Positions 1 through 39,639 of a stretch of DNA of 39,639 nucleotides are shown one piece after another (position 1 is the stretch's first letter; the number at the start of each line of letters is the position of its first letter). This stretch comes from a virus. Both the position numbers and the translations under genes were made by a program. Under the pieces are notes generated by a model. It was not told the DNA's origin and ran no database searches. It was given only the letters and a program-made list of their open reading frames with translations. The stretch is from IMG/VR virus record IMGVR_UViG_3300048918_000150, positions 1-39,639 of that record. One strand, 5' to 3'.

Positions 1-140
1 CAAGAAGGGCGACGTGTTCAACCTCGCCAACGTGTTCAGTGCCCACCCGGAGACGAAGGTCTCGACCGGCCAGCTGCAGCAGTTTGTCGCCACCGCCGAC
101 TACGCGGGCGGCGCCGGCAACCTGTCTTTTGCCCCGGCCG
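1..140. repeat. Terminal redundancy, left copy
   Basis: Bases 1-140 match bases 39500-39639 except at 127 (T) versus 39626 (G). The difference is in a third codon position and is silent (TCT/TCG, Ser). This is the signature of a circular or circularly permuted genome assembled as a linear contig. The inferred unit length is about 39,499 bp. Confidence 0.95.
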
Positions 141-457
141 TGTACGTCTCGGGCGCGCTGCAGAACGTCGTGGTCAGCTCGACGTCGGCGACCGCCACCC
201 TGACCCCGGCCGGCACCGCGTCGACTGCGGTGCAGACGGGCCTGGCGTTCCAGAAGGGCGCGTTCGCGTTCGCTACGGCCGACCTGATCATGCCGAAGGG
301 CGTGGACTTCGCCGCGCGCGAAGTGATGGACGGTATCAGCATGCGCATCGTCCGCAACTACGACATCGTGAACGACAAGTTCCCGTGCCGTCTCGACGTG
401 CTGTACGGCTACAAGACGATCCGCGCCGGCCTGGCCGCGCGTTACCACAACAACTGA
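1..457 (+). CDS. Major capsid (coat) protein, C-terminal part
   Basis: This is the 3' end of the coat gene whose 5' part is at 38760-39639. The first complete codon starts at base 2. Joining the two pieces across the 140-base terminal repeat gives one uninterrupted frame of about 398 codons. The protein resembles the P22 gp5 coat family, which forms the icosahedral head by HK97-fold assembly around a scaffold. This part holds a variable Ser/Thr/Ala-rich stretch followed by a conserved-looking end that finishes in LAARYHNN. Family recognition is from sequence feel and from the portal-scaffold-coat gene order. The gene is followed at once by a strong terminator at 475-506. Confidence 0.85.
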   Translation, partial: KKGDVFNLANVFSAHPETKVSTGQLQQFVATADYAGGAGNLSFAPAVYVSGALQNVVVSSTSATATLTPAGTASTAVQTGLAFQKGAFAFATADLIMPKGVDFAAREVMDGISMRIVRNYDIVNDKFPCRLDVLYGYKTIRAGLAARYHNN

Positions 458-474
458 TCCGCCTAGCAGCACCC

Positions 475-506
475 AGCGGGGGCCCTTCGGGGCCCTCGCT
501 CTTTTT
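475..506 (+). terminator. Rho-independent terminator after the coat gene
   Basis: An AGCG...GGGCCC stem pairs with GGGCCC...CGCT around a TTCG tetraloop and is followed by CTTTTT. It lies between the coat gene and the next tail gene. The T-run passes directly into the ribosome binding site (TTTGGAG) of the gene at 517. Downstream late genes therefore need read-through or antitermination. Confidence 0.85.
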
Positions 507-516
507 GGAGCCGTCC

Positions 517-924
517 ATGACCCAAGTCTCCGCGATCGTCCGCGATGCGCTGCTGCTGCTCGGCGTGCAGGACGCGACCGAATCGGTCAGCGCGCAGGAA
601 ATGCAGGACGGTATCCGCGAATTGAACAAGATGCTCGCTCGCTGGGAGGCCGATGGCATCTCGCTCGGCTGGACGAGCGTCAATGCGCCGACCGACACGT
701 TGCCGGCGCCGATGGAGGCCGAGGGCGCGATCGCCGCGAACCTCGCGCTCTACCTGCAACCCCGCTACAAGGTGCCGCTCGACGCCAATGTCGTGCAGCA
801 GGCGAATGACGGACTGGCCGCGCTGCGCGCCGACGTCTTCGCCAACACGTTCGACCGCATCACCTATCCCGACTTGCCGGTGGCCGAGGGCTGGTGCGGC
901 GGTTTCAACGTCAACGTCGGCTGA
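517..924 (+). CDS. P22 gp4-like tail accessory (head-completion) protein
   Basis: This 135-residue protein resembles the P22 gp4 tail accessory factor family, which binds the portal after packaging and makes the platform for gp10 and the tail. It is mostly helical by eye, with an N-terminal MTQVSAIVRDALLLLGV segment typical of the family. ATG 517 is chosen because GGAG lies 8 bases upstream, directly after the terminator T-run; an upstream extension of the frame would run back through the terminator. It is followed after 3 bases by the gp10-like gene, the same order as in P22-type phages. Its short length agrees with gp4 relatives. Confidence 0.75.
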   Translation: MTQVSAIVRDALLLLGVQDATESVSAQEMQDGIRELNKMLARWEADGISLGWTSVNAPTDTLPAPMEAEGAIAANLALYLQPRYKVPLDANVVQQANDGLAALRADVFANTFDRITYPDLPVAEGWCGGFNVNVG

Positions 925-927
925 TCG

Positions 928-3516
928 ATGAGCGATCACCTCATCCAGGTCCGCTACAGCCAGGACGCCCGTAACTGGACGTCATGGCGCGACCTCAACG
1001 CCGGCCGTGTCGGCGCGTTCGGGCAAGAGCTCGTCGCGCGCCAGTTGGGGCAGGCGACATGGCGGGTATGGGAGACGTGCGACACGTCCCCGTTCGCCGC
1101 CGACATCCTCGCCGCGGCCATCCAAGCGGACGGCTCGGGCAACTGGTCCGACTTCCCGCTGCCGGATGGCGGCTACAGCGATCTCACGCGCGACTGGACG
1201 CTGCAGGATCTCGAGAACTACATCCCGCTGCCGGCGCAGCAAGCCGGCACGCGCTCGCGGGTGCTGTACCGGACCGCGCCGGGGCTCGACGTGTTCGCCA
1301 ACGTCGGTGCCGGGCCGCATCGCGGCGCGCTCAATGCCGAGGGCTCGCTGTTCGTCGTCTCCGGGAGTTCGCTCTACGAGGTCGCAAAGGACGGCACCGC
1401 GACCAGCCGCGGCACGATTCCGGGCACAGGCCGGGTGTCGATGGCCTATAACCAGATCACCGGCGGCAACCAGGTGGTCATCGGCAACGGCTCGAGCGGC
1501 TACGTCTACAACACCTACACCGGCGCGTTCACGCAGATCACCGACGACGGGTTTGTCGGCTTCAAGTCCTGCGACTTCCTCAATCAATACATCGTCGGCG
1601 TCGAGCCGCTGGGCCGGTTCTGGTATCACTCCGACCTTGTCGATGCGCTGAGCTACAACACGCTCGACCGCTACGTCGCGGAAACCTCGCCGGACCCGAT
1701 TCAGGGCCTCATCGCCTCGCACAACGAAGTGCTGGTGTTCGGCGGGCGCACGATCGAGCCGTGGGTGAACGATCCCGAGAGCAACGCGGCCGGCACGGCG
1801 TTCCAGCTCGAGCGCGGCTCGGTCATCGAGCGCGGCTGCATCAACGGCGCCACGATTCGCCGGCTCGACAACTCGGTGTTCTTCGTCGGCGACGACCGCG
1901 TCCCGTACCGGCTCAACGGCTATACGCCGGTGCCGATCGGCACGCCGGTGCTCGCCGCGGCCTGGCGCGACCTCAAGCCCGAAAAGGCGTTCGCCTTCAC
2001 CTACGAGGACCGCGGGCACGTCATCTACTACGTGACGTGGGGCGACGGGCAGACGTGGGGCTATGACGTCGTCACCGGCAAGTGGCACCGCCGGCAGTCC
2101 TTCGGTCACGACCGCTGGTGCCTCAACACGCTGGTGAAGTGGGGTAATGACTGGTACGGCGGCGACTTCCAGAACGGCAAGCTGTACCGGCTGGCGTGGG
2201 ACTTCGTCTACGAAGGCTGCGAGATCATGCCGCGCCGCATGCGCACCGGCGTGCTGCATGCCGACGGCAACCCGGTGTCGGTCGGCGGATTCAAGCTGGT
2301 CGCGAGCACCGGCGGGGTCATGTCCGAGGTGGGCGCCTCGACGCCGCCGACGATCTCGGGCTCACTCCCCACGGCGGCGCGCATCGGCGACACCGTCGAC
2401 TACCAGTTCACCATCACGCCAGCGTTCCCCGGCCAGGCGGTCACGCTGACGATCAGCGGCGACCTCCCGCCCGGCCTGAGCATCAACGGCACGGGCCATG
2501 TCACCGGCACCTACACGACCGACGGCGTCTACGAGTTCACGATCACGCCGGCCAGTGATTGCGCCGTCGGCACGCCGCTGCGGCAGGCGGTGAGCGTCGG
2601 CACGCTGACGATCATGCTGGTCGGGGCCGCGATGACCCCAAACGCCAGCCAGAACGCCGATTACGACGACGAGGCCGACGGCTGGACCGCGATCGCCCAT
2701 ACGGCCATGCCGCTGCTCGGTGGCTTCCCCATCTACGGTGGCGGCCATTGGGTGGTCGTCGGCAACGGCGCCTACTACACGTCCGACGTGCGTTCGTCAG
2801 CGGCGTGGACGAGCATCCCGTGCCCGACCGGAACGGCCGGCAATGGCGGCGCCTACGGCAACGGCGTGTTCGCCTCCAGCGGCAACCTCGGCTTGCTGTG
2901 GCGCTGCGCGAACCTCACCACGGGGTTCACTGCGGTCACGGGCATCAATCCGGCGCAGCAGGTCTGCGGCATGGCCTACGGCAACGGAACGTGGATCATC
3001 GGCACCGGCGGCGGCCCGTTCTACTACAGCACCAACGATCTCGCGACCGTCACGCTCGGCAGCTCGAGCGCCATGCCGTACCAGGTCAGCTGCGTGCAGT
3101 ACGTCGGGGGGCAGTGGTACCTCGGCGGCGGCACGTCGGCGGCGGCGACCGCAGGCTCGGGCCTGATCAAGTCGTCGCTCACCGGCTTGTCGGGGTACAC
3201 CACGCTCGTCTCGAATGCGCCCTCGCGCGTCGAGTCGTTCGCCACCGACGGCCACGGCAAGTGGGTGGCGGTGTGCTGGAGCGGCGAAATCATCTACACC
3301 GATAACGACTGGCAAACCTGGACGCAGTCGGCGACGACGACGAGCTCGAGCGCCTTCGGTTCATCGCGCGTGGTGTTCAACGGCGTGCATTTCGTCATCA
3401 CGGACGACAACGGCGCGGCGGCGGCTGTCTCCAAGCGGTCCCTGACGGGCGCCACTTGGGACACGGTCGTGTCGACTGGCCTCGACGGCTCGATCAACTT
3501 GGCGGTGGGCCGGTGA
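928..3516 (+). CDS. Long P22 gp10-like tail hub protein with extra Ig-like and C-terminal domains
   Basis: This is a virion protein of 862 residues. About the first 470 residues resemble P22 gp10 (phage stabilisation, tail hub), a beta-propeller-like protein that binds gp4. Residues around 473-560 look like a putative Ig-type fold, with the segments GDTVDYQFTITPAFPG and LPPGLSINGTGHVTGTY typical of bacterial He_PIG-like domains. The remaining ~300 residues contain several short repeats of the form YGNGxW and TDG(H)GKWVAV, suggesting a second propeller. P22 gp10 is about 470 residues, so this protein is nearly twice the usual length. It starts 3 bases after the gp4-like gene. The added part may replace a separate tail component or bind a receptor; that is inference. 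Confidence 0.75.
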   Translation: MSDHLIQVRYSQDARNWTSWRDLNAGRVGAFGQELVARQLGQATWRVWETCDTSPFAADILAAAIQADGSGNWSDFPLPDGGYSDLTRDWTLQDLENYIPLPAQQAGTRSRVLYRTAPGLDVFANVGAGPHRGALNAEGSLFVVSGSSLYEVAKDGTATSRGTIPGTGRVSMAYNQITGGNQVVIGNGSSGYVYNTYTGAFTQITDDGFVGFKSCDFLNQYIVGVEPLGRFWYHSDLVDALSYNTLDRYVAETSPDPIQGLIASHNEVLVFGGRTIEPWVNDPESNAAGTAFQLERGSVIERGCINGATIRRLDNSVFFVGDDRVPYRLNGYTPVPIGTPVLAAAWRDLKPEKAFAFTYEDRGHVIYYVTWGDGQTWGYDVVTGKWHRRQSFGHDRWCLNTLVKWGNDWYGGDFQNGKLYRLAWDFVYEGCEIMPRRMRTGVLHADGNPVSVGGFKLVASTGGVMSEVGASTPPTISGSLPTAARIGDTVDYQFTITPAFPGQAVTLTISGDLPPGLSINGTGHVTGTYTTDGVYEFTITPASDCAVGTPLRQAVSVGTLTIMLVGAAMTPNASQNADYDDEADGWTAIAHTAMPLLGGFPIYGGGHWVVVGNGAYYTSDVRSSAAWTSIPCPTGTAGNGGAYGNGVFASSGNLGLLWRCANLTTGFTAVTGINPAQQVCGMAYGNGTWIIGTGGGPFYYSTNDLATVTLGSSSAMPYQVSCVQYVGGQWYLGGGTSAAATAGSGLIKSSLTGLSGYTTLVSNAPSRVESFATDGHGKWVAVCWSGEIIYTDNDWQTWTQSATTTSSSAFGSSRVVFNGVHFVITDDNGAAAAVSKRSLTGATWDTVVSTGLDGSINLAVGR

Positions 3517-3566
3517 CACACATTCGCCTGATCGGCCGGCTCGACTAACGCAAAGAGGTAAATCCC

Positions 3567-4127
3567 TTGATCGTGACCCACACGAAAGCTGCCGAATCCC
3601 GGCGGCCGCGGCGGAACTTTGCCGGCGCCGAGCGAAAGATGCTCGACGGCGCGCGCGACCTCGGCACCTGGACGTATGGGCCGGCCACACCCGACCTGCC
3701 GGCAGAACTGCCGAACGTCCCCACGCACGCGCAGATCAAGCGCCTCGAGCAGGCCATCGCCGACCACCTTCCGCCGGTCGAGATGGCCGTGGTGCATCAC
3801 TTCGCGCCGGGCCTGTACGGGCGCGAACTGCACATTCCGGCCGGCACGGTGCTGACCGGCAAGATCCACAAGGAAGGCCATCTGTCACTGCTCCTCGCCG
3901 GTGAAATCACCGTGTGGACCGAGCAGGGCATGAAGCGACTGCAGGCTCCGCAGGTGCTCAACACCACGCCTGGCACCAAGCGCGTCGGCTATGCGCACAC
4001 GGACACCGTTTGGGTGTGCGTGCATGCAAACCCCACCGACGAAACCGATCTCGTCGCCCTCGAGGCGGACCTGATCGAGCCGGAAGCCCCCGTGCTTCCC
4101 TCTCCCGTCAAGGAGCTTCCGCGATGA
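3567..4127 (+). CDS. Cupin-like phage protein, probable TTG start
   Basis: This 186-residue protein has a jelly-roll-like centre. The pattern GRELHIPAGTVLTGK then HLSLLLAGEITVW then TPGTKRVGYAHTDTVWVCVH (about residues 90-150) is what a small cupin barrel looks like. Similar cupin-like proteins occur among tail genes of other phages, with no proven role that I know. The start appears to be TTG 3567 because AGAGG lies 7-12 bases upstream (3553-3557); GTG 3573 is the alternative. The C-terminus is acidic. It overlaps the next gene by ATGA at 4124. Its place between hub and ejection genes suggests a minor virion or assembly role. Confidence 0.6.
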   Translation: MIVTHTKAAESRRPRRNFAGAERKMLDGARDLGTWTYGPATPDLPAELPNVPTHAQIKRLEQAIADHLPPVEMAVVHHFAPGLYGRELHIPAGTVLTGKIHKEGHLSLLLAGEITVWTEQGMKRLQAPQVLNTTPGTKRVGYAHTDTVWVCVHANPTDETDLVALEADLIEPEAPVLPSPVKELPR

Positions 4128-4744
4128 GCTGGGCAATGGTGGCTGGCGCGGCGATCACCGTCGTCGGTGGTGTGATTTCCAGCAAGCAGGCGAACAAGGG
4201 CAACAAGGCGGCTGCAGCGGGCCAACAGGCCAGCATTGATGAGCAGCGCCGCGAGTACGACCAGTCGCGACAGGACCAGTTGCCGTGGTTGCAGGCCGGG
4301 CAGGATGCGCTCGGCCGCCAGCAAGCGTTCCTCAACGGCGACATGTCGGGCTTTGAAAACTCGCCCGACTACAAGTTCGCGCTCGACCAAGGGCTCAAGC
4401 TGTCCGACCGCAGCGCGGCGGCGCGCGGCTCGCTGTTCAGCGGCGGCCATTCCGCCGACCTGATGCAGCTCGGGCAGGGGCTCGCCCAGCAGAATGCGAA
4501 CGACTACTGGAACAAGCTCGCCGGTCGCGCGGGGCAGGGCATGACGACGGCGCAGAACCTCGGTGGCCTCGGCGCCAACATGGCGACCAACATCGGCAAC
4601 GCATACGCGAACATCGGCCAGGCGCGACAGTCGAGCTACAACAACAACGCGCAGCTCACCGCGGGCGCGTTCGGCCAAATGAGCAACCTCGCGCAGAACT
4701 ATCTCGCTCGCCGCAATGGCGGCTACTACAACTACGGCGGCTGA
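4124..4744 (+). CDS. Ejection (DNA transfer) protein, gp7-like
   Basis: This 206-residue protein begins with a hydrophobic segment (AMVAGAAITVVGGVIS, residues 4-19) followed by a long charged, glutamine-rich helical region. The end is rich in Asn, Gly and Tyr. The middle pattern with NSPDYKFALDQGLK and AARGSLFSGG is common in P22 gp7-like DNA transfer proteins, which leave the virion first and help form the conduit through the host envelope. AAGGAG at 4110-4115 precedes ATG 4124, which overlaps the previous stop. It is the first of three consecutive genes in the place of P22 7-20-16. Confidence 0.7.
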   Translation: MSWAMVAGAAITVVGGVISSKQANKGNKAAAAGQQASIDEQRREYDQSRQDQLPWLQAGQDALGRQQAFLNGDMSGFENSPDYKFALDQGLKLSDRSAAARGSLFSGGHSADLMQLGQGLAQQNANDYWNKLAGRAGQGMTTAQNLGGLGANMATNIGNAYANIGQARQSSYNNNAQLTAGAFGQMSNLAQNYLARRNGGYYNYGG

Positions 4745-4747
4745 CCG

Positions 4748-6613
4748 ATGACCGACATTCTCGGGATGATGGATTACATCCGCCAGCAGGGCGATGCAGG
4801 TCGTAAGGCGGGCCTCGAGCAGCACATGGGCACGCTTTACGCGCAGGCCATGCAGGCGCCGGCCGACCAGCGGCCGAACCTGCTGGCGCAGATCGCGCAG
4901 ATGTCACCCGACTACGCGATGAGCGCGCAGAAGAATCTCAATAGTCAGGATGCGGATGGGCACCTCGCGATGGCGCAGGAGGCCAACCAGTTCCTCGCGG
5001 TGCAACAGATGGGCGACCCGGCCGCGACGCAGCAGGCGTACTCGCGACTGGTGCAGCACGCGCGCGCGCTCCGCTTCCCGGTGCCGGACCAGTACGACGA
5101 CCGCTTTTTGCCGGGCATCCAGAAGCTCGCCAGCGCCGGCCGGCCGCAGGAACAGCTCGCCCCGCACGTCATCGGCAGCGCGCTCGTCGACAACACCGGC
5201 AAGGTGCTCTATCAGGGGCAGGCCACGACGAAGCCGCCGACCTACGTCGACGTGCCGGACGGGCAGGGCGGCTCGATCAAGATGCAGTACGACCCCGCGT
5301 CGGGCGGCCTGGTGCCGTTGAAGGTCGGTGGTCCGCAGGCGGCGCCCGATCCGTCGCTCGGCCCCGGCCCCGCGACGCAGGCGGTCAGCGGCCAGCCGTT
5401 CTACGACAGCGTCCTCGCGTCGATCGCGCCCCTCGGCGGCATCCTCGGCAGCACCACGGGCGGGCAGCACAACGTCGGCAGCCTGCACCCGGACGGTCGC
5501 GCGGTGGATATTCCGCTTGGCGCGTCCGCATCGCCGGAAGCGAAGGCACACGCCGACCAGATGCTGGCCGCGCTGCAGGCGCAGGGCTTCACTGTGCGCG
5601 ATGAGCGCACGCACCCGGCCGGGCAGGCGGTGTGGAGCGGCCCGCACCTGCACGTCGAAGCGCCTGGCGCGAGCGGTGGCCGGCTGGGCTACAACCCGCC
5701 GAAGGGCGGCGCCGACTCGGCCCTGCAGCAGCGCATCACCCTCGCCCGCCAGATGGGCGCCAGCGACGACCAGATCAAACAGATGGTGCTCGGCGGCCAA
5801 GCGGGGCAAGGGGTGCCCGACGTGCCGGGCGATGCCACCAAGACCGGTGAGGCGTATCTGGCGACACTGCCGCCGCAGATGCGCGGCGTGGTGAAGGCCA
5901 TCGCCGAGGGCCAGTTGGCGCCGCCGTCCGCGTCCTCGCGTTCGCCGCAGGCGCAGGCATTGCTGCAGGCGGTCTACCAGTACGACCCGACCGCGAACGC
6001 CACCAACCTACCGGCACGCACGCAGACCCGCAAGGATTTCACCAGCGGCAAGTCGGCGAACAACCTGCGCGCGCTCAATCAGGCCATCGGCCATCTCGGG
6101 CTGCTCGACAGTCAGATCTCTGGCACCGCGGGACACTCGGGCTTCCCTGGCGCGCAGTACGTCAACGCCGCGCAGAACGCCTACAACCGCGTATCGGGCG
6201 ACCCCGGCATCACCAAGTACGACCAAACGTCTGCCGCGCTCGCAGGCGAGCTCACGCAGGTGTTCCGCGGCAGTGGCGGCGCCGAAGCGGACATCGCGCG
6301 CTTCCTGAGGGAACTCGACTCCGCGCAGTCGGAACCGCAGAAGCGTGCGGCGGTGGCGAACATCGTCGGCTTGCTCAACTCGCGCATCGAAGAACTGGGC
6401 CAGCAGTACACCCAAGGCATGGGTAAGACGACCGACCCGTTCACGTTGCTCAATCCACACGCGGCCGAGATCCTGCGGCACATCCGCGGGGGCGGCGGCG
6501 CGCCGGCCGCCGGTGGCGGCTACCACGTCGGCCAGGTCATCGAACACAACGGCAAACGCTACCGCGTGACCGGCGGCGATCCCAACGATCCGGACGTCGA
6601 GGAGGTGCGCTGA
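4748..6613 (+). CDS. Ejection protein with embedded M15-type peptidase motif
   Basis: This 621-residue protein sits second in the ejection block. The N-terminal ~130 residues are Gln/Ala-rich and helical, as in P22 gp20-type proteins. Residues about 217-305 carry a zinc-peptidase signature: SxHxxGxAxD with H247 and D254, then GPHLHVE with H300 and H302. This is the M15 (D-Ala-D-Ala or L,D-peptidase) pattern, so it may cut peptide crosslinks in the cell wall during DNA entry. The C-terminal ~250 residues are again helical and end in a short KRYRVTGG-type segment. The stop overlaps the next ATG (TGATG at 6611-6615). The enzymatic role is inferred from motif and position. Confidence 0.7.
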   Translation: MTDILGMMDYIRQQGDAGRKAGLEQHMGTLYAQAMQAPADQRPNLLAQIAQMSPDYAMSAQKNLNSQDADGHLAMAQEANQFLAVQQMGDPAATQQAYSRLVQHARALRFPVPDQYDDRFLPGIQKLASAGRPQEQLAPHVIGSALVDNTGKVLYQGQATTKPPTYVDVPDGQGGSIKMQYDPASGGLVPLKVGGPQAAPDPSLGPGPATQAVSGQPFYDSVLASIAPLGGILGSTTGGQHNVGSLHPDGRAVDIPLGASASPEAKAHADQMLAALQAQGFTVRDERTHPAGQAVWSGPHLHVEAPGASGGRLGYNPPKGGADSALQQRITLARQMGASDDQIKQMVLGGQAGQGVPDVPGDATKTGEAYLATLPPQMRGVVKAIAEGQLAPPSASSRSPQAQALLQAVYQYDPTANATNLPARTQTRKDFTSGKSANNLRALNQAIGHLGLLDSQISGTAGHSGFPGAQYVNAAQNAYNRVSGDPGITKYDQTSAALAGELTQVFRGSGGAEADIARFLRELDSAQSEPQKRAAVANIVGLLNSRIEELGQQYTQGMGKTTDPFTLLNPHAAEILRHIRGGGGAPAAGGGYHVGQVIEHNGKRYRVTGGDPNDPDVEEVR

Positions 6614-8232
6614 TGCCGAAGCTTTCCGAGGTCACCGGCGGCAAGCTCAAGCTGTCGCAGGTCACCGACGCTGGTGCACCATCACTGGCGGACCGTTATG
6701 CCGCCGCTGGCCTGCAGGCGCCGCGATCGCAGGCCGAAGTCGACCGCGCCGCCTACGACGAAATGCCGTGGTATGGGCGCCTCGCGGCCTCGACTGGCGC
6801 CGAGTTCAAGTCGATGGGCCGAGGCATCGGGCAGCTGGTCACGCCGAACGATTCGGCGGTGCACCAGCGCCTCGTCGCCGCGTCGGACGCAGATGCGCCC
6901 TACCAGGACGCGCAGCACGGCGCGACGAACGTGGCCGGCCGTGTGCTGCCCTACCTCGCCACGCTGCCGCTCGGTGGCGAGGCGGCGGCCGGCCGCGGGC
7001 TGCTCGCGCGTGTTGGCCTCGGGGCAGCGGAAGGCGCGGGGTATGGGGCGCTGCAGGAAACGCGCACGGGCGAGAGCCGTACTCGCAACATGCTCACCGG
7101 CGCCGGCCTGGGCGCCTTGGGGCCCACGGCGGCGCGCGGCTTGGAGGGCGTCAGCGCCCGCGCGGCGAACGCCATCAAGCCCGAAGTGCGCGCCATCTAC
7201 GGCAAGGCCAATGCGCTCGGCATCAACCTGACGCCGGCGCAGCTGTCAGACTCACAGTTCCTGAAAACGCTGTCGTCGACGCTCAACAAGCTGCCGTTCT
7301 CCGGTGGTGTGTCACGGGCGCGCGAGCAGGCCGGCCAGTGGAACCGGCAGCTAGCCGGTGCGATCGGCGTCGATGCGCCGGTGGTGACGCCAGAAGTCTA
7401 CGCCGCCAAGAAGGCGGCCGATTCGGCGGGCTTCGATGCGCTGACCGCGCGCAACAACCTCACGGTCACACCGGAGCTCGCACGCAACCTGCACGCGATC
7501 TCGCAGCAGGCGAAGGTCGCGGGCGTCGCCGATGCGGTGAACAACGCGATCGACGGGCTGTACTCGCAAATGCAGGACGGCGTCGTCCCCGGCCGTGCTT
7601 ACCAGGCGCTCGACTCGACGCTCGGCAAGGCGACCAAGGGCGGCGACACTCAAGCGCATTTCGTCGGCATGGTGCGTGACGCGATCCGCAATGGCATGGA
7701 TGCCTCGATCTCGCCCGACGACGCCGCGGCGTGGAAGCAGCTGCGCACCGAGTACGGCAACCGCAAGACGATCGCCCCGCTGGTCGCCAAGGGTGACGGC
7801 GGTCCGATCTCGCCCCCGCAGCTCATGGGGCGGGTCACCGCGACGAAGGTCGGCAAGGAGCGTATGGCAAGCGGGAAGGGCGGCGTGATGGGCGATCTCG
7901 CGCAGGTCGGCCAGAAACTCCGCGACGGCGTCCCGGACTCCGGCACGGCCCAGCGCATGCTCATGTATCACGGCCTCGGCCTGCTCGGCGGCGGCTATGC
8001 CGCGACCTCGGACAACCCGGTCGTGCAGGATCTCGGCCTACTGGCGGCCGGCGGTGCGCTCGGTGGCCGCGCCATCAACAGCAACCTGCTCGCCCGTGGC
8101 CTCATGCGGGAGGGGCGCGGGCAGGTAGCGAATCGGTTGGCGCGTGTCGCCGCGCAGTCGCCCGCTCTCACCCCGTTGCTCCTCGCGCTCATGAGTCAGC
8201 AGCAGCCGGTGGACGCCGGCAACGGTCCATAG
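6613..8232 (+). CDS. Large ejection protein, gp16-like
   Basis: This 539-residue protein is third of the ejection trio. It has several Gly/Ala-rich amphipathic or hydrophobic stretches: around residues 110-150, and near the C-terminus YHGLGLLGGGYAAT and LGLLAAGGALGG. These could insert into or cross membranes, as expected of internal proteins that make the DNA channel. No enzymatic motif was seen. Its start overlaps the previous stop by one base, so the two are probably translated together. The last ~194 bases overlap a possible leftward ORF (8038-8319). Confidence 0.65.
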   Translation: MPKLSEVTGGKLKLSQVTDAGAPSLADRYAAAGLQAPRSQAEVDRAAYDEMPWYGRLAASTGAEFKSMGRGIGQLVTPNDSAVHQRLVAASDADAPYQDAQHGATNVAGRVLPYLATLPLGGEAAAGRGLLARVGLGAAEGAGYGALQETRTGESRTRNMLTGAGLGALGPTAARGLEGVSARAANAIKPEVRAIYGKANALGINLTPAQLSDSQFLKTLSSTLNKLPFSGGVSRAREQAGQWNRQLAGAIGVDAPVVTPEVYAAKKAADSAGFDALTARNNLTVTPELARNLHAISQQAKVAGVADAVNNAIDGLYSQMQDGVVPGRAYQALDSTLGKATKGGDTQAHFVGMVRDAIRNGMDASISPDDAAAWKQLRTEYGNRKTIAPLVAKGDGGPISPPQLMGRVTATKVGKERMASGKGGVMGDLAQVGQKLRDGVPDSGTAQRMLMYHGLGLLGGGYAATSDNPVVQDLGLLAAGGALGGRAINSNLLARGLMREGRGQVANRLARVAAQSPALTPLLLALMSQQQPVDAGNGP

Positions 8233-8319
8233 CCCCGCCGCGCGCTTGACGCGCCACTCGACGTAGAGCGCGCGCAAGCCCGTTACCAGGAAGATCGCGA
8301 ACGCGGTTTCGCCACGCAT
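8038..8319 (-). CDS. Doubtful small protein downstream of the secreted protein gene
   Basis: This frame encodes 93 residues and starts with ATG four bases after the stop of the leftward secreted-protein gene. The first ~30 residues are moderately hydrophobic (AFAIFLVTGLRALYVEW) and the rest is Arg-rich. Most of it lies antisense to the end of the large ejection gene, so it may be only a shadow in GC-rich DNA. Spacing and shared direction with the secreted gene are the only arguments for it. Confidence 0.25.
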   Translation of the reverse strand: MRGETAFAIFLVTGLRALYVEWRVKRAAGLWTVAGVHRLLLTHEREEQRGESGRLRGDTRQPIRYLPAPLPHEATGEQVAVDGAATERTAGRQ

Positions 8320-8323
8320 ACCG

Positions 8324-8521
8324 CTATTGCACCTCGACCGTCGCCGGGCAGCTGGTCTGGAACAGGAAATAGAGCTTCTGGCCGGCGTAGTCGTATTCGC
8401 AGCGCCACGCGATCTGGCCGGTGACGGTCTGCACCTGTTCCTGCTTGCCGGTCCACACGGCGGTGGCGGCGGAGGCGGTTCCGGCCAAGAGCAGGCCGGC
8501 AAGTAGCGCAATCCCTCGCAT
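8324..8521 (-). CDS. Tiny secreted protein, antisense island in the late operon
   Basis: This 65-residue protein has a clear signal peptide: a basic start (MRG), a hydrophobic core (IALLAGLLLAG) and a TASA-A cleavage site near residue 18. The mature part is about 47 residues with two cysteines (WRCEYDY and TSCPATVEVQ) that could form a disulfide in the periplasm. AGGGAG lies 7 bases before ATG 8521. From memory, similar peptides with a C-E-Y...SCP-VEVQ pattern occur near tail genes of many proteobacterial phages, with unknown role. It is read against all neighbouring late genes, as expected of a moron expressed in the lysogen; superinfection exclusion is one possibility but is unproven. Confidence 0.7.
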   Translation of the reverse strand: MRGIALLAGLLLAGTASAATAVWTGKQEQVQTVTGQIAWRCEYDYAGQKLYFLFQTSCPATVEVQ

Positions 8522-8535
8522 CGGTTTCTCCCTAC

Positions 8536-8565
8536 AGCCCGCCCCGCGCGGGCTTTCTGCTTTTT
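8536..8565 (+). terminator. Rho-independent terminator before the first fibre gene
   Basis: AGCCCGC (8536-8542) pairs with GCGGGCT (8548-8554), and the sequence then runs TTCTGCTTTTT. Like the terminator at 475-506, its T-run merges with the next gene's ribosome binding site (TTGGAG). On the other strand it lies in the leader of the secreted-protein gene. Confidence 0.7.
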
Positions 8566-8577
8566 GGAGTGTACTCC
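8566..8577 (+). promoter_or_regulatory. Small hairpin that includes the Shine-Dalgarno of the fibre gene
   Basis: GGAGTGTACTCC lies directly before ATG 8578. GGAG can pair with CTCC around a TGTA loop, hiding the ribosome binding site in a weak hairpin. It might tune translation of the fibre protein, or be chance. Confidence 0.35.
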
Positions 8578-9408
8578 ATGCCTAGCTACCGCCTCGTCGA
8601 CAAGACGCGGACCTTTTTCGGCACCCAAGCCCAGATCCTCGCGGGCGGCAGCCTCGTGTTCTACACAGCTGGCACCACCATGCCGCAGAACGTGTACGGC
8701 AATAGGGCGCTCACCGTGAACAACGGCAGCACCGTGGGCCTCGACAGCTCCGGCCGCCCCAGCGTGGACGTGTGGGCCGATACGGCCGTCGCCTACTTCA
8801 TTGAGATCTATGACGCCGACGGCGTGAAGCAGGGCGAGCTCGATAACGTGGAAGTGCCGGGCGGCGCGGGCCAGATCGTCCCGGTTCCGGGTGACAACGA
8901 AGTGCTCGGCGGCGACGGCGACAACTTCGTGCTGATCGACGTCTCTGGCAAGTGGTTGCCGGACATGAGCGGCAACGCCAACAAGGTGCTCGGCACGGAC
9001 GGCTCGCTAGCCTCGTGGATCGCCAAGCCGGCGGACGGCGCGGCGGGCGTGTCGGACATCCAGATCACGTCCGGCTCGGTCAAGCTCAGCAACGGATCGA
9101 ACCACTCGCTACGGCAGTTCGCCAGCGACACCGTCGCGGGCACGAGTGCGCTCGAGGTGTCCAAGTCGATCACCTTCGGCACCGCATACAGCTCCGCGCC
9201 GAAGGTGCTGGTGACCGTCACCGGCACCAACGCGAGCGCGGCGAGCAACGTCGAAGTGCATACGCGCGTGTCGGCCATCAGCACGACCGGCTTCACCGTG
9301 ACGTTCTCCAACCGCACCGGCGGTTCGTCGGCTGACCTGTCCGGGAATGGGCTGCTCACCGGCACGGTGTCGTTCAACTGGGAAGCCATCGGGCCGACCG
9401 CGTCGTGA
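8578..9408 (+). CDS. Tail fibre protein with H-type lectin-like C-terminus
   Basis: This 276-residue protein has an N-terminal ~90 residues (RLVDKTRTFFG, LVFYTAGTT, VWADTAVAYFIEIYDADG) typical of phage fibre attachment modules that begin with a short beta domain. A Gly/Asp-rich linker follows. The last ~110 residues (KSITFGTAYSSAPKVLVTV, then TGFTVTFSNRTGG, ending TVSFNWEAIG) resemble the H-type lectin fold, a sugar-binding beta-sandwich. Start ATG 8578 is preferred over GTG 8569 because GGAG at 8566-8569 is 8 bases upstream. It is probably a receptor-binding component. The following gene overlaps its stop by GTGA. Confidence 0.65.
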   Translation: MPSYRLVDKTRTFFGTQAQILAGGSLVFYTAGTTMPQNVYGNRALTVNNGSTVGLDSSGRPSVDVWADTAVAYFIEIYDADGVKQGELDNVEVPGGAGQIVPVPGDNEVLGGDGDNFVLIDVSGKWLPDMSGNANKVLGTDGSLASWIAKPADGAAGVSDIQITSGSVKLSNGSNHSLRQFASDTVAGTSALEVSKSITFGTAYSSAPKVLVTVTGTNASAASNVEVHTRVSAISTTGFTVTFSNRTGGSSADLSGNGLLTGTVSFNWEAIGPTAS

Positions 9409-9743
9409 CGATCCCCAAGGCCACGCAAGCCGCCGTCGACGACAGCGGCCACTTCACCGCGTCTTGGCGGAACTGGCTGTCCTCGATCGAGCGCGCGCTG
9501 TCGCAGACCGCCGGCAACGGCACGGATGCGACAGCCGCCATCGCCGCCATTGCAACGGCGCTCGGCTCGCCGGACGGCAGCGTCGAAAACATCCCCGACC
9601 AACACTGGCTCGCACCCTTCGTCATTCGCGGCATGGGCGGCGTGAGCGTGTCCGGCACGCCGGAGTCGGGCTCGGTGGTCATCAGCGCCGACGCAAGCAC
9701 CATGCCGGCCGTCATGGCGCGCCTGGCATTGGGGGTTCGATGA
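9405..9743 (+). CDS. Small tail-associated protein
   Basis: This 112-residue protein sits between two fibre genes. It begins at GTG 9405, overlapping the previous stop, and ends overlapping the next ATG (9740). The N-terminal half is helical (FTASWRNWLSSIERALSQT) and the C-terminal half is beta-rich with Gly and Ser (GGVSVSGTPESGSVVIS). Short proteins of this shape occur beside fibre genes as connectors or chaperones, but I do not recognise a family. The role is inferred from position only. Confidence 0.5.
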   Translation: MTIPKATQAAVDDSGHFTASWRNWLSSIERALSQTAGNGTDATAAIAAIATALGSPDGSVENIPDQHWLAPFVIRGMGGVSVSGTPESGSVVISADASTMPAVMARLALGVR

Positions 9744-10513
9744 AACTCAAGAGCACCGACACCCTCGAGGTGTTGCTGGCTGGCGCGATCACGACCAGCC
9801 AATGTCCGCTGATTGCGGACTATGCCGACGTCGCCTCGGATTCGACGACCTGCGCGCCGAACTCGACGGACGGACAGACCAACAGCACCACGCCGGTGAC
9901 GTGGGTCGGCTCGCCGGCGCCAGGCTACGTACGCCAGATCGCCTACCTGTCCTGTTACAACGCCGACACCGCGAGCGTGACCGTCACGCTGCGGATCAAC
10001 AACGGCACGACCACGCGCATTCTCCGCAAGGTCACGCTGTCGACCGGCGAGAGTTTCGCGTTCAACTCCGAAGCGGGATTCGCGGTGTTCGCCTCGGATG
10101 GCACGCCGAAGGGTAGCGCGGTCACGTCGGTCAACGGCCAGTCGGGCGCGGTCACGCTGGTTCTGCCGAGTGACATCATCGTGGCGCTTGGCGATGAAAC
10201 TACGTCGCTGACCACCGGTACGGCGAAGGTCACGATCCGCGCACCTCGCGCGATGACGCTGTCGAAAGTAAAGGTCTCGCTCACGACCGCAAGCTCATCG
10301 GGCCTGCCGCAGTTCGACGTCAAGAAAAACGGCACCACGATTTTCAGCACGAAACCGACGATCAACGTCTCCGCGAAGACAACCGAAGGCGCCACGACGC
10401 CATCAGTGCTGTCGACCACATCCATCGCGGCCGACGACGAGCTCACGTTCGACATCGTGACCGCCGGTACCGGCGCTGCGGGCGCGAAAGTCACCCTAGT
10501 GGCGACCGCCTAA
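9740..10513 (+). CDS. Putative tail fibre / receptor-binding protein
   Basis: This 257-residue protein is almost entirely beta-strand by eye, rich in Thr, Ser, Val and Gly. The middle holds SVNGQSGAVTL, a motif often found in phage fibre shafts, followed by a C-terminal ~110-residue beta domain of alternating Thr/Val strands. ATG 9740 overlaps the preceding stop. There is no chaperone or protease motif. The domain after the shaft motif probably trimerises and may bind the host surface. Confidence 0.55.
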   Translation: MKLKSTDTLEVLLAGAITTSQCPLIADYADVASDSTTCAPNSTDGQTNSTTPVTWVGSPAPGYVRQIAYLSCYNADTASVTVTLRINNGTTTRILRKVTLSTGESFAFNSEAGFAVFASDGTPKGSAVTSVNGQSGAVTLVLPSDIIVALGDETTSLTTGTAKVTIRAPRAMTLSKVKVSLTTASSSGLPQFDVKKNGTTIFSTKPTINVSAKTTEGATTPSVLSTTSIAADDELTFDIVTAGTGAAGAKVTLVATA

Positions 10514-11305
10514 ATGGCCTCACTCATTGTTCCGAAGCGATCTCTGATCCTGCCGCGAGGATCGCGTGGTGGACTCGTGCTGTCGCAACATCAGCGCGGC
10601 TTCATGATGATCAACCCGTCTCGCTTCGGGGCAAGCGGGGGCAGCGATCCCTACTTCTCCAGCGTCGTCTCGCTCCTGCATTTCGACGGCAGCAACGGCG
10701 GCACGACCTTCACTGACCAGAAGGGCAAGACCTGGACCGGGCACGGCACGGCACAGACGCAGACCACGACGTTCAAGTACGGCACGGCCGGCCTCAACCT
10801 CAGCCAGCCGAACGACTACCTCGACACCTCCAGCCATGCCGACTTCGGTTTCGGGACGGGCGATTACACACTGGAGTGCTGGGCGCGTGCGACCAACACC
10901 GCGGGACGCGTCAACGGCCTCATCGACACCCGCACTGCGAGCAATACGGGCATTCAATTGTTCATGGGTGGCGGTGCGTTCGGCGTGCCGACCAACACAA
11001 TGGGCTGCTCCAGCAACGCTGCCGTGTTGGCGACGGGCGGCACGGTCATCAGCGGCAACTGGTATCACATCGCCCTGTGTCGCGCCTCGGGAACCATCTA
11101 CGCCTTCGTCAACGGCGTGCAGGCGTTCACCGTGGCCGATTCACGCACCTATGCCTCAGCGTCCACCTGCTTCATCGGGGCCGACTACGCCGGCACGACG
11201 GGCCAACGGTTCGACGGCCAGATCGACGACCTGCGCATCACCAAGAGTGTCGCGCGCTACACCAGCGCCTTTACCCCGCCGACGGCCGCGTTCCCGGATA
11301 GCTAA
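10514..11305 (+). CDS. LamG/concanavalin-like tail adhesin
   Basis: This 263-residue protein starts directly after the previous stop. From about residue 50 it has the pattern of a laminin-G/ConA-like lectin fold: VVSLLHFDGSNGGTTFTD, then FGTGDYTLECWARA, then GNWYHIALCRASGTIYAFVNG, ending RFDGQIDDLRITKSVARY. Phages use this module at fibre tips to bind surface sugars. The first ~45 residues are basic and Gly-rich and may attach it to the tail. Its stop overlaps, by 4 bases, the stop of the convergent acyltransferase gene. Confidence 0.65.
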   Translation: MASLIVPKRSLILPRGSRGGLVLSQHQRGFMMINPSRFGASGGSDPYFSSVVSLLHFDGSNGGTTFTDQKGKTWTGHGTAQTQTTTFKYGTAGLNLSQPNDYLDTSSHADFGFGTGDYTLECWARATNTAGRVNGLIDTRTASNTGIQLFMGGGAFGVPTNTMGCSSNAAVLATGGTVISGNWYHIALCRASGTIYAFVNGVQAFTVADSRTYASASTCFIGADYAGTTGQRFDGQIDDLRITKSVARYTSAFTPPTAAFPDS

Positions 11306-13056
11306 CGGAAGTGCCGCGCGGCCGACGCGCTGATGTGGTTCGTGTCCCAATACAGCGAGTACCCGTCGCGCATCATTGGGCAGACGGTCGCGGTGCAGAA
11401 AAAGTCCGCCGGGTCGATGTAGACGACGTTGGAATATTTGCGCGCCTGAGCTTGCAGAAACGCGCGAGGTACGGCGGCTTCTCGGTCGAAGGTATCCCGC
11501 GCCATCGCGCACGCGTGCATCGCCCACTCCTGGAGGCACTTTTGCGGCGTGTACGGCATCACCGGCAGCGGCCCCATCACGATGATCCGCTCCACATGCG
11601 GGGCGAGCGCGGCGAGCGCGGAAGCCACCCCGTTTCGCACGCGCTCCGACATGCCGGGTTCCCCAAAGCGACGTAACCAATAGCCGCCTAGCAGCACAAC
11701 GCGCCCGCGCTTAGCGCGTTCGACGGCGATGGCGTTGAACTGGTCGCACAAGTCCCCGTGTGGATCGCCAGCGGACGGCTCGCAGCCCTCGCGCGTCAGC
11801 GGGTAGACCGTCCCGAAACGCGCGGCATAGGGCTGCCAGGCGTAGGCGTGCGAGTCGCCCCACACGATGACGTCACCGTTTCCGCACGAGGCAGGGGGCA
11901 GCGCCGCTGGCGCGTCCGCGTGCGCATTGCATTCCTGATTGGCCGGGAAATCCTGCGCCGTGCGAGCCGACAGCGATCCGCCCGACTGGGCGTGCGCGTT
12001 CACCGCGCCAGCTGCCGTCGCCATAACCAGACAGGTCGCCACGCCGACCGTGATCGCCTTCGGCTTGTGCAGCGCCCTCCGGCGCAGCGGCGTCTCGACG
12101 TAGCGGTAGGACAGCGTCGCGAGCACCACGGCCACAAGGCACAGCGCGAGGTTCAGGGGCAGCGGAGGGGCGTCGAGGAGACGGGACCGCAGCAGCGCCA
12201 GCAGCGGCCAATGCCACAGGTAGAGGCTGTAGGAGATGAGGCCGACCCCACGCAGCGGCGAGAACTCCAACGCGCGCACCCGCAGCCCTCCATGCACCGC
12301 CAATAGCACCAGCGCCGCACCGGCGACCGCAGGCAGCGCCCCGACGCCAGGGAAGGTGACGGGAAGCTGCACTAGTACGGCGCACATCAACAGGGCCATC
12401 CCCATCGGGGCGGCCCAGCGGCGCGGGCATTCTGGCGAGAGGGCAATCAACCCGCCAATCGCCAGTTCCCAAAAGCGCGGTGGCATTTGGTAGAACTCCG
12501 CCGACGGCGACACCGTGCCGAGCCATTGCGCCAGCACGAACGAGGCGGCGGCCAAGAAGGCGAGCGCGCGCGACGCATGACGCGTGCGGAGCAGCCACGC
12601 CAGCAGCAGCGGCCACACGAGGTAGAACTGCTCCTCGACCCCGAGCGACCAGAGGTGCAGCAACGGCATCTGGTTCGACGCACTGTCGAAGTAGCCGCCC
12701 GAGGCGGACTGGAAATAGACGTTCGCCACCATCCCCATCGCCGCCATTGCCGAGCGCGCCACGGCGGCCTGGTAGTCGGGCACGAGCAGGATCATCGACG
12801 CGGCGACGGTCGCCACCACGACGACAACGAGCGCGGGCAGGATGCGGCGCACGCGGCGCGCGTAGAAGGCAGCGAAGTCGATCCGGCCCGTCTGCGCATG
12901 CTCGGTCGCGAGCATCCGGGTGATGACGTAGCCCGAGATTACGAAGAACACGTCGACGCCGACGAAGCCGGCAGGGACCGGAAGGCCAGCGTGATACGCG
13001 ACGACCGCGAGCACGGCAATCGCGCGGAGGCCGTCAATGGCCGGTAGGTGCTTCAT
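11302..13056 (-). CDS. Membrane acyltransferase with SGNH domain (O-antigen acetylase type)
   Basis: This 584-residue protein is of the OafA/Oac class. The N-terminal ~350 residues are the acyltransferase-3 membrane domain, with DGLRA at 8-12, H22 in AYHAG, GFVGVDVFFVISGY, an R/ARRVRRILPAL motif and about ten membrane segments. The C-terminal ~230 residues form a periplasmic SGNH domain with a GDSH serine motif and a terminal D571-x-x-H574 pair. Such enzymes move acetyl groups across the inner membrane and onto O-antigen sugars. Phage-borne copies change serotype and block adsorption of related phages. It is read leftward, opposite to the fibres, and adjoins attP, a typical site for lysogenic conversion genes. 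The exact sugar target cannot be told. Confidence 0.88.
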   Translation of the reverse strand: MKHLPAIDGLRAIAVLAVVAYHAGLPVPAGFVGVDVFFVISGYVITRMLATEHAQTGRIDFAAFYARRVRRILPALVVVVVATVAASMILLVPDYQAAVARSAMAAMGMVANVYFQSASGGYFDSASNQMPLLHLWSLGVEEQFYLVWPLLLAWLLRTRHASRALAFLAAASFVLAQWLGTVSPSAEFYQMPPRFWELAIGGLIALSPECPRRWAAPMGMALLMCAVLVQLPVTFPGVGALPAVAGAALVLLAVHGGLRVRALEFSPLRGVGLISYSLYLWHWPLLALLRSRLLDAPPLPLNLALCLVAVVLATLSYRYVETPLRRRALHKPKAITVGVATCLVMATAAGAVNAHAQSGGSLSARTAQDFPANQECNAHADAPAALPPASCGNGDVIVWGDSHAYAWQPYAARFGTVYPLTREGCEPSAGDPHGDLCDQFNAIAVERAKRGRVVLLGGYWLRRFGEPGMSERVRNGVASALAALAPHVERIIVMGPLPVMPYTPQKCLQEWAMHACAMARDTFDREAAVPRAFLQAQARKYSNVVYIDPADFFCTATVCPMMRDGYSLYWDTNHISASAARHFR

Positions 13057-13121
13057 GCAAGCCGCACCCTACCGCCACCCGCGCGCCGTGTCTGTAGGAA
13101 ATTCCTGAACCGCGCGGGCCT

Positions 13122-13127
13122 CGTCAA
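13122..13127 (-). promoter_or_regulatory. Possible -35 box upstream of the acyltransferase gene
   Basis: TTGACG on the minus strand lies about 65 bases before the acyltransferase ATG. No convincing -10 box sits 16-18 bases further on (GAATTT is the best), so this is weak evidence for an own promoter. Confidence 0.2.
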
Positions 13128-13170
13128 GGGTGGCGAGGCTGCCGGGACTTTGAGGGGGAGGCGGGCAAAG

Positions 13171-13190
13171 ACTGCACAAAAACTGCACAG
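13171..13190 (+). promoter_or_regulatory. Tandem integrase arm-type sites, left pair
   Basis: ACTGCACAAA (13171-13180) is followed by ACTGCACAG (13182-13190), an 11-base period. The same kind of pair with the same period and orientation is found on the other side of the attP core (13346-13363). Flanking arms GGCAAAG (13164-13170) and CTTTGCC (13195-13201) form an inverted repeat round the pair. This is the layout expected of arm binding sites for a lambda-type tyrosine integrase. Confidence 0.6.
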
Positions 13191-13218
13191 CCCGCTTTGC
13201 CAGAGTCGCCTAAGTGCT

Positions 13219-13273
13219 TGTGCCGGAAGAGAGATTTGAACTCTCACGACCTTGCGGCCGGCGGATTTTGAGT
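13219..13273 (-). other. attP core: 3' half of a tRNA-Leu(CAA) gene
   Basis: On the minus strand this segment reads from the anticodon loop (CTCAAAA) through the 3' anticodon stem, a long class-II variable arm, the T-arm with GTTCAAATC and an acceptor end TTCCGGCA. No matching 5' half precedes it, so it is not a complete tRNA gene. A partial tRNA 3' end next to a tyrosine integrase gene is the usual phage attachment site. Recombination would restore the host tRNA-Leu. The crossover itself should lie near the anticodon loop (13261-13273). The isoacceptor is called from the loop sequence and the long variable arm. Confidence 0.8.
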
Positions 13274-13308
13274 TCATGGCGCGACCCGGACTCCTAGGTT
13301 TTATGCGG

Positions 13309-13326
13309 GTTTCAGCGGTCTGAAAC
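13309..13326. repeat. Inverted repeat in attP
   Basis: GTTTCAG and CTGAAAC are perfect 7-base arms around CGGT. The repeat lies between the attP core and the right pair of arm-type sites. It could bind excisionase or a host bending protein. No T-run follows, so it is not a typical terminator. Confidence 0.4.
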
Positions 13327-13345
13327 GGACTCAAACGACCCAACG

Positions 13346-13363
13346 ACTGCACAAATCCTGCAC
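13346..13363 (+). promoter_or_regulatory. Tandem integrase arm-type sites, right pair
   Basis: ACTGCACAAA (13346-13355) is followed by CCTGCAC (13357-13363), again an 11-base period and in the same orientation as the left pair at 13171-13190. It lies immediately after the end of the integrase gene. Confidence 0.6.
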
Positions 13364-13368
13364 CGACT

Positions 13369-14295
13369 TTAAGCCAACTTCCGCACCGCGTCGGCGAGGT
13401 GCGAGGGCAGCAGGTGGGCGTACCGCTTGGTGACGGCCGGGCTGCTATGGCCTAGGAACTCGCCGATGGTGTGCAGGGGCACGCCCGCCTGCGCCAGCCA
13501 TGACGCGCAGGTGTGGCGCAGGTCGTGCCAACGGCAGTCGATCCCCGTCTTTTCGCGCGCGGTCGCCCACGCCTCCCGGATCTGGCGATCCCCGATCTTC
13601 AATGGCAACGCTTCGGCGATGGCCTGCACCTTCGGGTGCAGCGGGACCATCTGCAGCGTTCGCGTCTTTCCACTGCGGTCCAGCCGCAGAAACTCCCCTT
13701 GCACGTCATGCCGGGTCAGCCGGAGCAGGTGCCCGCGCCGGATGCCCGTATACGCCGCCAGGCGCACGTAGGAGGCTGCCGCGGGCTCAGGGCACGCCTT
13801 GGCTAGCGCCTCGACCTCGGCGAGCGTCAGAAAGCGTTCCCGCGGCGATTCGGGCAGCAGGGCAATCGCGGCCGGGCGATCCAGCCAGCCCCATTCCCGC
13901 CACGCCGCGCGCGTGATCTGCCGAAGGATGCGGCCCTTGTGATTCACGGTGGCCGGTGCCTTGTCGATCTCGGCTTCCTTGATCTCGGACCACACGGTGC
14001 CGACCTCCGTCAGCTTGCGCCCGTGGATGTACGGGAGCAGGGCGCGGACGTGGTTGCGGGTCTGCCGCGCCGACCGCAGGCGGGGGACGTGTCCGGTGAG
14101 CCAGCGTTCCAGCGCATCGGCGATCAGTCGCTCTGGCTGCCGACCAGCCGCAGCGTCCCGGACCTTGGCGAGCCACGCGCGTTCGAAGGCTTTGGCGTCG
14201 GCGAACGTCCAGTGGCGAGAAGTCTTGCGATACGTTCGTCCGCCGTAGCAGACGGTGACTTGATAGCTTCCGTTATCTCGCTTGGCGACGGGCAT
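13369..14295 (-). CDS. int: Tyrosine-recombinase integrase
   Basis: This 308-residue integrase inserts and excises phage DNA at attP. All catalytic residues are visible: R186 in YTGIRRGHLL, K210 in the beta-hairpin, H257-x-x-R260 in HDLRH, H283 in LGHSS and the nucleophile Y292 in KRYAHL. Residues 1-60 form a short arm-binding domain (NGSYQVTV, GRTYRKTS), and residues about 60-150 form the core-binding SAM-like domain. ATG 14295 is chosen because the protein then begins with MPVAKRDNGSYQV, a typical integrase N-terminus; further upstream the frame is Arg/Pro-rich nonsense overlapping the excisionase-like gene. It is the last gene of the leftward operon and ends at the attP arm sites. Confidence 0.95.
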   Translation of the reverse strand: MPVAKRDNGSYQVTVCYGGRTYRKTSRHWTFADAKAFERAWLAKVRDAAAGRQPERLIADALERWLTGHVPRLRSARQTRNHVRALLPYIHGRKLTEVGTVWSEIKEAEIDKAPATVNHKGRILRQITRAAWREWGWLDRPAAIALLPESPRERFLTLAEVEALAKACPEPAAASYVRLAAYTGIRRGHLLRLTRHDVQGEFLRLDRSGKTRTLQMVPLHPKVQAIAEALPLKIGDRQIREAWATAREKTGIDCRWHDLRHTCASWLAQAGVPLHTIGEFLGHSSPAVTKRYAHLLPSHLADAVRKLA

Positions 14296-14486
14296 TGCTG
14301 GCGTACCTTGCGGCGCGCCCAAAAGGCGGCCAGGTCGGCGGGGTGGATGCGGTCGGACTTCGCGCTGGAGCCTACGCGGGTCACGGCGAGGTCGCCAGCG
14401 GCAATGGCTCGGCGCAGGGTCTTGGTCGAGCATTCGCACCGCTCGGCCGCCTGCGCGACGGTCAAAAGGCGTTCTGCTGCGCTCAT
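14124..14486 (-). CDS. Excisionase-like helix-turn-helix protein
   Basis: This 120-residue protein has residues 6-65 (LLTVAQAAERCECSTKTLRRAI, then RIHPADLAAFW) that match the MerR/HTH_17 excisionase-type winged helix fold. Such proteins bend attachment-site DNA and steer the integrase towards excision. The remaining ~55 residues are Ser/Pro-rich and are encoded in the 172 bases that overlap the start of int, so they may be less constrained. Gene order (xis directly before int, same strand) supports the call. Confidence 0.7.
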   Translation of the reverse strand: MSAAERLLTVAQAAERCECSTKTLRRAIAAGDLAVTRVGSSAKSDRIHPADLAAFWARRKVRQQCPSPSEITEAIKSPSATADERIARLLATGRSPTPKPSNARGSPRSGTLRLVGSQSD

Positions 14487-14514
14487 CCTGCCATCCAGAC
14501 GTGGGCGTGGTGGG

Positions 14515-14775
14515 TCATGGGGTGTCCGATGCGAGCAGCTTCGTCGCGCCCGCTTGCATGAGGCCGGCGAACGTGAATCGGTTGGACGACCCGCCGATCA
14601 TTCCGCATTCGACTTCGCGGTTGTTGTTGGCACTAACCCACGCGAAGATCGTTGCGTCAGTCAGCCCCTGCACTTCTGCGCCGCCTTCCAGTCCGCTTTC
14701 GATGGTGTCGGCCAGCGAGCGCAGGGCTCGCGGGATGTCCTGCACGTTGCCGACTGGAAACTCAACCAACTTCAT
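14515..14775 (-). CDS. Small protein of unknown function, early left operon
   Basis: This 86-residue acidic protein begins MKLVEFPVGNVQDIPRALRSLADTIESG and ends near AGATKLLASDTP. The first half looks alpha-helical and the second mixed. Its ATG at 14775 overlaps the 3' end of the previous gene, so the two are probably co-translated. Proteins with a similar start occur in early operons of other proteobacterial phages, but I know no function. Confidence 0.55.
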   Translation of the reverse strand: MKLVEFPVGNVQDIPRALRSLADTIESGLEGGAEVQGLTDATIFAWVSANNNREVECGMIGGSSNRFTFAGLMQAGATKLLASDTP

Positions 14776-15073
14776 TGGCTGCCTCTACGATTCGTTCGCC
14801 GTCTCGGCTGTGCCATTCATTGCACACGCCGCTGCGCTTGATGAGGAAGTTTCCGAAGGTGCAGCGATCTACGAGCGGGTTCTTAATCGGGTGCTTCTTG
14901 ATGCGGACCTGTTGCACGCGCACGCGGCCACTGCGTCCCTTCACATGACGCTCAACGTGGCGCACCAGCGGCTCGCAGCGGAAGTAGACGCACGTCGCGC
15001 ACCGCGGCGGATTGTCGTCGTAGTCCTGCACGAGCTTTGCCCGCGCCTCGCGTTCGGCTGCTATGGCGCTCAC
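14762..15073 (-). CDS. Cysteine-rich small protein, possible metal binder
   Basis: This 103-residue protein has a CATCVYF segment (a C-x2-C pair at about 26-29) and further cysteines at CEP, DRCTFGNF and VCNEWH, spaced so that they might hold a zinc ion or iron-sulfur cluster. The middle is very basic (RHVKGRSGRVRVQQVRIKK). The start is GTG 15073, forming a GTGA overlap with the short membrane-protein gene at 15070-15207. The function is unknown. Confidence 0.55.
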   Translation of the reverse strand: MSAIAAEREARAKLVQDYDDNPPRCATCVYFRCEPLVRHVERHVKGRSGRVRVQQVRIKKHPIKNPLVDRCTFGNFLIKRSGVCNEWHSRDGERIVEAANEVG

Positions 15074-15207
15074 GTCTCCTTCGCCTCCGGGGTGGGGCGG
15101 GCCACGCCGCGTCGGAATCCTTCGAGGTAGCCGCGCCTGCGGCCTGCGCCGTAGCCCAGCACGTAGGTCAGTACGATTCCGGCGATCAGTACGATTGCGT
15201 TTGCCAT
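15070..15207 (-). CDS. 45-residue single-pass membrane protein
   Basis: A frame of 45 residues starts at ATG 15207 after GGGGAG. Residues 3-22 (NAIVLIAGIVLTYVLGYGAG) form one membrane segment, followed by a basic stretch (RRRGYLEGFRRG) that should stay in the cytoplasm. Its stop overlaps the next gene by GTGA, which is good evidence that the frame is used. No family is recognised. It is one of three sub-60-residue membrane proteins in this operon. Confidence 0.6.
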   Translation of the reverse strand: MANAIVLIAGIVLTYVLGYGAGRRRGYLEGFRRGVARPTPEAKET

Positions 15208-15208
15208 C

Positions 15209-15535
15209 TCACTCCCCACCAGGCACGGGAACCAGCGCGACGCGCATTGGTGCGTGATAGTTGATGTCCAGCACGCGGAACTTGACCTCGACGCTGCCGC
15301 CCGCTTTCCAGCTTTGTTCGCAGCCGCGCCATTCGCCCACCGCCGCCCCCTTCACCCGTTCCTCCATCCCCCGCAACCGCTCGTAATCGGCGAGGAGGTT
15401 TGGACCGCACTCGCGAATGAACACGGCGCAGTTGTAGGCGACCGTGTAGCCGTTCTGTAGCCGGTGCAGGAAGTCGCCGTCACTGGTGACGTTGACCTTC
15501 GTAAGCAGCTCCCGCAGGCGTTCGATGTCGTTCAC
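15209..15535 (-). CDS. Unknown early protein
   Basis: This 108-residue protein begins MNDIERLRELLTKVNVTSDGDF with a helical N-terminus. The centre (LLADYERLRGMEERVKGAAVGEW) may form a short coiled coil, and the C-terminal third is beta-rich (VEVKFRVLDINY). Its ATG overlaps the stop of the preceding gene by ATGA. The family is unknown. Confidence 0.55.
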   Translation of the reverse strand: MNDIERLRELLTKVNVTSDGDFLHRLQNGYTVAYNCAVFIRECGPNLLADYERLRGMEERVKGAAVGEWRGCEQSWKAGGSVEVKFRVLDINYHAPMRVALVPVPGGE

Positions 15536-15912
15536 GGCGTGTCCTTGATTGCGAAATCAATGGCGGCGTCGAGCGTGTCCGGGTCAACCATCCAGCCGTT
15601 CGCTTCATCCACGTAGACCGACACGACCTCGGGGCCGTCGCCTTCGTAGACGTCGCATAGGCGACCCCACCACTTGCGTGCGAAACGCCAACGTTCCGCA
15701 TCCCGCCCATCCCGCTCCCGCTGGGCCGCGAGTTGGGATTGGAGGTCGGCGATGTGGGCGGCTTGCTCGCGAATGAAGGCGGCAGCGTTGCGGATCGGCG
15801 CGGCCTTCGCTGGGTCACGCTCGCTGAACGTCGCCATCTGGCACAGCTTGGCGTGGACGCGATCAAGCATTGCCGCCACAACCTCGGCCACTTCGGCGGG
15901 TGTGTCAGTCAT
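15532..15912 (-). CDS. Ea22-like early protein of unknown function
   Basis: This 126-residue protein has a helical middle (IREQAAHIADLQSQLAAQRERDGRDAERWRFARKWW) typical of the mosaic Ea22/early-region proteins of lambdoid phages, where lengths and ends vary by recombination. The C-terminus is acidic and ends in an Asp/Ala-rich helix. ATG 15912 is chosen because it overlaps the stop of the short gene at 15905-16039; no clear ribosome binding site precedes it, so translational coupling is likely. Confidence 0.5.
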   Translation of the reverse strand: MTDTPAEVAEVVAAMLDRVHAKLCQMATFSERDPAKAAPIRNAAAFIREQAAHIADLQSQLAAQRERDGRDAERWRFARKWWGRLCDVYEGDGPEVVSVYVDEANGWMVDPDTLDAAIDFAIKDTP

Positions 15913-16039
15913 GGCGATGTCTCTTGTCAGTGCAGGACCCGAACGGGTGGTCGGAATCCACATGGCGGGCATCGCCCGCGGCAGAGGTCGCCACGAGCAG
16001 ACAAATCACAATCACCACAAGGAAGATGCACACGATCAC
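15905..16039 (-). CDS. 44-residue membrane or secreted peptide
   Basis: A 44-residue frame runs from GTG 16039 to TGA 15905. The N-terminus is a hydrophobic helix (IVCIFLVVIVICLLVATSAAG) that could be a membrane anchor or a signal peptide cut after SAA. The tail is polar and His/Asp-rich. Its GTG overlaps the stop of the previous gene and its own stop overlaps the next ATG, so it fills exactly the gap between two genes. This supports real translation. The function is unknown. Confidence 0.55.
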   Translation of the reverse strand: MIVCIFLVVIVICLLVATSAAGDARHVDSDHPFGSCTDKRHRHD

Positions 16040-16740
16040 TTGCCTTCCCCCTGGTCCTGCGCGGCGGGGGCGGCTGCGATTTCGTCAGGAATGGCGCGAA
16101 TGCGGTCACTGAGCGCCTGCATTTGCTTGTGAACGTGCGGCGAGTGGAATACGAAACTCACTCCGTCCTCGCGCTTGAACGCCGGCGGGTACAGCAGCGC
16201 ATGAATACCTGTAAGCACCTTGACCGCATGGTCATAGCTGGCCCGCGCCACATCGCGCTCGTGTCGCAAGACTGTCGCCGCATCCACCCCGCCCCCGCTC
16301 GGCCCGCTGGCGAGGGCGGCTTCAATGCGGTTTGCAATGGCGCTCAATGGGCGGCCAATGAGCGCGTTGTCTTTCGGCTTGCGCGCCTCCCCGCCCTGCA
16401 CCTGCGGGCTGGCATAGGCCATTGCGCGATGCCACCAGCCTCGCCAGTAGATCGTCCAATCGCGCGATCCAATGGGCGCGCTGGCATAGTCGAATGCCGT
16501 CAGGGTGTACGCCTGCTCCGCATCGTGGCGCTCGTCGTGAACAAGCGGCGGCGTTCCAAAGCCTGTCACGTCCACTGCATCACCCTCCGGCGCGGCCTGC
16601 GGGCTGGCGGTGAGGGCGGCAATGGCGTTGGCCCACGAGTCGATAATGCGCTTGCCGTGCATCCCCGACAGGCCGTGGTCGGCGACCTTGTCAGCGGCGT
16701 TGCGCATGTCCTCGATGATTGTTTCCAGTTCCCTGCTCAT
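16036..16740 (-). CDS. Unknown mosaic early protein directly downstream of tnpB
   Basis: This 234-residue protein begins MSRELETIIEDMRNAADKVADHGLSG with a helical start, followed by Ala/Pro-rich linkers, a Trp-rich middle (DWTIYWRGWWHRAM) and a helical C-terminus (ALSDRIRAIPDEI). The linker-joined modular look recalls Ea22-like proteins that are spliced together by recombination. Its ATG overlaps the tnpB stop (ATGA at 16737-16740), so the two are coupled. If TnpB uses an omega RNA, the RNA and guide would run into the start of this gene. Confidence 0.5.
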   Translation of the reverse strand: MSRELETIIEDMRNAADKVADHGLSGMHGKRIIDSWANAIAALTASPQAAPEGDAVDVTGFGTPPLVHDERHDAEQAYTLTAFDYASAPIGSRDWTIYWRGWWHRAMAYASPQVQGGEARKPKDNALIGRPLSAIANRIEAALASGPSGGGVDAATVLRHERDVARASYDHAVKVLTGIHALLYPPAFKREDGVSFVFHSPHVHKQMQALSDRIRAIPDEIAAAPAAQDQGEGK

Positions 16741-17900
16741 CGGCTTGCCTCTTTGTGTGAATGCGCAACGTGGGCCGCCTGCCGGCTGTCATGCCAACGC
16801 CCACAGGGCGTCAACTCGTTCCCGCTAACGGAGGTCATCAGCCTTGACCCGAGCGTGGCGATGTTCCGCGCGGCGTTTACGTCGCGGTCGTGCTCGGCCC
16901 CACACGCCGAGCAACACCAGGCTCTTACAGCGAGACCTGTCCGGCCTGCTGGCCCCGTGAGAGACCCACAGCCGCTGCAAGCCCGTGTTGTGTTGCGCTC
17001 GTTGACGATTTCCACGCGCCTGCCGGCCTGCTGGCCCTTGTAGAGCAGTTGCGTGCGGAGGATTCCCCAGCCGGAGTCGTGAACGGCCTTGCCCATTCTT
17101 CCCATGCCGGCCATGCGGGGACTGCTCACGTCGCCAACGACGATTACCTCGTACCGATCCACCAGCTTCCTGCTGAACTTGTGCAGGGCGTCCTCGCGCT
17201 GCCGTGCCGCCTTGCGGTGCAGGCGCTTGGCCTGCCTCTTGTGGCCGCGACGCTGGGCCTGTGCGATGCGCGCCTCGGCATCGCGAAAGAACCTGCCCGC
17301 GCCCAGGCGGTCGCCGTCACTGGTCGTGGCGATGTCCTTCAGGCCAAGGTCGACGCCCACGATGGGGCGAGCGGCAGGCTTGGCTTCCTCGACAGCGGTT
17401 GCGACCGAAACGCAGAACCACCAATCGCCCACCGCGTCCTGCGCGAAGCAGCCGCCCTTGAGCGCCATCCCGTCGAGCGCCCCGACATCAAAGAGGCGGA
17501 AGGTCTTGCTGTAGAAGCGGACGGCATTGCCTTTCCGCTTGATGCAGGCCCCCTTGAAGGGCACCCACCCCAAAGAGCGATGGGAGCCGAAAGAACGGCG
17601 CCACCGGAGCTGAGTCCGCCTCGCCACGCGGCGCTTAACTGCGTACTCCTGACAGACGCCCTGAATGGTGTCGGAGCCGATGCAGTCGAAAAACTGGGAA
17701 CTGCCGGCGGAAAGGCCGCCAAGGTCATACCCAGTCAGGAACCGGGGCGCGCCAGCGAAGCGAGCAATTGCCTTACCGCTGACCTCGTTAGCCCAGTTCC
17801 AGACCTGGTTGACCTCCACGGCGGCCCTGTTCAGCCACGCATAGGCTTCCGGCTTCACCTTGAGCCTGACAGTTTTCCGAAGCTCGGCCTTCCCACTCAT
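16737..17900 (-). CDS. tnpB: TnpB-like RNA-guided nuclease homologue with altered RuvC-II site
   Basis: This 387-residue protein is full length for TnpB. The N-terminal ~175 residues are the wedge/recognition part. RuvC-I is VGVDLGLKDIA with D184. RuvC-II reads VIVVGDVSS, so the usual glutamate of the E-D-L motif is glycine (G256). E301 lies in VNERNTT just before the zinc ribbon (C308, C311, C330, C333). RuvC-III is HDRDVNAARNI with D340. TnpB proteins of IS200/IS605 and IS607 elements cut DNA with a guide RNA made from the transposon end. Here no TnpA is nearby, and both ends overlap phage genes by ATGA (17897-17900 and 16737-16740), leaving no room for element ends outside the gene. It may be active with a relocated glutamate, or be a nuclease-dead regulator. 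Confidence 0.88.
   Translation of the reverse strand: MSGKAELRKTVRLKVKPEAYAWLNRAAVEVNQVWNWANEVSGKAIARFAGAPRFLTGYDLGGLSAGSSQFFDCIGSDTIQGVCQEYAVKRRVARRTQLRWRRSFGSHRSLGWVPFKGACIKRKGNAVRFYSKTFRLFDVGALDGMALKGGCFAQDAVGDWWFCVSVATAVEEAKPAARPIVGVDLGLKDIATTSDGDRLGAGRFFRDAEARIAQAQRRGHKRQAKRLHRKAARQREDALHKFSRKLVDRYEVIVVGDVSSPRMAGMGRMGKAVHDSGWGILRTQLLYKGQQAGRRVEIVNERNTTRACSGCGSLTGPAGRTGLAVRAWCCSACGAEHDRDVNAARNIATLGSRLMTSVSGNELTPCGRWHDSRQAAHVAHSHKEASR
16797..16811 (-). ncRNA. Hairpin at the tnpB 3' end, possible omega RNA element
   Basis: ACGCCC and GGGCGT form a stem around a 3-base loop, inside the last ~75 bases of tnpB. In characterised TnpB systems the omega RNA scaffold overlaps the 3' end of tnpB and ends with a structured element before the guide. 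The hairpin is seen in the sequence; its role is inference. The RNA boundaries cannot be set from sequence alone. Confidence 0.3.
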
Positions 17901-18169
17901 GGCGACTGCGGCTCCTTGAGTCCTTTGACGTTTCCGAGGTGGCCGTTGGCTTGCTCAAGCTGCCGGCGGATGTCGTTGACCCTCGCCTCAGCCTCTACGA
18001 GCAGCGCGTCTTTCGCCTCCTGCCATGTCGGGTGGTAGTTCCGATATTTATTGCGCTTGGCGGTTCTGCAACCATTAATCCAGACGCAGAGATCAGACGC
18101 CTTCTCGACGGTTACAGGCACGATTAGTCCGCCCCTCCACGCCCCAGTCATGAACCATGTTTCGCTCAC
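17897..18169 (-). CDS. Unknown early protein directly upstream of tnpB
   Basis: This 90-residue protein begins MSETWFMTGAWRGGLIVPVTVEKASDLCVW and ends in a helical, charged segment (AKDALLVEAEARVNDIRRQLEQANGH). The first half is beta-like and the second may be a short coiled coil. Its ATG overlaps the previous stop and its stop overlaps the tnpB start (ATGA), so tnpB depends on this gene for translation coupling. No known family. Confidence 0.5.
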   Translation of the reverse strand: MSETWFMTGAWRGGLIVPVTVEKASDLCVWINGCRTAKRNKYRNYHPTWQEAKDALLVEAEARVNDIRRQLEQANGHLGNVKGLKEPQSP

Positions 18170-18405
18170 TGTTGCGGCTCCTTGAGGTTGGCGGAGGTGG
18201 CGAGGGCGGCGAGTAGGGCGTCGGCGTGCTTCACGGCAATCAGTGAGCGGCGATCCGGTTGCATGGGCTCTCCGTTCGCCAGCATCGACTGCATCGCCAT
18301 CGCCGCGAACAGCTCGCGCTTGGTGAGGCCGCGTTGGTCGAACGCCGTGCTGTTGCCGGCCTCAATCGGGAATGCGGCTGTCTGCGGCTTCTCATTGCGC
18401 TCCAT
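18166..18405 (-). CDS. Small conserved-looking prophage protein
   Basis: This 79-residue protein has at its centre GLTKRELFAAMAMQSMLANG, a motif common in small prophage proteins (often G-[ML]-T-x-R-[DE]-x-F-A-x-x-A-M-x-G). It is followed by a helical end (AVKHADALLAALA). The function of this group is not known to me. The stop overlaps the following gene by ATGA. Confidence 0.6.
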   Translation of the reverse strand: MERNEKPQTAAFPIEAGNSTAFDQRGLTKRELFAAMAMQSMLANGEPMQPDRRSLIAVKHADALLAALATSANLKEPQQ

Positions 18406-18547
18406 GTGCGTTCCTCAGGCGGCTTGGGTTAGGGGGAAATTCGCCGGTCATCTCGCAGACCGGCACGCGCCTTGGCCTCGGGGTGGATGCTTCGTGCGAT
18501 TGCTCGCCGGGATTCCCCAATCCTCGGGGCGGGTGTTTTCTCGGCAC
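18392..18547 (-). CDS. Possible 51-residue peptide between SSB-like and prophage gene
   Basis: A frame from GTG 18547 to TGA 18392 fills the 166-base gap between the neighbouring genes and overlaps the start of the 18166-18405 gene by 14 bases. It is rich in Pro, Arg and His, with one CEMTGEF segment and no membrane helix. No good ribosome binding site is seen. The gap also has a GGATTCCCCAATCC inverted repeat (18511-18524). Confidence 0.3.
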   Translation of the reverse strand: MPRKHPPRGLGNPGEQSHEASTPRPRRVPVCEMTGEFPPNPSRLRNAHGAQ

Positions 18548-18571
18548 CGCCCGCTGGCCGTCTGTGTTCGC

Positions 18572-18868
18572 TTAGAAGGGGATGTCGTCGTCAAGCGTGC
18601 CGTCAACGGTCGGCGCGGCCGATCGCTGCGGGCGCTGCTGCTGACCTCGCGCCGGACGTTGCGCTTCGCCGTCCTTCGGCTTCGGTTCGAACGCCGCCAG
18701 GCGACCGTCGAACCACGAACCGACCGGAACCGCGTGCAGTTCGATGCTGAAATTGCCGTCGTCCCATTCGGTCATGCGACCGACGTTGATCCATTGCTTC
18801 TTGTCTTCACCGTTGCTGGTGTACGGGCGACCAGCGCACAGGTCGAAGCGGCGAACGGGCTTACTCAT
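18572..18868 (-). CDS. SSB-like protein with a DDDIPF tip
   Basis: This 98-residue protein has an N-terminal ~60 residues that are beta-rich (RRFDLCAGRPY, QWINVGRMTEW, NFSIELHAVPVG), compatible with a short OB-like or other small beta fold. A Gln/Arg/Pro-rich linker follows, then the last six residues DDDIPF. That acidic tip is the same as in bacterial SSB, where it docks DNA-repair and replication partners. It follows the exonuclease and annealing genes in one operon, which fits a recombination role. It does not look like canonical SSB over the main domain, so ssDNA binding is inferred. Confidence 0.65.
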   Translation of the reverse strand: MSKPVRRFDLCAGRPYTSNGEDKKQWINVGRMTEWDDGNFSIELHAVPVGSWFDGRLAAFEPKPKDGEAQRPARGQQQRPQRSAAPTVDGTLDDDIPF

Positions 18869-18871
18869 AGG

Positions 18872-19495
18872 TCAGGCTGCCTTCTGTTGGAGAGTGAGGA
18901 GGATTGCTTCGATCTCGTCGTTGGCTTTCGCGCATTCCTTCGCCAGTTCGGCGATGGCCTTCTCGTCGCGATACACGCGAACGATGGCTAGGCGCAGGTG
19001 TTCGGGAAACCGAGGGTCATAGCTCACGGCGTCGACCCATTCGCGCTCGGCGACCCATAGCTGGCCCTGCAGCTGCCAGCGGTACTCGACGGCGTGCTCG
19101 CCGGTCAGCAGCGCGGCCAGGTGCTTTGCCTGCGAAAACGGGCACTTGAACTCGGCCATGCCGGGCTTCGCGATCAGGCCATCCGGCGACACGCCCACGA
19201 ACGGCAGCTCGCGGTGGTCGATGAAGTCGACCTGCTCGACCAGTTCGCCCGTGTGCGCCTCATAGGCTGCGCGGGCTTCCGGTTCCAACTCGATCCCGCG
19301 GCGCATCGCCTCGTTCTGGAACGTGTCGACCGTGGCGCCCGTCAGGCGCTCGAGCGCCAGGCGCGTGACCAGTTCGCGACGACTCGCCCCCGGCTTGCCG
19401 TCCTTGAGGACGTTCATCACGTCGGCGAACGCGGAGCCGGTGATCTTGCCGCACCGCTTTGCAAACCATGCTTCGGTACGTTGGGCGTCCATCAC
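18872..19495 (-). CDS. YqaJ-type / lambda-Exo-like 5'-3' exonuclease
   Basis: This 207-residue protein belongs by pattern to the YqaJ viral recombinase family (PD-(D/E)XK fold). It has the early GKITGSAFADV segment, ERGIELEP-like RRGIELEPEA at about 65-74, and the active-site pattern VGVSPDGLI (D105) followed by AEFKCP (E115, K117). A helical WQLQGQLWV segment follows. The enzyme would chew one strand of linear duplex DNA to give 3' overhangs for the annealing protein encoded just upstream (its stop overlaps this ATG). Length agrees with the family. Confidence 0.85.
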   Translation of the reverse strand: MMDAQRTEAWFAKRCGKITGSAFADVMNVLKDGKPGASRRELVTRLALERLTGATVDTFQNEAMRRGIELEPEARAAYEAHTGELVEQVDFIDHRELPFVGVSPDGLIAKPGMAEFKCPFSQAKHLAALLTGEHAVEYRWQLQGQLWVAEREWVDAVSYDPRFPEHLRLAIVRVYRDEKAIAELAKECAKANDEIEAILLTLQQKAA

Positions 19496-20334
19496 TCGGC
19501 TCCCTGGTCGGCAAGCATCGCGTCGGCGGATTCAGCGGTCGCCTTGAACTGAGCCATGTGGTCCGCCACCAGTGCGCGCGTTGCCGGAACAAGCTCCTTC
19601 CAGAACTCACGGAAATGCTCGGTGCCCTTGGCGGCCTCCTTCGTGCACAGCACCAGCGCCGCGGTACGCTCGGGGCTATCCGGCGGCGGCGCGCTGGCGT
19701 GCTTGCTCGGCTTCACCGTGTCGACCAACTCGGCGACGTACTCAGCCGGCAAGTCCTCGATGTCCTGCGTAAACAGGTCGGAGGCCGCCGTCACCGTGAG
19801 CACGCCGTCAATCAGGCCGCGCTTCTTCGCCATCTTCAGGACGGTGTTCGACACATCCGCCGGGTTCGTGCGGATCTGCTTCTTCTTCTCGACCTTGCCC
19901 TGATACTTGCTGTACTTGATGCGGCGGCGGTTCTCTGGCGTCTCGTCGAACTCTTCGTCGCACAGCGCCGCGCGCCAGGCGTATTTGTCCTCGGTGCTGC
20001 TGCACTCGCCGATGCCCGCTCCGAGGAACATGCCCGACGCGGACAGGATGCGAACCTTCACCCGGTAATGCACCTCGCCATCCGCGCCCAGCTGCTCAAC
20101 CTCGGGGTCGGCTGCGAGGCGGAACGTGGACATGATCTTTTCCGCGCCGGCCTTGTAGAGGCTCGGCTGCTTCGTGCCCGGGATCACGCCGTAGTGCGTG
20201 TCCTTCTGCATGACCTCCTGCATCACGTCCTGCATGAGGTTGACCTGCGCGCGCACGTCGGCGGCGGTCAGGGATCGGCTGCCGTAGGTTTCGACGGCGG
20301 GCTGGAACGGGACGACGTTCTGCGGGTTGCTCAC
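19492..20334 (-). CDS. Putative single-strand annealing / recombination partner
   Basis: This 280-residue protein has the segments QEVMQKDTHYGVIPGTKQPSL and YKAGAEKIMSTFRL (about 40-75), then a lysine-rich middle and an acidic C-terminus. I know this pattern from phage proteins encoded beside YqaJ-type exonucleases. Position and pairing suggest a RecT/Redbeta/Sak-like annealing role, but the fold is not obvious by eye. Its stop overlaps the exonuclease start by ATGA, so both are likely made in fixed ratio. Confidence 0.6.
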   Translation of the reverse strand: MSNPQNVVPFQPAVETYGSRSLTAADVRAQVNLMQDVMQEVMQKDTHYGVIPGTKQPSLYKAGAEKIMSTFRLAADPEVEQLGADGEVHYRVKVRILSASGMFLGAGIGECSSTEDKYAWRAALCDEEFDETPENRRRIKYSKYQGKVEKKKQIRTNPADVSNTVLKMAKKRGLIDGVLTVTAASDLFTQDIEDLPAEYVAELVDTVKPSKHASAPPPDSPERTAALVLCTKEAAKGTEHFREFWKELVPATRALVADHMAQFKATAESADAMLADQGAE

Positions 20335-20352
20335 GTTTCTCTCCGTTGAGCG

Positions 20353-20568
20353 TTAATGGGATACCGAAGCCCAACGCAGCACGTCGCGTGCTTGGCTGAG
20401 CGAGAGGGGCGGGCAGGAGGTGGAACCGTCACGAAACCTCACGCCGCACAGAAACGATTGCGCGCGCATGCGTTCACTGGTTTCGCTGGGGACTACCGGC
20501 TCAGAGAGCGGTCCCCACACTCCACGGCTTGCGGTCTTGAGCAGTCGAACCTCGAGGCGCGCGTTCAC
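20353..20568 (-). CDS. Small unknown early protein
   Basis: This 71-residue protein starts at GTG 20568, overlapping the previous stop (GTGA). It is polar, with a Ser/Pro/Arg composition and two cysteines (FLCGVRF, STSCPP), and ends in a short helix (SLSQARDVLRW). No family is recognised. The overlap is the best evidence that it is translated. Confidence 0.4.
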   Translation of the reverse strand: MNARLEVRLLKTASRGVWGPLSEPVVPSETSERMRAQSFLCGVRFRDGSTSCPPLSLSQARDVLRWASVSH

Positions 20569-20951
20569 GGCACCTCCGGGAACAGGTCGAAGCCCTCGCA
20601 CTCGGCGGCGTCGCTGGCCTGGTCGTGCATGTAGAGGCCCATGCGCGCCTTGAGCATGCGGCCCAGTTCGGCGGTGTCGTCGTTGCGGAACGCCATGCGC
20701 ATGCCGACCGAGATGCGCTCGGCGGCATAGGCGAACGCCTCGTCGACCTTCTCGTCGTTGCGCCAGTACAGGCGGACGAGTTCGCCCTTGCGCTTGGCGA
20801 CGAACTCGGCGCGCAGTTGGTCGAGCTCCGCGGCGGCGGTGTCGCGGTCGGCCAACTGCCGGCGCTGCTCGGCGGTCAACGGCGTGGGCTCGGCGAAGAA
20901 GCGGTCCAGCAGGTCGATCGCGGGCTGCAGCGGATTCACGACAGCGTTCAT
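20565..20951 (-). CDS. Unknown helical early protein
   Basis: This 128-residue protein is strongly helical. ATPLTAEQRRQLADRDTA-like and RAEFVAKRKGELVRLYWRNDEK segments make a likely coiled coil, with an acidic end (ECEGFDLFPEVP). ATG 20951 overlaps the stop of the 44-residue membrane peptide gene. The function is unknown; position in the early recombination operon suggests a DNA-metabolism or host-takeover role. Confidence 0.5.
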   Translation of the reverse strand: MNAVVNPLQPAIDLLDRFFAEPTPLTAEQRRQLADRDTAAAELDQLRAEFVAKRKGELVRLYWRNDEKVDEAFAYAAERISVGMRMAFRNDDTAELGRMLKARMGLYMHDQASDAAECEGFDLFPEVP

Positions 20952-21082
20952 GGCGTCACTCCAATGACGTGCAGGAAGTCGCGCGGGAAGGCGACCATCC
21001 AGCAGAGAAGGGCGGACAGGGCGTAGCAGGCGACCATCGCCAGCAACTCGTCGGGGGATTCGGGGAAGGCGCCGCGGTTCAT
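20948..21082 (-). CDS. 44-residue membrane peptide
   Basis: A 44-residue frame runs from ATG 21082 to TGA 20948. The middle (LLAMVACYALSALLCWMVAF) is one membrane segment flanked by polar ends. ATGA overlaps on both sides tie it to its neighbours. This coupling, together with two similar peptides further down the operon, supports a real product. The function is unknown. Confidence 0.55.
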   Translation of the reverse strand: MNRGAFPESPDELLAMVACYALSALLCWMVAFPRDFLHVIGVTP

Positions 21083-21333
21083 GACGCACCCCCGACGCGG
21101 GCGAGGGCGGACTGCAGGAGCGCGGCGTGCCGCTCCAAGTCGTCATCAACCTTGCTGCCCTCCATGTATTCCGACAGGCCCCACTCGGGCTGCGTCAGGA
21201 ATGCATGCGTGATGCGGGCCGCCTCGATCAGCTCCGCTACGGCGTCCTTCGCGAACCACGCCTCGGCGCTAGCCACATTCCGGCCGGCAACGCGGTCGAG
21301 CAACGCCAGCACGTCCACCGGCTGCGCGCTCAT
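21079..21333 (-). CDS. Unknown early protein
   Basis: This 84-residue protein is helical throughout, beginning MSAQPVDVLALLDRVAGRNVASAEAWFAKDAV and ending LLQSALARVGGAS. It overlaps neighbours by ATGA at both ends. No motif or family is recognised. Confidence 0.5.
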   Translation of the reverse strand: MSAQPVDVLALLDRVAGRNVASAEAWFAKDAVAELIEAARITHAFLTQPEWGLSEYMEGSKVDDDLERHAALLQSALARVGGAS

Positions 21334-21554
21334 TCCGCACCCCCGGGCAGCCGCACCGGGCGCATCACATGGGCGCGGTAGCCGTCATAGGACGGGCGGT
21401 ACACCGTCGAAAAAGCGGCGTCCTGGCGGGCCAGCGCCAAGCGGCGCAGCTGGTCGCCCGCGGCGACATAGGGCGTGCAGCCCGGCGGCTTGCGCCAGCG
21501 GCGGCGGCTCGGCGTGATCGGGTGCCCGAACTCCTCGTTCCAGACCGTTGCCAT
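21330..21554 (-). CDS. First gene of the leftward early operon
   Basis: This 74-residue basic protein (MATVWNEEFGHPITPSRRRWRKPPG...) is the first gene after the pL promoter and is preceded by AAGGAGAT. It has no membrane segment. In lambda the first pL gene is the N antiterminator; this protein has an arginine-rich patch (SRRRWRK) that could bind RNA, but there is no other sign of N function. The function is unknown. Confidence 0.5.
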   Translation of the reverse strand: MATVWNEEFGHPITPSRRRWRKPPGCTPYVAAGDQLRRLALARQDAAFSTVYRPSYDGYRAHVMRPVRLPGGAE

Positions 21555-21589
21555 CCCCTATCTCCTTGCCGGCGGTGGCTGCCGGCTAC

Positions 21590-21604
21590 GAAACGAATTG
21601 TTTC
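21590..21604. promoter_or_regulatory. Operator O1 (GAAAC-N5-GTTTC)
   Basis: GAAAC GAATT GTTTC has perfect 5-base arms. It covers the -10 box of the leftward promoter (21597-21602). It is one of five related sites around the repressor and cro genes. Confidence 0.7.
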
Positions 21605-21625
21605 ATAGCCGGGGAGGGGAGTCAA
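21597..21625 (-). promoter_or_regulatory. Leftward early promoter pL
   Basis: On the minus strand, TTGACT (21625-21620) is followed after 17 bases by AACAAT (21602-21597). The -35 box starts 3 bases inside operator O2, and the -10 box lies within O1, so repressor bound to either should block it. It would drive the operon from 21554 down to int. The leader is about 36 bases and contains AAGGAG. Confidence 0.65.
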
Positions 21626-21637
21626 ACAAAATGTTAC
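21623..21637. promoter_or_regulatory. Operator O2
   Basis: CAAAC AAAAT GTTAC is an imperfect copy of the GAAAC-N5-GTTTC pattern. It overlaps the first 3 bases of the pL -35 box. Confidence 0.6.
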
Positions 21638-21656
21638 GGCTATAGGCGAGACAAAG

Positions 21657-21674
21657 CGTTCCAGAAATGGAACG
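21657..21674. repeat. Inverted repeat between pL and the repressor terminator
   Basis: CGTTCCA and TGGAACG are perfect 7-base arms around GAAA. It differs from the GAAAC operators. It could be a transcript hairpin or a site for another regulator. Confidence 0.4.
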
Positions 21675-21687
21675 TTAGTACGTCGTT

Positions 21688-21716
21688 AAGAAAAGAAAGG
21701 CCGCTCTAGGCGGCCG
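21688..21716 (-). terminator. Terminator of the repressor gene
   Basis: On the minus strand GGCCGC pairs with GCGGCC and is followed by a T-rich run (TTTCTTTTCTT). The repressor stop codon TAG lies in the loop. It would stop repressor transcription before it reaches pL. Confidence 0.7.
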
Positions 21717-22029
21717 GTGTGTCCTTGCCGGCGAGCTGCGCGGCAAGCCCCAACAACATCTTTCGCTGCTCTGCGTTGAGCAGTCGGAACAGCTCGATCA
21801 AGTCCTTTTCATCCTGCAAATCGATCACCACGGCATCATCCCCCACGACCTCCGACACGGTTAACCCGGCCATCCGGGCCAACTCCTTGAGCTCTTCGAC
21901 GGAGACTCCGCGCTTGCCACTGAGCTTCTGACCGACTGCCTGCCCGGAGATCCCCAGGCGGCGGCCAGCTTCGGCAGCAGAGATGCCCTTGTTGGTGAGG
22001 GCAGCGGCGAGTCGTTCGTACCAGCGCAC
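21706..22029 (-). CDS. CI-like repressor (XRE family)
   Basis: About 107 residues. The N-terminal half is an XRE helix-turn-helix: AAEAGRRLGISGQAVGQKLSGKRGVSV contains the turn and recognition helix. The C-terminal part (DLIELFRLLNAEQRKMLLGLAAQLAG) is a short helical dimer segment. It lacks the LexA/CI autoproteolysis domain with its Ser-Lys pair, so induction must work some other way, such as an antirepressor or titration. GTG 22029, with GGA 9 bases upstream, is my choice; TTG 22050 would add 7 residues. It is divergent from the Cro-like gene, with operators between. Confidence 0.75.
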   Translation of the reverse strand: MRWYERLAAALTNKGISAAEAGRRLGISGQAVGQKLSGKRGVSVEELKELARMAGLTVSEVVGDDAVVIDLQDEKDLIELFRLLNAEQRKMLLGLAAQLAGKDTPAA

Positions 22030-22067
22030 TTTAGAGATTCCGGGTCGCAAAGGATGAGAGGTGCATC

Positions 22068-22082
22068 GTAACGTTTTGTTAC
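22068..22082. promoter_or_regulatory. Operator O3
   Basis: GTAAC GTTTT GTTAC has perfect GTAAC/GTTAC arms with the same 5-base spacer. It lies nearest to the repressor gene and may serve in control of the repressor's own promoter. Confidence 0.6.
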
Positions 22083-22103
22083 TTCATGAATCCTTCACCG
22101 ATC

Positions 22104-22118
22104 GAAACAAAACGTTTG
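22104..22118. promoter_or_regulatory. Operator O4
   Basis: GAAAC AAAAC GTTTG is one mismatch from perfect arms. Its end overlaps by 3 bases the proposed -35 box of pR, the same geometry as O2 and pL. Confidence 0.65.
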
Positions 22119-22144
22119 CAATGATCGAAACGATTTGATACGGT
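22116..22144 (+). promoter_or_regulatory. Rightward early promoter pR
   Basis: TTGCAA (22116-22121) and TACGGT (22139-22144) are separated by 17 bases. The start of transcription would fall at about 22150, so the cro message may be leaderless or nearly so. Operators O4 and O5 overlap the two boxes. The same TACGGT -10 appears in the late promoter at 28534-28562. Confidence 0.5.
22127..22141. promoter_or_regulatory. Operator O5
   Basis: GAAAC GATTT GATAC keeps the left arm and part of the right. It lies 23 bases from O4 and overlaps the pR -10 box by 3 bases. Confidence 0.55.
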
Positions 22145-22150
22145 AGGGCC

Positions 22151-22369
22151 ATGAAAGCCCTGACCCTGCTGTACCGAGCCGGTCTGAATCGCGCCACGGT
22201 CGCCGCGGCGATCGAACAGACCCCGCATTCCATCCGGCTCTACGAACGGGGCGAGCGGTTCCCGGCCCGAGAGCCCTACCTCAACCTGGTCAAGCTCGCG
22301 GAATCCCGCGGCATGACCTTGCTCGCCCGCGACTTCATCGACAACGGCGAGCAGCACAGCACTGACTAA
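22151..22369 (+). CDS. Cro-like small DNA-binding protein
   Basis: This 72-residue protein contains NRATVAAAIEQTPHSIRLYERGERFP, a helix-turn-helix of the YdaS/Cro-like type in which SIRLYERGER resembles the recognition helix plus turn. It is the first gene of the rightward operon, divergent from the repressor. It should bind the same operators and favour lytic growth. The ATG has no clear Shine-Dalgarno and lies almost at the predicted pR start point. A terminator follows at once, as in lambda cro-tR1. Confidence 0.7.
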   Translation: MKALTLLYRAGLNRATVAAAIEQTPHSIRLYERGERFPAREPYLNLVKLAESRGMTLLARDFIDNGEQHSTD

Positions 22370-22375
22370 ACCGGA

Positions 22376-22405
22376 CCCGACCGCGGAGAGCGGCCGGGTT
22401 TTTTT
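22376..22405 (+). terminator. Terminator after the cro-like gene
   Basis: CCCGACCGC pairs with GCGGCCGGG (one mismatch) around a 5-base loop, followed by seven T. It is the counterpart of lambda tR1 and would hold back the downstream early genes. Confidence 0.8.
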
Positions 22406-22420
22406 GTAACCGAAACAAGG

Positions 22421-22459
22421 TGTCCGACAGCGTCCGACATGAAAACGGCGTGTCGGACA
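22421..22459. promoter_or_regulatory. TGTCCGACA repeat cluster before the CII-like gene
   Basis: TGTCCGACA (22421-22429), CGTCCGACA (22431-22439) and the inverse TGTCGGACA (22451-22459) lie between the terminator and the CII-like gene start at 22474. The first two are direct repeats with a 10-base period, and the third is inverted. This looks like a regulator binding site. Confidence 0.55.
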
Positions 22460-22473
22460 ACAGGGGGAAGGGG

Positions 22474-22863
22474 ATGGACAAGCAGCAAATTCCGCTGTTC
22501 GTGGAGGACTACAACGAGGCGATCCGCGCCACGGTGCAGGCCCTCGGCGGCTTCAAGCGCATCGGCGCGGAACTCAAGCCCGACATGGCGGTCGACGCCG
22601 CGGGCCGTTGGCTGTCCGACTGCTGCAATCCGGACAAGCGCGAGAAGCTGGCGCCATCCGAGCTTGCCTACATCCGCAAGCGGGCCCGCGCGGAAGGCGT
22701 GCACATCCTCGTCGCCTACGAGCTGCGCGAGGCCGGTTACGCCGAGCCCCAGCCGCTCGAGCCGCAGGACGAGCGCGCGGCCCTCATGCGCGACTTCATC
22801 AAGGCCCAGCAGGGCATGCAGGCCATCGTCGCGCGCATGGAGCGCATGGGCGGTGGGGCATGA
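22474..22863 (+). CDS. CII-like phage regulator (CP76 type)
   Basis: This 129-residue protein has a helical body (NEAIRATVQALGGFKRIGAEL, then LSDCCNPDKREKLAPSELAYIRKRARAEGVHILVAYEL) that resembles the phage regulatory CII/CP76 family, which acts in the lysis-lysogeny choice. The C-terminal helix (ALMRDFIKAQQGMQAIVARMERMG) could mediate oligomer formation. ATG 22474 follows a GGGGGAAGGGG ribosome site; an upstream GTG (22420) would run through the repeat cluster and is less likely. It is the second gene of the rightward operon, the place of cII. Confidence 0.65.
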   Translation: MDKQQIPLFVEDYNEAIRATVQALGGFKRIGAELKPDMAVDAAGRWLSDCCNPDKREKLAPSELAYIRKRARAEGVHILVAYELREAGYAEPQPLEPQDERAALMRDFIKAQQGMQAIVARMERMGGGA

Positions 22864-23054
22864 ACGACTGGACCCCCGACCAGCAACGCGCCGCGCTGCG
22901 GATGCAGGCGGCCCAACTGCGCGAGGTCACGCTGCAATGCGATGACGCGCTGCACTACGCCCGCGAACGCCGCTTCGAACAGTGGCGCCAGGACACGGTC
23001 TACCCGCAGGCGGTGAACCGCTGGGTGGCCGCGATCGGGGAGGGTGCCCGATGA
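22860..23054 (+). CDS. Small unknown early protein
   Basis: This 64-residue protein, MNDWTPDQQRAALRMQAAQLREVT..., is one long amphipathic helix with a Trp-rich end (AVNRWVAAIGEG). It overlaps both neighbours by ATGA. It may assist replication, but no family is recognised. Confidence 0.5.
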   Translation: MNDWTPDQQRAALRMQAAQLREVTLQCDDALHYARERRFEQWRQDTVYPQAVNRWVAAIGEGAR

Positions 23055-23434
23055 GCGCGCAACTCGCGATCGACTTCCGCCGGCCCCAGCGTCCGTACTG
23101 GCCGACCACGCCGCTCTCCCTGCACCAAATGGCCGGCGCGATCCGCCTGGCCGAGCAGCAGGACGAGGCCGTCGTCGCCATCTTCCGCGCGCTGCAGTCG
23201 AAGCTGACGCCCTCGCAGGTGCACCTGATCGGCCAGCGCAACGGCCGCCAGTGGCTCCTGACGAGCGTGCGCCGCTCCATGACCAACCTCGCCAATGAGG
23301 GCGGTCCGCTGGTGCGCTGCAACGAAACGCAGGAAGGACCCTACGGCCGACCGGAGCATTTTTGGCGGCTGGCGACGACACAGGCCGCATGCCCCCAGCG
23401 CGACCCTGCGCCCGTCAACGTGGAGGGTGCGTGA
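23051..23434 (+). CDS. Putative winged-helix early protein
   Basis: This 127-residue protein has its central part (SLHQMAGAIRLAEQQDEAVVAIF, LTPSQVHLI, LLTSVRRSMTNLANEGG, then GRPEHFWRL) laid out as a winged helix-turn-helix, with the last strand pair forming the wing. Proteins of this shape occur before replication genes in other phages. It might bind DNA at the origin or regulate; this is inferred. It overlaps the previous stop by ATGA, and its own stop overlaps the next start. Confidence 0.5.
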   Translation: MSAQLAIDFRRPQRPYWPTTPLSLHQMAGAIRLAEQQDEAVVAIFRALQSKLTPSQVHLIGQRNGRQWLLTSVRRSMTNLANEGGPLVRCNETQEGPYGRPEHFWRLATTQAACPQRDPAPVNVEGA

Positions 23435-23679
23435 TGTTGGCCGCCCTCCTAGAACGCCTCACCGACTGGCGCCGCGAGCGCCGGATTCGCGTCCTGCGCG
23501 AGCAAATCCGGGCCGCGTACGAGGCCGGCGATAAGACGGGTGTCACCCGTCACGCCAACGCCCTGTTCGCCGAGTGCGACGCCCGCAGCGAGGCGCAGAA
23601 GCAGCGCATGGAGCGCCGCATCCTCGACCGGATGGATCCGCACGCCCGCGCTGTGTTCGAACGCAGCAGGGGAGCGTGA
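23434..23679 (+). CDS. Small Arg-rich early protein
   Basis: This 81-residue protein is helical and very rich in Arg (LTDWRRERRIRVLREQIRAAYEAGDKTG, KQRMERRILDRMDPHARAVF). ATG 23434 is directly preceded by a GTG at 23431, which is an equally possible start. GGAGGG lies about 7 bases upstream. It is immediately before the replication genes. The function is unknown; nucleic-acid binding is possible from its charge. Confidence 0.45.
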   Translation: MLAALLERLTDWRRERRIRVLREQIRAAYEAGDKTGVTRHANALFAECDARSEAQKQRMERRILDRMDPHARAVFERSRGA

Positions 23680-23680
23680 C

Positions 23681-24409
23681 GTGGCCCGTATCCGGACGAT
23701 CAAGCCCGAGTTCCCACAGTCCGAAAGCATGGGGCGCGTCTCCCGCGACGCCCGCCTGTTGTTCGTGATGTTGTGGCCGATCTGCGACGACCACGGGAGA
23801 ACTCGCGCGGCCTCGCGAATGCTCGCGAGCCTTCTTTTTCCCTACGACGATGATGCGCCGGGGCTAATCGACGGCTGGCTCGACGAGTTGGAGCGCGAAG
23901 GCTGCATCCGCCGCTACTCCGTCAACGGGTCGACGTTCCTGGAAGTCGCTAACTGGTTGATCCACCAGAAGATCGACAAGCCCAGCAAGCCCCAATTCCC
24001 GGAGCCTCCGGGAAGTCTCGCGAGCCCTCGCGAGGATTCGTCATTGGAAGGGAAGGGAAAGGAAGGGAAGGGAGGGGAAGGGAGCGAGTCGGCTGACGCC
24101 TGCCCCCATGCGGAAATCGTGGCCGCCTACCACGAACACCTCCCGATGTGCCCGGAGGTCAAGACGTGGACCGAACAGCGGCAGAAGAACCTGCGCGCCC
24201 GCTGGAAGGAGGATCCGAAGCGCCAGTCGGTCGCCTACTGGGTTCGGTTTTTCAAGCACTGCGCCGCGTCCGAGTTCCTCACCGGCCTGACGCATCCGCG
24301 TGACGGCAGCGGCGATCCCTTCGTGGCCTCGCTCGACTGGCTCGTCAAGCCTGAGAACTTCGCGAAGGTCATCGAAGGCCGGTATCACAAGCGCGAGGCG
24401 ACGCCATGA
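23681..24409 (+). CDS. Replication initiator / helicase loader (O-like)
   Basis: This 242-residue protein has an N-terminal ~110 residues (ARIRTIKPEFPQSESMGRVSRDARLLFVMLW, DDHGRTRAASRMLASLLFPYDDD, LEREGCIRRYSVNG) that form a winged helix typical of phage replication proteins encoded before a DnaB-type helicase. A purine-coded Glu/Gly/Lys linker follows, then a helical C-terminus that would contact the helicase. The start is GTG 23681, with GGGGAG upstream. Repeats CTCGCGAG and a 39-base purine tract lie inside the gene, where lambdoid phages carry their origin. The stop overlaps the helicase start. Confidence 0.7.
   Translation: MARIRTIKPEFPQSESMGRVSRDARLLFVMLWPICDDHGRTRAASRMLASLLFPYDDDAPGLIDGWLDELEREGCIRRYSVNGSTFLEVANWLIHQKIDKPSKPQFPEPPGSLASPREDSSLEGKGKEGKGGEGSESADACPHAEIVAAYHEHLPMCPEVKTWTEQRQKNLRARWKEDPKRQSVAYWVRFFKHCAASEFLTGLTHPRDGSGDPFVASLDWLVKPENFAKVIEGRYHKREATP
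23802..24084. other. Candidate replication origin inside the initiator gene
   Basis: CTCGCGA-type repeats occur at 23812-23818, 23822-23829, 24017-24024 and 24027-24034, with a degenerate copy at 23802. The last two are followed by a purine-only run (24046-24084) of GGGAA units. Lambda places its iterons and an unwinding stretch within gene O in a comparable way. In GC-rich DNA such words can be chance, so the call is tentative. Confidence 0.35.
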
Positions 24410-25704
24410 GCGCCGCTGCCGAGAACGTGCTGGGCGGAATCATCATCGGCGGCAAGGACGCCTATTGGCGCGTCGCCGACCTGCTGAACCCCGAGGACTT
24501 CGCGCGCCCGGGACAGGCAGACCTGTACCGCATCTGCGGCGAGATTGCCCGCGGCGCCGGTGCGCTCGACGTCATCACGATCGGCGAGGAAGCCGAGCGC
24601 CAGGGCGTGATTTCGGGCGCCGACGTGATCGGGATCGCTAAGTCGACCGCGAGCGCCGCGAACATCCGGGCCCACGCGGAACTGGTGAAGCAGGACGCCA
24701 TGACGCGCCGCGTGCGTGCCATCTGCGCCGAGGGCGCCAAGACCGGCGACGTGGCGACGGTACAGGCGGCATTGACGGCGCTGCTGACCGCGCAGCCGGC
24801 GCATGCGGTGCCCGCGCGCGACGTCCTGAAACGCATGTGGGACGGCGTCATGGAGCGGTATCACGCGGGCGACGTGCTGGCGGGCCACCCGACCGGCATC
24901 CCGCGCTTGGACGAACTGACCGGCGGCCTGCAGCCGGGCCGCGTGTACGGCATCGGCGCGCGCGCCAAGATGGGTAAGACCGTGCTCGCCATGAACATCT
25001 GCGCGCATATCGCGCTGGCGGGCCGGAACGTGGCGGTGTGGTCGCTCGAGATGAGCGACGAGGAACTGATGCAGCGCATGGCGTGTGCCGTCGCGGGCGT
25101 GCCGTCGAAGGTGCTGCAGCATCCGCGCCTGCTGGACACGGTCGACGGCGCGATGAGCCGCCTGCACGAAGCCACAAAGGCGCTGCGCGAGGCTTCGCTG
25201 CGGATCAGTGACCGCACGGACGTGACCATCGAGCAGATCGAGGCGCAGGCCCGCCAGATGCGCGCGTGCGGCCAACTCGACCTGCTGTGTATCGACTACC
25301 TGGGCTTGTTGCGTCTGCCGAAGATGGACCGGCACGACCTCGCCATCGCGCACGTCACGCGCCGGGTCAAGATCATCGCGAAGGAACTGCGCATTCCGGT
25401 GCTGCTGGTGTTCCAGCTCAACCGCGGCAGCGAACACGGCCAGTCAGTGCGCGCGCCGCGCCCGTCCGATGCCCGCGACTCCGGCGCGATCGAACAAGAC
25501 CTCGACGCGATGCTGCTGCTGCATCGGCCGAGCTACTACGACAAGCGCGCGACGCCGGGGCTGCGCCTGGACGTGGCGATTCAGCGCAACGGCCCCACCG
25601 GCCTGATTCACATGACCGACGACCTCGCGTGTTGCCGATTCACCGGCGGCGAGCGCGAGTGGATCGACACCGAATCCCGCCCCAGCAGGGACAACGACCT
25701 ATGA
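24406..25704 (+). CDS. DnaB-type replicative helicase
   Basis: This 432-residue protein has an N-terminal ~130 residues that form the DnaB helical domain (AENVLGGIIIGGKDAYWRVADLL). The C-terminal RecA-like ATPase has Walker A GARAKMGKT (184-192), a catalytic E215 in SLEMS and Walker B LLCIDYLGL with D297. A QLNRGSE segment and an arginine-containing RPSDARDSGAIEQD follow, both typical of DnaB. It unwinds DNA at the phage fork and is probably loaded by the upstream gene product. It is slightly shorter than bacterial DnaB, as usual in phages. Confidence 0.92.
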   Translation: MSAAAENVLGGIIIGGKDAYWRVADLLNPEDFARPGQADLYRICGEIARGAGALDVITIGEEAERQGVISGADVIGIAKSTASAANIRAHAELVKQDAMTRRVRAICAEGAKTGDVATVQAALTALLTAQPAHAVPARDVLKRMWDGVMERYHAGDVLAGHPTGIPRLDELTGGLQPGRVYGIGARAKMGKTVLAMNICAHIALAGRNVAVWSLEMSDEELMQRMACAVAGVPSKVLQHPRLLDTVDGAMSRLHEATKALREASLRISDRTDVTIEQIEAQARQMRACGQLDLLCIDYLGLLRLPKMDRHDLAIAHVTRRVKIIAKELRIPVLLVFQLNRGSEHGQSVRAPRPSDARDSGAIEQDLDAMLLLHRPSYYDKRATPGLRLDVAIQRNGPTGLIHMTDDLACCRFTGGEREWIDTESRPSRDNDL

Positions 25705-25889
25705 AAGGCTGCCGTGCAATCGACACCGAACCCAAGCCGCAGCGGGCGAATGATCCGGGCGTCTACGTCTGCCCGAATTGCGGCGAGCACCTGAGCGGCC
25801 CAGCGCGGTTCTACACCTGCCCGATGGGAAGCGACGACGTGCGCGCGGCGATTCAGTCGGAGCGCACGGTGTACGGGGTGGCGGCATGA
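25701..25889 (+). CDS. Small zinc-ribbon-like protein
   Basis: This 62-residue protein has VCPNCGEHLSG followed by YTCPMG. The C-x2-C pair and a third cysteine (plus a nearby His) could bind zinc. The overlap with the helicase stop (ATGA at 25701) and with the NinB gene shows that it is part of the operon. No family is assigned. Confidence 0.5.
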   Translation: MKGCRAIDTEPKPQRANDPGVYVCPNCGEHLSGPARFYTCPMGSDDVRAAIQSERTVYGVAA

Positions 25890-26350
25890 AGCGCGCCGAG
25901 TACCCGACGCGCAAGGTGCGCCTTGTCGCCGAGGCCCAGCGCGAGAACGCGCTCGCCGCGCTTCGCAATGCGCCGATCGACCCCGACAAGCCGCTCGAGT
26001 TCCTGCTGCGCGAGGAAGTGAAGGCGCGCAAGCCGGACCAAAACGCGCTGATGTGGTCGGGACCGCTGGCGGACATCGCCGAGCAGGGCTACGTCGACGG
26101 GCGCACCTTTTCGGCCGAGGTGTGGCACGAGTACTTCAAGCGCGAGTACCTGCCCGAGGACTTCGATCCGTCGCTGTGCAAGGACGGCTATCGGAAATGG
26201 GACTACACGCCGAAGGGCGAGCGCGTGCTGGTGGGATCGACCACGCAGCTGACGGTGCGTGGCTTCGCGCTGTACCTCAAGCAGGTCGAGGCATACGCGC
26301 AAACTGAGCTGGGCGTGCAGTTCCACGCGAATCCGAGGATGGCGGCATGA
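25886..26350 (+). CDS. ninB: NinB-like recombination mediator
   Basis: This 154-residue protein contains KARKPDQNALMWSGPLADIAEQ and GRTFSAEVWHEYFKREYLP, which match the NinB (lambda Orf) family, followed by LVGSTTQLTVRGFALYL. NinB binds single-strand DNA and helps RecF-pathway or phage recombination. It lies in the same relative position as the lambda nin region, next to a Ref-like nuclease. Confidence 0.85.
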   Translation: MKRAEYPTRKVRLVAEAQRENALAALRNAPIDPDKPLEFLLREEVKARKPDQNALMWSGPLADIAEQGYVDGRTFSAEVWHEYFKREYLPEDFDPSLCKDGYRKWDYTPKGERVLVGSTTQLTVRGFALYLKQVEAYAQTELGVQFHANPRMAA

Positions 26351-26688
26351 ACCCCGAGCTGCGCGACTTCGCCATCCGCGACATCGGCTGCGTCGTGTGC
26401 CGGATGCGCGACCTCGCGCCGCGCGTCGCCGAGAAGCACCACCTACTCACGACCGGACGCCACGGCAACGGCAAGCGTCGCGGAGAGAAGGCGACGGTCG
26501 GTCTGTGCGCGTGGCACCACCGCGGCATTCCTGATCCGGGCCACCAGGAGCGCGACATGGTCGCCATCGCAGGCCCCAGCTACCAGCTGCATGCGGCGCA
26601 GTTCCGCGTGCAGTACCCCGACGACCTGCTGCTGCAGGAACAAAACAAGAGGATAGACGAATGGCTACGGAACACGGTGGGCCGGTGA
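26347..26688 (+). CDS. ref: Ref-like RecA-dependent HNH nuclease
   Basis: This 113-residue protein has GCVVCRM near the N-terminus, KHHLLTTGRHGNGKRRGE, and TVGLCAWHHRGIP. This spacing of Cys and His residues around an HH...HH core is that of the P1 Ref family, HNH-type nucleases that cut at RecA-made D-loops. P1 Ref is about 186 residues, so this is the short core form common in lambdoid phages. It overlaps NinB and the next gene. Confidence 0.8.
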   Translation: MNPELRDFAIRDIGCVVCRMRDLAPRVAEKHHLLTTGRHGNGKRRGEKATVGLCAWHHRGIPDPGHQERDMVAIAGPSYQLHAAQFRVQYPDDLLLQEQNKRIDEWLRNTVGR

Positions 26689-26933
26689 AGCGGCGCACGC
26701 ACCTTACGGCGCAGATCAAGCCGTCCACGAAGCATGCGCTGATGCTGTGGCTGGCGAGCGCCGCGGGGAAGATTGAGGACCAGGCCGCGCGCCTCGCCTG
26801 GTGGGAGGAACACCACGAGCAGGCGGTGGCCGACGCGCTGATCGACAACGGCATGCCGCGCTGGCTGGTGCTGGTGCTGGGCGCGCTGGTGGGTGCGGCG
26901 GTGGTCGCCATTGCGGAGGCGATCCGCGCATGA
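26661..26933 (+). CDS. Small membrane-anchored protein
   Basis: This 90-residue protein is polar and helical for the first 65 residues and ends with one membrane segment (WLVLVLGALVGAAVVAIAEAI). It would be a C-tail-anchored protein of the inner membrane. ATG 26661 lies inside the last 28 bases of the Ref-like gene. It may be a host-interaction factor. No family is recognised. Confidence 0.5.
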   Translation: MATEHGGPVKRRTHLTAQIKPSTKHALMLWLASAAGKIEDQAARLAWWEEHHEQAVADALIDNGMPRWLVLVLGALVGAAVVAIAEAIRA

Positions 26934-27259
26934 ACGACGTCTCCATTGGAACCGTCCGTACGACGCCGGTTTCCGTGCTGGCGGCGAAGTGCGCCGACCG
27001 CATCGCCGACGTGATCGGCAAGGCCGCCGTCACACTCGACCCCGAAGGTCGAGTGTCGATCGAGGATCCCGACGACGCCGCCGAGGCCGACATCGTCGGC
27101 GTATACCGCTGCGACGCGGGCGTCATCACCCTGTCGCGTGCGATCGCCGACGACCTGTTTCACGAAAAGATGGCGCGCGGCTTCGTGGTGAAGCTCAAGC
27201 GCGGCCACGTCATGAGCGACAAGGCCCTGCGCCAGCGCAAGAAGGCGGGGATCGCATGA
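26930..27259 (+). CDS. Unknown early protein
   Basis: This 109-residue protein has an acidic first half (VTLDPEGRVSIEDPDDAAEADIVGVYRCDAG) and a basic, helical C-terminus (KMARGFVVKLKRGHVMSDKALRQRKKAG). It overlaps both neighbours by ATGA. No family or motif is identified; the mixed charge suggests a nucleic-acid or protein-binding role. Confidence 0.45.
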   Translation: MNDVSIGTVRTTPVSVLAAKCADRIADVIGKAAVTLDPEGRVSIEDPDDAAEADIVGVYRCDAGVITLSRAIADDLFHEKMARGFVVKLKRGHVMSDKALRQRKKAGIA

Positions 27260-27411
27260 GCCGCCCGAGCGCGCAGGAGTTTCACCGGGCGATGGACCTG
27301 GGCGGGCAAGCGCGCCGCGCCGGCCACACGCAGGACCGCAACCCGTACCGCAACGGGCTCACCGACAAAGACCGCGTGTTGGCCGAGGCGTGGGACGCGG
27401 GGTGGGAATAA
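27256..27411 (+). CDS. RMF/CrpP-like small protein
   Basis: This 51-residue protein has the pattern A-x2-GG-x-A...NPYRNG...RVLAEAWDAGW, which fits the ribosome modulation factor / CrpP family of very short helix-hairpin proteins. RMF makes hibernating ribosome dimers. Phage members of this group occur widely, but their role is not settled. It overlaps the previous gene by ATGA. The match is by eye over the whole length. Confidence 0.6.
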   Translation: MSRPSAQEFHRAMDLGGQARRAGHTQDRNPYRNGLTDKDRVLAEAWDAGWE

Positions 27412-27458
27412 GGCAAGAAACGCTAACGCGGCGATGCCGCATAACGAGGAGTGAGGTA

Positions 27459-27704
27459 ATGAGCAGCAATTCCAATCAGTGTCTCGGCGAAGGCTCTTAC
27501 TACGAAACCAAAAGCACCGAGCTAGGCACCGGCCCTGAGCCTCCCACCTTGCGTGTTCGCTACATCGACGCTGATGGCGAGGTGCAGCTGATCAATGCTT
27601 TGGACCAGGTCATGCGGTCGTTTTCCCACCTCAATGGCGATGCGCGTCCGCGCGCCGCGCGATGGCTGGCGGACCGCTATTCCTTCTGCCCGGACCCGTT
27701 CTGA
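27459..27704 (+). CDS. Unknown early protein
   Basis: This 81-residue protein begins MSSNSNQCLGEGSYYETKSTELG, then a beta-rich section (TLRVRYIDADGEVQLIN) and a helical Arg-rich end (GDARPRAARWLADRYSF). AGGAG lies about 10 bases before ATG 27459. The 47-base gap before it carries a GCGGC-GAT-GCCGC stem (27428-27440) with no T-run. Confidence 0.5.
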   Translation: MSSNSNQCLGEGSYYETKSTELGTGPEPPTLRVRYIDADGEVQLINALDQVMRSFSHLNGDARPRAARWLADRYSFCPDPF

Positions 27705-27706
27705 GC

Positions 27707-28006
27707 ATGCGCCGGGCAGCCAAGGTCGACGCCAACCACGCCGACATCGTCAAGGCGCTGCGCTCCGCGGGCTGCGGCGTGCTCGACCTGTCCAAAGTCG
27801 GCAATGGCTGCCCGGACCTGCTGGTGACGCCGCCGGTGCATCCGTTCGGCGCGGTGCTGTTGGAAATCAAGGATGCGAACAAGCCGCCGAGCGCGCGAAA
27901 GCTCACGCCGGCACAGGAGAAGTTTCACCGGGCATGGAAAAGCCCGCTGCATGTAGTGACGTCGCCGACCGAAGCGTTGGCGGCGGTGGGGATCAACGCG
28001 GCATAA
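27707..28006 (+). CDS. VRR-NUC nuclease
   Basis: This 99-residue protein has VGNGCPDLLV followed by AVLLEIKDANKPPS, giving the D-x(n)-E-x-K active site of the VRR-NUC branch of PD-(D/E)XK nucleases. The family acts on branched DNA, and phage members are thought to resolve replication or recombination intermediates. The protein is of normal family length. Placing it after NinB and Ref agrees with a recombination-resolution role. Confidence 0.85.
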   Translation: MRRAAKVDANHADIVKALRSAGCGVLDLSKVGNGCPDLLVTPPVHPFGAVLLEIKDANKPPSARKLTPAQEKFHRAWKSPLHVVTSPTEALAAVGINAA

Positions 28007-28021
28007 CCGAAGGGGAAGGGG

Positions 28022-28537
28022 ATGAACGACATCGAGTTCGAGACGCTGCTACGGCGCTGGGGCCGGGTCTACGGAGAGCACGCGCCGCCGGAGTGGCAGG
28101 AGGAAGGCGAGGCGTCGCTGGTGATGGTCGGCGCTGGTGGCGCGCATCCGATCGCCGTGGCGATGGAGTACGCCCCTGGCCGGGCGCAGCGCATGGTGTC
28201 GGTCGCCTACAAGCGCCCGCGCGACGCTGTGCGGTTCTGGCGCGACCCGGTCGCCGGCAAGGAAACGCGGCACTACGCCGGGGCGCTGTACTTCTCGGGC
28301 GCGGAGCAGTCGCGCGTCGAGCCGCAGATATCCAAGGTCGAAAAGGCCGTGATGGACTTGTTCCGGATCAACACCCTGCGCGGGCTGGTGATGCGCGGCC
28401 AGTACTGCCGGCGGGGGCCACAGAGCGAGCAGGTCGAGTGGATCAATGGCCTGGATCGCGGCATCCAGACCGACCTGCGGAACTTCCGCTACGAGCTGGG
28501 CCATGCCCGGACCTGGATCCATGCCCGCATCGCTTGA
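28022..28537 (+). CDS. Probable Q-type late antiterminator
   Basis: This 171-residue protein has FETLLRRWGRVYGE at the start, and residues near 105-140 (VEKAVMDLFRINTLRGLVMRGQYCRRGPQSEQVEWIN) look like a sigma-type helix-turn-helix seen in Q-like proteins; I think it belongs to the DUF1133 group. Q binds DNA at the late promoter and makes polymerase ignore terminators. The gene ends exactly where the late promoter begins (-35 at 28534) and a terminator follows within 60 bases, which is the lambda Q-pR'-tR' order. Function is mainly inferred from this position. Confidence 0.65.
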   Translation: MNDIEFETLLRRWGRVYGEHAPPEWQEEGEASLVMVGAGGAHPIAVAMEYAPGRAQRMVSVAYKRPRDAVRFWRDPVAGKETRHYAGALYFSGAEQSRVEPQISKVEKAVMDLFRINTLRGLVMRGQYCRRGPQSEQVEWINGLDRGIQTDLRNFRYELGHARTWIHARIA

Positions 28538-28562
28538 CATTGACGTCACCGTCATGTACGGT
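28534..28562 (+). promoter_or_regulatory. Late promoter pR'
   Basis: A perfect TTGACA (28534-28539) and TACGGT (28557-28562) are spaced 17 bases apart. A dyad ACCGT-CATGT-ACGGT (28548-28562) covers the spacer and the -10 box, and a TGACGTCA palindrome (28541-28548) lies inside the spacer; these are candidate Q or regulator contacts. The -35 overlaps the stop region of the Q-like gene. Confidence 0.75.
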
Positions 28563-28590
28563 TCTGGCAACATGCAGTAGTTGCGTCTAT

Positions 28591-28620
28591 CGGCTCGCCA
28601 TTCCCCGGCGGGCCGTTTTT
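28591..28620 (+). terminator. Leader terminator tR'
   Basis: CGGCTCGCC pairs with GGCGGGCCG over nine bases (one G-T pair) around a 7-base loop, followed by TTTTT. It begins only about 25 bases after the predicted start of late transcription, so by default the promoter makes a short leader RNA of ~50 bases. The rest of the gap to 28723 holds no recognised signal. Confidence 0.85.
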
Positions 28621-28723
28621 CGTTTCCGGCCCTCGTCGGAACAGCCGCGGCGTCTCTCTCCCGCCCCGGCACCCCGGCGGCCTGTCGCATCCCCCGGCAG
28701 GCCGCCCCCTATTGAGTCGCCCC

Positions 28724-28915
28724 ATGTCTCCTGCAGACCGCAAGGCCAGCATTGAGCGGGTCGACAACGGCTGGATCCTCGTCTTTTGGACGCGGGACCG
28801 GTCGGAAATGACCGAGCGGCGCGAGGTCTACACGAACCTCAACGACGTGTTCGGCCGGGTGCACCGCCTGCTGCTGCCGAACACGCTGAACCTGCCAGCC
28901 GGCGACGCCGAATAG
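28724..28915 (+). CDS. First small protein of the late operon
   Basis: This 63-residue protein is beta-rich with a helical end (DNGWILVFWTRDRSEMTERREVYTNLNDVFGRVHRLLL). ATG 28724 is chosen for its methionine-rich start; TTG 28712 is an alternative. No family is recognised, but short proteins of this kind precede metallophosphatases or lysis genes in several phages. Confidence 0.5.
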   Translation: MSPADRKASIERVDNGWILVFWTRDRSEMTERREVYTNLNDVFGRVHRLLLPNTLNLPAGDAE

Positions 28916-28917
28916 CC

Positions 28918-29760
28918 ATGCGCCCCCGGCGGCACTACGTCATCCCGGACGTGCAGGTGCGCCCCGGCGACGTGACGGACCACCTCGACTGGATCGCCGC
29001 CGACATCGTGCGGCGCCGGCCGGACGTGATCGTGGTGATCGGCGACTTTTGGGACCTACCGAGCCTGTCGAAGTACAGCCCGGCGGGTGGCACCGAGAAG
29101 GAGGGCGCGCGGCTCCTGGCTGACCTCGAAGCCGGCGAGGCGGCGCTGCACCGGCTCACGGCGCCGATCTTCAAGGAGATCAAGCGGCGCCAGAAAGGAC
29201 ACATGCCGCGGTGGAATCCGCGCCTGGTGTTCTGCGAAGGGAATCACGAGTACCGCGCGGCACGGTTCGCGAGCGACGACGCCCGGTTCGAGGGTGTGGT
29301 CGGCACACATCTGTGCCAAGTCGAGCCGTTCGGCTTCGAGCGCGTGCGCTTCGAGAAGCCAATCGCCATCGACGACGTGTGGTACTGCCACTACTGGAAA
29401 ACGGCGCACAGCCCGCGCCCGATCGGCGGCACGATCGACAACCGGCTCAACAAGCTGGGGTTTTCGTTCGTCGCCGGCCACGAGCAGGGCAAGAAATACG
29501 GTAGTCGCGACCTGCCGAACGGCCGCACGATCCACGGCATTGTCGCCGGGTCGTGCTACCTCGGCACCGAAAGCTACCGCGGCCCGCAGGGCTGCAACGA
29601 ATGGCGCGGCACGGTCGTGCTGCATGACGTGCGCAACGGTGGGGACTTCGAGCCGATGTTCCTGACCCTGCGCTACCTGTGCGAGGAATACACGGGCGAA
29701 TCGCTGCCGGACTACCTGCGCAAGCGGTATCCGGAACGGGATTGGTCGCACCTCTGCTGA
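28918..29760 (+). CDS. Calcineurin-like metallophosphoesterase
   Basis: This 280-residue protein has the metal-binding motifs of the family: D11 (PDVQV), GDFWD (42-46), GNHE (108-111), H158 and GHE (187-189). The first motif has V or Q where the family usually has D-x-H, so the metal site may differ slightly. Such enzymes hydrolyse phosphodiesters, and phage members may act on nucleotides or DNA ends. It is the second gene of the late operon, which suggests a role in packaging or host DNA degradation, but nothing in the sequence decides this. Confidence 0.8.
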   Translation: MRPRRHYVIPDVQVRPGDVTDHLDWIAADIVRRRPDVIVVIGDFWDLPSLSKYSPAGGTEKEGARLLADLEAGEAALHRLTAPIFKEIKRRQKGHMPRWNPRLVFCEGNHEYRAARFASDDARFEGVVGTHLCQVEPFGFERVRFEKPIAIDDVWYCHYWKTAHSPRPIGGTIDNRLNKLGFSFVAGHEQGKKYGSRDLPNGRTIHGIVAGSCYLGTESYRGPQGCNEWRGTVVLHDVRNGGDFEPMFLTLRYLCEEYTGESLPDYLRKRYPERDWSHLC

Positions 29761-29766
29761 GCGACC

Positions 29767-29964
29767 ATGCCCAAGCCCAACCCCGAGGCCGTCGCGATGT
29801 TGCGCGACATGCTCGCGGCGGCCGAGACCGGGCAGCTGACTGAAATCTTCCTGCTGGGCCGCTGGCCCAACGGCGAATACAGCTACGACTTTCTGGTGAT
29901 CGACGTGCCCGACCTGCTCTACGAGCTCGGCACGGTGATCCTGACCGAGCGAGAACCCCGATGA
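29767..29964 (+). CDS. Small unknown late protein
   Basis: This 65-residue protein starts with an acidic helix (PEAVAMLRDMLAAAETGQLTEIF), then a short Tyr-rich beta section (GEYSYDFLVIDVPDLLYELG). Its end overlaps the lysozyme start by 4 bases. No membrane segment is seen. The function is unknown. Confidence 0.5.
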   Translation: MPKPNPEAVAMLRDMLAAAETGQLTEIFLLGRWPNGEYSYDFLVIDVPDLLYELGTVILTEREPR

Positions 29965-30533
29965 ACGCCCTGCAGTTGGCCTACGACCACTGCGCCGCGT
30001 TCGAGGCGTTCCGCAGCTTTCCGTATCCAGACCCGGCATCGCCTCTCGCGGAAGCGGCGCCGAAGTGCCGCTGGGGGTTGGAGCCGGCCACCGGCATTCT
30101 GGCCGACCTTCCGCTCGGCGTGCGCCTGCTATCTGGCGACCCATGGACGATCGGCTACGGCCAAACCGGCAAGACGATCGGCCCGAACACGCCGCCGTGG
30201 TCGCAGGCGGTCGGCCGCGCGAACCTCGAGGCGCGTCTTGAGTCGCACATCGAGACGATCGACAAGCGAGCAATGCGTCAGCTACGCGAGGGGCAGATGG
30301 CCGCGCTCGCGGGCTTCCTCGACAACGTCGGCCCTGGGGCCGAAGGCCGGAAGGATGGGCTGTTCGTGCTCAAGTCCGGCGGCCCATCCACGCTGTGGCA
30401 CTGCGTCGTCGAAGGCATGGATGCGCGTGCCGCCAATGAGTTTTTGAAATGGGCTCGCGCAGGCGGGCAAGTGCTCCCGGGCTTGCTTCGCCGCCGCCAG
30501 GCGGAACGCGCCCTCTACCTACAGGCGGCGTGA
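29961..30533 (+). CDS. Endolysin, GH24 lysozyme type
   Basis: This 190-residue protein has catalytic E15 in FEAFRSFPYPDP and the following WTIGYGQTG; together these are the E-(8)-D-(5)-T-like motif of phage T4/P22-type lysozymes, but with about 30 extra residues between them. The remainder (GQMAALAGFLDNVGPG, EFLKWARAGGQVLPGLLRRRQAE) matches the helical lobe. It cuts the peptidoglycan glycan strands. There is no signal-anchor sequence, so a holin must let it out of the cytoplasm. It is followed by the holin candidates. Confidence 0.9.
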   Translation: MNALQLAYDHCAAFEAFRSFPYPDPASPLAEAAPKCRWGLEPATGILADLPLGVRLLSGDPWTIGYGQTGKTIGPNTPPWSQAVGRANLEARLESHIETIDKRAMRQLREGQMAALAGFLDNVGPGAEGRKDGLFVLKSGGPSTLWHCVVEGMDARAANEFLKWARAGGQVLPGLLRRRQAERALYLQAA

Positions 30534-30730
30534 TGGATCCGGGAACCCTTGTTGCGATCGGCTCGCTCGTGCTTGCCGGCATCGTGTGGCTCGTGCGCCT
30601 TGAAGGACGTCACAACGTGCTCGCGGTGCGCCAGGACTCAACCGAGAAGCGCATCGAGGGGTTGGAAGACCGCATCGTGAAGCAACTCGACCGCATCGAA
30701 CAGAAGCTCGACGGGAAGGCCGACAAGTGA
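30533..30730 (+). CDS. Small membrane protein with coiled coil, holin-associated
   Basis: This 65-residue protein has one membrane segment (LVAIGSLVLAGIVWLV) and then a charged coiled coil (TEKRIEGLEDRIVKQLDRIEQKLDG). It looks like a one-pass holin or holin partner. ATG 30533 shares a base with the previous stop. The next gene is a two-pass holin candidate, so this one might be an antiholin. Confidence 0.6.
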   Translation: MDPGTLVAIGSLVLAGIVWLVRLEGRHNVLAVRQDSTEKRIEGLEDRIVKQLDRIEQKLDGKADK

Positions 30731-30966
30731 ACATCCGTGAACGCTGGCATGCCCTCGTGCTGCGCCTCGATGACGCGTTCGCGCGCTACTACGGCTGGGG
30801 CCTGATGGCGCTCGGCGCGCTGGTGCAGTACGCCGCCACCGACACCTCGTGGGCGGTCTACCTCGGCAAGTGGGGCGGCATCGCGACGTTCGCGATCGGC
30901 CTGGCGGCGCAGCAGATCGGCAAGGCGCGGCGCGCGGAAGATTTCAAGGTCGGCGGGTCGGCCTGA
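30727..30966 (+). CDS. Holin candidate
   Basis: This 79-residue protein starts at GTG 30727, overlapping the previous stop. There are two hydrophobic segments (GWGLMALGALVQYAA and GGIATFAIGLAAQQI) with a short, polar loop and a charged C-terminus, the form of small class II holins. It sits between lysozyme and spanin genes. It would open the inner membrane to release the lysozyme. Confidence 0.65.
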   Translation: MNIRERWHALVLRLDDAFARYYGWGLMALGALVQYAATDTSWAVYLGKWGGIATFAIGLAAQQIGKARRAEDFKVGGSA

Positions 30967-30967
30967 T

Positions 30968-31471
30968 ATGTGGCTGATGGCGGTCCAGATGCTCGGAGGC
31001 TTCCGGGCGGCAGTCTTCGCGCTGCTCGCCGCGCTGGCCCTGAGTGCCGCTGGTGTGCAAACCCTGCGCCTGCACCACGCACAGAACGCGGCCAAGCGCG
31101 CGGCGGACTCGTCCGTGGCGGCGGCGCTCAAGGCGTCCGAAGCCGCGCGCGCCGAAGAACAGACCCGCGCCCGGTATATCGCCGGGGTCGCGGATGCCTA
31201 CGACAAAGGGAAGGCCGATGCACAAGCCGCTGTCGCTGGTGTGCTTGATGACGTGCGCGCTGGTCGTTACATCCTGCGCGACCGCTTCAAGTGCCCGGCC
31301 ATCCGTTCTGCCCCCGCGCCTCCCGCCGGTGCCATCGCCAGTGATGCAGCCGCCCCCGCTGTCCTTTCTGACGACGATGTGCAGTTTCTTGTTCGATTCG
31401 CTGGGGATGCCGAAGGCGTGCGCCAGCAACTCATCGCCTGCCAAGCAGTGATTCAGGCGGACCGCCAATGA
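30968..31471 (+). CDS. Rz: i-spanin (Rz-like)
   Basis: This 167-residue protein has an N-terminal membrane segment (FRAAVFALLAALALSAAGVQTL) and a long Ala-rich charged coiled coil, the inner-membrane subunit shape of Rz. It would contact the outer-membrane lipoprotein Rz1 encoded inside it in another frame at 31218-31451. Together they fuse the inner and outer membranes at the end of lysis. The length is normal for Rz. Confidence 0.8.
   Translation: MWLMAVQMLGGFRAAVFALLAALALSAAGVQTLRLHHAQNAAKRAADSSVAAALKASEAARAEEQTRARYIAGVADAYDKGKADAQAAVAGVLDDVRAGRYILRDRFKCPAIRSAPAPPAGAIASDAAAPAVLSDDDVQFLVRFAGDAEGVRQQLIACQAVIQADRQ
31218..31451 (+). CDS. Rz1: o-spanin lipoprotein (Rz1-like), nested in Rz
   Basis: A 77-residue frame lies entirely inside Rz in the +1 frame. 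ATG 31218 follows GGGAAGG. It has a signal peptide with lipobox (PLSLVCLMTCALVVTSC), so the mature protein would start at the cysteine and be lipid-anchored in the outer membrane. The mature part is proline-rich (SVLPPRLPPVPSP), as in Rz1. Nested spanin genes of this kind are well known in lambda. Confidence 0.8.
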   Translation: MHKPLSLVCLMTCALVVTSCATASSARPSVLPPRLPPVPSPVMQPPPLSFLTTMCSFLFDSLGMPKACASNSSPAKQ

Positions 31472-31602
31472 AGCTCGAACCCATGACCGACGACGTGCCG
31501 GCGCTGACGCAGCGCGTGCCCGAGCCGCCGGTCGAAGTCGCATTTGCCTCGCGCCTTACCGAGCGCGAACACGCAGTGGAGGAAGCGCCGTGTACCCGAT
31601 GA
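31468..31602 (+). CDS. Short unknown late peptide
   Basis: A 44-residue frame from ATG 31468 overlaps the Rz stop (ATGA) and runs 13 bases into the next gene. It is acidic and Pro/Glu-rich without a membrane segment. The overlap suggests translation. The function is unknown. Confidence 0.4.
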   Translation: MKLEPMTDDVPALTQRVPEPPVEVAFASRLTEREHAVEEAPCTR

Positions 31603-31889
31603 GCCCCTACGGCCCCAGCATGGTCGACCAGTACGGGCAGGACGCCTCCAACGGCCTCGGACTCGGCCACTTCCTGGCGCGCTTCGGCTACCAGCCGCAG
31701 AACGGCGGCGGCATGCCTCCGATGCAGGGCAACACCGGCATCATGCCGCCCAACGCCCTGACGGGTGGCGGCCTCGCGCCGCAACAGGCGTTCACGCCGC
31801 AGACCGGTGGCGCCGGCCAGATGCAGCAGATGCCGCAGAACCGCCTTGGTGGCGGCTACAACTTCGGCATGGGTGGCCTGCTGCGATGA
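31590..31889 (+). CDS. Gly/Gln/Met-rich small virion-type protein
   Basis: This 99-residue protein is low in complexity, rich in Gly, Gln, Pro and Met (GGGMPPMQGNTGIMPPN). The start is GTG 31590, with GGAGGA 6 bases upstream; ATG 31599 is less well spaced. It is likely a disordered linker or minor structural protein. It overlaps the following gene by ATGA. Confidence 0.5.
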   Translation: MYPMSPYGPSMVDQYGQDASNGLGLGHFLARFGYQPQNGGGMPPMQGNTGIMPPNALTGGGLAPQQAFTPQTGGAGQMQQMPQNRLGGGYNFGMGGLLR

Positions 31890-32320
31890 GCCGCAGCACG
31901 ACCGCCTACGCCAGCGCGACCCGCCGCGAGCGCGTGCACAACCTCGAGTTCTACGCCGGCGAAGTGTCGCCGGTGTCGGTCGACTTCACCTCGATCCTCG
32001 GCGCCGCGGCGGCACTGTCGAGCGCGCTGTGGGAGATCGACAACCCCTCCGTGGCCGTGATGTCGGATGCGGTGATCGACGGCAACACCTCGAGCATCAC
32101 GCTCGCCTGCCAGTCGCCGGGCCATGCCGTGCTGCGCTGCACCGGCGGCACCGATAGCGGCGTCAAGCTGGTGCAGATGTTTGCGCTGCAGGTCGATGCG
32201 GCGTCCTCTCTGGTGACTGCCGCCTCCGCAGGCCCGCAGTCGTTGCAGGCAACGGCCAGCACAGGCGGCGGCGTCACCACGGGCGGCGGCGGCCAGATTT
32301 TCGACGGTGGTGGCGCATGA
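31886..32320 (+). CDS. Putative minor structural protein
   Basis: This 144-residue protein has an N-terminal beta-sheet part (EFYAGEVSPVSVDFTSILGAAAALSSALWEIDNPSVAV, then GHAVLRCTGGTDSG) resembling Ig-like domains in phage tail or decoration proteins. It ends in a Gly-rich tail (GGGVTTGGGGQIFDGGGA). It overlaps the collagen-like fibre start by ATGA. A role with the following fibre gene is plausible but unproven. Confidence 0.5.
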   Translation: MSRSTTAYASATRRERVHNLEFYAGEVSPVSVDFTSILGAAAALSSALWEIDNPSVAVMSDAVIDGNTSSITLACQSPGHAVLRCTGGTDSGVKLVQMFALQVDAASSLVTAASAGPQSLQATASTGGGVTTGGGGQIFDGGGA

Positions 32321-33939
32321 GCCTGGTCAATCTCCGCAATGCCACGACGGCGGAATGGGCGACCGCGAACCCCGTCCTGCGCGCCAATGAGCCGGCTGTC
32401 GAGGTCGTCTCGGCCGGTCCGCCGGCGGTGTTCAAGCTCAAGATCGGTGATGGCACCACCCCCTGGAACGCGCTCCCGTATGCCGGCACGTCGGCGGCGG
32501 GTGCAACGGGTCCGCAAGGGCCTGCCGGTCCAACCGGCCCGCAAGGTCCGGCCGGCCCCGCGGGTGCAGACGGCACCAGCTTCGCCATCACCGGGCATGT
32601 CGCCACCTCGGCTGACCTCCCCGTGAGCGGCACGGCCGGGCAGGGCTATCTCACCGACAACGATGGGCACTTCTGGATCTGGCCCACGGGTGGATCGGCG
32701 TGGTTCGACGCCGGCCAACTGCGGGGGCCGCAGGGTCCCACTGGTGCGACTGGTCCCACGGGCCCCGCGGGCCCTGCCGGCCCGACTGGCGCCACCGGCG
32801 CGACGGGCGCGGCTGGCCCAGCAGGTGCGGCGGGCGCGACCGGCCCCGCGGGTGCCACAGGCGCAACAGGCGCGGCGGGGGCGACCGGCCCAGCAGGACC
32901 AACCGGTCCGGCCGGCACGGGTGGCGATCCAACCCTGAGCGGCACGTACAGCGCCGATCCCACGGGCGTGTCGGATTGCACGACTGCACTCGCCAACGCG
33001 ATCGCGGCCGGCGTCAAGCGCCTACGTATCCCGGCTGGCACCTACCGCTTCAACAGCAAGATCCTCGTCAACGCCGAGATCGAGATTTACGGCGACGGCG
33101 TCAACAGCACCTTCCTCTACAGCTACACGACCACCGACCACGGCATGGAAGTCACGGGTGCGTCGAGCCTGGGGCTCGGCAACCGCCTGCGCATGCGCGA
33201 CTTGACCCTTGAGTACAAGGGCGCGGGGCAGGCCGCCGGCAAGCACGGCATGGTCGTCAAGCGGAAGATGTTCAACAACAACGTGCGGGTGAAGGGCTTC
33301 ACCGGCTCGGGCATCTACTTCGATTCGATCGACGGCACTGTGGGTGGTGCGGTGTTCTTCTCCCGGTGGGAGGACTGCATCGCCGAGAGCAATGGACTCG
33401 ACGGCCTCGACGTGCGGTTCGGCGCCAACGCCAACACCTTCATCAACTTCCAGGGCATCAAGAACGGCCGCTACAACATCCGGCACCGCACGGACGGCGG
33501 CGCGACTTACGCGAACAGCTGGATCGGTGGGCAGGCGAGCTACGGCAAGCTGCAGGGCTGGATGATGGAATCCGGCACCGACATCGGGCTCGACGGCGTG
33601 TACGCCGAACTCAACGGCTCGCCGGACAACACCAGCGCCAATGGCTACACGAACACGGCACTGTCGACTGCCGACCGCCGCGTCGACTTCTGGTTCGGCG
33701 ACGGGGTGACACGCGTCAAGGCGCGCCTGTCGGCCGTCTACAACAACGACAGCACGCACGTTCGCGTCCCGACCACCTCCAATGCGGTCAGCGCCAAGAT
33801 TGACGTGACAGCCGGCGGACTCCGCTACACCCCGCTCGCGGCGGCCGTCGCCAGTTCCGCGGCCACCACGCTCGCCCAGTTGCAGGCCGACCACAACGCG
33901 CTGATCACGGCGCTCAAGAACGCGAAAGTCATCGGCTGA
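32317..33939 (+). CDS. Tail fibre with collagen-like repeats and probable beta-helix
   Basis: This 540-residue protein starts with LRNATTAEWATANPVL...KLKIGDGTTPW, an Mtd_N-like attachment domain. Residues about 65-87 and 138-207 are collagen-like G-x-y repeats (GPTGATGPTGPAGP and similar), which in phages form triple-helical fibre shafts. After the shaft, residues ~215-460 have short strands and turns with repeated NSKILVNAEIEIYGDGVN-type segments, as in pectate-lyase-type beta-helix tailspikes. The C-terminal end is helical. The domain order fits a trimeric receptor-binding fibre, possibly with a depolymerase activity; no catalytic pair could be named by eye. Confidence 0.75.
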   Translation: MSLVNLRNATTAEWATANPVLRANEPAVEVVSAGPPAVFKLKIGDGTTPWNALPYAGTSAAGATGPQGPAGPTGPQGPAGPAGADGTSFAITGHVATSADLPVSGTAGQGYLTDNDGHFWIWPTGGSAWFDAGQLRGPQGPTGATGPTGPAGPAGPTGATGATGAAGPAGAAGATGPAGATGATGAAGATGPAGPTGPAGTGGDPTLSGTYSADPTGVSDCTTALANAIAAGVKRLRIPAGTYRFNSKILVNAEIEIYGDGVNSTFLYSYTTTDHGMEVTGASSLGLGNRLRMRDLTLEYKGAGQAAGKHGMVVKRKMFNNNVRVKGFTGSGIYFDSIDGTVGGAVFFSRWEDCIAESNGLDGLDVRFGANANTFINFQGIKNGRYNIRHRTDGGATYANSWIGGQASYGKLQGWMMESGTDIGLDGVYAELNGSPDNTSANGYTNTALSTADRRVDFWFGDGVTRVKARLSAVYNNDSTHVRVPTTSNAVSAKIDVTAGGLRYTPLAAAVASSAATTLAQLQADHNALITALKNAKVIG

Positions 33940-33942
33940 CCT

Positions 33943-34320
33943 ATGGGACGCCCCCCCATCATCGACAGCCCCGAGAAGTTCGAGGAACTCACCGAGCTGT
34001 ACTTCGAAGGCTGCAAGCAGGAGGACGCCGTCCCGACCGTCAACGGCCTATGCCTGACGCTAGGCATGACGCGGGAAACCCTGCTGCGGTATGAGGAAAA
34101 GCCGGACTTTTCTGACACGGTTAAAAAGGCCCGCATGCGGCTGGAGATGGCGTGGGAGCAGCGCTTGGCCGGGCCGAATGCTGCCGGCACGATCTTCTGG
34201 CTCAAGAACCAGGGCTGGTCGGACAAAACGGAGCAGGTGGTGACGGCCACGGTCGAGCACGGCGGCTCCGTCACGCTCGAGCCCGGCGACGCCTACCTGC
34301 GCATGCTCAATGGCGGTTGA
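33943..34320 (+). CDS. terS: Terminase small subunit
   Basis: This 125-residue protein has an N-terminal helix-turn-helix (FEELTELYFEGCKQEDAVPTVNGLCLTLGMTRETLLRYEEK) and a helical oligomer region (KKARMRLEMAWEQRLA), then the conserved-looking FWLKNQGWSDKTEQ, a pattern of small terminases of the gp3/HTH type. It recognises the phage DNA packaging start, so a pac site is probably in or near this gene. It overlaps the large subunit by 11 bases. Confidence 0.85.
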   Translation: MGRPPIIDSPEKFEELTELYFEGCKQEDAVPTVNGLCLTLGMTRETLLRYEEKPDFSDTVKKARMRLEMAWEQRLAGPNAAGTIFWLKNQGWSDKTEQVVTATVEHGGSVTLEPGDAYLRMLNGG

Positions 34321-35812
34321 CTGGCACCACCCCGACTACGCGACGGTCTACACGGAGCGCGCGGAGCGGTTGAAGCGGTTGCGCGAGGATCCGGGCTTGC
34401 TCGCCTCGGTGAAGGCGTACTACGCCGACCACCCGGCCGACTTCATCAACGACTGGGGGATGACGTTCGACCCCCGCAACGCCGAGGTCGGGCTGCCGAC
34501 CACGGTCCCGTTCCTGCTGTTCCCGCGGCAACGCGAGTTCGTCGAGTTCGTGCGCCGCAAGTGGCTGGCGCGCGAGGACTGGCTGGCCGAGAAGTCGCGC
34601 GACATGGGCGTGTCCTGGCTGTGCGTCGGGATCGCCGTGTGGATGTTCCTGTTCCACAAAGGGACGGTCGTCGGGTTCGGCAGCCGCAAGGAGGAATACG
34701 TCGACCGGATCGGCGACCCGAAGTCGCTGTTCTGGAAGGTGCGCCAGTTCGTTGAACTGCTGCCCGTCGAGTTCCGGCCGAAGGGCTGGGACGCCAAGAC
34801 GTGCGCGCCGTTCATGCGGATCACCAACCCGGAAAACGGGGCGGCGATCATCGGCGAGGCCGGCGACAACATCGGCCGCGGCAATCGCACCAGCATCTAC
34901 TTCAAGGACGAGTCGGCGTTCTACGAGCGGCCCGAGTCGATCGACGCGGCGCTGTCGCAGACGTCCAACTGCAAGGGCGACGTCTCCACGCCGAACGGCG
35001 CCGGCAACCCGTTCTACAAGAAGCGCAAGGGCGGCAAGGTCGAAGTGTTCACCTTCCACTGGAAGGACGACCCGCGCAAAGGCCCGGAGTGGTACGCCAA
35101 GCAACAGCGCGAGCTCGACCCGGTCGTGCTGGCGCAGGAAGTGGACATCGACTACGAGGCGTCGGTCACCGATGCCTTCATCCCCGGCCAACTGGTCGAC
35201 GCGGCAATGGCCCTCGGGCCGGCCGATGTCGAGGCGCTGGGACACGAGAAGTGGGGCCTGGACGTCGCGCGCTTCGGTGACGACAAGTCGGTGCTGACCA
35301 AGCGCCGCGGCCGGTTGGTGAAGCCGCAGCAGGCGTGGCAGGGCATCGACACGATGGCGCTGGCAAACGAGGTATGGGCGCAGGCCAAGGTCGAGAAGCC
35401 GGCACAAATCGCGGTCGACGTGATCGGCGTCGGCGCCGGCGTGTGCGACCGGCTCAAGGAACTGGCGGACAACGCCGACTGGCCTGTGCAGATCGTCGGC
35501 GCGAACACCTCCGTGCGCGTCGAGGACGGCACCAACTACAACCTGCGCGCCAAGGTGTGGGACGAGTGCCGCGAGTGGCTCAAGGATGGGCCGGTCGTGC
35601 TGCCGAATGACCCGACGCTCAAGGCCGAGCTGTGCGCCCTCAAGTATCTGTACCGCAACGGCCTGCGGTTGATCGAATCGAAAGACGACGCGAAGAAGCG
35701 CGGCATCAAGTCGCCTGACTTTGCGGACAGCCTGACCCTGACCTTTGCCGAGCCGGTGAGCCTGCCCACTGCGGTGGGTGCTGACTTCTACGACTACGCG
35801 GTGGACTACTGA
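34310..35812 (+). CDS. terL: Terminase large subunit
   Basis: This 500-residue protein has an N-terminal ATPase with a Walker A-like KSRDMGVSW (95-103) and Walker B SIYFKDESAF (D200, E201). The C-terminal RNase H-like nuclease has three acidic sites visible in GLDVARFGDD (D318), AVDVIGVG (D370) and SPDFADSL (D470/D473). The enzyme cuts concatemers and pumps DNA through the portal. The Walker A variant without the classical G-K-[ST] is common in phage terminases. Portal follows after 2 bases. Confidence 0.92.
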   Translation: MAVDWHHPDYATVYTERAERLKRLREDPGLLASVKAYYADHPADFINDWGMTFDPRNAEVGLPTTVPFLLFPRQREFVEFVRRKWLAREDWLAEKSRDMGVSWLCVGIAVWMFLFHKGTVVGFGSRKEEYVDRIGDPKSLFWKVRQFVELLPVEFRPKGWDAKTCAPFMRITNPENGAAIIGEAGDNIGRGNRTSIYFKDESAFYERPESIDAALSQTSNCKGDVSTPNGAGNPFYKKRKGGKVEVFTFHWKDDPRKGPEWYAKQQRELDPVVLAQEVDIDYEASVTDAFIPGQLVDAAMALGPADVEALGHEKWGLDVARFGDDKSVLTKRRGRLVKPQQAWQGIDTMALANEVWAQAKVEKPAQIAVDVIGVGAGVCDRLKELADNADWPVQIVGANTSVRVEDGTNYNLRAKVWDECREWLKDGPVVLPNDPTLKAELCALKYLYRNGLRLIESKDDAKKRGIKSPDFADSLTLTFAEPVSLPTAVGADFYDYAVDY

Positions 35813-35814
35813 CC

Positions 35815-37845
35815 ATGGGCTACACGAAAGAGCAGCGCGCCGACAACAAGCTGCTCGACGCCATGCGCGAGCAGTACCCGAAGGCCGTGGATGCGTGCGC
35901 GACGCTGTACGACATGGCGCGCCAGGACATCAAGTTCGTGAGCGTGCCCGGCAACCAGTGGGACGAGACGCTCAAGCAGCGCCGCAAGAATCGCCCCACG
36001 TACGAGTTCCCGAAGCTGCGCATGCAGCTGCAGCAGATCATCAACGAGATGCGCCAGACCCGGCCGCAGGGCAAGGTGCGCGGCGTCGAGGAAGCCGACC
36101 GGGGCCTCGCCGAGTTGATGCAGGGCCTATGCCGCAACATCGAGTCGACCAGCAACGCCGACCGCGCCTATGACATCGCCTTCGAACAGGCGGTGATGGG
36201 TGGCATGGGCGTGTGGCGCATCTGCACCGACTACCTGAACGACGACGACCTCGAGCAAGACATCCGCGTCGAGCCGATCCGCAACTTCGCCTGCGTGAAG
36301 TTCGACCCGGCCGCGGTGAAGATCGACCGCCGCGACGCGCGCTACGTGTTCGTCGAGGAGCTGATCCCGCGCAGCCAGTTCGAAGCCGACTATCCGGACG
36401 CCAAGCTCGAGGACTTCGAGGGGGACGGCCATTGCCGACAGCACTGGCAGGACCGCGACCAGGTCCGCATCGCCGAGTACTGGTACAAGAAGCCGGTCAC
36501 GCGCGAACTGTGGGTCGTGCGCTCACAGAACGGCGATTCGGTCGTCAACAGCGACGAGCTCGGCGTGTCCGAGGACGAGCTGGCCGCCGCTGGCCTGCAG
36601 ATCGTCAACCGCCGCACGGTCAAGACCCACAAGGTCTGCATGCGGATCACCAACGGCCACGAATGGCTGACGGACGAGTACGAGTTCCCGTCCAAGTACA
36701 TCCCGATCGTCGTCACCTGGGGGAACATCCTCAACATCGACGGCGAGGACTACTGGTGCGGCGCGGCGCGCTTCGGCAAGGACCAGCAGCGCCTCCACAA
36801 TGTGCACCGCACGGCGATCATCGAGGCGGTCGCGAAGTCGCCGAAGGCACCGTTCATCGCCAAGCCCAACTGGCTGGGGCCGCACAAGCGCCAGTGGGAC
36901 AACGCCAACGCCGAGGACTACCCGGTCCTCTACATCGACGACAAGGCGCCGGACGGCGTGATACCGCAGCGCGTGCCGCAGGCCGAAGTCCCGGTCGCGC
37001 TGATCCAGCTCGCCGGCATGGACGCCGACGACATGAAGGCGGCGACGGGCATCTACGACGCCTCGCTCGGCGCCCGGTCGAACGAGACGTCGGGCCTTGC
37101 CATCAACTCGCGCAAGCAACAGGGCGCAACGGCGACGTTCAACTACATCGACAACCTCACCTACGCGATCCGCTACACGTACGAAATCCTCGTCGACATG
37201 ATCCCGCGCGTGTACGACACGCCGCGCGTGGTCCGCATCCTCGGCGAGGACGGCGGCGCTAAGTGGAAGCAGCTGTACGAGGAAGTACAGGACCCGGAGA
37301 CGGGCGAAACGCACATCCTCAACGACATCCGCAAGGGCAAGTACGACGTTACTGTGACGGTGGGGCCGAGCTACGCGACGCAGCGCATGGAGGCGGCCGA
37401 AGGGTTCGCCCAACTCGCCGGCCAGATCGGCGGCGCATTCCCGGCGGTGGGCCCGCTGCTCGCCTACGCCACCATGCATAACAGCGACTTGCCGGGCATG
37501 GAGGAAATCGACAAGGCGCTGCGCAAGGTGCTCGTCGGGCAGGGCTTGCTCGAGCCGAAGGACGGCGACCAGCCGCCGGCGCCGCCGCAGCCGAATCCGA
37601 AGGACGTGGCCGACGCGCAACAGAAGCAGTCCGCTGCCGCGCTCAACCAGGCGAAGGCCGAGGGTCAGCAGTTGCAGAACGTGCAACTCGGCGCGCAACT
37701 CGCGCACGCCCACATGATGGGCGGCATGCCACACCCGATGGTGCCGCCACCCGGACCCCAGTTCGGGCCGCCCGACCAACCGCCGCCGCAAGGCGGTTTT
37801 TTTTCGCCTGACGGCCAGCCGCCAGGCCCACCCACCGGCTTCTAG
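35815..37845 (+). CDS. Portal protein, P22 gp1-like
   Basis: This 676-residue protein has long helical and beta sections (DAMREQYPKAVDACATLYDMARQD-type start, then PLRMQLQQIINEMRQTRPQG-like and DEDYWCGAARFGKDQQRLHNVHRT-like segments) that correspond to the large P22-type portal (gp1, 725 residues). It forms the dodecamer at one head vertex through which DNA passes and to which gp4 binds. The C-terminal ~90 residues are Pro/Gly/Gln-rich, and the last part is coded across a terminator hairpin at 37783-37804. It is followed by scaffold and coat, as in P22. Confidence 0.85.
   Translation: MGYTKEQRADNKLLDAMREQYPKAVDACATLYDMARQDIKFVSVPGNQWDETLKQRRKNRPTYEFPKLRMQLQQIINEMRQTRPQGKVRGVEEADRGLAELMQGLCRNIESTSNADRAYDIAFEQAVMGGMGVWRICTDYLNDDDLEQDIRVEPIRNFACVKFDPAAVKIDRRDARYVFVEELIPRSQFEADYPDAKLEDFEGDGHCRQHWQDRDQVRIAEYWYKKPVTRELWVVRSQNGDSVVNSDELGVSEDELAAAGLQIVNRRTVKTHKVCMRITNGHEWLTDEYEFPSKYIPIVVTWGNILNIDGEDYWCGAARFGKDQQRLHNVHRTAIIEAVAKSPKAPFIAKPNWLGPHKRQWDNANAEDYPVLYIDDKAPDGVIPQRVPQAEVPVALIQLAGMDADDMKAATGIYDASLGARSNETSGLAINSRKQQGATATFNYIDNLTYAIRYTYEILVDMIPRVYDTPRVVRILGEDGGAKWKQLYEEVQDPETGETHILNDIRKGKYDVTVTVGPSYATQRMEAAEGFAQLAGQIGGAFPAVGPLLAYATMHNSDLPGMEEIDKALRKVLVGQGLLEPKDGDQPPAPPQPNPKDVADAQQKQSAAALNQAKAEGQQLQNVQLGAQLAHAHMMGGMPHPMVPPPGPQFGPPDQPPPQGGFFSPDGQPPGPPTGF
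37783..37804 (+). terminator. Terminator-like hairpin inside the 3' end of the portal gene
   Basis: CCGCC pairs with GGCGG around a GCAA tetraloop, and eight T follow. The hairpin is within the last 65 bases of the portal coding region and codes for QGGFFS. It should reduce read-through to scaffold and coat unless antitermination is active. The T8 run is also a possible slippage site. Confidence 0.7.
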
Positions 37846-37889
37846 CCGGCCCGTATCGGCGCGGTCACGCCGAATCCCCTGAGGAACCG

Positions 37890-38753
37890 ATGAGCGACAC
37901 CACCAACACCGCCGAGAGCGGTGCGGGCGCCGTTGCGCCTGCCACCAACGACGCCCAGCAGGTCACGCAGGGCGCCGACACCCAAGCCGAACTCACTCCG
38001 GAGCAGCAGGAAGCCGCACAGGCCGAAAAGCAGCGCCAGGAGGAAGAAGGCAAGAAGAAAAACCGCACCCGCGACTACATCGGCCGACTGCAGAGCCGGG
38101 TGGCCGAGCTCGAAGGCCGTCTGCAGTCGCAGGTGCAGGTTCCGCAGCACAACGCGCATCGCGCGTCGCCGAGTCATCCGCAGGGGGACGCACGTCCCAC
38201 GCTGGCCGACCACGGCTACGACTTCAACGCCTGGCAACAGGCCGACACCGAATGGGTCAACCAGCAGGCAGAGCGTCGCGCCGCCCAGCTGTACGACCAG
38301 CGCGCCACGCAGGCGCGACAGCAGGAAACGCAAGCCTCCTACGAGTCGAAGATTGCCGCGTTCGCCGAGCAGGCCCCTGACTTCTTCGAAGTCGTCGGCT
38401 CGATCGACCCGGCCTTCCTTCCGAACGAGTTGCAGGCCGCGATCATGGCCCACCCCGACGGGCCGGCGATCGCCTACCACCTCGGGACCAATGACGAAGC
38501 GCTCTGGAATCTGGCGTCGATCCGGGCCGATCTGCTGCCCGCCGCCGTCCAGCGCCTCGCCGCGCGTCTAGGCGCCGCGCCCGCCCCGCAGGGAAGCCCT
38601 GCGCCGGCCCTCGCGCCCACCAAACCCATCACCCAGGCCCCGCGACCCGCTCCAACGGTCGGCGGTCGTGCGCCCGCGTCTGTCGACCCGGAGCGCATGA
38701 CGACCGACCAGTGGCTCGAGTGGCGGCAGGCCCAACTCAAGAAAAAGGCGTAA
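37890..38753 (+). CDS. Scaffolding protein
   Basis: This 287-residue protein is highly charged and helical. It has an acidic, Gln/Glu-rich N-terminus, a coiled coil (RLQSRVAELEGRLQSQVQV), a Pro/Ala-rich linker near residue 230 and a basic C-terminal helix (TTDQWLEWRQAQLKKKA). In P22 gp8 such a C-terminal basic helix binds the coat protein. It guides procapsid assembly and then leaves. The gene lies between portal and coat, the P22 order; the coat ATG follows after 6 bases. Confidence 0.8.
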   Translation: MSDTTNTAESGAGAVAPATNDAQQVTQGADTQAELTPEQQEAAQAEKQRQEEEGKKKNRTRDYIGRLQSRVAELEGRLQSQVQVPQHNAHRASPSHPQGDARPTLADHGYDFNAWQQADTEWVNQQAERRAAQLYDQRATQARQQETQASYESKIAAFAEQAPDFFEVVGSIDPAFLPNELQAAIMAHPDGPAIAYHLGTNDEALWNLASIRADLLPAAVQRLAARLGAAPAPQGSPAPALAPTKPITQAPRPAPTVGGRAPASVDPERMTTDQWLEWRQAQLKKKA

Positions 38754-38759
38754 ACGACC

Positions 38760-39639
38760 ATGGCTAACAGCCTGCTCACTCCCACCGCAGTGACTCGCGA
38801 GTCGCTGCGCGTCCTCCACCAGAAGCTGAATTTCGTCGGCAACATCACCCGCGACTACGACGAGTCGTTCGCGAACTCCGGCGCCAAGATCGGCGACACC
38901 ATCAAGATCCGCCTGCCGAACCAGTACACGGTGCGTTCGGGTGCGACGCTGTCGACGCAGGACACGACCGAGTCCTCGGTCAGCCTGCAGGTCAACAACC
39001 AGAAGGGTGTCGACCTCAACTTCACCTCGGTGGACCTGTCGCTGTCGCTGGACGATTTCAGCAAGCGCATCATCGACCCGGCGATGTCGGTCTTGGCGGC
39101 GGCCATCGAGTCGGACGTGCTCTCGAACGTCTACAAGGACGTGTATCAGTCCGTGTGGAACGGCGGCGCGTCGGCGACCTACAACAAGGCCCTCGACTGC
39201 CGCGTGCTGCTGCAGCGTGCGCTGGCCCCGGCCAACGACCGCACCATGCTCCTCGATCCACAGGCGATGGCCGACGTGATCAAGGACACCAAGACGCTGT
39301 TCCAGGACGACACCTCGATCTCGAAGCAGTACCGCGAGGCGATGGTCGGCCGTGCGGCCGGGTTCGATTGGGGTGAGAACACCATCCTGCCGAGCCACAC
39401 CCGCGGCGCGTCAGCGGCGACCACCGGCGACACCACGACCTTCATCGCGGGCAACCAGCCGATCAGCCAGATCGCGGTTCCGGCCGGTGCCGGCACGTTC
39501 AAGAAGGGCGACGTGTTCAACCTCGCCAACGTGTTCAGTGCCCACCCGGAGACGAAGGTCTCGACCGGCCAGCTGCAGCAGTTTGTCGCCACCGCCGACT
39601 ACGCGGGCGGCGCCGGCAACCTGTCGTTTGCCCCGGCCG
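38760..39639 (+). CDS. Major capsid (coat) protein, N-terminal part
   Basis: The coat gene starts at ATG 38760 and runs off the window end, continuing at base 1. The first 293 residues show a P22 gp5-like pattern: MANSLLTPTAVTRESLRVL, then a beta-rich region (VSLQVNNQKGVDLNFTSVDLSLSLDD), helices (MSVLAAAIESDVLSNVYK) and a Gly/Ala/Thr-rich insertion. Including the part at 1-457 the protein has about 398 residues; P22 gp5 has about 430. The ribosome site is weak (AAAAAGGCG), which is odd for the most abundant virion protein. Confidence 0.9.
   Translation, partial: MANSLLTPTAVTRESLRVLHQKLNFVGNITRDYDESFANSGAKIGDTIKIRLPNQYTVRSGATLSTQDTTESSVSLQVNNQKGVDLNFTSVDLSLSLDDFSKRIIDPAMSVLAAAIESDVLSNVYKDVYQSVWNGGASATYNKALDCRVLLQRALAPANDRTMLLDPQAMADVIKDTKTLFQDDTSISKQYREAMVGRAAGFDWGENTILPSHTRGASAATTGDTTTFIAGNQPISQIAVPAGAGTFKKGDVFNLANVFSAHPETKVSTGQLQQFVATADYAGGAGNLSFAPA
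39500..39639. repeat. Terminal redundancy, right copy
   Basis: This copy repeats bases 1-140 except for one silent third-position difference (39626 G versus 127 T). It shows that the contig closes on itself. Confidence 0.95.

What the first reader, a model, noticed from the sequence alone, without database searches (positions are those of the whole stretch)
17115..17150. RuvC-II glutamate missing in TnpB, possible relocated active site
The RuvC-II motif reads VVGDVSS where typical TnpB has V(V/I)EDL, so the expected catalytic glutamate is G256. RuvC-I D184 and RuvC-III D340 are intact. A glutamate at E301 (VNERNTT), directly before the zinc ribbon, is in a place where, as I recall, some TnpB groups have a relocated catalytic glutamate. 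The protein is either an alternative-site nuclease or a dead RNA-guided DNA binder. The two cases predict very different biology.
Basis: partly seen in the sequence, partly recalled or inferred. Interest (0 to 1): 0.75.

Follow-up and report, generated by a model that had tools for sequence, protein, structure and literature searches.

The report
Phage TnpB with relocated catalytic glutamate
A temperate phage carries a small RNA-guided DNA-cutting protein (TnpB) whose catalytic glutamate sits at a second, already described position, together with a matching guide-RNA scaffold, so it is most likely a working nuclease of a known type and not a dead one.

Summary
The 387-aa TnpB (16737-17900, minus strand) has G256 where canonical TnpB has its RuvC-II glutamate, with D184, E301 and D340 present. 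In 133 of 133 relatives with a residue at that column, E301 is invariant. G256 is invariant in 134 of 134, and D257 is not conserved. E301 stands exactly seven residues before the first zinc-ribbon cysteine (ExxxxxxC), the 'Ealt' signature published by Yoon et al. 2023. A confident AlphaFold model (pLDDT 90) puts it just after strand beta-5, where Fanzor nucleases carry their catalytic glutamate. The 3' end of the gene overlaps an RNA scaffold: hairpin 1 pairs in all 25 loci compared through compensatory changes, and its loop forms a 5-bp pseudoknot with the predicted scaffold end (CAGCC). Close relatives are discrete ~1.24-kb insertions in other phages, shown by two comparisons with unoccupied sites. 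More distant ones are multi-copy IS200/IS605 elements. I conclude that it is an alternative-site RNA-guided nuclease with its own omega RNA, carried by a temperate P22-like phage and probably acting as a retention or homing element. The relocated active site is known; this is a new member of a known kind. Cleavage and catalytic distances were not measured.

The parts
16737..17900 (-). tnpB ORF, 387 aa, Ealt type with DLG (D-hydrophobic-G) RuvC-I
   Evidence: NF040570 guided_TnpB 184 bits (cut-off 100), PF07282, PF01385; fold match to ISDra2 TnpB Z 25.9
17349..17351 (-). RuvC-I catalytic aspartate D184
   Evidence: invariant 134/134, but partly selected by the search patterns
17121..17141 (-). 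degenerate RuvC-II motif VVGDVSS; G256 at 17133-17135 replaces the canonical glutamate
   Evidence: G256 invariant 134/134; D257 varies
16998..17000 (-). E301, relocated (Ealt) catalytic glutamate, 7 residues before the first zinc-ribbon Cys
   Evidence: invariant 133/133; register as in PMC10711439
16902..16979 (-). zinc ribbon C308/C311/C330/C333
   Evidence: C308, C311 and C333 invariant, C330 in 132/133; PF07282 residues 278-347
16881..16883 (-). RuvC-III catalytic aspartate D340
   Evidence: invariant 133/133
16782..16850 (-). omega-RNA scaffold core (5' limit not defined), wholly inside the tnpB ORF; ends ...GGCATGACAGCCGG
   Evidence: homologous to ...GGCATGAGCACCGG of relatives; coordinates checked
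16833..16849 (-). scaffold hairpin 1: GGTCA / loop AGGCTGA / TGACC
   Evidence: stem pairs in 25/25 loci; 0 of 2000 shuffles as good
16822..16831 (-). scaffold hairpin 2: CCG TTAG CGG
   Evidence: read; same form in relatives; not tested statistically
16796..16812 (-). scaffold hairpin 3: GACGCCC TGT GGGCGTT
16784..16788 (-). CAGCC, 3' strand of the pseudoknot, pairs with loop GGCTG (16839-16843)
   Evidence: covariation across 28 loci P = 0.0008 (Watson-Crick)
16762..16781 (-). predicted guide CAGGCGGCCCACGTTGCGCA (start uncertain by 2 nt)
   Evidence: position set by homology of scaffold ends and by the unoccupied-site alignments of relatives; the overlapping 20-mer GGCAGGCGGCCCACGTTGCG has no other match with 3 or fewer mismatches in this record
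17897..18169 (-). upstream 90-aa ORF, overlaps the tnpB start by 4 nt (ATGA) and carries AAGGAG as its likely ribosome site
   Evidence: one homolog L022 at 40%
16036..16740 (-). downstream 234-aa ORF, overlaps the tnpB stop by 4 nt (ATGA)
   Evidence: no family

Best explanation
The gene encodes a catalytically competent TnpB of the Ealt (D-hydrophobic-G) class. The RuvC carboxylate triad is D184, E301 and D340; the glutamate is supplied from the end of strand beta-5, beside the zinc ribbon, instead of the end of beta-4. The mRNA's 3' part contains an omega-RNA scaffold ending at 16782, and the following ~16-20 nt (16762-16781) serve as guide. The complex should cut DNA that carries the guide sequence next to the right motif, which for a mobile element is the same site without the insertion. 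In this temperate P22-like phage it therefore most likely acts as a retention or homing device against co-infecting or recombining phages that lack the insertion. Shown here: residue conservation and exclusivity, fold, scaffold covariation, discrete insertions in relatives. Inferred: cleavage, guide use, biological role.
For: E301 133/133, G256 134/134, D257 variable; strict either/or of canonical and alternative E. ExxxxxxC register identical to published Ealt. AlphaFold2 pLDDT 90.3; E301 is the first residue after strand 295-300, G256 lies at the end of strand 250-257, D184 at the end of 178-185, D340 near the start of helix 339-356. Best structural matches are ISDra2 TnpB (8exa, Z 25.9) and, among others, mimivirus Fanzor2 (9b0l, Z 24.3). 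In Fanzors the catalytic E lies between beta-5 and the TNB domain, and SpuFz1 D383/E541/D606 with two Mg2+ coordinate the scissile phosphate (PMC11423790). Scaffold hairpin 1: 125/125 pairs including GU against 92.7 in shuffles; pseudoknot P = 0.0008; the window forms GGCTG:CAGCC. Phage relatives are discrete insertions: L001 against L185 aligns 101/124 without gaps across the emptied junction; L112 against L217 has matching flanks of 82% and 76% identity. Vreelandella copies: near-identical Ealt right ends at different sites, in a genome with Y1 transposases.
Against: No biochemistry. No atomic distances measured. No unoccupied site or target was found for this window's own guide, and the left element end seen in several relatives is absent here, so this copy may be immobile or co-opted. 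The scaffold and guide lie wholly inside the tnpB ORF.
Confidence: 0.85

Rival explanations
1. Nuclease-dead RNA-guided DNA binder or repressor (TldR-like): loss of the RuvC-II glutamate abolished cutting, and the protein is kept for RNA-guided binding to a promoter or operator.
For: Canonical E is absent. The copy sits in a phage operon with 4-nt overlaps on both sides and no left element end, like a co-opted gene. Phage-encoded TldRs exist (PMC13418256).
Against: TldRs are defined by RuvC inactivation, whereas here D184, E301 and D340 are all kept and E301 is invariant in mobile relatives. The loss of the canonical E is clade-wide and always accompanied by E301.
Confidence: 0.07
2. Active nuclease co-opted by the phage for a task other than homing, for example cutting a competitor phage or plasmid, with the guide under selection.
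For: Operon-embedded, own ribosome site, no transposase in the record, scaffold intact.
Against: An 18-nt stretch of the predicted guide region has no exact match in 2.9 million viral contigs. Relatives look like insertions in which the guide is simply the sequence next to the element.
Confidence: 0.2
3. D257 (the aspartate next to G256) replaces the glutamate.
For: Acidic and adjacent to the canonical position.
Against: Asn in 24, Gly in 1, Lys in 1 of 134 relatives.
Confidence: 0.02
4. Decaying remnant without function.
For: Left end missing; one relative (L014) is frameshifted and L033 has an early stop.
Against: Full-length ORF, all motif residues intact, scaffold pairing intact and rebuilt by compensatory changes.
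Confidence: 0.06

Closest known systems
Ealt TnpBs with D-hydrophobic-G RuvC-I (Yoon et al. 2023, NAR, PMC10711439)
   Same: Alternative glutamate six residues before the zinc-finger motif (ExxxxxxC), no canonical E, DLG at RuvC-I.
   Different: This copy is in a phage operon, with no transposase in the record and no recognisable left end.
Fanzor (SpuFz1, mimivirus Fanzor2)
   Same: Same position of the catalytic glutamate, between beta-5 and the TNB domain; fold match Z 24.3 to 9b0l.
   Different: Fanzors have DPG at RuvC-I and are found in eukaryotes and their viruses; this one has DLG and is in a bacterial phage.
ISDra2 TnpB (IS200/IS605)
   Same: Whole fold (Z 25.9), overlap of omega RNA with the tnpB 3' end.
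   Different: Canonical glutamate in RuvC-II instead of E301.
TldR (TnpB-like nuclease-dead repressors) of temperate phages
   Same: TnpB relative in a temperate phage.
   Different: TldRs have mutated RuvC; here a complete triad is present.
TnpB of phage Gifsy-1 (GipA) and of mycobacteriophages
   Same: Phage-carried TnpB, 34-38% identity over the C-terminal part.
   Different: They carry the canonical glutamate (VESL, VEDL) and no E at the alternative site.

Membership tests
Ealt TnpB (D-hydrophobic-G clade) | Glutamate six residues upstream of the zinc-finger motif (ExxxxxxC) | tested here: met
   E301-RNTTRA-C308; invariant in relatives
Ealt TnpB (D-hydrophobic-G clade) | No canonical RuvC-II glutamate | tested here: met
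   G256, 134/134 in relatives
Ealt TnpB (D-hydrophobic-G clade) | D-hydrophobic-G at RuvC-I | tested here: met
   D184-L-G
Ealt TnpB (D-hydrophobic-G clade) | Placement in the Ealt D-hydrophobic-G clade of a reference tree | not tested
   No reference tree was built; placement rests on motifs and on 38-63% identity to Ealt relatives
TnpB / OMEGA nuclease | TnpB fold and family profile | tested here: met
   NF040570 184 bits over cut-off 100; Z 25.9 to 8exa
TnpB / OMEGA nuclease | omega-RNA scaffold overlapping or following the tnpB 3' end with terminal pseudoknot | tested here: met
   by covariation only, no RNA data
TnpB / OMEGA nuclease | RNA-guided DNA cleavage | not testable with these tools
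   needs an assay
Fanzor / pro-Fanzor | DPG at RuvC-I together with Ealt | tested here: not met
   RuvC-I is DLG
TldR | Inactivated RuvC catalytic residues | tested here: not met
   D184, E301, D340 all present
IS200/IS605 or IS607 insertion sequence (complete) | Y1 TnpA or serine recombinase in the element | tested here: not met
   No PF01797 or PF00239 in this record or in 12 related phage contigs, several of which are fragments
IS200/IS605 or IS607 insertion sequence (complete) | Left end | tested here: not met
   GAAG-hairpin-GACCC left end of relatives not seen upstream of the window gene; read by eye

The most novel reading that the evidence does not exclude
Transposase-less Ealt tnpB elements in phages insert inside the start codon (AT|G) of a phage gene, and the 3' end of their omega-RNA scaffold (ATGAGCACCGG) restores an in-frame start codon, so the element stays translationally silent while its guide matches the unoccupied allele. 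The window copy would be a further step in which tnpB itself reads through scaffold and guide and is locked between two genes by ATGA overlaps.
Probability: 0.35. Interest if true: 0.55.

Novelty: new member of a known kind. Interest (0 to 1): 0.33.

Why it matters
It settles, as far as sequence and a model can, that a missing RuvC-II glutamate in this TnpB group is a relocation and not an inactivation. That matters for anyone who sorts dead TnpBs (TldRs) from live ones by the canonical motif alone. It also adds a family of small (about 360-390 aa) phage-borne Ealt nucleases with defined scaffolds, and two clean unoccupied sites from which target motifs could be read.

Tried and rejected
Dead-repressor reading: rejected on invariance and exclusivity of E301. 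D257 as substitute: rejected, not conserved. First placement of the scaffold end at AAGCC|GATGAGC just before the downstream gene: dropped, because the homologous end GGCATGA-CAGCC follows the 'ATGA + 5' rule of the relatives and gives a longer pseudoknot. The pseudoknot test with hand-chosen ends was repeated with a rule-based end and without the two loci whose ends had been chosen by pairing: it stayed significant for pairs (P = 0.0008 Watson-Crick, 0.0097 with GU), but the count of fully paired loci did not for Watson-Crick pairs (P = 0.077) and was borderline with GU (P = 0.046). Rfam gave no hit. Single-strand folding energy of part of the window scaffold was only weakly better than shuffles (z -1.6), so I rely on covariation instead. 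Looking for the window's own unoccupied site through the neighbouring genes, by DNA similarity and through the guide found none. ISFba1 TnpB (PMC11061315) was checked as a possible Ealt enzyme; its D194/E290/D371 spacing looks canonical. Altae-Tran et al. 2023 (PNAS), which I recall as describing rearranged RuvC sites, is not held.

Full report
Observation. The ORF at 16737-17900 on the minus strand encodes a 387-residue TnpB.

Is the pattern more than chance? I collected relatives from viral contigs and bacterial genomes. Of 136 unique full-length sequences, those with a residue at the column show G256 in 134/134 and E301 in 133/133, while the residues around E301 vary; D257 is Asn, Gly or Lys in 26. 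A broader scoring that adds TnpBs from the same bacterial genomes and from other phages gives 150 with the alternative E and no canonical E, 9 with the canonical E and no alternative E, and none with both or neither. This is what a relocated catalytic residue predicts and not what decay predicts. The canonical set is small.

Structure. AlphaFold2 on a 90-sequence alignment gave mean pLDDT 90.3; only the last 30 residues are disordered. The matches are led by ISDra2 TnpB (Z 25.9), with mimivirus Fanzor2 close behind (Z 24.3). D184 ends strand 178-185, G256 lies at the end of strand 250-257 (the canonical glutamate position), E301 directly follows strand 295-300 and precedes the zinc ribbon, and D340 is near the start of helix 339-356. 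In Fanzors the catalytic glutamate is in the loop between beta-5 and the TNB domain, and in SpuFz1 D383, E541 and D606 with two Mg2+ coordinate the scissile phosphate (PMC11423790). Yoon et al. define Ealt as a glutamate six residues before the zinc finger and report a D-hydrophobic-G Ealt clade beside the DPG one that contains Fanzors (PMC10711439). The window protein has exactly this register and DLG.

Guide RNA. The right ends of about 30 close relatives share a scaffold that overlaps the tnpB 3' end and stops at GGCATGAGCACC(GG), after which the sequences diverge. Hairpin 1 pairs in all 25 loci compared through many compensatory changes (125/125 pairs including GU, shuffles 92.7). Its loop pairs with the last nucleotides of the scaffold; with a rule-based end the Watson-Crick pair count beats shuffled pairings at P = 0.0008. 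In the window the scaffold runs from about 16850 to 16782, with loop GGCTG and end CAGCC giving five base pairs, so both sides have changed relative to GGTG:CACC. The predicted guide is 16762-16781; the start is uncertain by two bases because GG after the scaffold is shared by most relatives. The scaffold and the guide lie inside the tnpB ORF here. A pseudoknot of this sort is required for activity in ISXfa1 (PMC10711439).

Mobility. L185 is an unoccupied counterpart of the site in L001 (L003, L104 and L106 hold the same insertion): removing a 1,247-bp element from L001 leaves a junction that aligns 101/124 without gaps to L185. L217 is the unoccupied counterpart of the site in L112 (1,236-bp element; flanks 82% and 76% identical). 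No Y1 transposase or serine recombinase was found in this record or in 12 related phage contigs, several of which are fragments. More distant Ealt relatives are multi-copy IS200/IS605-type elements, for example near-identical right ends at different sites in Vreelandella stevensii, with Y1 transposase genes in that genome.

The window copy. It lies in the leftward early operon of a temperate phage with integrase, a YqaJ/RecE-like exonuclease, P22-like portal and O-antigen acetylase. It overlaps both neighbours by four nucleotides, has a plausible AAGGAG ribosome site inside the upstream gene, and lacks the left end seen in several relatives. Its guide region has no other match with three or fewer mismatches in the record, and 18 nt of it (from 16783) have no exact match in the viral collection. 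So this copy may no longer move.

Conclusion. The protein is best read as an active Ealt TnpB with its own omega RNA. A nuclease-dead binder is unlikely. Homing or retention is the default role by analogy with TnpB and by the insertions in relatives; co-option for another target is not excluded. The relocated glutamate is published, so the finding is a new member of a known kind.

Noticed in passing
L001:5900-7148 and L112:2905-4145 (compare L185, L184, L217): In both unoccupied-site comparisons the element sits inside the native start codon (AT|G), and its right end ATGAGCACCGG gives the interrupted gene a new in-frame start. In 19 viral loci, 8 of the 11 frames of 100 or more codons that run out of the element are in the frame of that ATG (binomial p 0.009, post hoc).
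   Followed up: partly
L108, L027, L030, L112, L105 upstream of tnpB: Left end of the close relatives is GAAG, then a short hairpin rebuilt by compensatory changes (GAAAC..GTTTC, GCGGC..GCCGC, GCGAC..GTCGC), then GACCC; flanks mostly end in A-pyrimidine.
   Followed up: partly
window 11302-13056 and 13369-14439: O-antigen acetylase gene beside the integrase, as in serotype-converting P22-like phages.
   Followed up: no
L110 and L119 (contig IMGVR_UViG_3300037515_000188): One phage contig carries two different tnpB elements of this group.
   Followed up: no
L020:2554-3684 (Gifsy-1): GipA, annotated as a Peyer's patch-specific virulence factor in one record and as a transposase in another, is a canonical-glutamate TnpB relative.
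   Followed up: no
window 17897-18169 and 18166-18405: Two consecutive small ORFs end in near-identical LKEPQ tails that encode an AAGGAG ribosome site for the next gene.
   Followed up: no
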